64,000 nucleotides of DNA from NCBI RefSeq assembly GCF_000327485.1, contig NC_019943.1, positions 1,798,001-1,862,000 on the forward strand, in the 5' to 3' direction. The DNA comes from Methanoregula formicica SMSP. Its GTDB lineage: Archaea; Halobacteriota; Methanomicrobia; Methanomicrobiales; Methanospirillaceae. The notes under the pieces are model-generated. The model saw nothing but the letters and a program-made list of their open reading frames with translations, was not told the DNA's origin and did no database searches. Shown here in pieces: positions 1-64,000 of this stretch (positions are counted from its first letter, which is position 1; every line of letters starts with the position of its first letter). The translations under genes were made by a program, and so were the position numbers.

Positions 1-1
1 T

Positions 2-850
2 ACAGATTTCTCGACCAATTCAGCAATTGTCGGAATCACGAAAAACCGCATCAGCGAGAGCATGAAAAATACCCGGGGTCTCGTCTATTATGTGACCGAA
101 GGGAAAGCCCCGACACTCACTGTCACGGCATCAGCAGGAACCGGGGGATCCATCTCGCCGGCAGGGGAAAATACCGTTCCCTATGGCGGCTCGCTGACAT
201 TCACTGTCACGCCTGCTGCCGGATATGAGATCGAGGATGTCAAAGTCGACGGGTCTTCTATAGGAGCTGTCAGCAGTAAGACGATCTCTTCAATAACAGC
301 CGATCACACCATCTCCGCAACATTCAGCAAGAACCTCCCGCCCATTGTCGCACTCTGCTCTGCGGGGACTGCATTTGACGCAACCAAATACCCGCAGAAC
401 TGGCCGCAGTCCGACGCCATGACCTCCCAGTGTAACTGGGATGGCAACGGGCGAGTCTACATATCCGGCGATCCCGGGGCGCTCACGGGAATACGGGCGG
501 ATGACGGGTTCACCGTTCAGATCCAGCCAAGCGGCGCAACCTATGATGCCCAGCCCCACCATGCAACAGTTCATAATATTATCGAACTGACGGGAGGGAT
601 GACGCCGGGAATGAATACGGTAACGGTTGTCGTAAGGAACTGGATGGGCCTGTCAATGAGTTATGGATCCCTGTCCGGTATCGGGACGGACCAGACGCCG
701 ACCATCATCCAGGTAAATTCCCAGACACTTGCCTTATCAGCAATGGAAAAAACGTCGGCCAGCGATCTTCCGTCGTTTATTACTGAGAGTCCGGATGGGC
801 TTATCGTCAACGGAACGCTCATGAAAACCACGAATGAATCGAGCGGTTAA
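2..850 (+). CDS. C-terminal part of a surface protein with an InlB-type repeat domain
   Basis: The reading frame is open to the left edge of the window, so this is the 3' part of a longer gene; the first in-frame ATG (position 62) is probably internal. Beginning near the motif TVTASAGTGGSISPAG there is one divergent InlB B-repeat (glycine-rich strand, GYEIEDVKVDG, then HTISATFSKN), a beta-strand module common in large archaeal and bacterial cell-surface proteins. The following roughly 170 residues are rich in Thr, Ser, Gly and Asn, contain a YGSLSGIGTDQTPTIIQVNSQ segment and resemble an Ig-like or carbohydrate-binding fold, which I cannot assign. No C-terminal membrane anchor is visible. Likely extracellular structural or adhesive role, inferred from the repeat only. 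Confidence 0.7.
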   Translation, partial: TDFSTNSAIVGITKNRISESMKNTRGLVYYVTEGKAPTLTVTASAGTGGSISPAGENTVPYGGSLTFTVTPAAGYEIEDVKVDGSSIGAVSSKTISSITADHTISATFSKNLPPIVALCSAGTAFDATKYPQNWPQSDAMTSQCNWDGNGRVYISGDPGALTGIRADDGFTVQIQPSGATYDAQPHHATVHNIIELTGGMTPGMNTVTVVVRNWMGLSMSYGSLSGIGTDQTPTIIQVNSQTLALSAMEKTSASDLPSFITESPDGLIVNGTLMKTTNESSG

Positions 851-936
851 TCCATTTTTTCCGCATGTTCCTTTTCCCGGGATCTCCCGGGACAGGGACA
901 CATTTTAAAATTCCGGAGCGAACGGATATTGCCCGG

Positions 937-2214
937 TCATTCCTTCTCCGGCTTCCCTTCGATCCGGTCGCCTTTTGTGATGGCATTGACGAGCGCTTCG
1001 GCAGCCGCTGCATCACCCTCCTCGGCACTGGTGCGGACGGAATACGTGGCATCGGTTAAGAGTTTCTTTGTCAGGACCCGGGTCAGGTCATCGATGACTG
1101 ATATGGTCTTCTCGTCCGCTGCACCGAGCCGGGAGAGGGCTCGCTCGCGTTCCCGCACCCGGACTTCTTCGGCCCAGGTGTGGAGCGAGGCAAGGTAGCA
1201 CTCGGCGGTCCTGCGGTTCAGGTGCCGGAGGAAGAGGGAGAGCTCGGCCTCGACAAAGCCGTGCGCCCGGTCGGCCTCGGCTTTTCTCGTGCTCATGGTC
1301 TGCTCGTTCACCGACCGCAGGTCATCGATGGTGTAGAGCCTGACGCCATCGATCGTGCCGGCGCCTTCTTCCACATCGCGGGGCTGGGCAATGTCAACGA
1401 GAATGAGGGGGCGGGGGTGACCTTCAGGCGGCCAGCACCGGTCTTTCATGGCCCGGGCGAGCTCGGCCCTGCGGATGATCGCGTGCGGGGCTGCCGTGCA
1501 GGAGATGACCACGTCCGAGAGCGTGATATAGTGGTAGAGCTCGTTGAACTTCACGGCCTTGCCGCCGATCTTGCCGGCCAGGATCTCGGCCCGCTTGTAG
1601 GTCCGGTTCGCAACGTACATCGCCGTGAGGTGCTTGGCTGCAAGGGCCTGGGCCACAAGGAGTCCCATCTCCCCGCTGCCTACAACAAGGATGTGCTTCC
1701 CCGCAAGGGACCCGATCTCCGCTTCGGCAAGCGTGACGGCGGCAGAGCCAATCGAGACCGAGCCCCGGTTGATGAGCGTCCGGCGCCGCACTTCCACGCC
1801 CACGTGGACCGCCTTGTTGATGCAGGTCTCAAGGAACTCGCTTGCGGTACCGGTCTCCTGTGCGTCCGAGAGCGATTTTTTGAGCTGCCCGATGATCTGG
1901 TCTTCGCCCACGATCATCGAGTCGATGCCGGACGCAAGCGCAAAGAGGTGGCGGAGGGCTCCCGGGCCCTCGTGCACGAAGAAGTCCTTTCTCCCCTGTT
2001 CTGCAAGGAACGCCCGGAGCCCTGCTGCATCGCCTTCAACCAGGACCTCGACACGGTTGCAGGTCTGGAGGAGCATCACACCCGGGAACCGGGTGCGTGC
2101 CGCTTCAAGGAACGCGGGCTCATCCGCGAAACGGAACGCCTCGATCATGGTCACGTTCGCGGTGTGGTGGCTCACGCCCGCGATCGCGAGCGGGGCCGTC
2201 TGGCATTCAGCCAT
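937..2214 (-). CDS. hemA: Glutamyl-tRNA reductase
   Basis: HemA reduces glutamyl-tRNA to glutamate-1-semialdehyde with NADPH, the first step of tetrapyrrole synthesis, which in methanogens feeds coenzyme F430, cobamides and siroheme. The 425-residue product has the usual family length. The catalytic cysteine lies in the LLQTCNRVEV motif (C52), the SMIVGEDQIIGQ signature is near residues 98-109, and a Rossmann NADP motif (ILVVGSGEMG) lies near residue 175, followed by the helical dimerisation domain. I place the start at the ATG at 2214, giving MAECQTAPLAIAGVSHH as in archaeal HemA; a longer in-frame extension reads as low-complexity Ser/Gly and is rejected. The start overlaps the stop of the upstream dehydrogenase gene by 8 nt, indicating translational coupling. 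Confidence 0.95.
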   Translation of the reverse strand: MAECQTAPLAIAGVSHHTANVTMIEAFRFADEPAFLEAARTRFPGVMLLQTCNRVEVLVEGDAAGLRAFLAEQGRKDFFVHEGPGALRHLFALASGIDSMIVGEDQIIGQLKKSLSDAQETGTASEFLETCINKAVHVGVEVRRRTLINRGSVSIGSAAVTLAEAEIGSLAGKHILVVGSGEMGLLVAQALAAKHLTAMYVANRTYKRAEILAGKIGGKAVKFNELYHYITLSDVVISCTAAPHAIIRRAELARAMKDRCWPPEGHPRPLILVDIAQPRDVEEGAGTIDGVRLYTIDDLRSVNEQTMSTRKAEADRAHGFVEAELSLFLRHLNRRTAECYLASLHTWAEEVRVRERERALSRLGAADEKTISVIDDLTRVLTKKLLTDATYSVRTSAEEGDAAAAEALVNAITKGDRIEGKPEKE

Positions 2215-2833
2215 GCAGGTACCTCCGCTCCACGTCCTTCCAGGCAGCCCCGCGGTCGGAGAAGAGCTGCTCCCAGATCGCGTGATCGTTGAGCACGTTC
2301 CGGAGCACCGCATTCCGCTTTGCCTGGTCCGGCTCTTTCTCCTTGAGCACCCCGCGGAGCCGCTCCTGGAGCGCGATCATCGCGTCCAGCGCCGGGAACT
2401 CGTCCTCGATCTGCTCGCGGATGAACCGCGAGACCGCAGGGCTCGCCCCGTCCGTGCTGATCGCGATCGTGTAGTGGTCGCCGCCCGTCACGGCCGGCAG
2501 TACAACGTCCCCGCTCTCCCCGTCAGCGTTGTTGAACAGGATCCCCTTTGCCCGGCAGAGCCGCCCGATCCGGTTGTTGATCTCCGGGTCCGACAACGCT
2601 CCAATCACAAGGAATGCGTCCCGTATCAGGTCCAGCAGTTTCAGGTCGCTTGTCTTCTCCAGGTCGATCTCGACCCGGGTTGCCTGCAGGCTGTCGAATG
2701 CGGAGACAAATGACCGGCTCACGACCGTCAGGTGCGATTTGCCGGAAAAATACGCGGCCTTCCGTGCAGCCACATTCCCCCCTCCGAAGATGACGATGCG
2801 ACGATCAGAGCAGTCAACAAAGAGAGGGATCAT
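2207..2833 (-). CDS. Precorrin-2 dehydrogenase (siroheme synthase N-terminal type)
   Basis: This 208-residue protein has the N-terminal NAD-binding Rossmann fold of the Met8/CysG family (IVIFGGGNVAARKA near residues 13-26) followed by the central and C-terminal helical regions (DGASPAVSRFIREQIEDEFP). The family oxidises precorrin-2 to sirohydrochlorin, the precursor of siroheme, of F430 and of heme by the archaeal route. It lacks the methyltransferase half found in bacterial CysG, which is normal in archaea. It is the first gene of a two-gene operon with hemA, a common arrangement in methanogens. Whether it also has chelatase activity, as Met8 does, cannot be told from sequence. Confidence 0.9.
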   Translation of the reverse strand: MIPLFVDCSDRRIVIFGGGNVAARKAAYFSGKSHLTVVSRSFVSAFDSLQATRVEIDLEKTSDLKLLDLIRDAFLVIGALSDPEINNRIGRLCRAKGILFNNADGESGDVVLPAVTGGDHYTIAISTDGASPAVSRFIREQIEDEFPALDAMIALQERLRGVLKEKEPDQAKRNAVLRNVLNDHAIWEQLFSDRGAAWKDVERRYLHG

Positions 2834-3113
2834 CTGCTATAAGATAGAGCGATCTTGGAGAAAAATCCTGTGGAATTCGTTTGACAGATGATACAATCCC
2901 CGCCCGCACCCTACTCAAGCCCGCGGATATACGGAGAATATGTTTTCAGGAAATACGTTTCCAGTCCTTCGCGCGAACGGGGAAGCGACGTTCCGGTCTG
3001 TGCTTCGAAGAATACAAAACTGAGTTCAAGAAACTCAAGCGCAGTTTTGGTCAGTTCCGTAACCTTTCCGGATCATATTTCAGGTAATGGACACGACCGG
3101 CAGTATCAAAGCC

Positions 3114-3423
3114 CTAGCGGGACGGGATGTAATAACTCTCCAGCCGGCTCATGACCGGGAGGAATGTGCGGAACCGGTTGTCCAGTTCACCGGATGCGGG
3201 AATGACATGGGCAGTGGAGAGATCCGATGCAGGGTGATCGCGGGCTACGACAATGGAGACGAGCGCAAGACATCCTTTGGCGCCTTTCTCGCATACCTGT
3301 TGGGCATGGAAGACCGCAACCGGATAGAGCCGATTCCCAAGGGCCGGCCGGGCCGATGGTGTCGCGGTCGAACAGCGCATCGGCAAAGCACCGGACTGCC
3401 CGCGCTTCGTGGAGATCAGACAT
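3114..3423 (-). pseudogene. Frameshifted HEPN-domain toxin gene
   Basis: The ATG at 3423 begins MSDLHEARAVRCFADALF, a typical HEPN N-terminus. The reading frame then becomes senseless, and from about 3365 the neighbouring frame continues the HEPN pattern with LGNRLYPVAVFHAQQVCEK and later ASGELDNRFRTFLPVMSRL. It ends with YYIPSR at a TAG codon (3114-3116) where intact homologues usually continue, so the C-terminus may also be lost. At least one frameshift is therefore needed to rebuild the protein. The start overlaps the stop of the MNT gene by 8 nt, the usual arrangement of HEPN/MNT toxin-antitoxin pairs in which HEPN is an RNase and MNT an adenylyltransferase antitoxin. Both partners are broken. 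Confidence 0.75.
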
Positions 3424-3855
3424 GGTAACCGATTGTGGCGCTGTCCATAACAATTGGACGGACGTTCCGGCCATCGGGAACTGCCCGGGACAAAACGTCC
3501 CTGCCATGAATGAGCCGGTGGTGCTTTGAGATCTCGTACAGGATTGGTGAATCGCTCTTCAGCTCGTCATGGCCAAGAATGATGAGGTCAACCGACCGCC
3601 CGGTCTTCCCGAGCAGGGCGTGTCTCACTGCGGCGACTGATTCGGTATATGCCTCCGGCACACTGCCCACAACGGCTGCAATAGCATAATCGCTCCGGTA
3701 TCCGCATCCCCCCGGGCCAGGCTCCCGAAGAGGGAGATTGCTTCGACACCTTCAATCTCCCGTAGTACGGCTGCGGTGATTGTTCCGAGATCGCCATCGA
3801 TACCGGAAGCCTTTCGTTTCCCGGTATTCTTTTTTGCCTGCCTGGCGTTTGTCAT
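3416..3855 (-). pseudogene. Frameshifted MNT-type nucleotidyltransferase (antitoxin partner)
   Basis: The first segment (from the ATG at 3855) contains VEAISLFGSLARGDADTG, the glycine-serine motif of minimal nucleotidyltransferases. The motif should continue into two catalytic aspartates. A frame change at about 3691 is needed: the other frame reads SDYAIAAVVGSVPEAYTE, and a one-base loss between GGAGC and GATTAT explains it exactly. The second segment then has VDLIILGHDELKSDSPILYE and LIHGRDVL, the usual C-terminal half. Without the frameshift the catalytic GSX(9-10)DXD motif would be intact, so the inactivation is probably recent. The gene is followed by the HEPN remnant in the same operon. 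Confidence 0.8.
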
Positions 3856-4013
3856 GGTGTTTTCCCGGCTCCCTGGCCGGATTCGTTACGGGATATTATC
3901 TTGCGGTTTGAATAAATAATCCTGCTTCTGCACTACGGCAGCAACATGGTACGGGTTGATGACTCGCTGGAAATCATACTCTTCATACGGTAATTCTCAA
4001 GCCGGAAATATTT

Positions 4014-4208
4014 TCATCTGCCAATCGATGGTCTCCGGTTTCTTGCCAAAAGGGCATCCACATCCTCTTCTGCTTCCGGTTCTCCGAATTTTTTCACAAA
4101 TATCAAAAACGTTTCCCGGATTATTACTTCAACACGGGCATTCTCGGGAATGTTCACCATGTCATCCAGTACCAGCACCCCATTATTCTATTCGGCTTTT
4201 GTTCGTAT
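4014..4208 (-). pseudogene. Remnant of a DUF104-like antitoxin gene
   Basis: Read on the minus strand, codons from 4208 give an ATA where ATG is expected, then RTKAE, a TAG stop (4188-4190), and then NNGVLVLDDMVNIPENARV followed by EVIIRETF and a charged tail ending RNRRPSIGR at a TGA. The pattern YxNGVLVLxxxVxIPEN is that of AF2212-type (DUF104) VapB-like antitoxins. Replacing TAG by TAT restores the expected tyrosine and ATA by ATG restores the start, so two point mutations suffice to explain the decay. No intact PIN toxin follows; the next 150 bases only carry a short frame (3886 to about 3999) containing PYEEYDFQRVINPYHVAAV, which I do not recognise. Between 3856 and 4387 I see nothing else of coding character. 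Confidence 0.55.
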
Positions 4209-4345
4209 TGCAGGCACAGGGGATCAGTCTCGTCAATACAAACATCCCTGTTTTAGACGATAGCGCTTGTGGCTCTATTATAGCATTTGAACAGACCCGA
4301 CGCGATATTTTTCTCACAGTTCGGTTGTCGTCCGCCCTTTGTTCG

Positions 4346-4357
4346 ATATACTTAAAT
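4346..4357 (+). promoter_or_regulatory. Putative TATA box of the tRNA-Gly gene
   Basis: An A/T-only run (atatacttaaat) centred about 36 bases upstream of the mature tRNA 5' end stands out in a mixed-composition background. An archaeal BoxA here would place transcription start a few bases before position 4388, as expected for a tRNA with a short 5' leader. Confidence 0.5.
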
Positions 4358-4387
4358 CAGATGAATACCCACATTGTAGAGCACACT

Positions 4388-4459
4388 GCGCCGATAGTGT
4401 AGTGGTTATCACTAGGCGTTGCCAACGCCTAAACCCGGGTTCGAGTCCCGGTCGGCGCA
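4388..4459 (+). tRNA. tRNA-Gly (anticodon GCC)
   Basis: A complete cloverleaf can be folded. The 7-bp acceptor stem pairs GCGCCGA (4388-4394) with TCGGCGC (4452-4458), followed by discriminator A. The anticodon stem AGGCG/CGCCT encloses the loop TTGCCAA with anticodon GCC. The T-arm pairs CCGGG with CCCGG around TTCGAGT. The D-arm contains AGTGGTTA. The terminal CCA is not encoded, as in many archaeal tRNA genes, and no intron is present. Confidence 0.95.
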
Positions 4460-4467
4460 TACTGCCT

Positions 4468-4545
4468 GGTTCTGTTGCAACTACGGTTGATTTCGGAATT
4501 TATTCTCGAAAGATTTGCTGTTTCAACCGTCAACGCAACAGAACC
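4468..4545. repeat. Long imperfect inverted repeat directly after tRNA-Gly
   Basis: GGTTCTGTTGC (4468-4478) is perfectly complementary to GCAACAGAACC (4535-4545), and inside it ACGGTTGA (4483-4490) pairs with TCAACCGT (4523-4530). Together they give a two-part stem of 19 bp around a loop of about 32 nt. It could be a terminator or processing structure downstream of the tRNA, or a remnant of a small mobile palindromic element. No target-site duplication was obvious. Confidence 0.7.
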
Positions 4546-4554
4546 CTCCCGTCC

Positions 4555-4612
4555 AAGAATGCCCTGCCTGGGCATTCTTCTCCAGAGATTATCCCCTGCG
4601 GGAATAATCTCT
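4555..4612. repeat. Two tandem palindromic hairpins
   Basis: AAGAATGCCC (4555-4564) and GGGCATTCTT (4570-4579) form a perfect 10-bp stem with a 5-nt loop. Immediately after, the AGAGATTATCCC arm (4584-4595) and the GGGAATAATCTCT arm (4600-4612) form a 12-bp stem with a single bulge and a 4-nt loop. These are among the strongest short hairpins seen in the window and lie in DNA without protein-coding character. Confidence 0.75.
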
Positions 4613-4858
4613 ACGTAAATCGCTCCGTTTTCGAATACGGGTTCATTTTGAAAAACCGACGTTTGGAGGGTCGCACTTTTTCGCGAATTACGATGCACCG
4701 TTTTTGAAATACCTGAAAATTATCGTTTAATTCCCTGACAGGGGCCGAAGTGCACCCGGAAAAATGTCAATATAGTCGCTCTGGTACAAAGGATCGCTGT
4801 TTTTTCTGGACATGAGCACGCGAAACGAACCGGGAGGGGGTTTTGAGCAGGGCCGTAC

Positions 4859-4928
4859 CGACGGAAGAGTGATTTTCTCCGTCGAAGGATCATACGGATC
4901 CTTCTTCTGCTCCTGGCTTTATAGCCAG
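4859..4928 (+). other. Cluster of three hairpins; possible structured RNA
   Basis: Three perfect stems follow one another: CGACGGA/TCCGTCG (4859-4865 with 4878-4884), GAAGGATC/GATCCTTC (4884-4891 with 4897-4904) and CTGGCT/AGCCAG (4913-4918 with 4923-4928). They sit in the 875-base stretch 4460-5334, where no reading frame on either strand has a recognisable domain. The strand of any transcript is unknown. The stretch otherwise holds the palindromes at 4468-4612, the direct repeats at 5035-5110 and the promoter of the next gene. I do not recognise RNase P, SRP or 5S RNA here. Confidence 0.4.
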
Positions 4929-5034
4929 TCCCACGTCGAAGAATTCCCGGGCCACTGCTCCGGCCTGCCCCCCATAGATACCTGCGCAAATCCGGGCCCT
5001 CCACAGGCTCCGTTTCCCCTCAGGTACCAATCCA

Positions 5035-5110
5035 GAGGGAATAATTCCCCAAAATGAGGGAATAATTCACGCATTTTCCTGAATTTCACGTCGGAGAGAT
5101 GAGGGAATAA
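5035..5110 (+). repeat. Three short direct repeats, possible operator sites
   Basis: GAGGGAATAATTC occurs at 5035-5047 and 5056-5068, and a truncated copy GAGGGAATAA at 5101-5110. The first two copies start exactly 21 bases apart, two turns of the DNA helix, which suits side-by-side protein binding. They lie about 190-260 bases upstream of the PNPOx-family gene at 5335. Confidence 0.5.
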
Positions 5111-5293
5111 ACAGCCACGTTTCAGCGGCCTTTTTTTCCCGGTAAGGGTTCCCGCCCGATCCACCCTGCCAAACGCTGCCGGACCACGCCTATGGCCGTT
5201 TTCGGATCCACCGTCGGAAACAGGGCGACCGGTCCTGATAATCAGGCACCGGACGGAGTGTATCCCAACTCACAGTTACTCACTAACCGATAG

Positions 5294-5304
5294 TTATAAT
5301 ATAA
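5294..5304 (+). promoter_or_regulatory. Putative TATA box for the PNPOx-family gene
   Basis: TTATAATATAA lies 31-41 bases upstream of the ATG at 5335. The implied transcript would have a leader of only about ten bases. Flanking half-repeats (cactaacc before, aagtacac after) may be regulator contacts. Confidence 0.6.
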
Positions 5305-5334
5305 CCGCAAGTACACGATCTGCCGGGAAATTCC

Positions 5335-5733
5335 ATGGTGCAACTGACAGGAGAGATCAAAGAATCCCTGCAGGCCGCGAAGCTCGCGTTCCTTGCAACC
5401 GCATCGAAGTCCGGCATCCCCAACGTTGTCCCGATCGCGGCGTTCAAAGTCCGTGACGAAGAAACGCTGCTCATCTCGGACCAGTACTTCAACAAGACGC
5501 TTGCGAACCTGAAGGAGAACAAGGAGATCGCGTTGTCCTGGTGGGGAGAGAAGGGCGGATTCCAGATCAAGGGGACTGTCACGCTCCACACAAACGACGA
5601 AATTTTCCGGGAAAACATTGCGTGGATGAAAGAAAGCTTTCCGAAGTTCACACCAAAGTCCGCGGTGCTCGTGAAGATCACGGGTGGGTATATTGTCAAG
5701 CCAGACCCCGAGCCCGGGAAAAAGATCCTGTAG
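5335..5733 (+). CDS. Pyridoxamine 5'-phosphate oxidase family FMN-binding protein
   Basis: A 132-residue split-barrel protein. The N-terminal half has the family pattern LAFLATASKSGIPNVVPIAAF, with RDEETLLISDQYFNKTL after it, which places an FMN phosphate-binding strand and the dimer interface. The C-terminal end has AVLVKITGGYIVKPDPEPG. Short family members of this type bind flavin (FMN or F420) and reduce or sequester small molecules; true PNP oxidase activity is unlikely at this length. It stands alone behind its own TATA box, 87 bases ahead of the flavodoxin-ferredoxin gene. Substrate unknown. Confidence 0.85.
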   Translation: MVQLTGEIKESLQAAKLAFLATASKSGIPNVVPIAAFKVRDEETLLISDQYFNKTLANLKENKEIALSWWGEKGGFQIKGTVTLHTNDEIFRENIAWMKESFPKFTPKSAVLVKITGGYIVKPDPEPGKKIL

Positions 5734-5820
5734 CCGGCATGGCAGGGGCAGAATGAAAAAATTTTCAAAAATTCCAAAAAATTTCCGGCACCGTCCGGCA
5801 CATCCAGGAAACGAAAGAAC

Positions 5821-6621
5821 ATGAACATCGAATCAGCAAAACTCGTATATTTCTCACCCACCGGCACAACGCAGAGTGTTGTCCGGGCCATTGCCCGCGG
5901 TGTAAACCCAGGCACCACGGAAGAGATCGACATTACACAACCGGCAGCGAGAGTGCAGCCGTTGCGGACATCAGAAACCGAACTGCTCATCATCGGCGTA
6001 CCGGTGTACATGGGCCGGGTCCCGGCCATTGTCCGCGACTGGCTCAACGCAATCGTTGCCCGCAACACCCCCGCGGTCTGCGTTGTCCTGTACGGCAACC
6101 GGACATACGAAGACGCCCTGCTCGAACTGAAAACCATCGTAACAAAATCCGGGTGCCGGGCGATCGCGGGCTGTGCATTCATCGGCGAGCACTCGTTCTC
6201 GGACCCTGCGGTCCCGACCGCACAGGGCCGTCCCGATCAAAACGATCTCCAGCTTGCAGAAACATTCGGCAGAAAAATCCGGGAAAAACTGCAGGCCGTC
6301 TCAGCGGTCGCAGAGATTCCGGAAGCAAAAATCCCGGGTGAATTCCCGTACCGCGGCGACTCGCGGCTCTGGACCGTGGACTTCATCGAAGTCAGCGATG
6401 CATGCACGCAGTGCGGCACCTGTGCGGAACGCTGCCCGGCCGGTGCGATCGATCCGGCAGATGCCAAGAAGATCGATACCAAGCTCTGCATCACCTGCTG
6501 CTCCTGCATCCGGCAATGCCCGTCGCATGCCCGGTCAATGAGGCCCGGGCTCGTGAAGGACGCACAGTTGCGCCTGCACACATTGTATAACGAACGAAAG
6601 GAGCCGGAATATTTCTTGTAG
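5821..6621 (+). CDS. EFR1-type flavodoxin/ferredoxin fusion protein
   Basis: The N-terminal half is a flavodoxin fold: VYFSPTGTTQSV carries the FMN phosphate loop near residue 12 and LLIIGVPVYMGRVP is the next signature. The C-terminal part has two [4Fe-4S] motifs, CTQCGTCAERCP (from residue 195) and CITCCSCIRQCP (from residue 223), the bacterial ferredoxin pattern. Proteins of this architecture (266 residues, usual length) carry electrons between Fe-S donors and flavin acceptors in anaerobes. It lies 9 bases upstream of the TetR gene and probably forms an operon with it and the CPBP protease, so its expression may be controlled by that regulator. Confidence 0.9.
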   Translation: MNIESAKLVYFSPTGTTQSVVRAIARGVNPGTTEEIDITQPAARVQPLRTSETELLIIGVPVYMGRVPAIVRDWLNAIVARNTPAVCVVLYGNRTYEDALLELKTIVTKSGCRAIAGCAFIGEHSFSDPAVPTAQGRPDQNDLQLAETFGRKIREKLQAVSAVAEIPEAKIPGEFPYRGDSRLWTVDFIEVSDACTQCGTCAERCPAGAIDPADAKKIDTKLCITCCSCIRQCPSHARSMRPGLVKDAQLRLHTLYNERKEPEYFL

Positions 6622-6629
6622 AGGAAACC

Positions 6630-7412
6630 ATGGGGATATCCGAACGGAGGCAGCGGGAGAAGGAGCAGCGGAGGACCGGGATTCTCGATGCAGCCGAACG
6701 GCTCTTCTTTGCGAAGAATTACGAAGATGTCTCGATGGACGGGATTGCCCGCGAAGTCGAGCTGAACAAGGCGACCATCTATCTCTATTTCGAGAACAAG
6801 GAGACGCTCTACGCGGCTATCGTGCTACGGGGGATCGCGATCCTGAAGGAGAAATTCACGGAGTGCATGACAAAGGACGCGCCGGGCATTGTCAAGGTCG
6901 CCCTGATGGGCCAGGCCTATTACCGGTTCTCAGAGGAACACCCGGAATATCTCCGGATGATCCATTTCTACGGCTCCGAACGGTTCTCGAAAGAAAACCC
7001 GTGCACCGCAGAAATCGGGAAAGGGTACGGGTCGTGCCGGCTTGTCCTGCGGGACGCGGTCCGGCAGGGCATCGAAGACGGGTCGATCCGGGCCGATCTC
7101 GACCCGTTCCTCACCTCCATGTACCTGATGATCTCCTTCATGGGCATCCTCTCCATGGAAGACAAGTGGAAACAGGTAATCGCTGACGAAGGGTTCGGGT
7201 ACGAAGAGTATTGCAGCCGGTTCTTCCGCTTCATCCTGCCGGCTCTGGCACCGGACGGGAAATCCCCCGATGTTAAAAGGTTTGCACGCTACGGATTTGT
7301 CCTGACAAAGCCTGAAGGATCCGGGAAGCGGGACGAGGATTGCCCGATCCCCTTATCCCCATGCCTGCACAACTCCCCTGCAGGTAATCCCGATGACCGG
7401 CACCCCGCATAA
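6630..7412 (+). CDS. TetR/AcrR-family transcriptional regulator
   Basis: The N-terminus has the canonical TetR helix-turn-helix: ILDAAERLFFAKNYEDVSMD, then IAREVELNKATIYLYFENKETLY (residues about 17-62). The remaining 200 residues are the variable ligand-binding domain; the last 40 (after GFVLTKPEGSGK) are basic and disordered in character. The gene follows the flavodoxin-ferredoxin gene by 9 bases and overlaps the CPBP gene by 20 bases. It probably represses this operon; the ligand cannot be predicted. Confidence 0.92.
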   Translation: MGISERRQREKEQRRTGILDAAERLFFAKNYEDVSMDGIAREVELNKATIYLYFENKETLYAAIVLRGIAILKEKFTECMTKDAPGIVKVALMGQAYYRFSEEHPEYLRMIHFYGSERFSKENPCTAEIGKGYGSCRLVLRDAVRQGIEDGSIRADLDPFLTSMYLMISFMGILSMEDKWKQVIADEGFGYEEYCSRFFRFILPALAPDGKSPDVKRFARYGFVLTKPEGSGKRDEDCPIPLSPCLHNSPAGNPDDRHPA

Positions 7413-8214
7413 ATACCACCCCGCTCTCTTCTTCCTCATCGCGTATGCGGCCACGTGGGCATGCTGGTTCGCGGCCGCGTACTTCAGCAACCATGGCGGA
7501 TCCGGAGAACTACTCGGCCTGCTGATGGTTGCCGGACTCTGCGGGCCGCTCGTTGCTGCGCTCATCATGTTCTGGCGGGCAAAGAGCCCGGAACTCTGGC
7601 GCGATTACAAGGACCGGTTGTTCAGCCTGCGGAGGATCGACATCCGGACGCTGCCGATCATTCTCTTCCTGGTCCCGGCTGTTATATGTGTCGCGATCGG
7701 GATCTCCCTTCTCTTCGGGAAATCGCCGGACCAGTTCACCATCCGGCTCGGGGCGGTTTTTCTGACCGTCCAGGGCCTTGTCGGACTGTTCCTTGCCCCG
7801 GCGTTTGAAGAGGCGGGATGGCGGGGGTACGGGATGGACAGCCTGCGGAGCCGGTATACGCTGTTCATCGCAACACTCTGGTTTGCCCTCCTCTGGGCAA
7901 TCTGGCATATCCCGCTCTTTTTCCTTGCCGGGTTCTACCACAACAGCCTGCTTTCGAGCGGGCTGTACACGGCAAATTTCTTTATTGCCGTCCTTGCAAT
8001 GGCATTCATCGTCAACGGGCTCTTCTACCGGAACAACCGGAGCATCGTTGCCTGCTTCCTCTTCCACCTTTCCGCAAATGTCGCGTTGAGTTATATCCCG
8101 GCAGAGCAGTTCACCAAGTGCATCGTCACGGTGCTGCTGCTCGCGGTTGCGGCGGTAATCGTAGTTGCGGACCGGGACCGGTTCTTCCACGAACCGTGGG
8201 CCGGGCCGGTGTGA
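7393..8214 (+). CDS. CPBP-family intramembrane metalloprotease
   Basis: A 273-residue polytopic membrane protein with about seven hydrophobic segments. It carries the family's catalytic motifs: APAFEEAGWRGYG (E139, E140, R144), WAIWHIPLFF (H172) and CFLFHLSAN (H225). CPBP (formerly CAAX-type, Abi) proteins are embedded glutamate/histidine metalloproteases that process membrane or prenylated substrates. It is the last gene of the EFR1-TetR-CPBP operon, overlapping the TetR gene by 20 bases. Substrate unknown. Confidence 0.92.
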   Translation: MTGTPHKYHPALFFLIAYAATWACWFAAAYFSNHGGSGELLGLLMVAGLCGPLVAALIMFWRAKSPELWRDYKDRLFSLRRIDIRTLPIILFLVPAVICVAIGISLLFGKSPDQFTIRLGAVFLTVQGLVGLFLAPAFEEAGWRGYGMDSLRSRYTLFIATLWFALLWAIWHIPLFFLAGFYHNSLLSSGLYTANFFIAVLAMAFIVNGLFYRNNRSIVACFLFHLSANVALSYIPAEQFTKCIVTVLLLAVAAVIVVADRDRFFHEPWAGPV

Positions 8215-8286
8215 GAGGCGGGAGATATTTCCTCGCTGATGATCAAGGATACGATACATTCGCGCCATGGGTATTCAAAAAATGGC

Positions 8287-8314
8287 AATTGTTTTATTAT
8301 CTGGTGAAACAATT
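8287..8314 (+). promoter_or_regulatory. Inverted repeat operator upstream of vapB
   Basis: AATTGTTT (8287-8294) is perfectly complementary to AAACAATT (8307-8314), 12 bases apart, and ends 15 bases before the vapB start. A partly overlapping direct repeat (ATCTGGTGAA at 8299-8308 and TTCTGGTGAA at 8318-8327) is also present. This position fits autoregulation by a VapBC complex. Confidence 0.55.
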
Positions 8315-8329
8315 AATTTCTGGTGAATC

Positions 8330-8566
8330 ATGCCAAAAGTGGAGATCAAACCGGTTGATGCCCAGGGAAGGATCATCCTCCCGAAAGCATGGCGGGCCCG
8401 GCTCCGGACCAGTTCGGTTGTTGTCGTTGACGAGGACGACCGTCTCGAGATCCGGCCTGCGGATGCAGACCTTTCGCGGTTTGTGGATGCCGTGGAAGTC
8501 GAAGCGGAGCACTTTGACAATTACCATAAGCTCCGCAAGGGCCTGAGGAGAGATGCGGTTCATTGA
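8330..8566 (+). CDS. vapB: AbrB-type VapB antitoxin
   Basis: A 78-residue protein with an N-terminal swapped-hairpin AbrB/SpoVT domain: VEIKPVDAQGRIILPKAWRA, followed by VVVVDEDDRLEIRPAD. The acidic C-terminal tail (VEVEAEHFDNYHK) is the typical toxin-binding extension. It overlaps the downstream PIN toxin gene by 14 bases. The antitoxin should bind the inverted repeat just upstream and neutralise VapC. Confidence 0.85.
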   Translation: MPKVEIKPVDAQGRIILPKAWRARLRTSSVVVVDEDDRLEIRPADADLSRFVDAVEVEAEHFDNYHKLRKGLRRDAVH

Positions 8567-8969
8567 CGCCAACGTCTTCATCTACGCAGTCCTGAAGCCG
8601 AAGGGTTCTCTGCCGGATGCGGTACAACAGAAGAAAAAAGCGGCACGTGAGATCTTTTTGCGGGTGAACGATGGCGAGCCGGTCATAACAACCACGGTCC
8701 ATCTGAGCGAAGTGGCCAATGTACTCGAAGATGCTGCCACGCTGCCGTTTGCCTGCGACCTTATTTCGGCGCTCCTGATAAAATCCTCACTATCCATCGA
8801 GCCGGTTTCCGCTGACGATTACCGCGAGAGCATCGGTCTTTCAAAGAAATACTCTATCAGCATCAACGATGCGCTCGCCCTTATCATCATGGAACGCCTC
8901 GGCATCGATGAGATCTATACCTTCGACCGGCACTTCCGGAAGACCGGTGTTACTATCGTACAGGAATAA
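8553..8969 (+). CDS. vapC: PIN-domain VapC toxin
   Basis: A 138-residue PIN-fold ribonuclease. The metal-binding acidic residues are visible: D5 in MRFIDANVFIY, E53 in VHLSEVANVLED, D106 in SISINDALAL and D125 in YTFDRHF. The length and motif spacing are standard, and all catalytic positions are intact, in contrast to the broken HEPN/MNT and DUF104 loci nearby. VapC toxins cleave tRNA or rRNA at specific sites; the target here is unknown. Confidence 0.9.
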   Translation: MRFIDANVFIYAVLKPKGSLPDAVQQKKKAAREIFLRVNDGEPVITTTVHLSEVANVLEDAATLPFACDLISALLIKSSLSIEPVSADDYRESIGLSKKYSISINDALALIIMERLGIDEIYTFDRHFRKTGVTIVQE

Positions 8970-9009
8970 AAAGTTCATCATTTTTTGGCTCTCCTTTTGA
9001 TCAATCCAT

Positions 9010-9057
9010 GACACCGGACTGACGTGTATTGCAACAGGATTCACACGTCCGGTTGTC
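9010..9057. repeat. Inverted repeat between vapC and the MerR gene
   Basis: GACACCGGAC (9010-9019) plus CGTGT pairs with ACACG plus TCCGGTTGTC (9043-9057), an imperfect stem with a 3-base bulge. It could terminate vapBC transcription or bind a regulator; it lies about 100 bases before the MerR start. Nothing else is seen between 8970 and 9155. Confidence 0.4.
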
Positions 9058-9155
9058 GGGAAATTATCTGTGATGGATTCCCCCTCTCCGAAACCTTCCC
9101 CCACAGGAGACTCCGGCATCCTATTTGCTCTAGCAGCGCACAGGTTAGTGTAACA

Positions 9156-10016
9156 ATGGCAGGCGACCAGATCCCCATCGGCCGGTTCTCGCTCATTACC
9201 CGGCTCAGCCAGAAAGCGCTGCGCTTTTATGATGAGCGGGGCCTGCTCGTGCCGCAGGTAAAAGACCTCTGCACCGGCTACCGGTATTACACGATGGCCC
9301 AGATCTCCCGGGGCGTCTCGATCAAGACGCTCTGCACGCTCGGGTTCTCCCCGGCCGAGATCGGCGATCTCCTCTCCGCAAAAGAGGGGCATGACACGGA
9401 GATCATCCGTACGCTCTTTGCAAGGAGACGGCAGGAGATCCGGTCCGAAGTCAGCCGGTTACAGCAGATCGAGGCGATCCTCGCAGACGAAGACGCCTCA
9501 TTAGAGTTGATCTACATGTCACTGAACGAACCTCTTGTCAAGGAAATCCCGCCCCAGCGGATCGTGGGAAAGAAGGGAACCGGCCCGTACGGCGAAACCA
9601 TCTCGCGGCTCATGCCGGCACTCTGCGACCAGATCTTTTCCGAAGAGAACCAGAGAAACAACCTGAAAGTGACCGGGCCCTTCATGACCCTGTATCACGA
9701 CAACGAGTACCGGGAGAAGGATGCGACAATGGAGTGCGCCGCCCCCATCACCGGGCGGATCGTGCTCACGGACCCGGACATGGAAGTCCGGACCCTGCCA
9801 GGCGGAAAGTGCCTCTCCCTCATCCACAAGGGCACCTACGCCAATCTCCAGGCAGCCTGGAGCCGGATCGGGGCATACGCGGAGGAGAAGGGATTCGTGA
9901 CAAGCGGCATCTGCCGGGAAATGTATCTCACGGACCCGAACGTTGTCGCGGAGAGCGAGCTCCTCACCGAACTGCAGATCCCGATCGACATGGATGTCTC
10001 GCGGCAGCAGCACTGA
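9156..10016 (+). CDS. MerR-family regulator with GyrI-like effector domain
   Basis: The start at 9156 gives MAGDQIPIGRFSLITRLSQK; upstream in-frame codons do not resemble the family. Residues about 8-75 form a MerR winged helix (ALRFYDERGLLVP, GYRYYTMAQISR, LCTLGFSPAEIGDLL), followed by a coiled-coil dimerisation helix (RRRQEIRSEVSRLQQIEAIL). From about residue 125 a GyrI-like small-molecule binding domain follows, with YREKDATMECAAPI and the TYANLQAAWSRIGAYAEEKG signature. Such proteins (compare BmrR, SoxR-like) activate efflux or stress genes on binding hydrophobic ligands. The likely target is its own locus or the adjacent iron-sulfur flavoprotein gene. Confidence 0.9.
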   Translation: MAGDQIPIGRFSLITRLSQKALRFYDERGLLVPQVKDLCTGYRYYTMAQISRGVSIKTLCTLGFSPAEIGDLLSAKEGHDTEIIRTLFARRRQEIRSEVSRLQQIEAILADEDASLELIYMSLNEPLVKEIPPQRIVGKKGTGPYGETISRLMPALCDQIFSEENQRNNLKVTGPFMTLYHDNEYREKDATMECAAPITGRIVLTDPDMEVRTLPGGKCLSLIHKGTYANLQAAWSRIGAYAEEKGFVTSGICREMYLTDPNVVAESELLTELQIPIDMDVSRQQH

Positions 10017-10144
10017 CCTGCCGGAAACGGTAGCGGATTGCGCGGAGGCCATGCAGCGCCACAAGACCGTTGGTGCGGTTTCCTGTGGTACCGGCCCTCT
10101 TCCTTTTATTACTCTTCGCGCAAAAACACCTGTCTAGAGCGATC

Positions 10145-10699
10145 ATGAAAGTCCTCGGAATTGTAACAAGCCCCCGGAGGGGTGCAAACAGCCAGACGCT
10201 TGTCGAGAATATCCTTGCCGGCGCAAAGGACGCCGGGGCGAAGACAGAGATCGTGCGGCTCTGCATGATGAACATCCAGCCATGCATTGGCTGCAACAAG
10301 TGCAAGACCGAGGACGGTTGCATCATCGAAGACGATATGGCCGGACTCTGCGAAAAACTGGAAAACGCGGATGCCGTTGTGCTGGGTTCCCCGATCTACT
10401 GGGGCCGGCTGAACGCCCAGGCGTACCCGTTCATCGACCGGCTCTATGCCCTGATCAAGGCGGACTTCACCACGGATTTCCCGAAGGGAAAGAAGCTCGC
10501 GGTTGCACTCACGTGCGGCGGAATGGAGCCCGAAGCCATGAAGCCGGTCAACGATTACGTCAAGTTCGTCTTTGGCTTCCTCGGTTTTTCGGACGGGGGA
10601 TTCATCTGCCAGAACCACTGCCTCCTGCCGGAAGATATTGCACAGTTCCCGGAGACGTTGCAGAAAGCAAAGGATCTGGGCCGGGCCCTCGTGAAATAA
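10145..10699 (+). CDS. Iron-sulfur flavoprotein (NADPH-dependent FMN reductase family)
   Basis: A 184-residue flavodoxin-like protein starting MKVLGIVTSPRRGANSQTLV, the FMN-binding loop of the FMN-reductase family. A compact cysteine motif CIGCNKCKTEDGC (C47, C50, C53, C59) matches the [4Fe-4S] site of methanogen iron-sulfur flavoproteins (Isf), and VVLGSPIYWGRLNAQ is the second flavin motif. Isf proteins detoxify O2 and H2O2 or shuttle electrons from ferredoxin. I chose the ATG at 10145; the longer frame begins with a hydrophobic stretch unlike the family. It follows the MerR gene by 128 bases with its own AT-rich promoter region (ttttattact near 10107). Confidence 0.88.
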   Translation: MKVLGIVTSPRRGANSQTLVENILAGAKDAGAKTEIVRLCMMNIQPCIGCNKCKTEDGCIIEDDMAGLCEKLENADAVVLGSPIYWGRLNAQAYPFIDRLYALIKADFTTDFPKGKKLAVALTCGGMEPEAMKPVNDYVKFVFGFLGFSDGGFICQNHCLLPEDIAQFPETLQKAKDLGRALVK

Positions 10700-10850
10700 T
10701 TTTTCCCGGCACCCGAGTACCTCAGGGAAGATTTCATCGAGCCCGGCCTCCGGCCGAAGCGGAACTTCAGGGACATTCCCCGTTGCAGATAAAAGTGCCG
10801 ACGGGATAGCATCACCATTTTTTTATATTCTCTGACAGGAAACCGGCCCC

Positions 10851-10897
10851 GGAGATTAATTCACTAACTTTAATAATTTTTATGCACAAAAATCTCC
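10851..10897. promoter_or_regulatory. Inverted repeat around an AT-rich promoter region
   Basis: GGAGATT (10851-10857) is complementary to AATCTCC (10891-10897). Between them lies an AT-rich segment (actttaataatttttatg), the best candidate for the promoter of the membrane protein at 10964. The repeat could be an operator that covers the TATA box. Confidence 0.4.
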
Positions 10898-10963
10898 TTT
10901 ATCATACGGTGACACCGGAGCACAACTGCCCGTAACCACGGTCACCCTGTCAGGAAAGCAACC

Positions 10964-11710
10964 ATGGACCGATCCGCCAATCCCGCACTCCGCGACGAAC
11001 TCTTCGGCCCCGGGGAGGACCGGGCCGGTGCAAAGCCGATGACCATCAGGGGAACGATCGACAAGACTCTTGTCCTGCTCGCCATCGCGATGGTGTCTGC
11101 GGTTGCAGCGTGGAAGTTCCTCCCGGCCGATGCCATCCCGGTCATTCTCGTGTCGGTGGTGGCTGCGTTCGTTATCGGGTTCGTGACATCGTTCTATACC
11201 GCATGGTCGCCGGTCACCGGCCCGGTCTTTGCAGTCTTTGAAGGGATCTTCCTTGGCGCCTTCTCCGGGGCAGCGGAGGCGCTGTATCCCGGCATTGTTG
11301 CGCAGGCGGTTGCGCTGACCTTTGCAGTTTTCGTCCTGCTCCTCCTGATCTTCCGCGCCCGGCTCATCCGGGTAACGGAAAAGTTCCGGCTCATCGTGGT
11401 CGGGGCAATGGGAGCGATCATCCTCTTCTACCTTGCCGCGATCGTACTGGCCTTTTTCGGCCTGCCGCTCGGGTTCGTGAACGAAGGGGGCTGGCCGGGA
11501 ATCGTCATCTCGGTCATTATCGTTTTCGTTGCCTCGCTCAGTCTTGTCCTTGACTTCGACTACATTGAGCAGGGCGTAACAAACGGGCTCCCGAAACGCC
11601 ACGAATGGTACGCCGCGTTCACCCTGCTCGTCACGCTGGTCTGGCTCTATCTTGAGATTGTCCGGCTGCTCATGAAAATCCGGATGCTGGCGCAAGTACT
11701 CCGCCGCTAA
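10964..11710 (+). CDS. Bax inhibitor-1/YccA-like membrane protein
   Basis: A 248-residue polytopic membrane protein with about seven hydrophobic segments after a polar 30-residue N-terminus. The order of features (RGTIDKTLVLLAIAMVSAVAAW, FVTSFYTAWSPVTGPVFAVFEG, LDFDYIEQGVTNGLPKRHEWY) matches the YccA/BaxI_1 family of TMBIM-like proteins, which form pH-sensitive cation leak channels. The acidic pair in DFDYIEQG and the conserved final YLEIVRLL segment are present. The gene stands alone. Physiological role in archaea unknown. Confidence 0.85.
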   Translation: MDRSANPALRDELFGPGEDRAGAKPMTIRGTIDKTLVLLAIAMVSAVAAWKFLPADAIPVILVSVVAAFVIGFVTSFYTAWSPVTGPVFAVFEGIFLGAFSGAAEALYPGIVAQAVALTFAVFVLLLLIFRARLIRVTEKFRLIVVGAMGAIILFYLAAIVLAFFGLPLGFVNEGGWPGIVISVIIVFVASLSLVLDFDYIEQGVTNGLPKRHEWYAAFTLLVTLVWLYLEIVRLLMKIRMLAQVLRR

Positions 11711-11724
11711 AAAAGGAACAAAGA

Positions 11725-12126
11725 TTATTTTTGCAGAGATTTCTCGCGGCACTCCTGCATGAATACATCATCGCCCGGGTTCTGCGGGCCGGTGGGTGAG
11801 ATGTACACGACGTTAGTGCGGACGCACCCGCTTGTGCACTGGGTGTAACCTGCGACTGCCGCTTGGGTTGTATCCCGGGCGGGACACTTCGCCTCTTCCC
11901 AGCCGGCGCACGCGGTCTCGCACGAGCCGCCCTGCCCGGTCTTCCATCCCTGGTCCGTGCAGGTCTTGATACAATCGTCAGCAGAGTGATAACAGACAAC
12001 GGGTGATGCCGGTGTGGCGGATGTCATGATGAAGGCCCCGGCAAGAATGATGCCGGCAAGGGTCAGGGCGATCAGAGCCAGAATAAGCCGGGCGGGGGCC
12101 GACCGGCCGGAAGAATGATCCTGCAT
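11725..12126 (-). CDS. Membrane-anchored nine-cysteine protein, function unknown
   Basis: A 133-residue protein with a short polar N-terminus, one strong hydrophobic segment (residues about 14-37, LILALIALTLAGIILAGAF) and an outward domain containing nine cysteines in about 90 residues. Their spacing (VVC-x6-C-x3-C, then SC-x3-C-x7-C, QC-x3-C, and a final EC) suggests four disulfides or a small metal site with one free cysteine. No family is recognised. It is convergent with the Bax-inhibitor-like gene (14 bases between stops) and divergent from the membrane protein at 12348. Confidence 0.65.
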   Translation of the reverse strand: MQDHSSGRSAPARLILALIALTLAGIILAGAFIMTSATPASPVVCYHSADDCIKTCTDQGWKTGQGGSCETACAGWEEAKCPARDTTQAAVAGYTQCTSGCVRTNVVYISPTGPQNPGDDVFMQECREKSLQK

Positions 12127-12347
12127 GGAAAAGATCTGGGTCGCTCATCCTTATGACCATCTTCATCGGAATCCGTGCAGGAATGAATTTTGGTGAGAAT
12201 CAAATCAGTATAATTTAAAAGCATTATTGCAAAACGTATATTTCACAGCATATCCTGCATCCTCACTCCCGGCGGAACTCCTCTTCGTCTCACGGGTGAC
12301 ACTACGCGGGCAGAGCTTTCCCTCAGCGATACTTCTCCGGTGATTCC

Positions 12348-13454
12348 ATGAATTTCCCTTACCCTGACCCGTTGCTCCTGTTTGCCCTCCTGGCGCTCGC
12401 TTTGTACATACTTATCCCGTCGGCACTCGCTGCGGGGTTTGCGGTCCTGCTCTTCTGCCTGCTCGACCGGATCAGAAGCCGGCGGGTCCAGATCGCCCTT
12501 GTCCTCGCGGTGGGCATCCTTTTCATTGTCGGGGAACGCTCGTTCCACGTGTTCGCGTACCAGTCGCTTGGGGCAAACGAACTGATGCTGCTCGGCCCGC
12601 TCTTCAGCCTCATCGATATGATCCCTCTGGCCCTCATCCTCGGGACCGGTGTCATCGTTTCGTTCCTGCTCATTCGGGATCACCTTGGCCTGAAACGGGC
12701 GTGGGCCGGGGTATTTGTTGCCGGGACGATCGCAATCGGGGTCGACTTCGTGAAAAATTTCCTCGTCGCCTTCGGGCCGCCGAATGGGAGGTCAACCGCA
12801 ATTTACTCGATGCCGTACTATGATCTCATCAGCAAGTTCGGAGAAGTGCTGCTGATCTTTGTTGCAGCGTCCGCGGTCTTCGGGATGTATATCTTCATCC
12901 GCTATGCCGCTACCCTGGCTGCGGGCCACCGCTCTAAGCGGGGCATCCATGCCGCTGTTGTCATTGGACTTCTCGTCACCCTGCCCGCCGCGGCAGTCGG
13001 GGGGCTGGCGGTGTACCTTGCAACGCTTTGCTCAAAGTGTTCCGGGAGGCTTGTGCCCATACTGCTGGCGCTGGGTGCGATGGTTGTTGTGGGGACCGGC
13101 GGCAGCTTCCTCATGGGAATCCCCGATATTGAAAGGATGGTAGGTCTTTTCATCATCCCGACAATCGTCATGGCCCTGGCGGCAATCATCCCATTCGTGT
13201 ACTTCTCCAGAACGATCCCGAAGACCTGGCAGCCCGTCATCCTCTTTACCGGTACAGCAGCAGCCGACCTTGCCCTTTCCGCCATCGCGGTCCTCCTGGA
13301 CCTGGGCGACCGGCTCACGTCCGACCCGATCACAATCCTGACCTTTGCCGAAGGAGGGATCATCCTTGCAGCGCTTGCATTTGCTGCCGGGAACTATCTC
13401 GTTGCCCGGCTCGACCATGCAGGACCGGTCCCGGTTGTAGAGGAGTTGCCATGA
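12348..13454 (+). CDS. Polytopic membrane protein, function unknown
   Basis: A 368-residue hydrophobic protein with roughly ten predicted membrane segments and few charged residues. A cytoplasm-like loop contains NGRSTAIYSMPYYD and a cysteine pair occurs in LATLCSKCSG. No transporter or enzyme signature is recognised. The stop overlaps the start of the beta-propeller gene by 4 bases (ATGA), so the two products are probably made together and may form a membrane-plus-extracellular complex. An AT-rich run (agtataatttaaaag near 12210) is a candidate promoter, with a leader of about 100 bases. Confidence 0.7.
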   Translation: MNFPYPDPLLLFALLALALYILIPSALAAGFAVLLFCLLDRIRSRRVQIALVLAVGILFIVGERSFHVFAYQSLGANELMLLGPLFSLIDMIPLALILGTGVIVSFLLIRDHLGLKRAWAGVFVAGTIAIGVDFVKNFLVAFGPPNGRSTAIYSMPYYDLISKFGEVLLIFVAASAVFGMYIFIRYAATLAAGHRSKRGIHAAVVIGLLVTLPAAAVGGLAVYLATLCSKCSGRLVPILLALGAMVVVGTGGSFLMGIPDIERMVGLFIIPTIVMALAAIIPFVYFSRTIPKTWQPVILFTGTAAADLALSAIAVLLDLGDRLTSDPITILTFAEGGIILAALAFAAGNYLVARLDHAGPVPVVEELP

Positions 13455-15880
13455 TCAAACCGTACATCGCAGGTGCGATCCTGGTGCTGGGCCTGCTCTC
13501 TTTGTGCGCCGGGCCGGTCCTTGCCGAAGAGAGCCCTTCGCAGGAGTACCGGGACGCAATCCGGATGGATGACGGCGGGTTCGTCCTTGTCAAAAACGCC
13601 GAACCCAGGGAAGATCAGGCCGGATTCGGCAAAGATATCGTCCTCGAACGGAGGGACCGGAGCGACTCGCTTGTCTGGAGCCGATGGTTCGGTGGCACGC
13701 AGGATGAAAAGGTCCGGGGGATCACGCAACTCTCCGATGGCGGTTTTCTCATCTTCGGACAGACGCAATCGTTTGGCCAGGGCTCATGGGTTGTCCGGAC
13801 GGACGCGGAAGGCCGGGAGATCTGGAACCAGACATTTGGGGGGAGGATGTCCGACTTCAATACAGCCATCGAGATGAAGGGTGGGGAGTATGCCCTTGCC
13901 GGCACGTCCGATGCCTTCAGCGGCAGAGGGCAGGGGGCATGGCTGGTCATGCTCAGCCCGGACGGTACCGAGCTCTGGAACCGGACATATGGCGGCGAGG
14001 TGCTGGATTATGCAACTGCTGTTGCTGAATTCCCGAAGGGCGGACTTGTACTGGCCGGCGTCCGGATGACAAATTCGGACAAGCTTGAGGAGGGCCTTCT
14101 TGTCCGGACCGATTCGGCCGGGAACACGATCTGGGAGAAGACATTCGGGGGAAGCGGGAGCGATGAGATCCGGTCTGTCATGGTCACCCGCCAGGACGAG
14201 ATCGTCTTTACCGGATCCTCGTTCTCCCCGGGCCTGACCATTGACGACTTCTGGGTCGTGAAGACCGATGCGGATGGGAACGAGATATGGAACCGAAAGA
14301 TTGCCGGCAAGGGGATCGAGCGCGGCATGGTAATCACTCCTGGTCCGGACGACACGTTCCTTGTCGGGGAAGTCGTGACAGCGGATGAGTATGAGATTCA
14401 CCTGCTCACTCTGGACAATGCCGGCGCGGTCCTGTCGGACAAGACCTATACCGGCATTGAACCAAACCTCATGGCGGGGAGCTGGAGATTGTCCCGGTCT
14501 GGTGACGGATCGCTGGCCCTTACCGGCGCCGGAAATCTCCGGGGGGCATGGGCTCTCGAAATTGCAGCCGACGGTTACACAACTAACCGGCACCTGTACG
14601 GCATGGAGCCGGCCGTGAAAAGAACTGCGGCAGAGTCTGGTTCAGTTCCGGTGTCGACCTACCAGGAGCCGTTCATACCATCAGGCTGGCTTGTCAGGAC
14701 TGACAGCAAGGGGAAGGAGCTCTGGAACACGACGTTTGGCGATGGCCGGATGCAGGAATCCTTTGCCCTTGTTATGACCAATGGCGGGGGATATGCCGTG
14801 GCCGGGTCGGCTGTCATCAACGGAATGCATTCCGATGCCATGCTGACCCTCTTTGACGGGAGCGGACGCCAGACCGGGCAAGTCGTGCTCGGATCGGACG
14901 GGCTTGCCGAGATCCACTCGATGGAGCAGGAGCCGAATGGAGGGTTCATCCTTGCGGGAGCCCACGACACGTCGGGATGGGAGTCACAGACGATGTGGGT
15001 CGTCCGGACCGATGCCGCAGGGTCGCGCCAATACGACAATGACATTTCTGCTATTCCGCGGGGGAACGGCGCGCATGTCATCCAGTCACCGGATGGCAAT
15101 TATGTTGTCTCAGGTAGTTTCCACTCGGCTGAACACCGTTCGCCGGACGGTGTCATCGTAAAGACCGGACCGGACGGGACGGTCTTCTGGAAACGGACGT
15201 ACGGGGATGGCGGACAGGATGGTATCCCGTGGGTCGACCGGGTGCCGGGAGGGGGATATGTTGCCGTACTGGCATCGACAAACGGGGGCGACCAGGCAAC
15301 CTACAAGAGCTCGGCCACCCTTCTCCGGCTCGGGGAAGACGGATCCGGGATATGGTCAAAGCCTCTGACCGAAGATACGCAGGTCGAGCCGCGGCAGGTC
15401 CTTGCCACATCGGATGGCGGGTTCCTGGTGGCCGGGTATGCGATCCGGGGGGATGCCCTTGTCGGCCCGTGGATCGTCAAGACCGATCGACAGGGTACGG
15501 TCCTCTGGCACCATGTGTTCAATTTCGGGACCCTCGGCCTGAAGGGCTCGCAGATGGCAGTCGAGACTCCAGATGGCGGGTATGCCATGACGGGCGACAA
15601 GGGCGAGGACATCTGGCTCGTCCGCTTCGATCCGTCCGGTACCGAGCTCTGGACAGCAACCTACGGCGGCTGGTCGCAGGAGACTGCCCGGGGCCTCGTG
15701 GCTACACCTGACGGGGGGTTTACCCTGGTGGGGATCACGCGATCCTATCCGGTGACCGAGACCGCACATACGGAGCGGATCTTCCCTCTCTTTGTCCTGT
15801 TCACGGCAATACTCGCGGCCGGCCTTGCGGCCGCACTGTGGAATGAGCGAAAATCAAACAGTGGAAAACGATGGACCTGA
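13451..15880 (+). CDS. Secreted, membrane-anchored beta-propeller-repeat protein
   Basis: An 809-residue protein with a signal peptide (hydrophobic residues 6-24 ending VLAEE), a long repetitive ectodomain and a C-terminal membrane segment (LFVLFTAILAAGLAAALW) followed by a basic tail. The ectodomain repeats a unit of about 45-50 residues: DGGF-(L/V)-x-(A/G)-G, then WVVRTD, DGTELWN and TFGG or TYGG. I count well over ten copies, enough for two propellers. Such SBBP/PQQ-like propellers bind proteins, glycans or metals at archaeal cell surfaces. It is translationally coupled to the upstream membrane protein. Confidence 0.85.
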   Translation: MIKPYIAGAILVLGLLSLCAGPVLAEESPSQEYRDAIRMDDGGFVLVKNAEPREDQAGFGKDIVLERRDRSDSLVWSRWFGGTQDEKVRGITQLSDGGFLIFGQTQSFGQGSWVVRTDAEGREIWNQTFGGRMSDFNTAIEMKGGEYALAGTSDAFSGRGQGAWLVMLSPDGTELWNRTYGGEVLDYATAVAEFPKGGLVLAGVRMTNSDKLEEGLLVRTDSAGNTIWEKTFGGSGSDEIRSVMVTRQDEIVFTGSSFSPGLTIDDFWVVKTDADGNEIWNRKIAGKGIERGMVITPGPDDTFLVGEVVTADEYEIHLLTLDNAGAVLSDKTYTGIEPNLMAGSWRLSRSGDGSLALTGAGNLRGAWALEIAADGYTTNRHLYGMEPAVKRTAAESGSVPVSTYQEPFIPSGWLVRTDSKGKELWNTTFGDGRMQESFALVMTNGGGYAVAGSAVINGMHSDAMLTLFDGSGRQTGQVVLGSDGLAEIHSMEQEPNGGFILAGAHDTSGWESQTMWVVRTDAAGSRQYDNDISAIPRGNGAHVIQSPDGNYVVSGSFHSAEHRSPDGVIVKTGPDGTVFWKRTYGDGGQDGIPWVDRVPGGGYVAVLASTNGGDQATYKSSATLLRLGEDGSGIWSKPLTEDTQVEPRQVLATSDGGFLVAGYAIRGDALVGPWIVKTDRQGTVLWHHVFNFGTLGLKGSQMAVETPDGGYAMTGDKGEDIWLVRFDPSGTELWTATYGGWSQETARGLVATPDGGFTLVGITRSYPVTETAHTERIFPLFVLFTAILAAGLAAALWNERKSNSGKRWT

Positions 15881-16026
15881 AACGGATCATCCTGCATGTT
15901 AATGCGGGCGATCCGGGTTCAATCCAGTAATTATTTATCGGCTCAGGGCGGATCCAACGATTACCTGATGGGTTGATCACCGGCATTCCGAATACGGAGG
16001 CCCTGCCTGTCACCGAGGATCCTGCC

Positions 16027-16857
16027 ATGTTGCACCCAAGCCAGATTGCCCGGGCGGCCGGGATAAATACGCACCCGGTCGCCATTGTATGGACTGACAA
16101 GAAACCGGAGAAAGCTCTTGAGTTCCGGCCCGGCACGTGGGGCTGCGTCATGTGGTTCTTTGCCAAAGTGGCAACGGACGGGAAGACAGCGGTCTTCTCC
16201 CGCGATACCACGACCTGCGCCGGCGGCTGTATGGGCCTCGGGTTCGGAAGGCCGTTCGATAAGCACGCGTCCCGGAGCGAGGAAGGGTTCTGCTCGTTCC
16301 TCTCGAACGGCATCGAAGGGGCCAGAGACAAGAAAGCCTACCAGGAGATCATCGACCGGAGCTTCGACGGCCACCACAAGAAGATGCTCACGGAAGGGGA
16401 GCGCTTCTTAAAGAACCCCTCAGTCGTAAAGAAGTGGCTGAAGAACCTGCCGGAGTACGATGCAAAGGACCGGTATGTTGTCATGAAGCCGGTCACGCAG
16501 GCAGACCCGAACGAAGAGATCAAAAGCATCGTCTTCGTTGCCAACGCCGACCGGATCGCAGCGCTCTCGACGCTCGCAAACTTCGTGACCGGGAATGTCC
16601 GGAACGGCATCATCGTAGCGGCGGGCGCTGCCGGCTGCCAGGCCATGGGAGTCTGTACGTATGCGGAAGGGGATTCAGAAACACCCCGGGCCGTTGTCGG
16701 CCTCACCGATCTCTCGGCGCGGAAGGCGGTCCGTCCCACGCTCGGCAAGGATGTACTCACCTTCTCGGTGCCGTTTGCGCTCTACCAGGAGATGGAGGAA
16801 AACGTGAAGGACAGCTGCCTTGAACTGGACCTCTGGAAGGAACTGCGGGATACGTAA
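16027..16857 (+). CDS. DUF169 family protein
   Basis: A 276-residue protein with the DUF169 pattern: HPVAIVWTDKKPEKALEF, a cysteine-rich region TWGCVMWFFAKVATDGKTAV followed by TTTCAGGCMGLGFG, and near the end AAGAAGCQAMGVCTYAEG and GLTDLSARKAVRP. The family occurs in methanogens and other anaerobes, with no settled function; conserved cysteines suggest an Fe-S or metal site. I chose the ATG at 16027, preceded by GAGGATC; an upstream TTG at 15973 is in frame and would add 18 residues. A TATA-like run (gtaattatttatc near 15927-15939) precedes it. Confidence 0.8.
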   Translation: MLHPSQIARAAGINTHPVAIVWTDKKPEKALEFRPGTWGCVMWFFAKVATDGKTAVFSRDTTTCAGGCMGLGFGRPFDKHASRSEEGFCSFLSNGIEGARDKKAYQEIIDRSFDGHHKKMLTEGERFLKNPSVVKKWLKNLPEYDAKDRYVVMKPVTQADPNEEIKSIVFVANADRIAALSTLANFVTGNVRNGIIVAAGAAGCQAMGVCTYAEGDSETPRAVVGLTDLSARKAVRPTLGKDVLTFSVPFALYQEMEENVKDSCLELDLWKELRDT

Positions 16858-16898
16858 CGGGAGAGTCAAAAAAAGATTTTTTCCCGACACTTTTTTGC

Positions 16899-18452
16899 CT
16901 AATGTAATGGCGAGCGATCGATGACATCGCGGATATCCGCTATGATGCGAGAGAACTCCCGTTCATCCACCACACCTCGCGCGAACTCCACGTCGGCACA
17001 CTGCGAAAGCACGTCCTCAACGGCCCGGGTGTCCCGACCCTTGGTCCGCAGCAGCGCGACCAGCTCGGCGTTCGTGAGCTCGCGCCTCACGCCGTTCTCG
17101 CACGAGAGGAAGAGGCGGAGCGCCTGCCCGGCAAGGCCGCAGGCATCGGAGGGCTGGCCCTTACCATAGGCAGATTCGGCTTGTGCCAGGAGATCGCGTG
17201 CGGCCTTGCGGTGGTTGAACGGCTCCTCGTACAGGTCCTTGCTGGTCACAGCGAGACGGGCGGGCAGCGGGCGGTTACGGTGTTTCCGGTACAGGACCCG
17301 GGCTGCAACAAGGGCTACCGCGCCGATCACGAGACCCGCTACGATGGGCAGGTAGTCGAACGGCCCCTCCTTCTCGGTTTCAAGGCTGAGCTGCGTCACG
17401 TTCCCGTTGCTGGTCGTGGCATTGATGAACGCCTGCTTCCCCTGCGGGCCCTGGAACGTGAGGTTGACCATTGCACCGGATAAGGAGAGTTCGAGGGCCG
17501 TGCTGTTCCGCTGGTAACCCCGTTCCTGGAGCTGCTGTTCCATTGCCCTGAACGTTGCATTGGATGCAAGCGGCGCCGTCACGTTGACCGGGGCTTTTGA
17601 GTGTTCCTTCACGGAGGGGATGTTTCCGTTCTCCATCGAACCGCTAACCGAGACGCTCTCTCCCGCAGCATTCCGGTATTCCATCGAGAACGAGCCGGAA
17701 GTGCCGGAGGATGGGTTCGATGAGAGGGACTGCCGGGTAAAGCCGTCCGCAGAAAGGGTCTCGTTGACCGAGACGAGCAGGGGGTCACGGTCCAGCGCAC
17801 GTTCAAATGCAGCCGTGTCCTGCTCTGCCTTCTGTGCTTCACGCCGGAGCTGCTCTTTGAGAACGTTCGTGTCCTCTGCCTGCTGGCCGTTTGAGAGCGC
17901 CTGCTGGATCGTTCCGTCACGTCCTGCCTGCTGCTGGACCGAGACGGACTGCTGGACGATCTGGACCGAGCTTCCCGATGGCACCATGCCGGTGCCCGGG
18001 CCGCTCGTGCTGGTGACCGGGGCCTGTGGGGCGGACTGTTGCGGGACCTGCGATACGAAATGGATGACGATCTCCGGGAGGATGACCTGGACCGGAGAAC
18101 TGTCCGTATAATCATACGTGACCTGCACCTTCAGGCTCTTCTCGACCGATGACGTACCCCCGTCGAGCATGATCTGCGATGTGCCCGGGGATACCGTGTC
18201 CGAATAGACGCGGTTCTTGGTACTGTACATCACGGTACCGCTGTTCTGGAGCTGCTCGACAGTCGTGAACTGGATGGTGCCGTCAATATCGTGGTCAAAG
18301 CTGCTGGTCACCGTGATCGGAATGGCGGCCGGTTCTCCGAGCGGAATATAATAATCGCTGCTCTCTGCCGTGAAAGCAATTTCACCGGCAGTAACCGGAA
18401 GCACCAGCAGTGCTGCAGCCGCGAGCAGGAGGACGAGGGGGGAGAACTTCAT
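16899..18452 (-). CDS. BatD-like membrane-anchored protein of the MoxR operon
   Basis: A 517-residue protein with a signal peptide (MKFSPLVLLLAAAALLVLP), an N-terminal beta-sandwich region (IPLGEPAAIPITVTSSFDHD) with Ig-like character, a Gln/Ser-rich linker, a helical segment, one membrane segment (FDYLPIVAGLVIGAVALVAARV, about residues 363-383) and a cytoplasmic helical domain resembling DUF4129-like tails (RKAARDLLAQAESAYGKGQP, AELVALLRTKGRD). Being last in a MoxR-DUF58-VWA operon and having this layout, it probably fills the role of BatD/BatE in the Bat complex. No direct sequence match is claimed. It shares a 4-base ATGA overlap with the VWA gene. Confidence 0.65.
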   Translation of the reverse strand: MKFSPLVLLLAAAALLVLPVTAGEIAFTAESSDYYIPLGEPAAIPITVTSSFDHDIDGTIQFTTVEQLQNSGTVMYSTKNRVYSDTVSPGTSQIMLDGGTSSVEKSLKVQVTYDYTDSSPVQVILPEIVIHFVSQVPQQSAPQAPVTSTSGPGTGMVPSGSSVQIVQQSVSVQQQAGRDGTIQQALSNGQQAEDTNVLKEQLRREAQKAEQDTAAFERALDRDPLLVSVNETLSADGFTRQSLSSNPSSGTSGSFSMEYRNAAGESVSVSGSMENGNIPSVKEHSKAPVNVTAPLASNATFRAMEQQLQERGYQRNSTALELSLSGAMVNLTFQGPQGKQAFINATTSNGNVTQLSLETEKEGPFDYLPIVAGLVIGAVALVAARVLYRKHRNRPLPARLAVTSKDLYEEPFNHRKAARDLLAQAESAYGKGQPSDACGLAGQALRLFLSCENGVRRELTNAELVALLRTKGRDTRAVEDVLSQCADVEFARGVVDEREFSRIIADIRDVIDRSPLH

Positions 18453-19399
18453 TGGATGATTCGCCCCCTTCCGTAGCGCAGCCAGAGTTCGAGGACGAGA
18501 AGGATCAGGGCCCCGGAGATGAAGATGTTCTTGATGCTTGTTTCTTCCTTCTCGCGGGTGATCTGCTGGTTCAGGCTCGCGTAGATTTCCTGCAAGGTCT
18601 GATCATCCACGGACTTGAAGTACTTCCCGCCGGTCTGCGAGGCAATGGACTGGAGGGTGGCCTCGTCCAGCTGCGCGTACTGCGGGTTGCCGAGCCAGTC
18701 ATAGCCCAAAACCACGTTCTGGGACGAGCCCATGCCGACCGTGTAGACCTGGATGCCGGAGGATTTGGCAAACGTTACTGCTTCGTCGGGCGAGATGACG
18801 CCGGCATTGTTCACCCCGTCCGAGAGGAGGATGACCACGGCCTTCCGGTTGGGGATGGACTTTGCCATATCGATCGCGAGTGCAAGGCCGTCGCCGATCG
18901 CGGTCTGCCCGGACCGTGCGGAGACCGCGCCAAGTTTCTCGCGGACCCGGTCCTTGTCCGGGCTCAGGTAGGCGACAGTCGATGCGCCGGATTCGAAGAT
19001 GACCACCCCGGCATAGTCCTTGGTGTCGAGATTTTTCAGGAGCGTGTCTGCGGCGCTCTTGGCCGCCTCGATGCGGGAGGGCCGGTAGTCCGTTGCCTGC
19101 ATGCTGCCGGAGTCATCGATGGCAAGGACAACGTTCACTCCTTCCCGCGTCTGTTCGAGCGGGATGTGCGGGTCGGCAAGGCCGATGATGAGCAAAGCGA
19201 TAGCGGCGAGGGCGATTGCAAAGAGGAGGTGGGTCCGCCTCGATTTCTTCGCATCCCCCAGCGTCGATTTCACGAACGCGAGCCGGGAGAACCGGATCGC
19301 CTCCGTCTTCTTCTGCCGCAGGATCCAGAAGTAGATTCCCACAAGGACCGGGATGAGGAAGAGGCCGAGGAGCCAGACCGGATCATAAAATCCCGGCAT
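18449..19399 (-). CDS. VWA-domain membrane protein (BatA/BatB-like)
   Basis: A 316-residue protein with two N-terminal membrane segments (LLGLFLIPVLVGIYFWIL and LLFAIALAAIALLIIGLA), a von Willebrand A domain between about residues 88 and 285, and a C-terminal membrane segment (IFISGALILLVLELWLRYG). The MIDAS motif is complete: D95-x-S97-x-S99 in AIDDSGSM, threonine in GQTAIGDGL and aspartate in LLSDGVNNAG. This is the BatA/BatB architecture. It works with MoxR ATPase and DUF58 protein in metal-dependent protein assembly or stress tolerance. Overlaps the DUF58 gene by 17 bases. Confidence 0.92.
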   Translation of the reverse strand: MPGFYDPVWLLGLFLIPVLVGIYFWILRQKKTEAIRFSRLAFVKSTLGDAKKSRRTHLLFAIALAAIALLIIGLADPHIPLEQTREGVNVVLAIDDSGSMQATDYRPSRIEAAKSAADTLLKNLDTKDYAGVVIFESGASTVAYLSPDKDRVREKLGAVSARSGQTAIGDGLALAIDMAKSIPNRKAVVILLSDGVNNAGVISPDEAVTFAKSSGIQVYTVGMGSSQNVVLGYDWLGNPQYAQLDEATLQSIASQTGGKYFKSVDDQTLQEIYASLNQQITREKEETSIKNIFISGALILLVLELWLRYGRGRIIQ

Positions 19400-20279
19400 A
19401 GTGATCCCTCCTTCCCGCGATGCCGGAGAAGAACCGCTTCAATGGGACTTCGTACGGCTCGTCTGTCGAGAGCGCGATCTCGTGGATGCGGTGCCGCGCA
19501 AGCTCGTGGTGCAGGGTTGTCTCGGCCTCGCCAACCAGGGCCCGGTAATGCTCGCGGAACTCACGGTCCGAGGTGTCGACAAGCACCTGTTCGCCGGTCT
19601 CGGGGTCTTCGAGCTCGATGAGCCCCACGTCCGGCAGCTCGCGCTCGCGTTCGTCCCGGACCCGGAGCGCGATCACTTCGTGGCGCTGGCGCAGGATCCG
19701 GAGGGGCCGCATGAAATCGGGCGAGATGAAGTCCGACAGGATGATGACCGAACTCTTTCGGGAGAGCACCTTTGCGAGGAAGCGGGCGGCAACCCCGAGG
19801 TCGGTCCTGTCCGAGACCGGCTTGTGGTCGATCATTGTGTTGAGGATCCCGGCAAGGTGCTTCTTTCCCCGGTGGGCCGGGATGAACTTCTCTACCCGGT
19901 CCGAGAAGAGCAGGAGGCCGACCCGGTCGTTGTTTCTGAGTGCTGCAAAGCCGAGGCTTGCCACGAGTTCGAGGATCTTCTTCTGCTTGGTTGTCTCCGA
20001 GCCAAAGGAGCCGGAACCGGAGATGTCGGCCATGAAGTAGAAGGTCTGGTCGCGCTCCTCGGTGTACTCCTTGACGAACGGATGGTTGTACCGGGCGGTC
20101 ACTTTCCAGTCAATCGAGCGTATGTCGTCGCCGGGCACGTACTCCCGGATCTCGGCAAACTCGATCCCCCGGCCCCGGAAGACCGAGTGGTGGAGTCCGT
20201 ACTGGAGGCCCTCGACCAGGATGCCGGTCTTCAGTTCGATCTTTTTGATCTGGCGGATCAGTTCGTTCCGGTCTTCCAT
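19383..20279 (-). CDS. DUF58 domain protein
   Basis: A 298-residue soluble protein with the DUF58 signature EYVPGDDIRSIDWKVTARYN (residues about 47-65), followed by VKEYTEERDQTFYFMADISG; the aspartate-x-serine-x-serine arrangement in DISGSGSFG (residues about 84-92) looks like a degenerate VWA MIDAS. Later LSDFISPDFMRPL and ALRVRDERERELP are also typical. DUF58 proteins accompany MoxR ATPases and VWA proteins. It lies 76 bases after moxR and overlaps the VWA gene. Confidence 0.92.
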   Translation of the reverse strand: MEDRNELIRQIKKIELKTGILVEGLQYGLHHSVFRGRGIEFAEIREYVPGDDIRSIDWKVTARYNHPFVKEYTEERDQTFYFMADISGSGSFGSETTKQKKILELVASLGFAALRNNDRVGLLLFSDRVEKFIPAHRGKKHLAGILNTMIDHKPVSDRTDLGVAARFLAKVLSRKSSVIILSDFISPDFMRPLRILRQRHEVIALRVRDERERELPDVGLIELEDPETGEQVLVDTSDREFREHYRALVGEAETTLHHELARHRIHEIALSTDEPYEVPLKRFFSGIAGRRDHYAGIL

Positions 20280-20355
20280 ATGCCATCCCCTCCCGATCGG
20301 GTATGGGTTCGTGGACGTGTCGTACAGCCTCTGTTTGTCAGCAGGACGGTTGCTG

Positions 20356-21342
20356 TCATGGGACCTTCACCACAGAAAGGATGCGGTCGATGATCGTGTC
20401 GGTGGTGATGCCATCGGCCTCGCCTTCGTAGTTGAGGATGATCCGGTGGCGCAGGACGTCGTGGGCAACAGCCTTGATGTCCTCGGGGATGACATAGCCC
20501 CGGCCCGCGAGCAGGGCATGGGCTTTGCCGCCCAGGATCAGGAAGATCGATGCACGCGGGGAGGCGCCGAGCGCGATGCACCGGGCTTCGCTGAGTTTGT
20601 AGTCGGCTGGCTTCCGGGTCGCGTCCACGATGGCGCTGACGTACCGCTTGATGGCAGCATCGGCGTACACCTTCCGGGTGAACTCCTGTATCTTCAGGAT
20701 CTCCTGCGACGAGATTACCTTCTTGGGGTCCCGGGTGATCCCTTCGGTAAACCGGTCAAGGATCGTCACCTCGTCGCTCATCTCCGGGTAGGTCATTAAG
20801 ACCTTGAACATGAACCGGTCGACCTGCGCCTCGGGGAGGGGATAGGTCCCCTCGGACTCGATCGGGTTCTGGGTGGCGAGCACGAAGAAGGGACGGGCAA
20901 GCACGTGCGTGTCTCCCTGGATGGTGACCTGCTTCTCCTGCATGGCTTCAAGCAGCGCCGACTGGACCTTGGGTGGCGCACGGTTGATCTCGTCGGCCAG
21001 GATGAAGTGCGAGAAGACGGGGCCTTTCACGGTCGAGAAACTCCCGTCCTTCTGGTTGTAGATCTTCGTCCCCATGATATCGGCGGGGAGAAGGTCGGGG
21101 GTGAACTGGAGCCTCGTGAAACTGCAGTCAACGCACTGCGAGAGCGTGCGGATGGTCAGGGTCTTTGCTATGCCCGGCACGCCCTCCAGGAGGACATGGC
21201 CGTCGGCGCACACCGCCATCAGCAGCCGGTCGATGACCGCGTTCTGCCCGACGATGACCGTCTTCATCTCGTTCCGGATCGCATCCAGCGTTGCGGCATG
21301 AGCCTTTGCTTCGTTTGTCAACTGGACAATCTCTGCATTCAT
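20356..21342 (-). CDS. MoxR-family AAA+ ATPase
   Basis: A 328-residue AAA+ chaperone-like ATPase. Walker A is LLEGVPGIAKT (residues about 51-61), Walker B FILADEINRAPPKVQ, sensor 1 VLATQNPIESEGTYPLPEAQ, and the lid domain follows to the C-terminus. MoxR proteins remodel protein complexes, often inserting metal cofactors, together with VWA proteins. First gene of the four-gene minus-strand operon moxR-DUF58-VWA-BatD-like (21342 down to 16899). Confidence 0.95.
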   Translation of the reverse strand: MNAEIVQLTNEAKAHAATLDAIRNEMKTVIVGQNAVIDRLLMAVCADGHVLLEGVPGIAKTLTIRTLSQCVDCSFTRLQFTPDLLPADIMGTKIYNQKDGSFSTVKGPVFSHFILADEINRAPPKVQSALLEAMQEKQVTIQGDTHVLARPFFVLATQNPIESEGTYPLPEAQVDRFMFKVLMTYPEMSDEVTILDRFTEGITRDPKKVISSQEILKIQEFTRKVYADAAIKRYVSAIVDATRKPADYKLSEARCIALGASPRASIFLILGGKAHALLAGRGYVIPEDIKAVAHDVLRHRIILNYEGEADGITTDTIIDRILSVVKVP

Positions 21343-21506
21343 GGTATCACGTGTCTGTCTGATTCTTTGGGCCGTTTTTCGGGGCCCGTTTATGCCACAT
21401 GAACGGGAGCAGGGCTATGTGCATCCCGGGCAGTTCATGCCCGTTGTCCTCCGCGGAGGTTATTGGAGTGTACGGTATCCACCCCGCAGAGTCCCGTATC
21501 ATGATG

Positions 21507-21518
21507 TTTTTATACATT
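21507..21518 (-). promoter_or_regulatory. Putative TATA box of the moxR operon
   Basis: AATGTATAAAAA on the minus strand would start transcription near 21485, leaving a leader of about 140 bases. The 429-base gap 21343-21771 is a divergent promoter region: on the plus strand, runs gtataaaac (about 21649) and aaatatactt (about 21676) are TATA candidates for the flavin reductase at 21772. No gene was recognised in it. Confidence 0.55.
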
Positions 21519-21771
21519 CCGTTAAATGGTTTCTGCATTGATTCGGGAGCCGTACAGGATCCGCAAGGTGGTTCCTGTCAGTGATCGGATCATCGCTCCA
21601 CGCATTTTTTGTCCCTGTACCGACAGGGGCCTGCATCAGGGTTATGTTGATAAGTATAAAACGGATTCCTTTTTGAAAAATATACTTTACAATTTTTCCA
21701 GCATCCGACAGGGGCCAGAAGGAAAGGATATGCTTATTCCCCCGCCCTGCCAACCACATCCGGGATTTACC

Positions 21772-22332
21772 ATGGAAAAAGTCACGCTCGGCCCGATGCC
21801 GTACATGAGTGTCATGCCCACCCTGCTCGTGGGCGCAAACGTCAATGGAAAACCCAACTACATGACCGCCGCGTGGGCAACAGTCGCCTGCATGGCACCG
21901 CCGATGGTCTGCGTTGCCATCAACCATGTCCGGCACACCGCCAAGGGGATCGAGAAGAACAAGACCTTCAGCCTGAACGTCCCTGCGGCAAAGGACGTGG
22001 TCGCAGCCGATTACTGCGGTATCGTTTCCGGAGAGAAGGAAGACAAGTCAAAGATCTATACGTCCTTCTATGGAACGGCGAAGACCGCTCCGATGGCACA
22101 GGAGTGCCCGGTCAACATCGAGTGCAAACTGTTCAAATCCGTTGACTGCGGGAGCCACCTGCTCTATATCGGTGAGATTGTTGAGATCCATGCGAACAAA
22201 TCATGCGTCACAGATGGAAAACCGGACCTGGCGAAGATCGATCCTATCGTCTATGCCCAGTCCCTGTACTTCGGTGTCGGCCCCCAGCTCGAGAAGGCGT
22301 TCTCGGCCGGGAAGAAATACGCAAAGAAGTAA
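21772..22332 (+). CDS. Flavin reductase family protein (FMN-binding)
   Basis: A 186-residue split-barrel flavoprotein starting MEKVTLGPMPYMSVMPTLLV; upstream in-frame sequence is non-coding in character. Signature features include NGKPNYMTAAWATVACMAPP, the flavin-binding VAINHVRHTAKGIEKNKTFS and the end YFGVGPQLEKAFSAGKKY. Methanogen homologues bind FMN and are used in redox reactions with Fe-S or F420 partners; one small group is described as flavoredoxin. It is a single gene with its own promoter. Confidence 0.9.
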   Translation: MEKVTLGPMPYMSVMPTLLVGANVNGKPNYMTAAWATVACMAPPMVCVAINHVRHTAKGIEKNKTFSLNVPAAKDVVAADYCGIVSGEKEDKSKIYTSFYGTAKTAPMAQECPVNIECKLFKSVDCGSHLLYIGEIVEIHANKSCVTDGKPDLAKIDPIVYAQSLYFGVGPQLEKAFSAGKKYAKK

Positions 22333-22421
22333 CACGATCATCCCTTTCTTTTTTTCAATCCTGCCATCTTCCATATCTTAATCAGGAACCACCATCCATT
22401 ACCGGATTGAGGAGAACTGGT

Positions 22422-22691
22422 ATGGTCAATGCAGGCTGGCAGTTACGGATGAAGCGGCACGTGGAGCGTCTCATCTCCACCAACCGGAGATACCCGGTGA
22501 GCAAAGTCGAGAAAGAGCTGCATGCGCTGGGGTTTGTCGAGCTCGGCGCCGACCAGATTGCAGTTGCATTCGAGCACCGGATGATGGAACTGTATCTTGA
22601 GATCCTGCTGGACGATGAGAACAAGATCCACAGTTACTTCATCGTCTCGTTTGAGGAGAAGGATAAAAGAAGAAGAAAGTACCGGTGGTGA
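22422..22691 (+). CDS. Small conserved-looking protein, function unknown
   Basis: An 89-residue basic protein starting at the ATG at 22422, behind a good ribosome binding site (TTGAGGAG, 8 bases away). It begins MVNAGWQLRMKRHVERLIST, has an amphipathic middle (VSKVEKELHALGFVELG) and ends in a lysine/arginine cluster (KDKRRRKYRW). The basic tail could bind nucleic acid. No family is recognised. Codon choice and the ribosome binding site make it a real gene in my view. Confidence 0.6.
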   Translation: MVNAGWQLRMKRHVERLISTNRRYPVSKVEKELHALGFVELGADQIAVAFEHRMMELYLEILLDDENKIHSYFIVSFEEKDKRRRKYRW

Positions 22692-22724
22692 AACCTCAAC
22701 ACCGGCCGTCTTTTTTACGCGTAG

Positions 22725-24791
22725 TTATAAAAGTCCCGGCGCCTTGACCCGGAACTTCTGCCAGAGCACGCGTCCCATGACGCGGTAGGTATAGTCCAGC
22801 TCCTCGAAACTGGGGATATCGTGCTCCTTTAACATCTCGCGGCCCACGTCCATCGATGCGCCACCAAGGAGCGTTGCCACGAGCCGGTTCTCGGTTGCTG
22901 CAGAGAACTTGAGGATCTGGCGGGCCATCTGCTCGGAGTTCAGGACAAGGTTGGGGAAGCCGACGATAAACGCGATATCCCAGAGGTCTGCATGCTTTGC
23001 GAGCACCGAAAAGGTCTTCTCAAAGCGCTTCTCGTTTGCATCGCCGAGGAGGTCGATCGGGTTACCCTTGTTCCAGAACTCGGGCAGGAACTCGTTCATC
23101 TCGTCGATGACTTCCTTGGGCAGGTCAACCATCTCGACACCATAGCGTTCCGCATAGTCCGATGACAGGACCGCGAAGCCACCGGCGTTCGTGATGACTA
23201 CGGCACGCTTGCCCTTCGGATACCGTTTCCGGTGGGCGAGCATCTGGGCGGCGAGGAACGCGCCGGTCAGGGTGTGGACGGCGATGATACCGGACTTCCG
23301 GAACGCTTCCATATACACGTCATAGGAGCCGGAGAGCGAGCCGGTGTGGGAGGATGCCGCTGCCTGACCCCTGCTGGACGAGCCGGACTTGATGGCGATG
23401 ATGGGCTTGCACTTTGCGACCTCTGCGGCGACTTCCATGAATGCCTTGCCGTCCGTGACCTGTTCGATGTAGAGGATGATGGCACGCGTCTTCTCGTCCT
23501 TGCCGACAAACCGGATGTAATCGAGGAAGTCGAGGTCGGCCTGGTTGCCGACGCTGATGACCGCGGAGAAGCCGATGTTCTTGGACAGGCTCCAGTCGAC
23601 AACGGTATTGATGATCGCGCCGCTCTGCGAGATGAAGGCGATGTTGCCGGGCCGCGGGGACTGGTGGACGTACGTGGTGTCGATGCCCCGCGGGGGGATG
23701 ATCATCCCAAGGCAGTTCGGGCCGATAAGCCGGGTGCCGTGGTTCCGGGCAATGGAGACGATCCGGTCCTCAAGTGCCTTGCCGTGCTCGCCCATCTCCT
23801 TGAACCCGGCCGTGATGATGACAGCCATCGGGACACCCTTTGCTCCGCATTCCTCGATGACGCGGGGGACGTGGATTGCCGGGACGGTAATGACCGCAAG
23901 GTCGATTGGGGCGGGGATTGCGGTGATATTCGGGTAGGCCTTGAGTCCCTGGATCTCGGAGCGCTTGTTGTTTACGGGGTACAACTGGCCAGGGAAGTGG
24001 AGGAGGTTATGCATGACGGCGTACCCCATCTTGGTGGAGTCCTGCGATGCACCGACAACCGCGATCGAGCGGGGGTTGAAATATTCCATGGGTACGGGAG
24101 GGCGCTCGGGCCGGGCCTCTTCTTGTACGGGGCCATCGGTGACGATGACGCGGGCGTCGACAGCGAGCGCGCCCTGCTCGTAGAGCCGGAGCGGGTTGAT
24201 GTCGAACTCGACAACATTCTCGTTTTCGAGGAAGAAGCGGTTGACTGCCATCAGCGTGGAGACAAGTGCTTCCTCGTCCTTTGGTTTCATCCCGCGGTAT
24301 CCGGTGATGAGCGGGTAGCCGTTGATCTCTTTGACCATCTGGCGGACCGTTTCTTCATCAAGCGGGAGGATCCGGAGCGTGATATCCTTCATCAGCTCGA
24401 CCAGTGTCCCGCCCATGCCGAAGGTCAGGACCTTGCCGAATGCCGGGTCGGTCTTCCCGCCGATGATGAGTTCGAGGCCGGGCTCGGCCTGCTGCTCGAC
24501 AATGACGCCCTTGATCTCGGCATCGTTGTTGTATTTCTTTGCACCGCTGATGATCTTCTCGAACGCTGCGACAGCAGCCTCGCGGCTGCCGACACCGACG
24601 ACAACGCCGCCCGCGTCGCTCTTATGGACGATCTGCGGGGAAATGATCTTCATCACGACCGGGAAGCCGATGGTCTCGGCAGCGTCCGCGGCATCGTGGG
24701 GGGTCATCACAATCCGGTACTGGGGTACCGGTACTCCATATCCCTTGAGGAGATCATAACCCTCGGATTCCGATAACATGGTCCTTTCCAT
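22725..24791 (-). CDS. ADP-forming acetate/acyl-CoA ligase, beta-alpha fusion
   Basis: A 688-residue fused NDP-forming acyl-CoA synthetase. Residues about 1-220 are an ATP-grasp (beta) domain: YGVPVPQYRIV, GFPVVMKIISPQIVHKSDAG, FGMGGTLVELMKD, EFDINPLRL. Residues about 235-end are the alpha part: a CoA-binding Rossmann fold (FNPRSIAVVGASQDSTKMGY) and two succinyl-CoA-ligase-like domains with the active histidine in AAASSHTGSLSGS. It converts acyl-CoA, ADP and phosphate to acid, CoA and ATP, or the reverse. The order beta-alpha is swapped relative to many alpha-beta archaeal fusions. I prefer the ATG at 24791 with GGTGAT before it; an upstream GTG at 24815 is possible. Divergent from acs. Confidence 0.9.
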   Translation of the reverse strand: MERTMLSESEGYDLLKGYGVPVPQYRIVMTPHDAADAAETIGFPVVMKIISPQIVHKSDAGGVVVGVGSREAAVAAFEKIISGAKKYNNDAEIKGVIVEQQAEPGLELIIGGKTDPAFGKVLTFGMGGTLVELMKDITLRILPLDEETVRQMVKEINGYPLITGYRGMKPKDEEALVSTLMAVNRFFLENENVVEFDINPLRLYEQGALAVDARVIVTDGPVQEEARPERPPVPMEYFNPRSIAVVGASQDSTKMGYAVMHNLLHFPGQLYPVNNKRSEIQGLKAYPNITAIPAPIDLAVITVPAIHVPRVIEECGAKGVPMAVIITAGFKEMGEHGKALEDRIVSIARNHGTRLIGPNCLGMIIPPRGIDTTYVHQSPRPGNIAFISQSGAIINTVVDWSLSKNIGFSAVISVGNQADLDFLDYIRFVGKDEKTRAIILYIEQVTDGKAFMEVAAEVAKCKPIIAIKSGSSSRGQAAASSHTGSLSGSYDVYMEAFRKSGIIAVHTLTGAFLAAQMLAHRKRYPKGKRAVVITNAGGFAVLSSDYAERYGVEMVDLPKEVIDEMNEFLPEFWNKGNPIDLLGDANEKRFEKTFSVLAKHADLWDIAFIVGFPNLVLNSEQMARQILKFSAATENRLVATLLGGASMDVGREMLKEHDIPSFEELDYTYRVMGRVLWQKFRVKAPGLL

Positions 24792-25039
24792 TGACATCAC
24801 CACAAACTTTTCCACTATTCTGGTTCTATGATAACCGGAACCGCCTGCCCGGGCGGGTGAATGAGGAGGATCCCTGAATCGGTGCCCATTGCAGTACCGT
24901 CGTTCACAGTAACGGATAGAAATCGGAACAGGCCTGTTTTAAAGGTATGGGAAACTACAGGAGAAACAGGCCCGGATTCGCGGCGATTGGCAACCGGCAG
25001 GATGCCGCGCGCAAAACCGGCCCGGAAAAACAATAAATT

Positions 25040-25128
25040 AAGCCCGGATTCAGAAAATACCGGATAAGCGCCGCATTAAATAGAAATAGCGTTTATAATA
25101 AGCATTAAACAGCAAACCGGGCTTTTTT
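25040..25128 (+). other. Long-range hairpin and repeats in the acd-acs gap
   Basis: AAGCCCGG (25040-25047) pairs with CCGGGCTT (25117-25124), directly followed by a T run (25123-25128), the look of a terminator. Between them GCATTAAA occurs twice (25073-25080 and 25102-25109), 29 bases apart. The whole gap 24816-25197 has no reading frame with protein character. A small transcript or a regulatory region for the divergent acetate genes is possible. Confidence 0.35.
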
Positions 25129-25162
25129 CCCCCAAACGAAAACGACAGCCTTTATTTTGTAT

Positions 25163-25180
25163 CACTCATTATTAATAGTG
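25163..25180 (+). promoter_or_regulatory. Putative TATA box of acs with flanking inverted repeat
   Basis: TTATTAATA (25169-25177) lies about 25 bases before the ATG at 25198, predicting a leaderless or nearly leaderless mRNA. CACT (25163-25166) and AGTG (25177-25180) flank it symmetrically, and no Shine-Dalgarno sequence precedes the ATG. Confidence 0.5.
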
Positions 25181-25197
25181 TAAAATCGGGGTTTTTC

Positions 25198-27090
25198 ATG
25201 GCAGAACAATTCGATGTCGTACTGAGCGAGAAGACGTACACGCCCGATCACTCCTGCAAGCAGAACAGCTGGATAGGTGACTACACAAAAGCGTACGATG
25301 CGTTCCTCAAGGACCCTGACGCATTCTGGGACAGGGCCGCAAAGGAACTCTACTGGTTCACGCCCTACAAGAAAGTGAAGGAGTGGAACTACCCGTACGC
25401 CCGGTGGTTCATCGGCGGAAAGACCAATATCACCTACAACTGCCTTGACCGCCACGTGATGAGTTCCCGCAAGAACAAGGTGGCGCTCATCTGGCGGGGC
25501 GAAGACGATACCGAGCGGATCTATACCTACCGCCAGCTCTTCCGCGAGGTGCTGAAGGTCGCAAACGGCTTAAAGAAACTCGGCGTGAAGAAAGGCGATC
25601 GCGTCTGCATCTACATGCCCATTGTGCCGGAGCAGATCATCTCGATGCTTGCCTGCGCACGCATCGGCGCGGTCCACAGCGTAGTCTTCGGGGGTTTCGG
25701 GGCAGCAGCGCTCAACAGCCGGATCACCGGTGCCGGAGCAAAGGTCGTTATCACTGCCGATGCAACATTCCGCCGCGGCAAGACAATTCCCCTAAAGCAC
25801 ATCATTGAGGAGGCCATTATCAACGCCCCCACGGTGGAGTATGTCGTCGTCCTCCGCCGCGAGCTCCACCAGCCCGTGGAGATCCACAGCGAGATGGAGA
25901 TCGATTTCTATGACATGATCAAGGATGTGCGGCCGGAGTGCGAGCCCGAGATCATGGACGCAGAAGACCCGCTCTTCATCCTGTACACGAGCGGATCCAC
26001 CGGGGCGCCAAAAGGGATTGTCCACACCTGCGGAGGTTACATGGTCGGTGCCCACTACACCAGCAAGAATGTCCTCGACATCAAGGACAATGACGTGTAC
26101 TGGTGTACAGCCGACCCGGGCTGGATCACCGGGCATTCCTATGTTGTCTACGGCCCGCTCTCACTCGGGGCAACCCTGGTTGTCACAGAGAGCACCCCGG
26201 ACTTTCCGGACCCCGGCGTGTACTGGCGCATGATCGAGGAGTTCGGCGTCACTATCTTTTACACGGCGCCGACAGCGATCCGGATGTTCATGAAACTGGG
26301 CGAGGAATGGCCGGACAAGTCCAACCTCAGCTCACTCCGCATCCTTGCTTCTGTCGGGGAGCCGCTCAACCCCGAAGCATTTGAGTGGTTCTACCGTGTT
26401 GCCGGGAAAGGCAAGTGCCCGCTCATCGATACCTGGTGGCAGACCGAGACCGGCATGCATATGGTCACGACAACGGTGGGCGAACCGATGATGCCCGGGT
26501 TTGCCGGCAAGCCAATCCCCGGCGTTGTGGCAGATGTCGTGGACAAGGATGGAAAACCGGTGCCCCCGGGTACCGGTGGGTTCCTTGCAATAAAAGAGCC
26601 GTGGCCCTCGATGATGCGCTCGGTATACAATGATGAGGAGCGGTATCTCAAGTACTGGCACACGATCCCCGGATACTATGCGGTCGGGGACCTTGCCGTG
26701 AAGAACAAGAACGGGTATATCATGGTGCTCGGGAGGTCTGACGACCTTATCGTTGTTGCCGGCCATAATATCGGTACCGCCGAAGTCGAGAGCGCGCTGG
26801 TCTCCCACCAGGCCGTTGCCGAATCCGCGGTTATCGGTAAGCCGGACCCGGTCAAGGGCAATATCATCAAGGCGTTTGTCATCCTCCGCCAGGGCCATAC
26901 GGCAAGCGACCGGTTGAAGAATGAACTCCTGTACCATGTCCGCATCACGCTTGGCCCTATTGCCATGCCCTCAGAGATAGATTTCGTCACCTCGCTCCCC
27001 AGGACCCGGAGCGGCAAGATCATGCGCCGCGTCCTCAAGGCAAAAGAGATGGGGATGGACCCCGGTGACATATCTACGCTGGATGAATAA
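25198..27090 (+). CDS. acs: Acetyl-CoA synthetase (AMP-forming)
   Basis: A 630-residue enzyme of normal family length that activates acetate to acetyl-CoA with ATP, giving AMP and pyrophosphate. Signatures: the P-loop-like [16 protein letters not shown] (residues about 261-276), the acetate-pocket tryptophan in [31 protein letters not shown], and the C-terminal [13 protein letters not shown], whose lysine is catalytic and the usual site of regulatory acetylation. In hydrogenotrophic methanogens it supplies cell carbon from acetate. Divergent from the ADP-forming ligase gene 406 bases away, so one promoter region controls both acetate-activation routes. Confidence 0.97.
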
Positions 27091-27112
27091 TTTTCCCGGG
27101 ATATGAACCCAA

Positions 27113-27146
27113 TTTTTTAAATACTGTTTTGTGGCATTTATAAATA
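27113..27146 (+). promoter_or_regulatory. tbp promoter with two TATA-like elements
   Basis: TTTTTTAAATA (27113-27123) lies 23-33 bases upstream of the tbp ATG and predicts a leaderless transcript. A second, closer match to the consensus, TTTATAAATA (27137-27146), runs into the A of the start codon itself. No Shine-Dalgarno sequence is visible. Confidence 0.55.
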
Positions 27147-27706
27147 TGAAGGTACGGCCAGAAGACTCCCTCAAGATCGAGAACATCGTTGCCTCAGCAA
27201 AGGTGACCGACTATCTTGATCTCCCCGCTCTTGCTTCCAGGATCAAGGATGCCGAATACAACAAGAAGCGGTTCCCGGGCGTAGTTCTCCGGATGCAGGA
27301 CCCGAAGATAGCCGCACTGGTCTTCGGGTCCGGCAAGGTTGTGCTTACCGGAGCAAAGAGCATTGACAGCTTAAGCAAAGGGCTCAATATTCTCGGGAAC
27401 CTCCTGCGCAAACTCGATATCGATATCCCCAAGAAGCTGAACTACAAGATCCAGAATATTGTCACATCGGCCGATCTTGCCACGGCCATAAACCTCAACA
27501 AGATCGCGGTAGGGTTCAACCTCGACCGGATCGAGTACGAACCCGAGCAGTTCCCCGGGCTCGTATACCGCCTTGACAACCCGAAAGTCGTCGTCCTCCT
27601 TTTCGGGTCAGGCAAACTGATCATCACCGGTGGCAAGGAACCGGAAGATGCCAAGAAGGCTGTTGTCAAGATCCTCTCGGACCTGCGAAGCCTCGGGCTC
27701 CTGTAA
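27146..27706 (+). CDS. tbp: TATA-box binding protein
   Basis: TBP nucleates archaeal transcription initiation with TFB. The 186-residue product consists of two direct repeats of about 90 residues: SLKIENIVASAKVTDYLDLP with FPGVVLRMQDPKIAALVFGSGK, and LNYKIQNIVTSADLATAINL with FPGLVYRLDNPKVVVLLFGSGK, each ending in a KIL- or LGN-type helix. DNA-intercalating phenylalanines are in place. I start at the ATG at 27146 rather than the GTG at 27131, since the former gives a normal N-terminus. It follows acs by 55 bases with its own promoter. Confidence 0.96.
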   Translation: MKVRPEDSLKIENIVASAKVTDYLDLPALASRIKDAEYNKKRFPGVVLRMQDPKIAALVFGSGKVVLTGAKSIDSLSKGLNILGNLLRKLDIDIPKKLNYKIQNIVTSADLATAINLNKIAVGFNLDRIEYEPEQFPGLVYRLDNPKVVVLLFGSGKLIITGGKEPEDAKKAVVKILSDLRSLGLL

Positions 27707-27855
27707 TCTTGTTATCTTTTTTGAAAAGTCAATGATTTGTGTTTTTTTAAGCACCACCGGTTGTGGATGATCGGGGATAAGTCCGGTCAAAAAACCTGAA
27801 AGACCGGTTTCTCATAATATAAAAAGTTCACACTGGTTGCCTGCCAATAACAGAG

Positions 27856-27866
27856 CCTATATATCC
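27856..27866 (+). promoter_or_regulatory. Putative TATA box for the winged-helix regulator
   Basis: CCTATATATCC is centred 56 bases before the ATG at 27917. A second AT-rich run (tttagataattattaa, 27870-27885) lies closer. The 210-base gap 27707-27916 contains no gene; a T-rich stretch after tbp (near 27715-27745) may terminate tbp transcription. Confidence 0.45.
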
Positions 27867-27916
27867 TAATTTAGATAATTATTAAGTGTAAGATCAAAAT
27901 CTGATGGATGTGATGC

Positions 27917-28291
27917 ATGAGAACTGAGAATGTTATGTACTTTACCGAGAAGGAAGAGGAATTTGCAAACCTCCTCATCGAGATTGGAACGAAGCGGAAC
28001 GTTGCCAAGGTGCTGGTATTCCTTGCCAACACTCCCGAGGCAACCTCCCGGGCCATCGAGCGCGGGACCGACCTGCGGCAGCCCGAGGTCAGCATTGCGA
28101 TGCGCTACCTGATGGAGCAGGACTGGATCACCAGCCGCGAGAGCAAGGCCGAGAGCAAAGGCCGCCCGGTAAAGATCTACGAGCTGTCAAAACCCATTCA
28201 GGAGATCATGGACAGCATCGAGAAAGAGAAGAAGAAGGAAGCCAACAACCAGCTGGCACTTGTCCAGAAATTACGGCACTATATCCGCTGA
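27917..28291 (+). CDS. Winged-helix transcriptional regulator
   Basis: A 124-residue protein with a winged helix near residues 28-90: NVAKVLVFLANTPEATSRAI, the recognition helix in LRQPEVSIAMRYLMEQDWI, and a wing ESKGRPVKIYELS. The C-terminus is a charged coiled coil (EIMDSIEKEKKKEANNQ), probably for dimerisation. It resembles the MarR/TrmB-like regulators widespread in methanogens, without an effector domain. Its last 21 bases overlap the 3' end of rpiA on the other strand, so transcripts of the two genes are antisense at their ends. Confidence 0.85.
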   Translation: MRTENVMYFTEKEEEFANLLIEIGTKRNVAKVLVFLANTPEATSRAIERGTDLRQPEVSIAMRYLMEQDWITSRESKAESKGRPVKIYELSKPIQEIMDSIEKEKKKEANNQLALVQKLRHYIR

Positions 28292-28984
28292 AGTAATCTT
28301 TTTAATCCCTTTTTCATTTCCCACGATCACGGTGATCTTATTTGCGTAACCGCAGAAAAGGCCGCTCTCGACTACGCCGGGGATCTCTGCCATCGCCTTT
28401 TCGAGCCCTGCTGGATCGGCTATGGACGGAAACGTACAGTCAACGATGAAGTTTCCGTTGTCCGTGATGACCGGGCCGTCCTTTTTCACTCCCTCGCGGA
28501 TCACCGGGCGGCACCCGAGTCCGCGGAGCTGGGCCATGGCCGGAGTTACCGCAAACGGCAGGATTTCCACGGGGACCGGGGCAGCGAAGCGGGAAACGAC
28601 CTTTGCCTCGTCCACGACAACGATGAACTGGAATGCTGCTGCTGCAACGCATTTCTCCCGCGTCATGGCAGCCCCCCGGCCCTTGATGAGATTAAGGTGC
28701 GGGTCAACCTCGTCCGCTCCATCAATGGCCATATCAATGATCGGGTGGTCGTCAAGCGTCGTGAGAGGGATAGCATATTCACGCGCCCTCATGGCAGTCT
28801 GGAACGATGTCGGGACGCCGGTCACGTGCAGGCCCTCGCGGACGCGCGCAGAGAGCCGTTCGATCATGTAATACACGGTAGATCCGGTCCCAAGACCGAT
28901 GACCATACCGTCTTCCACCATATCCGCTGCCTGGAATCCCGCCGCGGACTTTGCCGCCGCGAGTGCACGTGCCTTCTCGTCCAT
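28271..28984 (-). CDS. rpiA: Ribose-5-phosphate isomerase A
   Basis: RpiA interconverts ribulose-5-phosphate and ribose-5-phosphate, linking the archaeal RuMP route to nucleotide synthesis. The 237-residue product has the phosphate loop VIGLGTGSTVYYMIERL, the active-site DGADEVDPHLNLIKGRG (catalytic acidic residues and lysine) and the ADMVEDG, TDNGNFIVDC and VESGLFC motifs. Length and order of motifs are normal. It is convergent with and overlaps the winged-helix regulator gene. Confidence 0.96.
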   Translation of the reverse strand: MDEKARALAAAKSAAGFQAADMVEDGMVIGLGTGSTVYYMIERLSARVREGLHVTGVPTSFQTAMRAREYAIPLTTLDDHPIIDMAIDGADEVDPHLNLIKGRGAAMTREKCVAAAAFQFIVVVDEAKVVSRFAAPVPVEILPFAVTPAMAQLRGLGCRPVIREGVKKDGPVITDNGNFIVDCTFPSIADPAGLEKAMAEIPGVVESGLFCGYANKITVIVGNEKGIKKITSADIVP

Positions 28985-29061
28985 GTCAGTGATACGTATC
29001 AGTGGGTAGATAATTAAAACTGGTGATTCTGTGGCAGGCCGGGCCAGGAGAAACGTGGGGG

Positions 29062-29844
29062 TTACGGGAGGAAGACCTTGCGGATTGCGTCCTGCGTTCC
29101 GTAGGCCGTGCAGTCAAGGGTGATAGGAGTTATTGAAACATTCCCCTTCCGGACCGCGTGGACATCAGTCCCCTCCCCGGCATCTTCCACCAGCGGCCCG
29201 TTGATCCAGAAGTAGGGCCTCCCTCGCGGGTCGAGACGTTTTTCGACACCGGTATGGAAAAGCTTGCCGGCAAGGTGTGTCACCTCATAGCCTCCCGTCA
29301 CATTTGACGGGATATTCACGTTGATAACATCGGCACCGGGAGGGAACCCGGATGCGAGTACGCGGGAGACGACATCGCGCACAACCTTTTTGGCCTCAGC
29401 AAAACTCTGGCCATGGGTGCGGGGATCGTCGAACTTGTCCCCCTGGTCTTCCACCTGGAGGGAGAATGCAATCCCCTTGGTACCCTGGTTGGAAGCTTCG
29501 AGCGCAGCTCCGACGGTCCCGGAGGTCATAATGGATTCTGTCGAGAGGTTCTCCCCGATGTTGATCCCGCTGACAACGACGGTCGGGTTCAGTTTCAGCG
29601 AGTACAGGCCGATGATTACGGCATCCGTAGGCTTGCCGGCAACGGCCCAGGCGGATTCACCGTTGATCACGACCTGCGTTGCCCGCAGCGGCTCGAAGAT
29701 GGAAATTGACCTGCCGACGGCACTCTGCTGGGTCGCAGGTGCCACCACCGTGACATCCGCGATGGGTCGAAGGGCATCATAAGCGGCCCAGAGCCCGATG
29801 GAGCTCACGCCGTCATCATTGGTCAGCAGGATCGAGGGTTTCAT
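29062..29844 (-). CDS. surE: 5'/3'-nucleotidase SurE
   Basis: SurE is a metal-dependent phosphatase of nucleoside monophosphates and short polyphosphates. The 260-residue product has the metal-binding N-terminus ILLTNDDGVSSIGLWA, the third metal residue in ATQQSAVGRSIS and SGINIGENLSTES, and the C-terminal TDVHAVRKGNVSITPI. I start at MKPSILLTNDDG (29844); an ATG 9 bases upstream is also in frame. It is divergent from mfnD, 79 bases away. Confidence 0.93.
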   Translation of the reverse strand: MKPSILLTNDDGVSSIGLWAAYDALRPIADVTVVAPATQQSAVGRSISIFEPLRATQVVINGESAWAVAGKPTDAVIIGLYSLKLNPTVVVSGINIGENLSTESIMTSGTVGAALEASNQGTKGIAFSLQVEDQGDKFDDPRTHGQSFAEAKKVVRDVVSRVLASGFPPGADVINVNIPSNVTGGYEVTHLAGKLFHTGVEKRLDPRGRPYFWINGPLVEDAGEGTDVHAVRKGNVSITPITLDCTAYGTQDAIRKVFLP

Positions 29845-29923
29845 CGCATTCATGTTTCCGGCAAAGCAGAAATACCTCACCGATCGGATAGGGTAATTTC
29901 ATTGCAGCGCAAAGAATTGAGGG

Positions 29924-30811
29924 ATGAAGGTCCTCCTTGCCGAATATACGGTAGCCCACGAACCTGCACTTGCCCATGAAGGCGCTGCAATGCTCTCGGT
30001 ACTGAAGTCGAGTTTTGAGCGATGCGGGCATGGCGTTGTCCTTCCCGGCCCGGGTGACTTCGGGGAAGAGATCGCGCGCCTTGCTCCCGGCTGCGACATG
30101 GGCCTTGTGATTGCTCCCGATCACCTCCTTTCGAAATACACGTTCCTGCTGGAGCAGGCAACCCATAACCTTGGCTGCGGGTTCATGGCTGTTGCGCTCT
30201 GCGCAAACAAAGTATCGTCCGGCAGGATCCTTGCAGAGAACGGTGTGCCGGTTCCCGCGGTTCCCGGTTCCGGAAAACGCGTGATCAAACCCATCAAAGG
30301 ATGCGGTTCGCAGGGGGTACGGCTCTCATTGGATCCTCCCCCGGAGGGCGAGTTTGCACAAGAATATATCGAGGGGGAGAACTACTCGGTCAGCATGGTC
30401 ATCAACCGGGTGATCGGGGATGCCTGCGCATACTATTCGGGAAAACCGCCGGTGGTCCTTGCTGTCAACCGGCAGGAGATTGCAGTAGGTCCTGACGGTA
30501 CATTCCAGTACCTTGGCGGGGAGACACCGGTCCATCCCACCCGGGAAAAGGAGATCGTTGACACCGCGGTAAAAGCGGCGACCGTTCTTGGCTGCCAGGG
30601 ATACTGCGGTGTTGACGTGGTTGTTGCCGACAAGGTTTGGGTCGTTGATGTCAATCCGCGGATCACCACAAGTATTACCGGTATCGCTGCATGCATGGCG
30701 GAGGAGATTGCCGGCATCCTTGTGTCTGCATCAAAAGGGAATGGACCTGATGCCGTTCATTTCAACGGCAGGGCCAGGTTCGATTGCAACGGGAAGGTCA
30801 CCCGGCTATGA
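29924..30811 (+). CDS. mfnD: ATP-grasp tyramine-glutamate ligase
   Basis: A 295-residue ATP-grasp enzyme matching MfnD, which joins tyramine and L-glutamate in methanofuran side-chain synthesis. Visible features are the N-terminal MKVLLAEYTVAHEPALAHEG, a lysine in KRVIKPIKGCGSQGV that binds ATP, FAQEYIEGENYSVSMV and the metal-binding end VWVVDVNPRITTS. The gene overlaps mfnF by 4 bases (ATGA), so the two steps of the same pathway are co-translated. Other ATP-grasp ligases are possible, but the mfnF partner supports this call. Confidence 0.88.
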   Translation: MKVLLAEYTVAHEPALAHEGAAMLSVLKSSFERCGHGVVLPGPGDFGEEIARLAPGCDMGLVIAPDHLLSKYTFLLEQATHNLGCGFMAVALCANKVSSGRILAENGVPVPAVPGSGKRVIKPIKGCGSQGVRLSLDPPPEGEFAQEYIEGENYSVSMVINRVIGDACAYYSGKPPVVLAVNRQEIAVGPDGTFQYLGGETPVHPTREKEIVDTAVKAATVLGCQGYCGVDVVVADKVWVVDVNPRITTSITGIAACMAEEIAGILVSASKGNGPDAVHFNGRARFDCNGKVTRL

Positions 30812-31749
30812 TCGGTATCGATGTCGGCGGAGCCAACCTGAAGGTGGTGGATGAGGCTGGCATCCACATCCATTACTGCCCGCTCTGGGAAAAAGCGCCG
30901 ATAGCCGATACTCTTAAACCATATGTGAAGCACAGTGAAAACAGTGCGGCAGTTGTCATGAGCGGGGAGCTTGCGGACTGCTTTGAGAATAAACTGCAGG
31001 GTATCTCCTTTATTGTGGGCGAAGTGCAGAAAGCGTTCCCGGGCGCCCGGTTCTATGGTACAGATGCAAGATTCCATGAACGGCCGGTCCCGCAGCTTGC
31101 GGCGGCGAACTGGCTTGCATCGGCTGATTATCTCAGGGAACGGTATCCTGGTGCCATCCTGCTGGACATTGGCAGCACAACAGCGGACATCATTCCGCTC
31201 GGGAACTTCGAAGGGCTGCTCGGGCTCACTGACCTGAACCGGCTCCAGAAGGGTTTCCTGCTCTATACCGGAATGCTGCGGACCAACATTGCGGCCATCC
31301 TGCAATCTGTCGACAGCAATGGGATTCATACCCCGATCAGTTCAGAGTATTTTGCAACAAGCGCCGATGCCCATCTCGTGCTGGGGCATATCACTCCTGA
31401 TGAATACACCTGTGACACACCGGACCATAAGGAGAAAACCCGGACCGCTGCGCTCAGGAGACTGGCACGCGTAGTCTGCGCAGATCTTGACGAGATTGGT
31501 GAAGAGGGCGCAATGCAGATTGCCCGTCAGGCGCATGAGCGGCAGAAGACGGCTGTCTGCGATGCTGTCCGGGCCTGTGCCAGGTGCCACGACTCACAGG
31601 AGATTCTTGTTGCCGGTATCGGGGCAAAGCTCTTTTCCCGGGAACTTGGGGGACGGGACCTGAACCGCGAACTGGGGCCGGTGGCTGATGCACTGCCGGC
31701 ATTCGCGGTACGGGAGAGAGCACTCCGGGACAAAACACCACGCAATTGA
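30808..31749 (+). CDS. mfnF: Methanofuran biosynthesis protein MfnF (APMF-Glu synthase)
   Basis: A 313-residue member of the hydantoinase/oxoprolinase-like ASKHA group, called H4MPT-linked C1 transfer protein in older annotations. MfnF couples aminomethylfuran diphosphate to glutamyl-tyramine, forming the methanofuran core. The start MIGIDVGGANLKVVDEAG is the first phosphate loop, ILLDIGSTTADIIPL the second, and ILVAGIGAKLFSREL the third. A late CARCH motif is of unknown use. The ATG at 30808 overlaps the mfnD stop; upstream in-frame codons belong to mfnD. Confidence 0.88.
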   Translation: MIGIDVGGANLKVVDEAGIHIHYCPLWEKAPIADTLKPYVKHSENSAAVVMSGELADCFENKLQGISFIVGEVQKAFPGARFYGTDARFHERPVPQLAAANWLASADYLRERYPGAILLDIGSTTADIIPLGNFEGLLGLTDLNRLQKGFLLYTGMLRTNIAAILQSVDSNGIHTPISSEYFATSADAHLVLGHITPDEYTCDTPDHKEKTRTAALRRLARVVCADLDEIGEEGAMQIARQAHERQKTAVCDAVRACARCHDSQEILVAGIGAKLFSRELGGRDLNRELGPVADALPAFAVRERALRDKTPRN

Positions 31750-31763
31750 GAGGTCGGCAGAGC

Positions 31764-32009
31764 ATGAATGCAGGGAGGGCAAGTCTCATTCTCCTTATCG
31801 GCTCGCTTGCAGTCACGTTCCTGATGTGGTACTGGGGACTTCCTTTGTTCTTCCTCTTCCTCTTTGTCCCGCTTCTCCCGTTCCTTGGCAGGAAAACGTC
31901 CATCCGGCGCTGTCCTGCCTGTGGCTGGGAGACTTCCGGTAATGAACGGTACTGCCCGTATGATGCCACCCCCCTTGAGGTGCGGGAACCCAATCACGGA
32001 GACAGGTGA
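31764..32009 (+). CDS. Small membrane protein with zinc-ribbon-like end
   Basis: An 81-residue protein: a hydrophobic pair of segments (LILLIGSLAVTFLMWYW and LFFLFLFVPLLPFL) followed by a cytoplasmic-type CPACGWETSGNERYCPYD motif, three cysteines in zinc-ribbon spacing with the fourth ligand replaced by aspartate. Function unknown. It begins 14 bases after mfnF and may be in that operon. I prefer the ATG at 31764 to the TTG at 31746. Confidence 0.65.
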   Translation: MNAGRASLILLIGSLAVTFLMWYWGLPLFFLFLFVPLLPFLGRKTSIRRCPACGWETSGNERYCPYDATPLEVREPNHGDR

Positions 32010-32297
32010 GTTACCGGACCCGGGGATTCTGCAAACGGCATTGTACCGTGGGATTCCGATTGATCACCAGGGTAGTGACTGTCCCACTATCCCGGCAATG
32101 TTCCCTGTTACTCGAAACGCACCCGGTCCTGCAATGGCATGCGCGGGATCTCCCGTCAAAAAATACTGATAGTAAAATATTAGTAACGTATCTCTTTTAC
32201 AAAAACAGTTTTTCATAATTGTCCATTTTTCCATACGATTTTCGTTCACGTGCACCAGATTTTCCGGGCAGAGATCATCGGCGTAAAAGTGATTGCG

Positions 32298-32307
32298 TAT
32301 ATATATA
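32298..32307 (+). promoter_or_regulatory. Strong TATA box of the archaellin gene
   Basis: TATATATATA gives a predicted start near 32330 and a leader of about 44 bases with the ribosome binding site GGTGA just before the ATG at 32374. The 364-base stretch 32010-32373 holds this promoter, an AT-rich run (tagtaaaatattagta, about 32169-32184) that may end the upstream transcript, and no recognisable gene. Confidence 0.7.
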
Positions 32308-32373
32308 GGATCAGAGCAAAGTTAACAGAGCATATTACCCCCATAGAATTACGACGGAGCCACAGGTGAATTC

Positions 32374-32988
32374 ATGAAACTGCCGCAGTCTGTTGAAACC
32401 GCATTTACCGGCCTTGAGGCCGCGATTGTTCTCATTGCTTTTGTCGTTGTCGCGGCAGTATTCTCCTATGTGGTGCTCGGGGCAGGTTTCTATACAACCC
32501 AGACCGCCCAGGCGACAGTGCATACCGGTGTTGCCCAGGCCAGCTCAAGCGTGGAGATTGCCGGTAGTGTGATGGGAGTAGCCTTGGGGGAAGATCCCAC
32601 ACGTCTGACCTACATTAATGCAAGCATCATACTCATGGCCGGGGGAACGCCGATGGACCTCAACCAGATGGTCATCTCCTATTCAGACACCCACGGTGGA
32701 AGGAATGCAAGTATCACTATGATTCCATCGGACTGCGGAACCATTCTCTCAGCGAATGCGGCAACAGACAATGATATCCAGTGGTGCGTCTCCCAGAAGA
32801 TCAATGAAGTAGGAACTCCTAACAGCCTGCTTGAACCAAACGAGATCTGGATCCTCAGTATCGGGATGCCGGATTCGGCAAGCGTAAACCAGAAGATTAC
32901 CTTCAACCTGCAGCCTGCCGTAGGAGCTGTCTCCTCGTTCTCAAAGACTGTTCCCGGCGCACTCTCACGAATACAACCACTTTACTAA
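32374..32988 (+). CDS. Archaellin (archaeal flagellin)
   Basis: A 204-residue archaellin. The N-terminus has a class III signal: a short polar leader, then AFTGLEAAIVLIAFVVVAA, where the prepilin-type peptidase FlaK cleaves after the glycine, and the long hydrophobic helix (to about residue 40, VVLGAGF) forms the filament core. The outer domain contains NAS and NDI-type sequences that are possible N-glycosylation sites, and one cysteine pair (SDCGT and QWCVS). A strong promoter suits an abundant filament subunit. No other archaellum genes (flaC-J) are in the window, so this copy lies apart from the machinery or at its edge. Confidence 0.9.
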   Translation: MKLPQSVETAFTGLEAAIVLIAFVVVAAVFSYVVLGAGFYTTQTAQATVHTGVAQASSSVEIAGSVMGVALGEDPTRLTYINASIILMAGGTPMDLNQMVISYSDTHGGRNASITMIPSDCGTILSANAATDNDIQWCVSQKINEVGTPNSLLEPNEIWILSIGMPDSASVNQKITFNLQPAVGAVSSFSKTVPGALSRIQPLY

Positions 32989-33052
32989 CTTCCTTTTTAC
33001 CCCCACTCCCGTAACGAGCGCAATCCATCATTCTTTTTAGCCAGCAGTGCCA

Positions 33053-34096
33053 ATGCTGGATCATTGCGTGATGACCATGGCCCAGCTGCTCCTGTTCTCT
33101 GTCGGATCTGTCAGAGGTGCTCTACCCCTGGAGGAGACCGTGCGGGTCATCCGTATGGTCACGCCGAAGAAGAGAAAGGCGGGTGGCCCACCCTGGGATG
33201 CAGGGACCATCAATCTCCATGGCAGGACCCTCTCCGTAGTCTCAATGAGAAGCTTGTTCGGACTGAAGGATGCAGGTCCCGGGCTGACGGATATGCTCAT
33301 CATTGCCCGGGCCGGAAGCCAGGACCTGGCACTCTGGGTCGATGCAACCTCCGGTGTCCGCGATATCCCTCTTCCCCGGGATGCGAAGGGAATGCCCCAG
33401 CAGACATTTCCTGAAGGATCCGGTGTCTTAAAAACCGCAGAAGGGCTCCTGGTCATTTACGATCTTTCCGGACTGATCGCATCCGGGGGGATTATGTCTG
33501 ACAGTACCGATGACAGTATGGTGCCGGCCTGCGATACGGTGCGACAGGACAGCGGCAGGAAGACTTTGGCAGGACCGGATGATGACGATGCGTATATCAA
33601 CGCGGTGCTGGCCGAACGTGCAGCAAGGATTGCCCGCCCGGAAGAACCTTTGGCTGAAACGAAGACTGCTGAAGTCCTCAAGTTCCGTCTCGCCTACCGT
33701 GAGTATGCGATCGAGATGGGAAATATCAGGGAAGTTATCCTTACCGGGGAGATCACACCGGTCCCCGGGACCCCGGATTTCATCTCGGGGATCTGCGTTG
33801 TGCGGGGCGAGATCATCTCCCTTATCGACCTCCGCGTCCTGCTTGCCATTCCCGAGACAGGGCTTACCGACCTGAACCGGGTGATTGTCTTAACCGACCG
33901 GACGCTGACCTTTGGGATCCTTGCAGACCACATCACCGGTATTGGCACCATCGAACTGGACCGCATCTCCACGGAAAATCCCCATGTTCCCATCACTACA
34001 AACAAGTATGTAAAGGGAGTGGCCGAGGGACCCCTAGTTGTTCTCGATACCCGCGCGCTCTTTTCCGACCCGTCAATGATCATCGATGAGGCATGA
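33053..34096 (+). CDS. Double-CheW-domain coupling protein
   Basis: A 347-residue protein made of two CheW-type SH3-like domains in tandem. The first (residues about 5-150) has QLLLFSVGSVRGALPLEE, INLHGRTLSVVSMRSLFG and VDATSGVRDIPL. A linker rich in Asp follows. The second (about 205-345) has KFRLAYREYAIEMGNIREV, FISGICVVRGEIISLIDLR and ADHITGIGTIELDRI. CheW couples receptors to CheA; a double CheW may bridge two receptors or kinases. The MCP gene begins 140 bases later. A GTG at 33047 is an alternative start. Confidence 0.85.
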   Translation: MLDHCVMTMAQLLLFSVGSVRGALPLEETVRVIRMVTPKKRKAGGPPWDAGTINLHGRTLSVVSMRSLFGLKDAGPGLTDMLIIARAGSQDLALWVDATSGVRDIPLPRDAKGMPQQTFPEGSGVLKTAEGLLVIYDLSGLIASGGIMSDSTDDSMVPACDTVRQDSGRKTLAGPDDDDAYINAVLAERAARIARPEEPLAETKTAEVLKFRLAYREYAIEMGNIREVILTGEITPVPGTPDFISGICVVRGEIISLIDLRVLLAIPETGLTDLNRVIVLTDRTLTFGILADHITGIGTIELDRISTENPHVPITTNKYVKGVAEGPLVVLDTRALFSDPSMIIDEA

Positions 34097-34236
34097 TACC
34101 ATTTGTGCACGATATCGCTGCTGGTTATCGCGGGGCGGTCCGGTCGTAGTGTTGCAGGTGAGAATCACTACGTTTATGCAACATGCGGTCAGGATATACA
34201 ATCAGGGAATTCCTGGAACGTTCCGGAGACAAATTT

Positions 34237-36624
34237 ATGCTTGAATTCTTCTCAAACATGAAAGTCGGGACAAAGATCCTGGTCATCTGCCTGTTCCTTG
34301 CCATCATACCGACGCTGCTCCTCGGTATTGTCGCTTACACGACATCAAGCAGCGTCATCAGCGAACAGACGCAGTCGCTCCTGGAGACACAGGTCCAGGA
34401 CATGAAGGGCTGGACCAACGATGTGTACAAGCTCACGCGCAACAAGGTCAACAGCGATCTGAATGTTGCAAAGCAGAACTTTTACGGGAAAGGCACCCCG
34501 CAGATCATCAACGACCAGATGACTCTTGTCAGCAACGACGGCACGCAATATGTTGTGAATGACAACTTCGAGATCGTTGACAAGGTCCAGTCGATGGTGG
34601 GCGGGGCGGCGACCGTCTTTCAGGTGTATAATAACAGTTATGCAGCGCGTATCTCGACCAACGTGCTGGACTACAATGGCCAGCGTGCCGTTGGCACTCA
34701 CCTGACCGACAATGTCTATGAGGTTGCGGTAGAAAAGGGCGAGACCTACTATGGCAGGAGGGACCTGTTTGGCAAGGACTATGTCACTGCATATGAACCG
34801 ATCAAGGATCCAAATGGAAAGATCATCGGTGTCCTTTTCGTAGGTACCGAAGCCGGTCAGACACTTGATGTGGTCAAGAAGAGTATCCGCGACACGGTTG
34901 TCGGGGAGCACGGGTACATGTACGTGATCGACAGTACCGGAACCGTCCTCGTTCACCCGAATGCCGAAGCCCAGAACTGGGCGGACAGGGCATATGTTCA
35001 GGAGATGTTCGTCAAAAAAGAAGGGGCGATTCCTCACGATGTGGACGGGACGCAGGTCATCGATGCCTACACGTATTACGAACCGCTGGACTGGTATATT
35101 GTCTCCCGTGCAGAACTTGCTGACTTCAGCGGCCCGATCGATACCATCCGGAACACCATCTTCGCCCTGGTCCTCGCATCCATGGGTATTGGCGCGGCTG
35201 TCGCGGTTCTCTTTGGGAAATCCATCTCTGAACCCCTCCAGCAGGTTGTCCTGATGATCCGGGAACTCAGGAACGGCCATCTCTCGGCCCGGCTGAACCT
35301 GAAGCGCAAGGACGAGATCGGCATGATGTCTGCAACCATGGATGAGTTTGCCGATGATCTCCAGACGAACGTTGTCGGGGATATCAAGAAGATCGCAAAC
35401 GGGGAGTACATCGAGCAGTTCTCGGAGCCGGTGGACGACAGGGATGAGATTCGCCCCGCCCTCAGGATGATGGTCGATTCGCTGGACCACCTGCACAAGG
35501 AGACGATCAAGCTGACCGATGCTGCCCGGGCCGGCGACCTCTCTGTCCGCGGTGACGAGAAGGCATTCCGCGGCGGGTACCGGATGATCATTGCCGGTTT
35601 CAACAAGACGCTCGAGACGATCACGGAGCCGGTCAACGAGGCCATGCGCCTTGCGCGCTTCTATGCATCCGGTGATTTCACGGCACGGTTCGATGAGAAG
35701 ATCCCGGTTGCCGGCGAATTCGTCGCGTACCGCGATGCCCTCAACACCATCGGTATCGAGCTGCAGCGGCTCATGAAACTGATCAACGAAGAGCTGTACG
35801 AAGGAATATCGGTTCTCTCCTCGGCTTCGAGCGAACTGCTGACCGTGACGACCCAGCTCTCCTCGACCAGTTCACAGACCGCATCTACGGTGAACGAGAC
35901 CTCAGATACGGTCGAGAGCGTGCGGACCAAGACCGACCTGATGAACCAGAAGACAAAAGAGGTCTCTGAAAAGGCCATGAACGCGCTGAACGTCTCCGGC
36001 GACGGGCAGAAATCGGTCCAGGAGATCCTCGACGGTATGAACCATATCCAGCGCCAGATGGACGTTATCGGCATGAACGTTATCAAGCTCTCCGAGCAGA
36101 GCCAGGCAATCGGCGAGATCATCGCAACCGTCACGGACATCTCGGAGCAGTCCAACCTGCTTGCCGTCAACGCATCGATTGAAGCGGCAAAGGCCGGAGA
36201 ACTCGGGAAAGGCTTTGCCGTGGTCGCCCACGAAATCCATAACCTTGCCGAGCAGTCAAAGCAGGCGACCTCGAATATCCGTACCATCTTAACAGATATC
36301 CAGCGGGGCGTTTCATCGACCGTGATATCGACCGAACGGGGGACGAAGTCCGTAGCCGATGCCGTCCGGCTGACAAGCGATGCCCGTGAAGCAATCGAGG
36401 TCCTCACGCGGTCAACCGCCGAATCGTCACGGCAGGCCATTGATATCGCCTCATCTATCCATGAACAGGCGACCGGCATGGACCAGATATCCCTTGCCAT
36501 GGAGAAGATCCGGGACGCAGCCCAGAAGAACCTCGAGATCACCCGGAAAGCAGAGAAAACGGCAGAAGACCTCCACGAGCTGGGTCTCCGGTTAAAGAAA
36601 CTCACCGTCCAGTACCATGTCTGA
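34237..36624 (+). CDS. Methyl-accepting chemotaxis protein with Cache sensor
   Basis: A 795-residue receptor. Two membrane segments ([20 protein letters not shown] near residues 12-31 and [19 protein letters not shown] near 310-330) flank an extracellular Cache domain with [20 protein letters not shown] and [21 protein letters not shown] follows, then a second HAMP-like repeat (residues 400-530), and a long signalling coiled coil with the hairpin tip [19 protein letters not shown] and [20 protein letters not shown] chose the ATG at 34237, preceded by CCGGAGAC; the TATA-like run at about 34193 would lie inside a longer frame. The tip's HEI in place of DEV and absence of a C-terminal CheR tether are notable. 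Confidence 0.93.
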
Positions 36625-36636
36625 AGTGCACCTTCC

Positions 36637-39009
36637 ATGAAAGGAACGGATGCTGAATTCACGAAAAAACTCCTTGCCACGTTCCGCGAAGAGGCACGGG
36701 AACACCTGGACGTTATCGTCGCAATACTCCTTGAGCTGGAAAAAACGCCACCCGTACCGGAAAGTGCATCGGTCGAACGGATTTACCGGACAACCCACAG
36801 CCTCAAGGGTGCGGCACGGGCGGTGGGGCAGAAGGAGATCGAATCCGTCTGCCAGAATCTGGAGAATATCTTCTCCCGCATGAAAAAAGGGACCTATGTC
36901 CCCGATTCAGATGATTTCGATATCTTCCACCAGGCAGTGAGGGTGATCCAGTGCCTTCTGGATGGAGGCGGGCAGCCCGTTACCCCGGTAACCGATATTG
37001 TCTCGTCGCTCCGGTCTCTTTCCCGGAAAGAATCATCTCCCGGCGATTCCAGGACTCACGGGAAACACGAACAGGAAAAACACCCGGGGGATATACCTGC
37101 GCGATCCACTAAGGGTAAGCCGGGGGTTACATCCCCATTATTGGAAAAGGATCGTGGAGAAACCCGGAAACCTCCTGTGCTTCCCGTAACCGCGGGCAGA
37201 CCAGAAGGGGATGGGGCAACGGTACGGATTGCGGCACATAAGCTTGACCGGCTCATCGCGGGTTCGGACGATCTTCTCACAACCCGCCTTTTCCTGACGC
37301 ACCGCATGCGGGAACTTGAGGAGTGGCTGGCACGGTTCACCATCTGGCGATGGAACCAGGCAGCCATATCCACGGATATCCACCGTATCCGCGAGCGGTC
37401 GTTCGGCTCCGGCAAGGCAGACCTCCCGGCAGATCTCGTCCTGCCGCTCCAGCGGCTGGTGGAATTCCTGGATTATGACCGCGAGTTCGTCACCTACCTC
37501 CAGCATGATCTTGCCGAATTTATTCGCGCAACCGACCGGGACCGGGCTGCGCTCGAAGCCAGCACATCGGAGATCTCCGAACTCATCCATGATGCCGTCC
37601 TCCTGCCGGTTTCAAGCGTTCTTGCACCGTTCCATGGTCTCGTGAGAGAATATTCCCGTACTACCGGAAAGCAGGTTGAGCTGGTGATCGAAGGCGGGGA
37701 GATAGAGGTGGACCGCCGTATCCTTGACAGTCTCAAGGATCCCCTGATGCACCTGATCTACAACAGTATCGATCACGGGATCGAATACCCGGATTTGCGG
37801 GCCCCGCGCAATAAACCTGTACGGGGAACAGTACGTATCCGCGTTGTCCTTGTCTCCGGCGGAAAAGTTGATATCGAGGTATCCGATAACGGGAAAGGTA
37901 TTGATGGCAGCGAGATCAGAAAAGCTGCGGTCAGGATCGGTCTTATCACGGAACAGGAAGAGGCACGGCTTACCGATGCCGAAGCGGTCTGGCTCATCTT
38001 TCGGTCCGGCTTCTCGACCAGCCCCATCATTACGGAGGTCTCCGGAAGGGGACTCGGTCTTGCCATTGTGGAAGATACCATCACCCGCCTCGGAGGTTAC
38101 GTAACCATCGCATCCGAGCACGGGAAGGGAACAACGATCACCCTGCGGGTCCCGGTCCGCCTGGTGACCTTCCGTGGCGTCGTGGTCCGGTCCGGGAGCC
38201 AGGTCTATGTCATCCCCATGCAGCAGGTACGGCAGGTCTTAAGGATAAAGCCCGATACCATCTTCACCCGTAGCAGGCGCCCGTACATCCGGGTAGACGA
38301 TCAGACCATCGGCATCGTAAAACTGTCCGACATCCTGAATGTCCCGACATCCAGCCTGCCACCCGGGAAAGATGCCCCGGTCTCCCTTATCGTTATCGCA
38401 TACGGTGCCGGCCAGGTCGCGTGCCAGGTGGACGAGATCGTGCATGTCCAGGAGATTGTTGTCCGGCCGCTTGGAAGCCAGCTCCGGCGGATACGCCGGA
38501 TTGCCGGAGCGGCGATCCTTGGCGACGGGACGCTTGCGCTTGTGCTCGATCCTCCCGAACTGATCCAGGAATCGCTCAGGATCAGCACCCGCGGGGCAGC
38601 CCCGGTGCAAAAAGGCGCTCCCGCACCGGTTGTCCTTGTTGTCGAAGACTCCGTGACCTCGCGGGCGTTCCTCCAGATGCTCCTGGAGCGCGAGGGGTAC
38701 CGGGTGATGACAGCCACTGACGGAATGGTGGCTTTCGCAATTCTTAAAGAGCATCAGGTCGATATTGTCGTATCGGATGTTGACATGCCCCGCATGAACG
38801 GGTTTGTGCTGACCGAGAAGATACGGAGCGATCCAAAACTCCAGTCCCTTCCGGTTGTCCTGGTGACCTCGCTGGATTCAGCTGAGGACCAGAACCACGG
38901 GGTTGCCGTCGGTGCAGATGCGTATATCGTCAAAAGCAGTTTTGAGAGAAGTGCCCTGCTTGCCGTTGTCAGGAACCTGATCAGGACAAAAAGGCCGCAG
39001 GGTCGTTGA
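36637..39009 (+). CDS. CheA-like hybrid kinase with Hpt, ATPase, CheW and receiver domains
   Basis: A 790-residue hybrid. Domains in order: Hpt (residues 1-110, phosphorylatable histidine in TTHSLKGAARAVG), a linker, a dimerisation/linker region (205-360), an HATPase domain (IYNSIDHGIEYPDLRAP as N box, VSDNGKGIDG as G1, VSGRGLGLAIVED as G2), a CheW-like domain (520-650, VIPMQQVRQVLRI), and a C-terminal receiver (665-785) with VVEDSVTSR, the aspartate in IVVSDVDMPRMNG and the lysine in AYIVKSSFE. CheA-receiver fusions are typical of FrzE-like or alternative-function chemosensory systems. It lies 12 bases after the MCP gene. Confidence 0.93.
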   Translation: MKGTDAEFTKKLLATFREEAREHLDVIVAILLELEKTPPVPESASVERIYRTTHSLKGAARAVGQKEIESVCQNLENIFSRMKKGTYVPDSDDFDIFHQAVRVIQCLLDGGGQPVTPVTDIVSSLRSLSRKESSPGDSRTHGKHEQEKHPGDIPARSTKGKPGVTSPLLEKDRGETRKPPVLPVTAGRPEGDGATVRIAAHKLDRLIAGSDDLLTTRLFLTHRMRELEEWLARFTIWRWNQAAISTDIHRIRERSFGSGKADLPADLVLPLQRLVEFLDYDREFVTYLQHDLAEFIRATDRDRAALEASTSEISELIHDAVLLPVSSVLAPFHGLVREYSRTTGKQVELVIEGGEIEVDRRILDSLKDPLMHLIYNSIDHGIEYPDLRAPRNKPVRGTVRIRVVLVSGGKVDIEVSDNGKGIDGSEIRKAAVRIGLITEQEEARLTDAEAVWLIFRSGFSTSPIITEVSGRGLGLAIVEDTITRLGGYVTIASEHGKGTTITLRVPVRLVTFRGVVVRSGSQVYVIPMQQVRQVLRIKPDTIFTRSRRPYIRVDDQTIGIVKLSDILNVPTSSLPPGKDAPVSLIVIAYGAGQVACQVDEIVHVQEIVVRPLGSQLRRIRRIAGAAILGDGTLALVLDPPELIQESLRISTRGAAPVQKGAPAPVVLVVEDSVTSRAFLQMLLEREGYRVMTATDGMVAFAILKEHQVDIVVSDVDMPRMNGFVLTEKIRSDPKLQSLPVVLVTSLDSAEDQNHGVAVGADAYIVKSSFERSALLAVVRNLIRTKRPQGR

Positions 39010-39027
39010 GGAGCAGGACGCTGAATC

Positions 39028-40350
39028 ATGGAACAGATTGCCAAAAAAATCGTAAAGATCCTGATCGTGGAAGACAGCCGCACCCAGGCAGAATACCTCC
39101 GCCACATCCTTGAAACTGAGGGCTACCGCGTCCTGCTGGCCGAGAATGGCAGGGACGCACTTGAGAGTGTCACAAGCTTCCTTCCCACCATGATCCTCTC
39201 GGATATCGTTATGCCCGAGATGGACGGGTATGAACTCTGCACAAGAATCAGGCAGGATGACAAGACCCGCGGGATCCCGGTCATCCTCGTCTCCCAGCTC
39301 TTCGATCCTGCTGACGTGATCCGCGGCCTCGAATGTGGGGCTGATGATTTCATTGTCAAACCCTATGACCCGGACTATATCCGGGCCCGGATTACCGGCA
39401 TCCTTGAAGCGATCGACCAGCCGGATCCGGAAGGAGTCCCGTCCCCCCTCGACATCTCCCTTGCAGGAAAGACCCACAGGATCACGGCGAGCAGGCTCCG
39501 GATCATCCGGATCCTGCTCTCCACCTATGAAGTCGCGGTCCATCGAAACACTGAACTTGAAGAGGCACGCGAGCAGCTCAATGCCATGAACGAACAACTC
39601 CATGGTGCTATCGATGACCTGAGGCAGTCAAATGGCCGGCTTGAGTCAGAGAACAGCGAGCGGAGGAGGGTTGAAAAAGCACTCGATGAGGCCAACAAGA
39701 AGCTGAACCTGATGGCAAGTATCACCCGGCATGACGTGGTAAACCAGCTCACAACCCAGAACGAATCCCTCGAATATGCACTCAGGCTGAAAGATACCGA
39801 CGCATCAAAGGCATGGGAATATGTCTCCGCCGCAGCCCAGATCGGAACCCGTACCCTCAACTCCATAAAATTCACCGGGGACTACCAGAAAGTCGGGGTC
39901 AAGTCACCCCAGTGGCAGGATGTCCGTTCCCTTGTCGATGCCGCAGCCGAAGAGAAAGTCCCCGGTAACCTGAAGGTCAGAAACGAAATTCCCGCCGGAA
40001 CCGAGATTTATGCCGATCCACTCATCGGCAAGGTATTCTCCAACCTGATGGAGAATTCGGTGAAATATGGTGAGAAGGTGACGATGCTCCGTGTCAGCCT
40101 GGAAAAGACGGCTGCCGGATCAACAATCGTCTGCGAAGACGATGGCATCGGGATCCCCGATGGGCGAAAGGAGTCGATATTCACCTACGAACACGGTATG
40201 ACCATGGGTCTTGGTCTCTTTCTGGCCCGGGAGATCCTGGCCATCACCGGGATCACCCTGCACGAGACCGGGACCAGCGGCTCCGGGGCCCGCTTCGAGA
40301 TCCGCTGCCCGGAACAAACCATCCGCAACCATGATCCCGCATCCGCATAA
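39028..40350 (+). CDS. Receiver-histidine kinase hybrid
   Basis: A 440-residue protein. An N-terminal receiver (residues 8-125, VEDSRTQAEYL, aspartate in ILSDIVMPEMDGYEL, lysine in FIVKPYDPD) is joined by a coiled coil (about 170-225, EEAREQLNAMNEQLHGAIDD) to a kinase: phospho-histidine in ITRHDVVNQLTTQ (about 233-245), HATPase N box FSNLMENSVKYGE, G1 CEDDGIGIPDG and G2 MGLGLFLAREI. This reads as the downstream relay of the CheA-receiver hybrid, 18 bases upstream. No output domain is present. Confidence 0.92.
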   Translation: MEQIAKKIVKILIVEDSRTQAEYLRHILETEGYRVLLAENGRDALESVTSFLPTMILSDIVMPEMDGYELCTRIRQDDKTRGIPVILVSQLFDPADVIRGLECGADDFIVKPYDPDYIRARITGILEAIDQPDPEGVPSPLDISLAGKTHRITASRLRIIRILLSTYEVAVHRNTELEEAREQLNAMNEQLHGAIDDLRQSNGRLESENSERRRVEKALDEANKKLNLMASITRHDVVNQLTTQNESLEYALRLKDTDASKAWEYVSAAAQIGTRTLNSIKFTGDYQKVGVKSPQWQDVRSLVDAAAEEKVPGNLKVRNEIPAGTEIYADPLIGKVFSNLMENSVKYGEKVTMLRVSLEKTAAGSTIVCEDDGIGIPDGRKESIFTYEHGMTMGLGLFLAREILAITGITLHETGTSGSGARFEIRCPEQTIRNHDPASA

Positions 40351-40445
40351 TCCCTCCCACGGGGGCTGCATCCGCAAGAAAAAAAAACTGTCTGCCCGTT
40401 TGCATCTGAACCAGCATCTGAGTTGAGTATCAAGGACGCCCTGCC

Positions 40446-42341
40446 ATGAACATCCCCTACCTGTCCGTTATCTCCCATCCCACCCAGAAAAACCGTATCC
40501 TCCTGCTCTCGACAGTCACTGCATGCACCCTTGCCGTAAACCTCTTTGGTATCCTTGCCGGACTCACGGCAGTCCTCTCCCACCTGCTCTACTTCCCCAT
40601 CATCCTTGCCTCCTACTGGTATCCCCGTCGGGGCCTTTCTTTCTCCCTCCTGGTCGCAGCTCTCTTTGCCCTGCAGGTAATTCTCTTTGCCCCGCTCGAT
40701 CTCGTGCTCGGCCTCGCCACCATCACGCGATGCGCGATCCTCGTGCTTGTCGGGTGTGTTGTCTCGCTCCTGTCGTGGAACCTGGCACAGTCTGAAAAGC
40801 AGCTCCAGGACATCATCGAGTTTTTGCCCGATGCTACCTTTGCCATCGACAAGGAGGGGAAGATCATTGCCTGGAACCGTGCACTGGAGCTTATGACGGG
40901 ACAGCCGAAAGCCTCGATGCTCAACCGCGGCAATCACGAGTACGCGCTTGCGTTTTATGGCGATCGCCGTCCGATGCTCGCCGGGCTGATCATCGGTGAC
41001 GGAAGCGACATCCCGAAAAAATATCCCCAGGTAAGAAACGAATCCGGGACACTGGTCTCAGAGATATTTCTCCCGCACATGCAGGGCGACCGGGGCATGC
41101 ACCTCCGTTTCTCCGCCTCGCCGCTCCTGGATGCAAACGGAAACGTTGCCGGGGCCATTGAGTCTATCAGGGACATCACCGACCGGGTCATGACTGCATC
41201 CGCGCTGGAGAAAACCAGCCACCGTCTCAATACGCTTGCCGGCATCCTGCGGCACGATATTTCCCGGAAGCTTGCTGTCCTCTACGGCCAGCTCCGGTTT
41301 GGCGTTATGAAGTTTTCAAACCCCGAGGTCATCGCGTACATTGGTGAACTCAAGGTAGCTGCTGACGGGATAACACGGCAGATCGACATCTCCCGCGAGT
41401 TCCGCGACATCGGCGGTACTCCCCCGTCATGGATCGCCGTGCAGAATGCGATTGCCGCGGCTGAAGACCGCCTTGAGTTCAGGAACGTGACATTCCATGC
41501 ATGGACCGACCGGCTCTGTGTCTTCTCGGACCCGCACCTGCCCACGGTCTTCTACCACATCCTCCATAACTCGCTCCAGGAGTCCACGCGTGCAACAAAG
41601 ATCGTCATCACGTACCAGCTCCGGTCAGACGGCTGCGCCATCATCATCGAGGACAACGGGACGGGCATTCCGGAGCATGAGAAAGACGCCCTGTTCGTGC
41701 AGCGGGAGGACAGTTACGGCAGGGGGCTTTTCCTTGCCGCGGAGATCGTCTCCCTGACCGGCATGACCCTTCGCGAGACGGGCGAATATCGCAAAGGTGC
41801 GCGATTTGAGATCCTGGTCCCCTCCGAAGGGTACCGGATAGAGAACTCTGCCACCAGGATCGCGGTCCCCCACCAGCGGCACACCTCTCCCATTATGGAG
41901 GAGAAGGGGGGCCCGGTGGGACGGGAATTACACGCAGATGAATTCCCTCTCGCGGATGAGGTCTGGAAGGAGTACCATGATACCAGCGGCGATCCCGCGG
42001 TGGACCGTATTTTCGGCGTATACCAGTCCGGTGAACTGGTCTCCGTTGCCCGCTGCCGGCGGCACCCGGACGGGCTTGAGGTGGACGGTGTCTTTACCCC
42101 GGCAAAATTCCGGAAGAACGGATACTCCCGCATTGCCGTTGGCTCACTGGTGGAGGCCTGCCATAATGACGACCTCTTCATGTACGCGGTCCGCCATCTT
42201 GAGGGATTCTACCACCAGTACGGCTTTGAGCCCATATCCGAAATCCTGCTCCCCCAAAAAATCCGCGAACGATACACGTGGGCTGCCGGCAATCTCGAGG
42301 GGGCCGAGGTGCTCCCCATGCGGAGGAAAGCCGGGCTCTGA
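40446..42341 (+). CDS. Membrane PAS histidine kinase fused to a GNAT acetyltransferase
   Basis: A 631-residue fusion. Residues about 18-115 contain four hydrophobic segments (LLLSTVTACTLAVNLFGILAG, LSHLLYFPIILASYW, FSLLVAALFALQVILFAPL, CAILVLVGCVVSLLSW). A PAS domain follows (LPDATFAIDKEGKIIAWNRA, 125-255). The kinase core has phospho-histidine in LAGILRHDISRKLAVL and HATPase boxes YHILHNSLQEST, IEDNGTGIPEHE and YGRGLFLAAEI. From about residue 485 a GNAT fold begins: VYQSGELVSVARCRRHPDG, LEVDGVFTPAKFRKNGYSR (CoA pyrophosphate loop region) and EGFYHQYGFEPISE. The gene is last in the chemosensory cluster, 95 bases after the receiver kinase. Confidence 0.88.
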   Translation: MNIPYLSVISHPTQKNRILLLSTVTACTLAVNLFGILAGLTAVLSHLLYFPIILASYWYPRRGLSFSLLVAALFALQVILFAPLDLVLGLATITRCAILVLVGCVVSLLSWNLAQSEKQLQDIIEFLPDATFAIDKEGKIIAWNRALELMTGQPKASMLNRGNHEYALAFYGDRRPMLAGLIIGDGSDIPKKYPQVRNESGTLVSEIFLPHMQGDRGMHLRFSASPLLDANGNVAGAIESIRDITDRVMTASALEKTSHRLNTLAGILRHDISRKLAVLYGQLRFGVMKFSNPEVIAYIGELKVAADGITRQIDISREFRDIGGTPPSWIAVQNAIAAAEDRLEFRNVTFHAWTDRLCVFSDPHLPTVFYHILHNSLQESTRATKIVITYQLRSDGCAIIIEDNGTGIPEHEKDALFVQREDSYGRGLFLAAEIVSLTGMTLRETGEYRKGARFEILVPSEGYRIENSATRIAVPHQRHTSPIMEEKGGPVGRELHADEFPLADEVWKEYHDTSGDPAVDRIFGVYQSGELVSVARCRRHPDGLEVDGVFTPAKFRKNGYSRIAVGSLVEACHNDDLFMYAVRHLEGFYHQYGFEPISEILLPQKIRERYTWAAGNLEGAEVLPMRRKAGL

Positions 42342-42380
42342 CCGGAGGGATATTCAAAAAAGTGTCGCGGATCGTCCCGG

Positions 42381-42839
42381 CTACTTGTGACGGAAGAGCG
42401 GGATCACTGGTTTGAGGGGATCGTACGAACCCCGTGCCGAGAGGTCATAGGTCCGTGAGAAGGTGCTCCCCATCACGTTCTCGAATGTTGCAACAGCCTT
42501 TGCCTCCGAAAGCATCGTCTCCAGCGGGTACTCGTTGACCTGATCGGCGGCAAGCGCCTGGATGCTATACTCAATATTGACCGGGACAAGAGAAACGTGG
42601 ACGTTCACAGCATCGGCATTGCCGGAATTCCGGATAATGATCCCTTTTGCATTTTCCTTCAGCTCAACGACAACATCGGGCAGGTTCTTTGTATCCTGCA
42701 TGATGAAGAGCGACATGGCAATGACTGCAACAAGGACAAGGACAACACCGCCAGCATAGATACTGATGAGGGATGCGACTATCGTAAGGATGATCCCGGC
42801 ACCGGCCAGGAACAGGAATTTCCGGTCCATAGTCTTCAT
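42381..42839 (-). CDS. Small membrane protein, function unknown
   Basis: A 152-residue protein with two adjacent hydrophobic segments (FLFLAGAGIILTIVASLIS and GGVVLVLVAVIAMSLFIMQ) and a C-terminal domain of about 100 residues with beta-rich character (VVVELKENAKGIIIRNSGNADAV is its start). No family recognised. It is convergent with the kinase-GNAT gene, 39 bases away, and read in the same direction as the HDAC-family gene upstream. Confidence 0.65.
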   Translation of the reverse strand: MKTMDRKFLFLAGAGIILTIVASLISIYAGGVVLVLVAVIAMSLFIMQDTKNLPDVVVELKENAKGIIIRNSGNADAVNVHVSLVPVNIEYSIQALAADQVNEYPLETMLSEAKAVATFENVMGSTFSRTYDLSARGSYDPLKPVIPLFRHK

Positions 42840-42938
42840 TGTCCCGTTCCCTTCATCTGTTTAACGGTTTTTTGCCGGGATGCGCGTTTCCTGTTCTCAT
42901 GTAACCGTGGCATTCACGGTCTGCCCGCCCCGACGGGT

Positions 42939-43982
42939 TCACGGGAGGTTGTGGAGCTTTTTTAAGAGATCAATAGTCTTCCGGTTGGCCTTTTTGACCG
43001 GCTCCTCCGGGACCCGGGCCGGATTTGTCGATCCCAGTGTGTCGAATACCGAGCGGATCGCCTCGGGCTGGGACGGGCCGTAGCCCCCTTCGAGCACGAA
43101 CGCCAGGGGACAATCCCTCCCGTCGCGGACCAGTGCTGCGAGCGTCCCGATATCTGCAGGCTTAAGGAGCATGCTCTCCTGCGGGTCATCGGACAGGGTG
43201 TCCTGTCCCGCGGACACGATGACAAGGTCGGGGCGGAAACGCTCCACAGCCGGGAGGATCACTTCCATGAAGACCGCGTAATAATCGGCGATACCGGACT
43301 TGTGGACAAGAGGGGCATTGACATTGAAGCCCAGGCCCTCGTTACTGCCAATCTCCTGCAAGGTCCCGGTATGAGGAAAATTGTCCATCTCGTGTGTTGA
43401 ACAGTAGAGCACCCTGTTGCTGGAGTAAAAAATACTCTGCGTTCCGTTGCCGTGGTGGGCATCCCAGTCGATGATCGCAACGCGGTCGACCTGCTGCAGC
43501 GCATGGGCGGCAGCCACCGCGGCGTTATTCAGGAGGCAGAACCCCATTGCCCGGTCCGCCTCTGCGTGATGGCCCGGGGGGCGCACGAGAGCAAAACAGC
43601 ACTCCCCGTCAAACGACCGGTCCACAGCAGCAATGGCGGACCCGACCGCGTAGGTGGCCACTTCATAGGAACAGGGATTGATGTACGTGTTCTGGTCAAG
43701 GTATCCCTGCTTGATCTGGTTGTTCTCGAAATACCCGCCGGTGTAGATGTACTCGTCGAGCGTACAGAAGTCAACGTGTTTCACGCACTGCCGCTCAAGC
43801 CAGGTGAGGTACCCGGGAACATGCACCCGCTGAAGTTCCTCAAAGGTAGCGGGAACCGGGGGGTAGATGGAGAGACCTTTTGGCAGGCGTTCAAGGATAC
43901 TGACCAGCCGGTCATGGCATTCCTTGTGCCCTTTGCAGTCATGGTTGGCAAAGATATCCCCGGTTATCGCTGAGCACTTCAT
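42939..43982 (-). CDS. HDAC-family (AcuC/acetylpolyamine-type) deacetylase
   Basis: A 347-residue zinc-dependent deacetylase of the histone deacetylase superfamily. The active-site features are visible: RPPGHHAEADRAMGFCL (paired histidines), IDWDAHHGNGTQSIFY (zinc aspartate and histidine), the second zinc aspartate in IVSAGQDTLSDDP and the glycine-rich LEGGYGPSQPEAI. Archaeal members may act on acetyl-lysine, including Acs-like targets, or on acetylpolyamines. It is divergent from the fdhC region. Homology is firm, the substrate is not. Confidence 0.92.
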   Translation of the reverse strand: MKCSAITGDIFANHDCKGHKECHDRLVSILERLPKGLSIYPPVPATFEELQRVHVPGYLTWLERQCVKHVDFCTLDEYIYTGGYFENNQIKQGYLDQNTYINPCSYEVATYAVGSAIAAVDRSFDGECCFALVRPPGHHAEADRAMGFCLLNNAAVAAAHALQQVDRVAIIDWDAHHGNGTQSIFYSSNRVLYCSTHEMDNFPHTGTLQEIGSNEGLGFNVNAPLVHKSGIADYYAVFMEVILPAVERFRPDLVIVSAGQDTLSDDPQESMLLKPADIGTLAALVRDGRDCPLAFVLEGGYGPSQPEAIRSVFDTLGSTNPARVPEEPVKKANRKTIDLLKKLHNLP

Positions 43983-44343
43983 GGTAAGGTTCCCGTGACC
44001 GGATGAGTGATACTATCTTCTCCCTGTTCTGGTTTGAATTTTATTGCTGTGACAGCGCCGCTCCTCACAGCGCTGTGCAAACAACCCGTGAAAAGCAGCA
44101 ATGCTTGGCGTTACCGGCAATTGTTGACACCTTTATTCCCTATTCACGATTTAAAGCGCGCGGAATGCGCGAAATGGGAATTTTTCCTCTGAAGGTCACA
44201 AAAAAACACACGCCAATTCCGGAACATGATTAATCAAAGATGGTTACTTTTTCCCACGAGTAATGTGCGGTTGTTATTCCTTGCAGACATGAATTCCCTG
44301 AGCTGCGCCGGAAATGCTGTCGGATTCCGGCGAACAATTCGAA

Positions 44344-44417
44344 AATTATTAATAACAACATACCCGAGATTCTGTTTAACCTATACGAGACCCGTAATGT
44401 CAGTTGCTGGTATAGGT
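44344..44417 (+). promoter_or_regulatory. fdhC promoter and leader inverted repeat
   Basis: AATTATTAATA (about 44344-44354) is the TATA candidate, putting the start near 44377. The leader then begins with a perfect inverted repeat, ACCTATAC (44379-44386) and GTATAGGT (44410-44417), which would fold into a stem with a 23-base loop or bind a dimeric regulator, and ends with the ribosome binding site CAGAGGTGTGT (44426-44436). The rest of the 460-base gap 43983-44442 shows nothing recognisable. Confidence 0.55.
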
Positions 44418-44442
44418 GATTGATTCAGAGGTGTGTAAAAAA

Positions 44443-45321
44443 ATGGTGTTTCATCCACCGGTAGCTATCACGGCCAAGGCCGGAGATGCCGGGAAGTACA
44501 AAGTTGGCCTGCCGGCCTGGAACATGGTCCTCCGTGGATTCATGTCCGGTGCGTACATCGCCATGGGTGCTGCTCTTGCGACGGTCTGTTCAACCGGTAT
44601 TCAGGCAAGCGACCCAACGCTTGCATTCGGCACGGCAAGTGCCGGTTTTGCCCAGTTAATCCTGGGTGCTGTGTTCCCTGTTGGGCTTATTATCACCGTG
44701 CTTACCGGTGCTGAGCTCTTCACGGGCGACGCAATGCTCGCCCCAATGGCCGCGTTCATCCACAAGGTCACCTGGACACAGGTCCTGAACCTTTGGCTCT
44801 GGGTATACATCGGGAACTTCATCGGATCGGTTGTCTTTGCCTACATCATGGCAAACGGGCCGTTCGTCAGCTTCGATGCAGCAGGTGTCGGTACCCTGAC
44901 AGCCTTCGGTACTCGGGCCATTGCGATTGCCAAGGCCAAGACCGCGTATGTTGGCCTTATGGGCTTCTGGTCTGCGTTCCTCAAGGGCATTGCGTGCAAC
45001 TGGCTGGTCAACCTCGCCATCCTGCTCGGTATCTGTGCAGATGATGCGGTCGGCAAGTTCTTCGGTATCTGGTTCCCGATCATGGCCTTCGTTGCCAGCG
45101 GCTTCGAACACTCGGTCGCGAACATGTACTTTATCCCCGCGGGTATCTTCGCGCAGGGTTTTGTTACAGATCCCACCAAGATCGTTGCCAGTGTCAACTG
45201 GGTCACGATGTGGACAGCGAACGTCATACCGGTTACACTCGGTAACATCGTCGGAGGCCTGCTCTTCGTTGGTGTGATCTACTGGGTTGCATTCCGGAAA
45301 GAGATCGCAGCGCTGAAGTAG
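44443..45321 (+). CDS. fdhC: Formate transporter (FNT family)
   Basis: A 292-residue member of the formate/nitrite transporter family, a pentameric channel with six membrane segments. Family signature positions are in MVLRGFMSGAYIAMGAALAT, the LTGAELFTGDAML motif in the third segment and ASGFEHSVANMYFIPAGIF in the fifth (conserved FEHSVANM). It imports formate for formate dehydrogenase and is the hallmark of formate-using methanogens. I start at ATG 44443 behind CAGAGGTG. No fdhA/fdhB genes follow. Confidence 0.95.
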   Translation: MVFHPPVAITAKAGDAGKYKVGLPAWNMVLRGFMSGAYIAMGAALATVCSTGIQASDPTLAFGTASAGFAQLILGAVFPVGLIITVLTGAELFTGDAMLAPMAAFIHKVTWTQVLNLWLWVYIGNFIGSVVFAYIMANGPFVSFDAAGVGTLTAFGTRAIAIAKAKTAYVGLMGFWSAFLKGIACNWLVNLAILLGICADDAVGKFFGIWFPIMAFVASGFEHSVANMYFIPAGIFAQGFVTDPTKIVASVNWVTMWTANVIPVTLGNIVGGLLFVGVIYWVAFRKEIAALK

Positions 45322-45344
45322 ATCCTTAATCATAACATTTTTCG

Positions 45345-45857
45345 ATGAAGATCGGAAATGTTGATGTAAAGGTCTCAATTCTCGCAATTGCGGTCTTTGT
45401 AATCTTTACTATACTCGTAATAATCGCCTCAATATACAGTCCGGTCGTCAGGTCGCAACTGATCTGGCTTGCACCGGTCCTTTTTATGCTGATTATCCTC
45501 CCCGTTGCGCTCAACTACATGAGCCAGCGGCAGTATGCTGATCTCAGGCCGGAATACGAACGGCAGGCAAAAACTGTCCGCATAAGACTCATCAACGAGA
45601 GCATGATCGGCAAGATTGTCCGGATCGAGGGTGTTGTTGAGCATGCCCGCTTCCAGTTCCTGAACCGGCCGCAGTATTCGGTTGCCGACCGTACCGGTGC
45701 CATACCGGTCAAGATGTTCACGAATCCCGAAGAAGATATCAAGGTCAATGATATTGTCGAGGTTCTCGGACAGGTCATACGGCGGTATATCGTCACAGGT
45801 GATCCCATCATCAACTGTGTTTCCATCAGGAAGACGGGAAAGAAACCGGAGAATTAG
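45345..45857 (+). CDS. Two-TM protein with OB-fold domain
   Basis: A 170-residue protein: two N-terminal membrane segments (VSILAIAVFVIFTILVIIAS and LIWLAPVLFMLIILPVAL) and a C-terminal OB-fold of the nucleic-acid-binding type (RLINESMIGKIVRIEGVVEHA, FLNRPQYSVADRTGAIPVKM, VNDIVEVLGQVIRRYIVTGD). Because it is membrane bound, binding of DNA, RNA or a phospholipid remains open. It starts 23 bases after fdhC and may share its transcript. Related proteins are found in Methanomicrobiales, with no known role. Confidence 0.75.
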   Translation: MKIGNVDVKVSILAIAVFVIFTILVIIASIYSPVVRSQLIWLAPVLFMLIILPVALNYMSQRQYADLRPEYERQAKTVRIRLINESMIGKIVRIEGVVEHARFQFLNRPQYSVADRTGAIPVKMFTNPEEDIKVNDIVEVLGQVIRRYIVTGDPIINCVSIRKTGKKPEN

Positions 45858-45895
45858 AAAAATCCGGGATTGTCAGGCAGCCAGGGGACTTTTCC

Positions 45896-46726
45896 ATGTC
45901 TACGACAGATTCTGCAGGGGCTCCCTCTCAGGGAGCAGGACGATATTGCGAAGCGGCCGTGCCGCTCATTGCGTTTGGCGTAACCGGTGCGGGACTCATC
46001 CTCTGGAGTGCAGGATACCCGGTTGATTTCCAGTATGTTTCGATCGGCTGCACGATCAGTTCGTTCATCCTTGCCTACCTTGCCTGGATCCGGCCGCGGA
46101 AGGATATCGTTGCGCTCTCGACCCCGATCTACGGCATCGTTTTCCTGGCCACGCCTATCGAGGCGGGAGCCGGGGCCGTACTCCAGCTCCTCTATGCAGC
46201 CGGACTGACGATCCTCCTTATACGACTGAAACGCCGTTTCAGCGAGGAGATGTCCGGACCCGCGCCACTCTCTCCCGATGAGCCGCTGGGAAAGTACCAG
46301 CGCCGTATTCTTACGGAGATGCCCGCGGTTTCCCCCGCTCTTGCGCGTGCAGCGGGCAGGGTTTTCATCCGGTTTGCCGAGGGGGAATACGAAGAGTCCT
46401 GCAGGCTTGCTTCGGGCGTGCCGGAACTGGCCGACGGGACCGCTCCCGGACTGGTGGAGCGGGCATTTGCGATCGTATCCTTTCAGGCAGGCCGGATGGG
46501 AGAAAAGGGGCTCGTTCCTGATGAATTTTCAATCTTTTCTGCTGAACAACAGCACCTGCTTTTCTCTCCCCTGCCTGACAATACGGACAAGGAAAGGATG
46601 TACAATCGCCAGCTGGAAAATGCCCTGATCCTGCTCTACGTGATCGCTCTTGGCAGCACAGACAAGGAGATCCAGGCGGGCCTGGACGGGCTCCGCCCCT
46701 TTGCGCGGCGCCTGGGCGGGGAGTAA
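45896..46726 (+). CDS. Membrane protein with soluble C-terminal domain, function unknown
   Basis: A 276-residue protein. Residues about 20-110 contain four hydrophobic segments (AAVPLIAFGVTGAGLILWSA, YVSIGCTISSFILAYLAW, ALSTPIYGIVFLATPIEAG, AVLQLLYAAGLTILLIRL). The remaining 160 residues are soluble and helical, with LARAAGRVFIRFAEGEYEES and ERMYNRQLENALILLYVIAL, resembling tetratricopeptide-like helices. No family is known to me. It lies 38 bases after the OB-fold gene, probably the same operon. Confidence 0.65.
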   Translation: MSTTDSAGAPSQGAGRYCEAAVPLIAFGVTGAGLILWSAGYPVDFQYVSIGCTISSFILAYLAWIRPRKDIVALSTPIYGIVFLATPIEAGAGAVLQLLYAAGLTILLIRLKRRFSEEMSGPAPLSPDEPLGKYQRRILTEMPAVSPALARAAGRVFIRFAEGEYEESCRLASGVPELADGTAPGLVERAFAIVSFQAGRMGEKGLVPDEFSIFSAEQQHLLFSPLPDNTDKERMYNRQLENALILLYVIALGSTDKEIQAGLDGLRPFARRLGGE

Positions 46727-46842
46727 CGGAAAGGACACACCTTCCGTATCAGCTCTGTAACGGCGAAAAAGGAATGGTGAGAAAGAGTGATGGGATCAGT
46801 CCTGGTACCTGGTGATATGGTTCAGAGGTGTGTATATCATCC

Positions 46843-46938
46843 ATGAAAAAGGCAGGTACTGCCCATCTGACCGGTATGCTGTGCGCTAGTGCACAAACAC
46901 TATGCACGATATCTATGTATATCACAGCCACTAAATAA
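46843..46938 (+). CDS. Possible 31-residue small protein
   Basis: A short frame starts at the ATG at 46843, ten bases after a perfect copy of the strong ribosome binding site CAGAGGTGTGT (46823-46833), and ends at TAA 46938. The product MKKAGTAHLTGMLCASAQTL... (31 residues) has a hydrophobic middle and two cysteines. It lies in the leader of the PAS regulator, and its end overlaps the palindrome AATAA-GCG-TTATT (46934-46946). The evidence is only the ribosome binding site, so it may be chance. Confidence 0.3.
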   Translation: MKKAGTAHLTGMLCASAQTLCTISMYITATK

Positions 46939-46989
46939 GCGTTATTACATATCTTTCACGATAGCAGCCGGTCTGTGCAGGGGAGAGAC

Positions 46990-48000
46990 ATGATGGGAGA
47001 CATTCAGAGTACCGACGAAGCCGCACGGATCCGTGCAGTGTTAAAAGAGCATCCCCTCGGCATGAGCATCAAGGAGATCTCCACTGCCGTGAACATGAGC
47101 CGCAACTCCGTGGCAAAATATGCCGAGGTCATGACAACTGCCGGGCAGCTTGACGTCCGCCATGTCGGAAACGCCAAACTCTATACCCTCTCCCACCGGG
47201 TCCCGGTCTCGGACCTGCTCAACCATGCAAAGGAACTCATTATCGTCCTTGACAAGGACCTTCGGATCATCCAGGCCAGCGGTTCGTTCTGCATGTTCGC
47301 CGGTGTCACACGGGAAACAGTCCTCCATACCCGGCTCAGCGCCCTCCCGTTCCCCCTGCTCTCGCAGGAAGACGAGCGCGAAATAGTTGCCCTCCTTGCC
47401 GGCGGGCCCCTGTGGAAAAAGGAGATCACGGCAGTCCGTAACGGGAGAGAAGTCTTCTTTGAGGGACGGTTCATCCCGACAACCCTGGAGAACGGGTCCT
47501 CAGGGATAACCCTTATCCTTGAAGATACCACAGAACGCACGATCGCCCGCCGCGCTTCCGAGGAGCGCGACCGGCTCCTCCGGACGCTCTTCCAGATCCC
47601 GACAACTCCCCGGTTCTTCATCGACAAAAACCACAAGGTTGTGTACTGGGACCGGGCTCTTGAGATCCTCACTAATGTCAGGGCCGAAGATGTCGTGGGT
47701 ACAAGCGATCACTGGAAGGCATTCTACTCCCTGCCCCGGGCGTGCCTGATCGACTTCGTGGTGGATGGCAACGTGGAAATGATCGCCCGCCAGTTCAGCG
47801 GCATGTGTTCGCGCAGTGACGGGACTGATGGCAAATTCGAGTGCACGGACTTCTTCCCGGACATGCATGGCGGGGGACGATGGCTCCGCGTCACGGCCTC
47901 GCTGATCCGGGATACCACGGGAACGGTCACCGGGGCGATGGAGACCATTGAGGATGTCACCCACCTGCGGAAAGGCCAGTTCATCATCCAGCAGGCGTGA
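46990..48000 (+). CDS. HTH and PAS-domain regulatory protein
   Basis: A 336-residue protein. An N-terminal winged helix (residues about 15-70; LKEHPLGMSIKEISTAVNMS then RNSVAKYAEVMTTAGQLDV) is followed by two PAS domains (AKELIIVLDKDLRIIQASG; PTTPRFFIDKNHKVVYWDRA) each ending with a PAC-like segment (ITLILEDTTERT; TGAMETIEDVTHLRKGQ). No kinase follows. This architecture is expanded in Methanomicrobiales, where it is thought to sense small molecules and regulate transcription. I chose ATG 46990 behind GGGGAG; a GTG at 46975 and an ATG at 46993 are alternatives. Confidence 0.85.
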   Translation: MMGDIQSTDEAARIRAVLKEHPLGMSIKEISTAVNMSRNSVAKYAEVMTTAGQLDVRHVGNAKLYTLSHRVPVSDLLNHAKELIIVLDKDLRIIQASGSFCMFAGVTRETVLHTRLSALPFPLLSQEDEREIVALLAGGPLWKKEITAVRNGREVFFEGRFIPTTLENGSSGITLILEDTTERTIARRASEERDRLLRTLFQIPTTPRFFIDKNHKVVYWDRALEILTNVRAEDVVGTSDHWKAFYSLPRACLIDFVVDGNVEMIARQFSGMCSRSDGTDGKFECTDFFPDMHGGGRWLRVTASLIRDTTGTVTGAMETIEDVTHLRKGQFIIQQA

Positions 48001-48064
48001 TTATACGAAGGACACCCCTGCCTTCCCGTCCTCGTAAAACCAGAAAACGTTGTCGTGGGGAACG

Positions 48065-48712
48065 TCAGGGAGTGGCGGGAACCGTATCAGGCTCTCCCGG
48101 TTCCCGCCGCATGGGTGTGACCTGGATACTATCGAGGTCCCCAAAAACGAAATCGAAGCGATCGCGGATGCTTGTCGGGAGATCCGCTTCGGGGATGAGG
48201 CGGAAACCGAGGCTGCCATAGAAATTGACGAGCTCGGTCTTTGAGTGCATGTACAGCGTCTCGTTCCTCCCGCATTCCTCGATGAGGAGGATCATGACCG
48301 AACGGGCAAATCCCCGCAGCCGGTATTCTTCCAGGACATAGACCGCATCCACTTCAAGGCCATCCTCGTGCCGGGAGCACCGGGCAACACCGATAATCCG
48401 CTGGCCCGAGAAGACCGCGAAGAGCCGGTCGTGCAATGGATCAGCCTTCTGCTGGTGGTAGTGGATCCAGAGTTCGCGTTCCGCCCGGACCATCTCTGCC
48501 GACGTGAGTTCCCGGACCGTGACAGCCTCGACCATCCGTTCCGCAGACGGCATGGTCTTCTCCGAGAAGATGACCTTTCCGAGATGACGGATGAAGTGCG
48601 GGCGGATGGCAAGAAATCCGCTGCTCTCCTCGCCGGCAAGGGAATAGAGCGTGAGGAGGGTTAAGTCTTCGTTATAGCGATCAGACTCGGCAGGTGCGGT
48701 GATCGTTGGCAT
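48065..48712 (-). CDS. GNAT-family acetyltransferase, paralogue of the kinase-fused domain
   Basis: A 215-residue GNAT protein. The core runs from about residue 95: FAVFSGQRIIGVARCSRHED, GLEVDAVYVLEEYRLRGFAR (the acetyl-CoA pyrophosphate loop region), LYMHSKTELVNFYGSLGF, and the end SIQVTPMRREPGEPD. The same motifs occur in the same order in the C-terminal part of the kinase at 40446-42341, including a shared VARCxRHxDGLEVD block and the MRR end. The first 60 residues are unique. It is convergent with the PAS regulator, 64 bases away. Confidence 0.88.
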   Translation of the reverse strand: MPTITAPAESDRYNEDLTLLTLYSLAGEESSGFLAIRPHFIRHLGKVIFSEKTMPSAERMVEAVTVRELTSAEMVRAERELWIHYHQQKADPLHDRLFAVFSGQRIIGVARCSRHEDGLEVDAVYVLEEYRLRGFARSVMILLIEECGRNETLYMHSKTELVNFYGSLGFRLIPEADLPTSIRDRFDFVFGDLDSIQVTPMRREPGEPDTVPATP

Positions 48713-49026
48713 GGTCTGGGACTCTTTTAGGGCCGGTATTTCTGCCCGTTGTTCTTTACATGTTGTTTTTCCATGACAATAAGGCTGATGGCAGGAGGAT
48801 ACGGTATTTCTTTGGATCTTCTGATTTTTTGGTCGGAGAACACATCGTGTTCATCTCCTGCTACGGGCCCTGTATCCTGTCGCATCCCCTATCACGCTCC
48901 GAGTTCACATCAAGACTCTTCCCCCGCGCATTACAGACCGTAACCTTCTTTCATATTCCGGACAAGTATCAATACATCATACGCCGGCCCGTGTTCCGGT
49001 TTATGTACACTGTCAGAGGTGTGTGT
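48713..49026 (+). other. Intergenic region and promoter of the carbonic anhydrase gene
   Basis: The region between the divergent GNAT and carbonic anhydrase genes has an open frame but no protein-like pattern; frame content is cysteine- and phenylalanine-rich noise. Near its end lies tcaatacatcata (48969-48981), a TATA candidate with a leader of about 25 bases, and the ribosome binding site CAGAGGTGTGTGT (49014-49026) directly before the ATG. Nothing else seen. Confidence 0.4.
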
Positions 49027-49611
49027 ATGGCGATTGACAAATTATTACTAGGGAACCTGAGGTTTCGGGAATCTGATTTCACCCCGAACATTGACTATTA
49101 CAAGGAACTGGCTGGCAGCCAGCACCCGGAGACCCTCTGGATCGGATGCTCGGACTCCCGGCTCCAGACCGGGCACATCACGCAGGCCCGGGCCGGCGAA
49201 CTCTTTATCCAGCGAAATATCGGCAACATCGTGCCGGTCCATGACTGGAACTTTGCAACCGTGCTTGAATACGCGGTCATGCACCTGAAGGTGAAAGACG
49301 TCGTGATCTGCGGGCACTCGAACTGCGGTGCAATCCGGGCGCTCGACAAGGAGAGCACGGATGCGTATATCCCGCTCTGGCTGAACAATGCGCGCGAAGC
49401 AAAAGACCGGATTGACTCAAAGATCGAGATGCCGCACACACCTGCGGAGCAGGAAAAGCGGTACCGGATGATCGAGCAGGAGAATGTCCGGCTCCAGATC
49501 GAGCACCTGTTCACGTACCCGCTCTTAAAGAAGGCCGTTGCAGAGAACCGCGTGGCAGTCCACGGCCTCTACTATGACCTTGGCACGGGTGCGCTGAGCC
49601 GGGTCTCCTGA
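49027..49611 (+). CDS. Beta-class carbonic anhydrase
   Basis: A 194-residue enzyme interconverting CO2 and bicarbonate. The zinc ligands are visible: cysteine in LWIGCSDSRLQT with the catalytic Asp-Arg pair, and His and Cys in VICGHSNCGAIRAL. Length and spacing are those of beta-class enzymes. In a CO2-reducing methanogen it supplies CO2 to formylmethanofuran dehydrogenase or bicarbonate to carboxylases. The ATG at 49027 follows a strong ribosome binding site; sequence upstream is not protein-like. Confidence 0.95.
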   Translation: MAIDKLLLGNLRFRESDFTPNIDYYKELAGSQHPETLWIGCSDSRLQTGHITQARAGELFIQRNIGNIVPVHDWNFATVLEYAVMHLKVKDVVICGHSNCGAIRALDKESTDAYIPLWLNNAREAKDRIDSKIEMPHTPAEQEKRYRMIEQENVRLQIEHLFTYPLLKKAVAENRVAVHGLYYDLGTGALSRVS

Positions 49612-49992
49612 TCGAACCGGTGCCCGATCCCGGATCCACAGGCATACGGGAGTCGGGCCGATCCTTTTTTCACCGCATTCAAAAAAGATGCTGGTGTGAA
49701 AATCCCCGGGATTTTCATCAGCTTTCTATGTTGCTTCGCATCATAGCGCGCTCTGGAGAAAAACTCCTTCCAGATAGTTCCCCCCTTGCGCCTCCGACGG
49801 GTTTGAAAAACCAGGAGGATGAGAAGAACGCGGATGCGTTCTTCGACTCGGGGGCGCATGTGATGCCTCTGTATTACCTGAAATGGATAATCCGATACAG
49901 AGTTGTTTTCATATAAGGTAATTGAGGCCGCCGCGGGGTGCTCCAAAACCTGCCGGTATGCTTTCTCCAGAGGCATTTTTTACGCCCCGGGT
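49612..49992. other. Non-coding stretch between carbonic anhydrase and C13 peptidase remnant
   Basis: No frame on either strand has a recognisable protein pattern. A T run after a GC-rich segment (around 49665-49675) may terminate the carbonic anhydrase transcript. Base composition is lower in GC than neighbouring genes. I see no repeat or RNA. Confidence 0.35.
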
Positions 49993-51072
49993 TCATGGCG
50001 AGAGATAGGCCATGACCGGTGAGTCGAGATCAAACTGCCCGGTGTCGACCATGCGGACATGCGATCCGGTGACAGACTTGTACGTGGCAGGGTACAGTTC
50101 CCGGAACGTAATATCGGGATTTGCCCTGATTGCTGAAAGAACGCTGGACGTAAACTCGTCAGACAGCCACTGTTTGATCTCCATATCGTAGACTGCCCCG
50201 AGCGACGGCTCGTTCTTTGCAGCACCCGTCAGGTAGTAGATGCCCGGTGCAGTTGCGCCGGTAGCGATGCTCTCCCCAAAGCAGGTGTCAATGAAGAAGA
50301 CCATCTGCCGGTACCGGCGGTCCCGCGCCATTGCATCGGTGACCCTGGTGAAGTCGTCCGTGGTGAAAAACCCGTTCCCGTACCCAAATACAACCTCGCC
50401 CGGCGACCCGTGGCTGGCGATGTACACAAACACGTCCGTGCCGGCATCGCTCTCCAGTACGACCGGCGTGGATGCAGTCCTGTTGCCGGTCATGACATTC
50501 TTTAACGTCTCTGCGGTAACCGCCGGACCGGCATAATCCACCTGCGCTCCTGCGCGGACATTTTCCCCCCGGGGAACATTGTGGATATCTCCCCTCAGGG
50601 GATTTTCCGGGGATGTGGGGATATCGTCAAACGTCATGAGAATGATATCCTCGTCGGCAACCCCGTTCTTCCGGAGCAGAGTATAGATACTGAGGGCATC
50701 GGACTGGTGCCGGTAATTTCTCCACCCCTGCGACGGGCCGACGATCACGGCCCTGAATCCCGTCCTTTCACGGGTTGCAGAATAGGGAGCGGAATGCGAT
50801 GATAACGACATGAGCGCTTCGGATGCCCGGGTCCCTCCCGCGGATTCCTGATCGCTCTTGGATCCTGCCGTGAGGTTCTCCGAACTGATGGTTTTGATGG
50901 TCGCAAACGTCCCGTTGTCCACGGTCCAGTGGGAGTACCACGTGATAACCGGGTCAACACCCAGCACTACGTCATACTCCAGCCCGCCGCTCGCACCGGT
51001 GATCCAGGGCATTGCCCCGGTCCGGATATCAGTAAGGGCGGTGCGGACGCCCGTTTCGTTCCAGCCCGTCAC
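49993..51072 (-). pseudogene. 5'-truncated periplasmic-binding/C13 (legumain-type) peptidase gene
   Basis: The 3' part of this frame encodes an apparently complete C13 caspase-like peptidase domain: FRAVIVGPSQGWRNYRHQSD, the catalytic histidine in VFVYIASHGSPGE and cysteine in QMVFFIDTCFGESIATG. Before it lies TGWNETGVRTALTDIRTGA followed by a YDVV and ITWYSHW end, which resembles the C-terminal strand of a type I periplasmic-binding (LivJ-like) domain known to be fused to C13 peptidases in Methanomicrobiales. The frame then enters unrelated DNA at about 51060, with no signal peptide or binding-domain core. The gene has lost most of its 5' half and is joined to the nurA-like remnant. Confidence 0.65.
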
Positions 51073-51542
51073 GGAGGAGGAGGGCGCCTGCCCCCAGCTC
51101 CCGTGCCATCGTCTCCGTGACCCAGTACTCGACCGTGTCCCGGAGAACCTCTGCTGCCCGTGCACGGTCCTCATTTTTTAGCGGCTTTCCCGGCGGCTGG
51201 CCGAAGCAGTCCACGTAGAGCACGGGAAAGTCCGGGTTCTCCTCTTCCGGGCCGATGAGGGAGAAATGCAGGGGCGTGACGGAGCGTCTCGTGCGTTCCA
51301 TGTCCCGGAATGTTGTCTCTGCAGCCCGGACAACCGCAAGGGACATGCTGCCGGACTCATAAGAGCATGACATTGGAGCCGTCAACAGCGCAGACCTCGC
51401 CGCAGGAACGGGGTGTGCAGGAGATAAAATCGTCTTTTGTGATGCCGCAGATCTGCCGGAATTTCCCGATGAGATCGCCCGGGACCCTGGCCCGGATCCG
51501 GCCTGCCGCCTCGTTCACTGCACCCGCGTACTCGTCCTTCAT
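51057..51542 (-). pseudogene. Broken nurA-like nuclease gene (5' part)
   Basis: The ATG at 51542 starts MKDEYAGAVNEAAGRIRARV and leads to CAVDGSNVMLL, the first metal-binding aspartate motif of NurA nucleases, then a TGA. One extra base near 51360 explains it: the other frame continues ESGSMSLAVVRAAETTFRDM, then FSLIGPEEENPDFPVLYV and ends at GAGALLLRDGLER, resembling NurA's second aspartate motif. The sequence then stops being NurA-like and the C13 gene frame takes over. NurA works with HerA and Mre11-Rad50 in DNA end resection. The 3' half is missing. Confidence 0.6.
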
Positions 51543-51689
51543 CCGTTGAATCCTAGTTTGGCATGTAATGGGATATAAGGGGGTGGGAACGCAGGGTGAA
51601 AGAAAAACGGGCATATTCCGGATGCTCGTCCCCGTGTATGAGGCTCAAAGGGATTAGCTTACCGGGTATGTCCCGCTGATGCGGCGCCT

Positions 51690-53024
51690 TCAGATCAGCA
51701 GTCGCAGGGCAACGCGGATGTTCCGTTCGCTGAACGGTTTTAAGATGTAGCCCTCCGGATCAATATCCCGTGCCCGGTCGATGGTCTCCTTGTTGCAGCA
51801 GCTGGTGAGGAAGATTACCCGCGCATCCGTCGTCTTCCGGATCTCGGCTGCGGCAGCGATCCCGTCCCGTTTCCCGGGCATGTTGATGTCCATGAACACG
51901 AGATACGGGTGTTTTTCCGCAGCAACAACCACGGCCTCATCACCGGTCTGTGCCTCGATGATGTTTTCATACCCGAGGTTCTTCAGGTGCTGGATCAGGA
52001 GGCTGCGGAGGACCCTGCTGTCGTCCACGACAAGAATAAGGATGGACGTGTCGCACGTCTCCCTGGATTCGTCTGTCTCGTGCCCATTCCCGTCCATCGA
52101 CGCGGACGCGTCGTCGCCGGCTTTCCCGTTTCCTGTTTCTGCCGCTGCGCCGGCCCGGGCGTTCATGAACGACTTCCTCTGGTGGGCCAGGCTCTCCTTA
52201 AGCCGCGTCGCAATCTCCGTGTAGGCGTCAAAGGCACTCCTCCCGAGGCCGGTCTTCGGGACAACTTTTTTGAGCTCCTCCTTTGTGAAGACGTTCTCGA
52301 CAGCCTCGATGTCGTACACGTTGAGGTCACCGAGGCCAAAGACCGTGAAGAGGACCGGTATCCCGTCCCGGTCATTCACCCCGGCGAGCAGTCGTTTCCC
52401 GGCCTTTTTGATAAGCAGCGGGCGGATACTCTTGTCGCAGGTCTTGACAAGAAGGATGATTGCCGGCTCCCCGTCCTGCGAGACCGCGGCAAGGTCGTTG
52501 AGGTTAGCAATGACGACCAGTGCTGCACGGTCAAGGTTTGCCCCCTTCTGGAGAATGGTGAAGACAAACTTTCCCCCGCGCCGGGTGCAGTCCTCGTGGA
52601 TAACCCGGCTCAACAGCTCGCGGTCTTCCCGGCTGATCGTATCGATATCGTTCTGGAGGTCCGAACTGGACAAAAAGAGGCTGGAGAAGAGGGCCCCCCA
52701 TGCCATGAACAGGGTCCCCGGATCGGGTCTTTTCGGGCCGTCGGTAAAAGAGGATCCGAACAACTCAATCAGCTGCCGGGGCGTGGCCTTCTCGATCCAG
52801 GAGAGGCTGGAGTGCGGCATGGTCATGCGGAGCGGTGTTCCTTCGCCGGGTTTTGGAGTCACCGCTTTCTCGATGGTCTTTAAGATCCGGTGCTCCAGTT
52901 CCGAGAATTTCGCATCGTACTCCCTCCGGATCCGTTCTACATCCTCAGCGGTATATACGACCGGGGCGGGTTTGCCCTGATCCTTCCGCTTATTGTCACC
53001 GGATCGCTGCGGGGGTTTGGTCAT
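51690..53024 (-). CDS. Response-regulator protein with unknown N-terminal domain
   Basis: A 444-residue protein. The last 120 residues form a receiver: LILVVDDSRVLRSLLIQHLK, phospho-acceptor aspartate in LVFMDINMPGKRDGIAA, TSCC and lysine in EGYILKPFSERN. The first 300 residues have a coiled-coil start (DVERIRREYDAKFSELEHRI), then a compact domain (SWIEKATPRQLIELFGSSF, DPGTLFMAWGALFSSLFLS, IPVLFTVFGLGDLNVYDIEA) that I do not recognise. A linker rich in Gly, Asp and Glu joins the two. Such a domain order suggests a regulated N-terminal output, opposite to the usual receiver-first order. Confidence 0.8.
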   Translation of the reverse strand: MTKPPQRSGDNKRKDQGKPAPVVYTAEDVERIRREYDAKFSELEHRILKTIEKAVTPKPGEGTPLRMTMPHSSLSWIEKATPRQLIELFGSSFTDGPKRPDPGTLFMAWGALFSSLFLSSSDLQNDIDTISREDRELLSRVIHEDCTRRGGKFVFTILQKGANLDRAALVVIANLNDLAAVSQDGEPAIILLVKTCDKSIRPLLIKKAGKRLLAGVNDRDGIPVLFTVFGLGDLNVYDIEAVENVFTKEELKKVVPKTGLGRSAFDAYTEIATRLKESLAHQRKSFMNARAGAAAETGNGKAGDDASASMDGNGHETDESRETCDTSILILVVDDSRVLRSLLIQHLKNLGYENIIEAQTGDEAVVVAAEKHPYLVFMDINMPGKRDGIAAAAEIRKTTDARVIFLTSCCNKETIDRARDIDPEGYILKPFSERNIRVALRLLI

Positions 53025-53273
53025 ACCGGAAGAGCAACCTCACGTTTCAGGGAATTATCTGATTTTCCTTCGTAAGAAGTGTTTCGACATTTCGATACAT
53101 TAAACTACTGGAATGTGCGGAAGAGGAACAACCGTTCCGGCATGCCTGACAGACAGAACGGTTGTACGCGATATCCTGCGGTTTCATGCAGGCATCCCCG
53201 ACCCGTCCTGCAGGGCCCCCGCGAGAAGGGTGTTTGCGTACGCTTTTTTTACCCGGAAAACGCACCTTTCACC

Positions 53274-53804
53274 ATGTCCCGCTGGTCCCCTGCCCTCGTC
53301 CCTTCTGTTCTTGTTGCTCTCCTGCTCCTTTCTGCCGGCTGTATGCAGGCCCATCCCGCCGGACCCCCTGCCGCAGTCTCCGGCCCGGAGTCTGCCGTCA
53401 TTTCCAACGAGACCCTTGTCGCATTCGTCGATGAAGCGGTCCGGTATGCGCAGGTCCACGGGAAAGAACACGCGCTCGCGGAGTTTTCCAACCCGAACGG
53501 TTCCTTTGTGCGGGGCGAACTCTACATCTATGCGTACGACTTTGACGACGTTGTCCTTGCCCACCCGTTCAGCCCGGGACTGATCGGCACTAACCGTACC
53601 AATGAACGCGATGCGTATGGTAACCTGTATTCATATAAGTTCATCAACGCCGCAAAGAACGGCTCCGGCTTCGTGCGGTTCCCGTACAGCAACCCCGCCC
53701 GCAACGGGACAATCGAGGAGAAACTCGGGTACGTGAAGAAGGTGGACGATACCTGGTGGCTGGGCTCGGGAATCTATACGGGGCCGGCCCGCGCCCCGGT
53801 ATAA
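53274..53804 (+). CDS. Cache-domain lipoprotein-like secreted protein
   Basis: A 176-residue protein starting at ATG 53274. A signal peptide ending LLLSAGC gives a lipobox-like cysteine at about residue 23. The mature part is a small Cache domain: ETLVAFVDEAVRYAQVHGKE, GELYIYAYDFDDVVLAHPF, IGTNRTNERDAYGNLYSYKF and the end VDDTWWLGSGIYTG. Such single-Cache proteins bind small ligands and may present them to a receptor; a double role as solute binding cannot be excluded. The longer frame upstream of 53274 is rejected. Confidence 0.82.
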   Translation: MSRWSPALVPSVLVALLLLSAGCMQAHPAGPPAAVSGPESAVISNETLVAFVDEAVRYAQVHGKEHALAEFSNPNGSFVRGELYIYAYDFDDVVLAHPFSPGLIGTNRTNERDAYGNLYSYKFINAAKNGSGFVRFPYSNPARNGTIEEKLGYVKKVDDTWWLGSGIYTGPARAPV

Positions 53805-53904
53805 CGGCAGGGCCCGGGAAACCGTCTCTTTTTGCGTACCGGTGTGTTCCCGGCACGGGCACCAAATCAAGCCTTTTTTTACGGTTGAACGGCGAGATTG
53901 TATC

Positions 53905-54705
53905 ATGGCACCATCGCCCGACAGCCCGCTTGAAAATCCCCGCATCCTCCTGCTTGCCGGGATCGTCTTTCTCGCCTGCATCCTTGCCGCATCGTTCCTG
54001 CTTTCGGGGGCATCCTCCACTGCACCCGCCAGCTGCCCGGCCGCCTCGTCGCACGAGCCGGTATTCGTTGACCCGGTAGAGAAACTCCGGCAGGTCCGCG
54101 ACCCGGCCTACACGCAACAGATCTTTTCCGAGGCGGTTGCCTACGAACCGCTGCTCGCAACGCCGGGCACGCAGGTCCACATGGGCTTTTACTCGGCAAA
54201 AGGAAACCACGGGAGCCTCCTGCGCCTGCTGGACACCGTGAACGAAGGTCCCGCTGCCAGGGAAAATCCCCCGAACCGGGCGATCTGGGCAATGGGCATC
54301 AACGGCTACTACCCGTACCCCTCGTGGGAGCGGATGATGAACGAGCACTGGTACGAGCGGGCATTCCCGGTGAACGGGAGCGTTTTGATCTTCGGCGAGT
54401 CGTACCGCGACCCGTACCCGGTCACGTTTGAACAGGCCAATGCGATCTGGGCCGGGTACTCGGAGAGGTTTGCGATGATGGCAGAACCGGTTGCAAAAGC
54501 CACTGGAAAGCCCGTGAAGATCTGGTGCTTTGTCGGGGGCGCGAAAGCCAACCGGATCTTCTACACGATCGAGCTGCCGGCACTGAAGAAACTCGAAGAG
54601 AAGGGGCTTGTGGAGATCTATTTCGCAAAGAGCCAGGATGCTGAATGGAACAACATGGCAGACTGGATCAAGGGGTCGGCAAATACCCCGGCACCGGCTG
54701 CCTGA
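53905..54705 (+). CDS. Membrane-anchored protein, function unknown
   Basis: A 266-residue protein with one N-terminal membrane segment (ILLLAGIVFLACILAASFLLS, about residues 14-34) and an extracytoplasmic domain of about 220 residues. Notable features are WAMGINGYYPYPSWERMMNE, a Tyr/Trp-rich strand, and GKPVKIWCFVGGAKANRIFY. No family recognised. Start at ATG 53905; upstream frame not protein-like. Its stop overlaps the next start by one base (TGATG). Confidence 0.65.
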   Translation: MAPSPDSPLENPRILLLAGIVFLACILAASFLLSGASSTAPASCPAASSHEPVFVDPVEKLRQVRDPAYTQQIFSEAVAYEPLLATPGTQVHMGFYSAKGNHGSLLRLLDTVNEGPAARENPPNRAIWAMGINGYYPYPSWERMMNEHWYERAFPVNGSVLIFGESYRDPYPVTFEQANAIWAGYSERFAMMAEPVAKATGKPVKIWCFVGGAKANRIFYTIELPALKKLEEKGLVEIYFAKSQDAEWNNMADWIKGSANTPAPAA

Positions 54706-55067
54706 TGACGATGTATCCGCCCGGTGATGGTGTGCCGGACCCTGCCCTGCTGTCGGCAGCCGTCAGCATTGTCCTGTCGCAGGGCGGGCCGGCGGAAGAG
54801 GGCGCAGACGATACCGTGCTCATCCGGCGTCTCTGCGGGCAGGTCCCTTCGGCTTCCCCCGGACTCTGCCGGGACGCGGTGAGCCGGGCCCGGAAACTCT
54901 CGCGGGATGCGTATGAGATTTGCGATGCCTTCCGGGACGGGGCATACGGGAGCGGCAGCGGAGCCGGGGATGCGGCCCTCCGTGCACTTGAAGAGAAGAG
55001 TCCTGGTTTTTCTCCCGACGATTACCGGCAGGCATTCGCGGCCGGGTTATTGTGGACGGCGTTCTGA
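54705..55067 (+). CDS. Small acidic protein, function unknown
   Basis: A 120-residue protein coupled to the gene before it by the overlap TGATG. It is helical in character, with a Gly/Pro-rich start (MTMYPPGDGVPDP) and repeats of SAAVSIVLSQGG and LCGQVPSASPGLCRDAVSRA, and ends in AFAAGLLWTAF. Two cysteines. Not recognised. The 270 bases that follow (55068-55337) hold no clear gene and end in the promoter of the RmuC-like gene. Confidence 0.55.
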   Translation: MTMYPPGDGVPDPALLSAAVSIVLSQGGPAEEGADDTVLIRRLCGQVPSASPGLCRDAVSRARKLSRDAYEICDAFRDGAYGSGSGAGDAALRALEEKSPGFSPDDYRQAFAAGLLWTAF

Positions 55068-55278
55068 ACGCGACGGCTCACGTTCACGATACTGTGCGAT
55101 TGCGCGTAACGATCCTTGGGACACTCGCTTTTCCCGGAGCGCCGGCATCACTCCGCTTCCCGCACCCGGCTCGCGCTGTCGGTGCCCATCTCGACAACGA
55201 GCGTGTTTGCGAATTCACCCTGGATCTCGGCGGTCCCCGATGATCTGAATGGCATTATTTTCACCCCGCTGTCCGGCA

Positions 55279-55287
55279 TTTAATAAG
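55279..55287 (+). promoter_or_regulatory. Putative TATA box of the nuclease-helicase block
   Basis: TTTAATAAG is centred 55 bases before the ATG at 55338. The predicted start is near 55310, with a leader of about 28 bases. No equally good element precedes the two following genes, suggesting one transcript for all three. Confidence 0.5.
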
Positions 55288-55337
55288 GTTTATTCGCCTA
55301 CATCTCAACAATCGCTGAGAAAAACCGGTGCACATCC

Positions 55338-56828
55338 ATGGATAGTTCATCTTTTGAAAACCTTCGAAGATTCTTTGATCGTGTCAAGAATGCCGGGTTC
55401 TTTGAACGGCTCTTTTCCTGGCAGGGTATTGTGTCACAGGGTTATGATGCGTTTTCTGAATACCAGCAGCTGCAGGGACTTGTTGTTGAAAAAGAAAAGG
55501 AAATTGCCACCCTTGTTTCAAAGAATCGGGAGAACGTACAGAATCTGGAGTATCAGATACAGCAGACAACCCAGTTGAAGCAGGATCTCTCTTCAGAGCA
55601 GACATACGTGCAATCGCTCAATTTGCGGATTACAGAAAAGGAGAGGGAGCGGGCAACACTGTCTGCAACCCTTGCCGAAACACAGGCAAACAATGATGCA
55701 ATAATTGATCAGCTGAAGGGGGAAGTTATCAATCTTAAATCCAGGAACGAAGAGTTGCTGCGGAAGATCAATGAAAGAGAGAACGAAGCCGGGGGATTTG
55801 TTGAATCCGACCGGAAAAACCGGGAGATTATCCAGAAACTGAACGCTGACTTTGCCGGTCTGACAGCCCGGTATGATCAGGTGAATCTTCAGTACACAGA
55901 ATCGCAGAAGACACTTTCACAATTACGCCAGAATGAGGAAGAGCGTGTCCGTGCGCATGACGCCCGGATCACCGAACTGATGGCGTTAAAGAAGCAGCTT
56001 GAGGATGACCGTCTCCGTGTTCAGGCTGAACGGGATGACGCGATCCGTGCCGAATTCTCTGAGATGGAACAGACATGGAGGAGACATGAGGAGGCAGTTG
56101 AACAGACCCTGCGTTCTATCTGCCAGCGGCATACCCTAGAGTACTGCGATAAGGAAAAATTTCCACTATCCGGAAAGAAACCGGACAATGCGCTGCTCAT
56201 TGCCGATCAGTACGTTATCTTCGATGCAAAGAGCCCGAAAAATTCCGATGAACTTGGCAATTTCCGTCAATACATTAAGACACAGGCCGAGGCTGTAAAA
56301 AAATACACCAAGGAGGATAATGTCAAAAAAGATATTTTCCTTGTCGTTCCTGCAAATACCCTGGATTATCTCGACGAAGTCCATCTTGACATGGCAGAGT
56401 ACCAGGTCTATGTTGTCACGCACGACAGCCTTGAACCGATCATTCTCGCCCTCAAAAAGATCGAGGATTACCAGTTTGTTGATCAGTTAAGTCCTGAAGA
56501 CCGGGAAAAAATTTGTCATGTGATCGGCAAGTTCGCCCATGCAACTAAACGCCGGATGCAGATTGACACGTACTTCTTTAACGAATTCCTCGCACTTCTC
56601 AAGAGCTGCGAATCGCTCCCTGAGGATATCCTCAAGAAAGTTGTGGACTATGAAAAAGCCGAGAAGATGAATCCCCCGATGGAGAAACGCAAGAAACTTA
56701 TCCCGATCAAGGAACTTGAGCACGATGTCAAAGCCATCACCAAGGAGGCGGAAGCCCGGGAGATCGATGTTACGGCCGTGACAAAAGAGAAGATCGAGAC
56801 GATCCCCCTCAACAAGTTCCTGGAATAA
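55338..56828 (+). CDS. RmuC-like coiled-coil nuclease
   Basis: A 496-residue protein. A long coiled coil occupies about residues 45-255 (EYQQLQGLVVEKEKEIATLV onward, with heptad-like Leu/Ile spacing). A nuclease-like domain follows: KKPDNALLIADQYVIFDAKS carries the PD...DxK pattern of the restriction-endonuclease fold as in RmuC, with an aspartate-alanine-lysine core at about residues 297-299. After it come NFRQYIKTQAEAVKKY and DIFLVVPANTLDYLDEVHLD, typical of RmuC-type proteins. RmuC limits recombination at inverted repeats. The tail (about 440-496) is Lys/Glu-rich. It precedes two RecB/AddB-type genes by 39 bases. Confidence 0.7.
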   Translation: MDSSSFENLRRFFDRVKNAGFFERLFSWQGIVSQGYDAFSEYQQLQGLVVEKEKEIATLVSKNRENVQNLEYQIQQTTQLKQDLSSEQTYVQSLNLRITEKERERATLSATLAETQANNDAIIDQLKGEVINLKSRNEELLRKINERENEAGGFVESDRKNREIIQKLNADFAGLTARYDQVNLQYTESQKTLSQLRQNEEERVRAHDARITELMALKKQLEDDRLRVQAERDDAIRAEFSEMEQTWRRHEEAVEQTLRSICQRHTLEYCDKEKFPLSGKKPDNALLIADQYVIFDAKSPKNSDELGNFRQYIKTQAEAVKKYTKEDNVKKDIFLVVPANTLDYLDEVHLDMAEYQVYVVTHDSLEPIILALKKIEDYQFVDQLSPEDREKICHVIGKFAHATKRRMQIDTYFFNEFLALLKSCESLPEDILKKVVDYEKAEKMNPPMEKRKKLIPIKELEHDVKAITKEAEAREIDVTAVTKEKIETIPLNKFLE

Positions 56829-56867
56829 ATCCCTGCATTTTTCTTGTGCGCAGAGTAATCACCTATC

Positions 56868-59800
56868 ATGCCAGCACAGACCCCTTCGGGCAACCTGATT
56901 CCGGATATTGCTTACGAATCCGGGCTTCCCGGGGATTGTCTGTCCACGTTCATCTCCCGGTTTGTTACTGCTGCAAAGGAGGATCCCTTTTCCACCTGGC
57001 TCATTCTTCCTACAGAGCGGCTGGTCTCTGAAGTCAAGCAGCGACTGATGGCTGATACTATCCCCTTTCTTTCCTCACGCATCTGTACTCCTGAGGGATT
57101 TTGTGCGATACAGCTGGAGGAACACCGGACCACCGAGCGGATCATCCCGGAGAATGAATCGAAGATGCTGCTCTCACAGATCCTTGAGGATAATGCCGGT
57201 GATCTCCGGTTCTTTGTCCGGCGGGGTCATGTGTCAACGGGCACGGTCAGGGATCTCAGGGAATTAATGAAAGTCATCCGGTTGCGAAAGATTGTATTCC
57301 CGGAATGCCTTCTCGAACTTGAGAGCGAGAAGAGCCGGCAACTGGATGCAATTATTACTGAATACACCAGACACCTGCGGGAAACCGATCTTTATGACAG
57401 TCATACTCTTCTCGAATGGACAATCGACCACCTGAACCGTTCCGGTGAATCAGGATTAGGAACCGTAGTTATGTACGGGTTTCACGATCTCCAGACCCTC
57501 GAACAGGATCTTGTTGACACGATAGCCGAACATGCCGGGAAATCCTTTGTCTTTGTCCCTGAGGGAATCGATCAGAATGTTTTCCGGGGCCGGCCCCGGT
57601 CCGGAAAACAGCCCGGTTTCGATCCCGCATCCCTCCGGTCCCGGATAACAGGACTGTTCTCGGAAACGGACGCTCTCGATGCGGGGGATTTTTTCCACAC
57701 CCGGACATTTTCCTCACGATATGCAGAGATTTCCGGCATTGCATCGGAGATCTGTCGCCTTAACCGGGAAGGCATGCCCCTTTCCGATATTGCCGTGGTT
57801 TTTTACGACCTGCGTGACAATCGTGCGCTCATCGAGGAAATATTCGGGGATTATGGGATTGCATGGAATTGCCGGATCGGCCCGCCGCTCTCCGCTTCCC
57901 CCCTCATCCAGTTCCTTACGAATCTTGTCGATCTCTCTCCTGGCGGGTATACCCGGGAAACCATGATCCGGATCATTGGCAGTCCCTATTTCCGTCGGGG
58001 AAATGTCCCGGGCAGTACCTCCTCTCTGGATGCGTCCGAAGTTGATCTTGTCTCGCGCTATGCCCGGATTGATGGCCCTCATCCTTCCTGGAGCAGACAA
58101 CTGGAGTGGCTGCGTACGGAACTTGCCGATCCAAACAAGGCAAAGAATTTCCCGGGTATCAGCGTCCATACGGTTGACCGGGTCCGGGAAGGAATCCGGA
58201 TTCTCCAGAACGATCTTGATGCAATCAGCCATGGCACATCCCTCCAGAGCCACATCAGGGCATTCCGTGAATTCCTCACGTCATGGGATCTCCCGCAGAT
58301 CTTTTTCGCACCGGATGCTGCCCTTAAAGAGCGGGAGATCCAGATTTATGAAAAATTCTGCAAACTCCTCACCGCACTGGAACATGCCTCCTGGCACCCG
58401 GATAATGCACCCGTCGACGGGAAGAAATTCGCACGGATGATAACATCCCTGGCAGAGGATCCGGATGAGAGCGGACTTGAGGATGCCGACGGGGTAACCG
58501 TACTGGGTCTCTGGGAGTCCCAGCACATGAATTACCCGGTGGTATTCATCGGGGGTCTTGTTGAAGGAGTTGTCCCCCGGCTGACAACACGCCTCCCATT
58601 TATGAACACCCTGGAAAATGCCCGGATGGGGACCCGGTCTCTTTCAGAAATCCTCAGAGAAGAGCAGTATTATTTTATCGCATCGCTGCTGTCCGCACAG
58701 AAAGCCGTGTACCTGAGCGCTCCGCTGGCCGATGGAGAGAAAACGCTCCTTACGTCAGCGTTTTTTGAGCGGGTCCGCATGAGATCCGGGGATCTTCCCT
58801 GGCCGGAAATTCCAGTGGATATTTGCTCTGCCTCCCTTCGCTGTAGTGCGATCAATGCTGGAACGGCCATCCAGGATGGCCGAATCTGCGAAGCAAGGGG
58901 AACAATACCTAGCTCTCATCCAATCAGCGATCTTGCCGAACGCATTAACATGGAACGCTATCACCGGACCGGCTCGTGTGATTCCTCGTATGATGGCATC
59001 CTGTCCGGAGATGAGACAATTCAGGAAGCACTTGCCGGCCGCTATGGGCCGGATCACGTGTATTCCCCGACAAGCCTTGAGACTTATGCCAACTGCCCCT
59101 TTGCCTACTTCCTGGGCCGGGTGATCAATCTCAAAGAATTACCGGAAGTGGAGTCGAACCTCTCGGCCAGCGATCGCGGAACTGCCATCCACGATATCCT
59201 GAGTGCCTTTTACCGGCAGTGGCGCTCTGCCGGTCACAACAAGGTCAGTCTCGCTTCTCTGAACGATGCCACGGAGATGATCCTGAAGATCGCATCGGAA
59301 GAACTGGCACAGTATTCCTTCCAGAGCCCGCTCTGGGACGCGACCCGGATCCTGATGCTCGGGGACAACCATACCGGGCCCGGATACTTTGAGAGATTTT
59401 TGATCCATGAAGCGGGTGAAGAGAATTCACCGCTCATTCCCTCGCGATTCGAATTCTCCTTTGGCATGGAGGCGGGTGAATCGGATGATCCATCATCTGT
59501 TCCGGAACCGGTTGAACTTGTTTCGCAGGATGGCGGACAGAAGATGTTCATCCGGGGCCGGATCGACCGGGTCGATCTCACCCCCGACGGGCAGTTCGTG
59601 ATCTATGATTACAAGTCCGGCCTGCAGCATCCCAAAGCAAAAGAGATCGAGGCCGGGACTGCCCTGCAGCTGCCGCTCTATCTTCTGGCTTTCGAGAAGA
59701 TCTCCGGCAATCACGGCGTTGGCGGGGGATACTACAAGATACGGCGCGAGATCGCCCGGAGCCTCGTGCTCGCGGACCCGGTTGCAAAAGACCTGATGAT

Positions 59801-59999
59801 CTCCCGTGTCCGTCCATCCGCGGATTTTGCCGGCACGATCCGGCACTCCCGCGACTGCGCCTTTGCCTATATCGAGGGGATCCGGAACGGCCGGTTCCCG
59901 CTACCGGCCGAAGAGGAATGCCCGAATACGTATTGTGAATTCAGACAGATCTGCCGCTTCGATCCGTACCGGGTATTCCAGTCGGGGGAGGAGACCTGA
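56868..59999 (+). CDS. AddB-like nuclease with Fe-S cluster motif
   Basis: A 1043-residue protein. Its first 700 residues have the layout of an inactive UvrD-like helicase (FSTWLILPTERLVSEVKQRL, then LLEWTIDHLNRSG, IGSPYFRRGNVPG, GLWESQHMNYPVVFIGGLVE). The C-terminal PD-(D/E)XK nuclease has histidine in GTAIHDILSAFY (about 772), aspartate in RIDRVDLT (about 900) and DYKSG (about 911). One cysteine before it (TYANCPFAYFLGR, about 742) and three after (CPNTYCEFRQIC, about 1018-1029) reproduce the AddB [4Fe-4S] staple. AddB works with AddA to process DNA ends. It ends one base before the helicase gene. Confidence 0.88.
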   Translation: MPAQTPSGNLIPDIAYESGLPGDCLSTFISRFVTAAKEDPFSTWLILPTERLVSEVKQRLMADTIPFLSSRICTPEGFCAIQLEEHRTTERIIPENESKMLLSQILEDNAGDLRFFVRRGHVSTGTVRDLRELMKVIRLRKIVFPECLLELESEKSRQLDAIITEYTRHLRETDLYDSHTLLEWTIDHLNRSGESGLGTVVMYGFHDLQTLEQDLVDTIAEHAGKSFVFVPEGIDQNVFRGRPRSGKQPGFDPASLRSRITGLFSETDALDAGDFFHTRTFSSRYAEISGIASEICRLNREGMPLSDIAVVFYDLRDNRALIEEIFGDYGIAWNCRIGPPLSASPLIQFLTNLVDLSPGGYTRETMIRIIGSPYFRRGNVPGSTSSLDASEVDLVSRYARIDGPHPSWSRQLEWLRTELADPNKAKNFPGISVHTVDRVREGIRILQNDLDAISHGTSLQSHIRAFREFLTSWDLPQIFFAPDAALKEREIQIYEKFCKLLTALEHASWHPDNAPVDGKKFARMITSLAEDPDESGLEDADGVTVLGLWESQHMNYPVVFIGGLVEGVVPRLTTRLPFMNTLENARMGTRSLSEILREEQYYFIASLLSAQKAVYLSAPLADGEKTLLTSAFFERVRMRSGDLPWPEIPVDICSASLRCSAINAGTAIQDGRICEARGTIPSSHPISDLAERINMERYHRTGSCDSSYDGILSGDETIQEALAGRYGPDHVYSPTSLETYANCPFAYFLGRVINLKELPEVESNLSASDRGTAIHDILSAFYRQWRSAGHNKVSLASLNDATEMILKIASEELAQYSFQSPLWDATRILMLGDNHTGPGYFERFLIHEAGEENSPLIPSRFEFSFGMEAGESDDPSSVPEPVELVSQDGGQKMFIRGRIDRVDLTPDGQFVIYDYKSGLQHPKAKEIEAGTALQLPLYLLAFEKISGNHGVGGGYYKIRREIARSLVLADPVAKDLMISRVRPSADFAGTIRHSRDCAFAYIEGIRNGRFPLPAEEECPNTYCEFRQICRFDPYRVFQSGEET

Positions 60000-60000
60000 T

Positions 60001-63000
60001 ATGGCAGCGACACCACGACAGGGCGAAGCGATCACAACCCACGACCGGAGCATGGTGGTCACGGCCGGCGCCGGGACCGGTAAGACCTACGTGCTTGTGC
60101 AGAAATATATCGACCTGCTCAAAACCCGGCCCGTCACCGTGCCCCAGATCCTTGCGCTGACGTTCACCGATAAAGCCGCGGCCGAGATGAAAGAGCGGAT
60201 CCGGGCCGAGATTCTCCGGCACGAAGGCCCGCGGTGGGAGAAGGCCGCTGAGGATTTCATGATTGCGCCGGTCCAGACGTTCCACTCGTTCTGTGCGCAG
60301 GTGCTCCGGGAATTCCCGATCGAAGCCGGCTTGGAACCCGGCTTTGTCGTGCTGGACGAGCAGCAGGCCGGCCGCATCCGCAACCAGGCATTCGATGAAC
60401 TCATTCACTCCCCGCAGGATGGACCGGTCAACGAGGCGCTCGTGCATGTCCTCTCCATCACGGACCAGACCAACCTCCGGAAGATCCTCTCTGCACTCTA
60501 CGAGCGGCGGGAGCGCTATGCACAGTTCTTTGCGGCTCTTGATGCTGATGAGACGCAGGTGCTGGAAACCTGGACGAGAGAAGTATCCGAATTCCGGGAC
60601 GAGGAGATTGCAGCACTCCGGAACGATCCCTCGTTCTCCTCATGTGTTCGTACCCTGCTGGGGTTTGCATCCGCGTATGCAGGTGTTGATGACAAGGCTG
60701 CACAGTTCCTGGGGGAGATCCAGCCCCTCCTTTCCCGACTTTCTGATCCTGAAGATTCAGGAAAATTCTGTTCGGCTGCTCTTGAGCTGGAACGGAAGAG
60801 ACTTGGGAATATCGGGAGCAAAAAGAACTGGAGGGGCAATGATCTTGCTGAGTTCAAGAGTTCACGCAAGAGCCTGAACGACATTCTCGTACAGAAAATT
60901 TCCCTCTTCCGGATGACGGTGGATCCCTCCGACCCGGTGATCACCGGGTCGATCCGGTTCCTGCACGACCTGTCCTTTGTGTTCTCCCGGTACCTGGAAC
61001 TGGTAGGGACCGGCAAGGGTTCTCTTGGGGGCCTGGACTTTTCGGACCTGATCCTCCATGCCCGCCGGCTTTTTCTTGAGCAGCGCGATCTTGTGACCAC
61101 GCACTTCATGCCCCGGTTCCGGTACATCCTTGTTGACGAGTTCCAGGACACGGACCTGACGCAGTTCGATATCATCCTCTCTATTATCGGGACGCCGTCC
61201 CCTTCCACGGATTGTCTCTTCATTGTCGGGGATCCCAAACAGTCGATCTATCTCTTCCGCGATGCAGATGTGACCCGGTTCAAGGAGGCACAGGAGATCA
61301 TCACCAAGGCATGCACGGGAAGGAAGATCGATCTCGATACCAGTTTCCGGAGCACGAAAGAGGTGATCGGCCTTGCGAATTTCCTCTTCTCCCGGCTCCT
61401 TGCATCCGCAGAAAAACCGTGGGAGTTCGGGTACGAGCCGGTCAGAATATCCGGAAACCGTGCGGATCACACCGGTTCCGTTGAACTCCTCCTGCCGCCG
61501 AAAGGAAGCGATGCTGCCGGCACCAAACGGAACGAGGCTGCGATGGTTGCCCGGCGGATCCAGTCCGCGATCCATTCGCGACCCCTTACGGTGTACGAGG
61601 AACAGCCGGACCATTCGTTTGCCCGGCGCCCGGCCCGGTATGGTGATATCGCGATCCTGCTCGAACAGCGGACCAACCTCCCGCAATACATTTCCGCGCT
61701 GGGCGAGTACGGCATTCCCTTCTATGTCCACGGGGGGACCGGGTTTTACCACCGGCAGGAAGTGTACGATCTTACGAACATCCTCTCGTTCCTTGAATAC
61801 CGGCATGACAATGTCAGCCTTGCCGGCATTCTCCGGTCCCCATACTTCGGCCTGCCGGATACGGAACTTTTCCACATTGCGCAGGAGAACGGCCGGACGC
61901 TCTGGGACAAACTCGGGAAGTACGCGAGGAGGACCGGCCCTGGGCCGGCAACCCGTGCCCGCGATCTTCTCGCATCCTGGCAGACATATGCCGGCCGGAC
62001 CGGCCTGGTCTCCCTGCTGCGCCGGATTTTGTCGGAGTCCGGTGTTTACACGGTCTATGCAGCGCTCCCGGCCGGCGAACAGATCCTTGCCAACATCGAG
62101 AAACTGGTTGCCATGGCCCGGGCCAGAGAGGAGGCCGGGAATTATTCGCTTGCCGACTTCACGACGGATCTCCGGCTCGCGATGGAGGATGACGAACGGG
62201 AAGGCGAGGCCCATCTCGATGCCCTTGCCGAGAATGCTGTCAACATCATGACCGTGCATGCGGCAAAGGGGCTGGAGTTCCCCATTGTCTTCGTGCCGGA
62301 CATGGGCATGAGCTTCCCGAACACTACTTCGCCGATCCTGATCGGCGACAACCCGCTGATGGTGGGCGTGAAGGTCCCGAATCCCCGGGAGAATTTCGAG
62401 ATGACCGAGAGTCCGGTCTTCCTTGCATTGCGCGAGCAGCAGAAGCAGAAGGAGCGGGCCGAACGGAAGCGTCTGCTGTACGTTGCCCTCACCCGGGCCC
62501 GCGACCATCTCATCATGAGCGGGACCATGCCGGAGGATTCCGGGTTGTCGTACGATCTTTCCCGGTCCCGGATCGAATGGATCTTCACGGCGTTTGGCGT
62601 GACCGGGGATGCCATCGCGACCGGCGGGCTTGATCTCGAACTGCCGGACGGGACCGGATCGATCAGGTTATCGATCGTCTCCGATTCCGATTCGATCCCG
62701 GCCGAAATCGGGCGGGTGGAACCGGAACTGATTATTGTGCCGAAGGAATGTGCGGGGATGTGCGGGAGCTGGCAGCCACCGGAGTACAAGGTAGGGAAGC
62801 GACGGATCCGGCCGGTGTCGGTTTCCGAACTGGAGAAGGCAGAAACAAAAATCCCGGAACCTCATGAAAAAGTCGCATCAAAGTACCTGCCGGGGGTCGA
62901 AGGCGCAAAGAAGGGAACGATCATCCACGAAGTGCTCCGGGGCCGGGATGCTGCGACGGTTTTGCGCGAGTATGGCGAGTACTCGGAGGAGCATGTCCGG

Positions 63001-63318
63001 CAGTGTGAGGAGATCCTGTCGGCGTTTCTCAATTCTGATTTGATGAAGCGGGTGAAGCGGTCGTATTGCGAGGTGCCGTTTGTTGTGACGGTTGATGGCG
63101 GGCCGGTTACCGGGAAGATCGACCGGTTGTGTGAGATGGAGGATGGATCGTGGGTTGTGATCGATTATAAGTCAGAAACATCTGCCGATTATGCAGCGGT
63201 TGCGGAGGGGTATGCTTTTTCGATTGCGGTTTATGTGGAGGCTGCCTGTCAGATCATACGAGGAACGGTAACGGCGGTAGTACATTTTACGGAGTTGGGG
63301 ATGTTTTGGAAGAGGTAA
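60001..63318 (+). CDS. AddA-like UvrD-family helicase-nuclease
   Basis: An 1105-residue helicase-nuclease, start ATG 60001, one base after the AddB-like stop. Motif I TAGAGTGKTY (residues 21-30), Ia LALTFTDKAAAEMKERI, II LVDEFQDTDLTQ (about 378), III FIVGDPKQSIYLFRDADVT, IV/V MTVHAAKGLEFPIVFVPD (about 752-770) and VI LLYVALTRARDHLI match superfamily 1A. The C-terminal nuclease has GTIIHEVLRG (about 973), TGKIDRLCEM and VVIDYKSE (about 1052). With its partner it forms an AddAB-type pair; the order addB-addA is that of bacteria. The last 300 bases are AT-richer. Confidence 0.92.
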   Translation: MAATPRQGEAITTHDRSMVVTAGAGTGKTYVLVQKYIDLLKTRPVTVPQILALTFTDKAAAEMKERIRAEILRHEGPRWEKAAEDFMIAPVQTFHSFCAQVLREFPIEAGLEPGFVVLDEQQAGRIRNQAFDELIHSPQDGPVNEALVHVLSITDQTNLRKILSALYERRERYAQFFAALDADETQVLETWTREVSEFRDEEIAALRNDPSFSSCVRTLLGFASAYAGVDDKAAQFLGEIQPLLSRLSDPEDSGKFCSAALELERKRLGNIGSKKNWRGNDLAEFKSSRKSLNDILVQKISLFRMTVDPSDPVITGSIRFLHDLSFVFSRYLELVGTGKGSLGGLDFSDLILHARRLFLEQRDLVTTHFMPRFRYILVDEFQDTDLTQFDIILSIIGTPSPSTDCLFIVGDPKQSIYLFRDADVTRFKEAQEIITKACTGRKIDLDTSFRSTKEVIGLANFLFSRLLASAEKPWEFGYEPVRISGNRADHTGSVELLLPPKGSDAAGTKRNEAAMVARRIQSAIHSRPLTVYEEQPDHSFARRPARYGDIAILLEQRTNLPQYISALGEYGIPFYVHGGTGFYHRQEVYDLTNILSFLEYRHDNVSLAGILRSPYFGLPDTELFHIAQENGRTLWDKLGKYARRTGPGPATRARDLLASWQTYAGRTGLVSLLRRILSESGVYTVYAALPAGEQILANIEKLVAMARAREEAGNYSLADFTTDLRLAMEDDEREGEAHLDALAENAVNIMTVHAAKGLEFPIVFVPDMGMSFPNTTSPILIGDNPLMVGVKVPNPRENFEMTESPVFLALREQQKQKERAERKRLLYVALTRARDHLIMSGTMPEDSGLSYDLSRSRIEWIFTAFGVTGDAIATGGLDLELPDGTGSIRLSIVSDSDSIPAEIGRVEPELIIVPKECAGMCGSWQPPEYKVGKRRIRPVSVSELEKAETKIPEPHEKVASKYLPGVEGAKKGTIIHEVLRGRDAATVLREYGEYSEEHVRQCEEILSAFLNSDLMKRVKRSYCEVPFVVTVDGGPVTGKIDRLCEMEDGSWVVIDYKSETSADYAAVAEGYAFSIAVYVEAACQIIRGTVTAVVHFTELGMFWKR

Positions 63319-63379
63319 AGTTTAGGGGACGTGTAAAATTTTAAAACACTCTTCAATTTATTTAGAAAATGAGATGAAT

Positions 63380-64000
63380 TTAGGGTTTCTTAGTCTGTGA
63401 AGATTGAGTGGGTGGGTGGATATCCCCCTCACTTGATTTTTGCCATTCTTGGGCGATAATATCCCAAGAAACATTACGTTTTTCTTTATGTGTCCATACA
63501 TTCCAGAAGGATGGGTCTGATGACTTCGGGCGGCATTTTTCTTCCAGTTCATTAATTTCGACAAGAATTGGGATCGGTGCTGCATATCCAAGAAGGATTC
63601 CTTTTCGAGTAGGTAAAATTGGAAGTTCTCGTAATAAGTTCCCTAAATTATCTGGAACGAATTTACTGACAAGGTCTTGATCTTTGTCATTCACGATTCT
63701 GTGAAGTAAAAATGTATTGCACTGAGATAAAACTGTAGAAGATAATTCAGCAGGTCTTTGTGAACACAGAAGTAATCCTAGGCCAAATTTTCTACCTTCC
63801 CGCGCAATCCGTTCAAATGTTTTACGACACATACTATCTGTGGAATATTCATTTTCGGAAAACGGAACTTGTCGAATAAAAACATGTGCCTCATCTAAAA
63901 CCATAATTGTCGGTAATGTGTCACCAATCATTCTTCGGTAACGTTGGAGGGCTTCAAAAATAATTCTAGATATTACTGCCACAACTAAATGAATTACATC
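63380..64000 (-). CDS. HerA-type ATPase, C-terminal part (5' end outside the window)
   Basis: The minus-strand frame is open to the right edge, so only the C-terminal 207 residues or so are seen. Features: TIMVLDEAHVFIRQ (Walker B with DEAH), the arginine finger region IAREGRKFGLGLLLCSQRPAELSS, and TFLLHRIVNDKDQDLVSKF, all typical of HerA/FtsK-like DNA translocases (DUF87). The tail is basic and polar. HerA pumps DNA in end resection with NurA, or in Sir2/HerA-type defence. Base composition is clearly lower in GC than the rest of the window, which suggests separate origin. It is convergent with the AddA-like gene. Confidence 0.82.
   Translation of the reverse strand, partial: DVIHLVVAVISRIIFEALQRYRRMIGDTLPTIMVLDEAHVFIRQVPFSENEYSTDSMCRKTFERIAREGRKFGLGLLLCSQRPAELSSTVLSQCNTFLLHRIVNDKDQDLVSKFVPDNLGNLLRELPILPTRKGILLGYAAPIPILVEINELEEKCRPKSSDPSFWNVWTHKEKRNVSWDIIAQEWQKSSEGDIHPPTQSSQTKKP

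Follow-up and report, generated by a model that had tools for sequence, protein, structure and literature searches.

A deletion scar beside AddAB genes in Methanoregula formicica and the likely loss of an archaeal end-resection operon

NurA and HerA are regarded as the standard, and often essential, end-resection machine of archaea. Both genes are essential in Saccharolobus islandicus, and their disruption failed in Thermococcus kodakarensis (PMC12977600). The proteins (NurA, PF09376; HerA, PF01935) are encoded in the archaeal mre11-rad50-nurA-herA operon. Bacterial AddAB, known from the B. subtilis structures 3u44 and 3u4q, combines adjacent AddA and AddB with a UvrD helicase, two PD-(D/E)XK domains and four invariant AddB cysteines, and a HerA helicase also forms part of the SIR2-HerA anti-phage system. 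In non-orthologous gene displacement, an unrelated system of presumably equal role supplants an older one.

We analyzed a 64,000-nucleotide stretch of the Methanoregula formicica SMSP genome (the window), which corresponds to bases 1798001–1862000 of a single 2,820,858-bp contig in a genome that is 99.97% complete. Coordinates refer to this window, and related genomes are given by number (SMSP is G000). What remains of the archaeal operon in SMSP is the 5′ half of such a nurA gene, while G036 and G009 keep the operon.

A nurA remnant joined to the end of a peptidase gene

On the minus strand, an ATG at 51542 starts a NurA-like frame that stops at 51357. This first part of the remnant (51360–51542, minus strand) spans about 61 codons and has 85% amino acid identity to residues 1–61 of G028 NurA; its stop results from an extra base. 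Past 51357, the homology continues in another frame (51064–51359, minus strand) to about codon 157, with 85% identity to G002 over 98 residues. At the DNA level, 51587–51064 (minus strand) is 85.5% identical to G028 across 524 bp. The only gap in this alignment stems from an additional base in the window at about 51360 (CTCTTATGAG versus CTCCTTGAA in G028), which confirms the frameshift that the first-pass annotation had read near 51360. G028 NurA is intact (338 aa, PF09376 at 8e-13), and since other species have intact orthologues of 340–420 aa (E down to 2.3e-52), the NurA-like part does not reflect chance. A full NurA domain at the PF09376 cut-off is not present, with about 157 of 338 codons left in two frames. 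A second nurA was sought and none was found, and the PF09376 profile has no match anywhere in the complete genome at E 0.001. The herA gene that overlaps the end of nurA in G028 and G002 is likewise missing from the SMSP genome. Upstream of nurA lies a response regulator gene (51690–53024, minus strand), which is present in G028 in the same order with 84% identity.

Below the nurA remnant, the window contains the 3′ half of a PBP/Peptidase_C13 gene (49993–51076, minus strand), with the C13 domain at about 50050–50751 and the 5′ half, comprising the N terminus and Peripla_BP_6, missing. DNA of G007, the closest C13 relative, aligns from 51077 downward at 89%; the nearest named relative of this gene is a Methanoregula MAG (a contig scan gave two loci, one of which is the G007 contig). 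We placed the join at 51074–51064 (minus strand) because the G028 nurA and G007 PBP-C13 homologies overlap nowhere else, a position within the 51055–51075 range where a change of frame to a PBP end and C13 domain had been noted previously. These 11 bases, CCGTGACGGGC, can be aligned to both parent genes: G028 nurA reads GCGGGACGGGC and G007 PBP-C13 reads CCGTGACCGGC. The deletion ends lie in a short, GC-rich stretch that is similar in both parents. As a side observation, the G007 contig (L048, 1–30) has its start just 26 bases upstream of the position that corresponds to the join, either by chance or perhaps because the population carries both alleles.

Reading across the join is a 393-aa hybrid ORF (49993–51174, minus strand), a chance ORF in which 32 nurA codons in the wrong frame precede the PBP end and C13. 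Residues 33–393 are 90% identical to the G007 protein, and residues 142–375 match Peptidase_C13 (PF01650; 1.7e-50, 172 bits). An intact PBP-C13 relative of 709 aa has Peripla_BP_6 at 44–321 and Peptidase_C13 at 458–692; homology in the window begins at about residue 369 of this protein, and the N-terminal Peripla_BP_6 is therefore lacking. The hybrid frame is not conserved, with no homologue in the other 38 genomes of the genus. The hybrid is a deletion scar, an ordinary deletion pseudogene rather than a fusion gene.

Ancestral gene order and the extent of the deletion

In G028, the genes run response regulator, pirin, nurA, herA, carbonic anhydrase and GNAT, the neighbors match those of the window, and nurA and herA are both whole at exactly the same site. 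The downstream neighbor in the window, a carbonic anhydrase gene (48940–49611, plus strand), directly follows herA in G028. In G007, the genes after C13 are carbonic anhydrase and GNAT, as in the window, and the PBP sequence extends upstream of the join point as far as the contig edge. G036 contains mre11, rad50, nurA and herA with an intact PBP-C13 gene 3.8 kb downstream on the same strand, so the intact genes do occur in a relative in the order that the first-pass annotation had foreseen.

From these arrangements, the ancestral minus-strand order would have been response regulator, nurA, herA and PBP-C13 peptidase. A single deletion spanning ~3.2 kb or more would have taken the 3′ half of nurA (~0.54 kb), all of herA (1.6 kb) and the first half of the PBP-C13 gene (~1.0 kb, all sizes from intact relatives); nurA additionally carries the +1 frameshift. 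The earlier proposal that two broken genes had been joined, with loss of the nurA 3′ and peptidase 5′ halves, was sound as far as it went and incomplete in that all of herA was also removed. Canonical herA has no orthologue in the complete SMSP genome (best match, 24% identity), and the genome also lacks an orthologue of, or close match to, Mre11 of the operon type. We searched for the PBP N terminus elsewhere in this genome and found no convincing copy, and we rejected its translocation to another site. Thus, the description of a "damaged NurA copy" was correct about nurA and understated the loss, as NurA, HerA and the operon Mre11 are all absent and AddAB is present.

Does a partner HerA remain at 63.4 kb, as was first supposed? 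The gene at this position (63380–64000, minus strand, continuing to 65503 beyond the window) matches the PADLOC HerA family at 8.5e-302 and is adjacent to a SIR2 gene at 65500–66759 (PADLOC SIR2, 4.1e-187; SIR2_2, 1.4e-10), with an overlap at 65500–65503. It is therefore the HerA component of a SIR2-HerA anti-phage pair, which accounts for the "HerA" at 63.4 kb, and we rejected it as a NurA partner. This helicase is 24% identical to the repair HerA and has no relation to the nurA remnant.

The deletion would have been tolerable with an AddB-AddA end-resection helicase-nuclease already established next to the operon, an arrangement common to G028, which keeps both systems. We give a probability of about 0.78 to the reading that the scar is a deletion pseudogene left when the archaeal end-resection operon was lost following the arrival of AddAB, and that the deletion was kept owing to AddAB. 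On this reading, AddAB would perform end resection in SMSP, and the redundancy would have permitted loss of the operon.

AddAB and exchange at the nurA-herA site

The AddB-AddA helicase-nuclease is encoded in the window 5 kb from the nurA remnant. AddB (56868–59999, plus strand) has an ADDB_N-like region, a PD-(D/E)XK nuclease domain and four putative Fe-S cysteines (746, 1021, 1026 and 1032) that are invariant in 18 relatives; its best match of solved structure is B. subtilis AddB (3u44_B, 2.5e-11), and its TIGR02773 match (4.5e-31) is below the equivalog cut-off. AddA (59806–63318, plus strand) is an SF1 UvrD helicase with a C-terminal nuclease (PF00580, PF12705) and is closest to AddA, with B. 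subtilis AddA as its best match of solved structure (3u44_A, 4.4e-71) and a TIGR02785 match of 3.4e-103. The motifs AGAGTGKT, DEFQDTD and G.IDR...DYK are conserved in AddA, and the helicase and both nuclease motifs of the pair are intact and invariant among relatives. The addA ORF overlaps addB by ~190 bp, and in several relatives homology starts at residue 66; since it begins there, the true addA start is probably near 60001. Preceding addB is a gene (55338–56828, plus strand) for a coiled-coil protein with a PD-(D/E)XK-looking C terminus (GKKPDN...VIFDAK), a motif that suggests an RmuC-like protein; the structure model (pLDDT 64) was too poor for a fold search. This gene is kept before addB in five relatives (G008, G014, G034, G037 and G136), and its product is possibly a third member of the AddAB cassette.

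We searched for HerA and AddB in 39 genomes of the genus and then in 159 genomes of the order, entering the presence sets for counts and contrasts by hand from the search tables. Among the 70 Methanoregulaceae genomes that are at least 85% complete, 32 have only orthologous HerA, 25 only AddB, 12 neither and one (G028) both (Fisher 8e-9); AddB and orthologous HerA are thus almost mutually exclusive within the family. In a codon-based rpoB′ tree of 65 genomes, which represents a single marker gene, 14 independent and well-supported pairs differ in AddB, with HerA changing in the opposite direction in a mean of 10.4 and in the same direction in 0.5 (median sign-test p 0.006). Some AddB-positive family genomes carry a distant HerA (43–55% identity), and counting this type weakens the signal (Fisher 1e-3; pairs, median p 0.04). 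Both systems are missing from seven family genomes, mostly incomplete MAGs, in which absences can be assembly gaps. AddB was not found in G007, whose assembly is fragmented into 810 contigs. Outside Methanoregulaceae, family f4 has HerA together with AddB in 25 of 32 genomes, and family f6 in none of 20. We therefore rejected strict exclusivity across the order; the coexistence in f4 indicates that AddAB permits, and does not force, loss of nurA-herA. Separately, a 64%-complete MAG (G017; L103, L005) contains both intact nurA-herA and AddAB, and could be either a genuine intermediate of the G028 kind or a mixed bin. In this MAG, an apparent herA scar next to AddB was set aside, as it lies at a contig end and may be an intact gene that was cut off.

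In several genomes, AddAB occupies the nurA-herA site, often beside herA scars. The strongest case is the sister pair G036 and G037 (support 100/99), which are 95.4% identical over 5,866 bp until identity ends 111 bp from the herA stop; past this breakpoint, G036 has herA-nurA-rad50-mre11 and G037 has RmuC-like-AddB-AddA. In G014, AddA-AddB-RmuC-like is followed by herA codons 488–538 and then the conserved neighbors, while in G136 these neighbors lead directly to RmuC-like-AddB-AddA. AddB also lies near herA 3′ scars in G029, G145, G166 and G129. Between the herA scar and AddAB, G029 contains SbcC and SbcD (L102, 7744–12665), and weak SbcD-like matches occur close to AddB in G166, G165 and G129.

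Other scars were also observed at this locus. In G030, in which AddAB was not found (the genome is fragmented), an independent deletion scar joins the nurA start to the herA end beside the conserved neighbors (L111, 11367–11965). Decayed herA 3′ pieces lie downstream of intact nurA-herA in G009 (L109, 8356–10226), G020 (L108, 6043–6339) and G038 (L107, 8856–9041), as if a second nurA-herA version had replaced an older herA at the same locus. We considered and rejected an integrase att site at the herA 3′ end: most decayed copies have stops or gaps and look like old decayed copies.

The order of events may be read from a few genomes. SMSP, G028 and G007 form one clade (100/100; rpoB′ codon tree). 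The AddAB genes of SMSP and G028 group together and share both position and orientation (82.6% over 6.4 kb); since G028 keeps intact nurA-herA, AddAB would have come first. The break would be recent, since dN/dS is near intact-gene values both in the nurA remnant (0.178 versus G028; 0.179 for two intact genes) and in the C13 part (0.108 versus G007; 0.08–0.10 for intact neighbors). AddB itself moves horizontally, as G142, from another genus, groups with Methanoregula AddBs, and G145 and G166, from two genera, group together.

Alternative explanations and comparison with known systems

Could the genes really be intact, and the join or extra base be an assembly or sequencing error? Even finished genomes can contain a lone erroneous +1 base, and our analysis used the assembly alone. 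However, the genome is a single 2.82-Mb contig that is 99.97% complete, herA, the nurA 3′ end and the PBP 5′ end are nowhere else, and the same operon was independently lost in several related genomes, making an artefact very unlikely. It is also very doubtful that the locus encodes a working fusion or programmed-frameshift protein. Although the C13 part is free of stops, retains the His/Cys motif region (SHGSPG, DTCFG) and has low dN/dS, that value can predate the deletion; moreover, the stop at 51357 ends the nurA frame, the 393-aa ORF reads nurA out of frame, the binding domain and N terminus are missing and the hybrid lacks homologues in other genomes of the genus. Insertion or translocation of a PBP-C13 fragment into nurA, with separate loss of herA, would fit the lack of a PBP-C13 gene between herA and carbonic anhydrase in G028. 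We consider it improbable, since the same C13 gene adjoins carbonic anhydrase and GNAT in G007, where PBP continues upstream of the join, the G036 PBP-C13 gene is downstream of herA on the same strand, and a single deletion accounts for all the losses.

There is a real, if minority, chance that the link to AddAB is a side effect, in that the locus is a hotspot at which cassettes for defence or repair turn over, with AddAB acting in defence rather than as a replacement of NurA-HerA. SIR2-HerA adjoins AddAB in the window, intact herA is followed by decayed herA 3′ copies in the three genomes described above, and both systems coexist in family f4; AddAB might indeed serve defence. Nevertheless, loss of nurA-herA tracks the presence of AddB over independent contrasts and not locus occupancy alone, and AddA and AddB best match a bacterial repair enzyme, with both nuclease motifs kept. 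Returning to loss of the operon after AddAB arrival, the mre11-rad50-nurA-herA operon and AddAB would swap repeatedly at this locus within Methanoregulaceae. We think it fairly likely that a horizontally moving AddAB cassette of bacterial type, travelling with an RmuC-like gene or SbcCD, has repeatedly taken over from the operon both in place and in function, with SMSP captured just after the break and G028 just before it.

Given the standing of NurA-HerA, a whole family in which it is dispensable, with dispensability closely tied to AddAB and with related species showing the stages before, during and after, makes this recurrent in-place exchange worth a specialist's time. Whether archaeal resection can pass to AddAB, with AddAB feeding RadA, should be directly testable, as should the reason for which the swap is bound to one locus. 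We found no literature linking AddAB and HerA-NurA in Methanomicrobiales; our coverage was partial and is weak evidence of novelty.

How does the locus compare with the systems described above? Relative to the archaeal operon, SMSP has a truncated and frameshifted nurA, a deleted herA and no Mre11 orthologue that we could find. The SMSP AddAB shares with the bacterial enzyme the adjacent genes, helicase, paired nuclease domains and AddB cysteines; it differs in being archaeal, in scoring far under the TIGR equivalog cut-offs, and in being preceded by the RmuC-like gene in five relatives and flanked by SbcCD genes in others. Finally, while the supplanting of one system by an unrelated one resembles non-orthologous gene displacement, the exchange in Methanoregulaceae differs in occurring in situ and recurrently within a family, with intermediates and scars.
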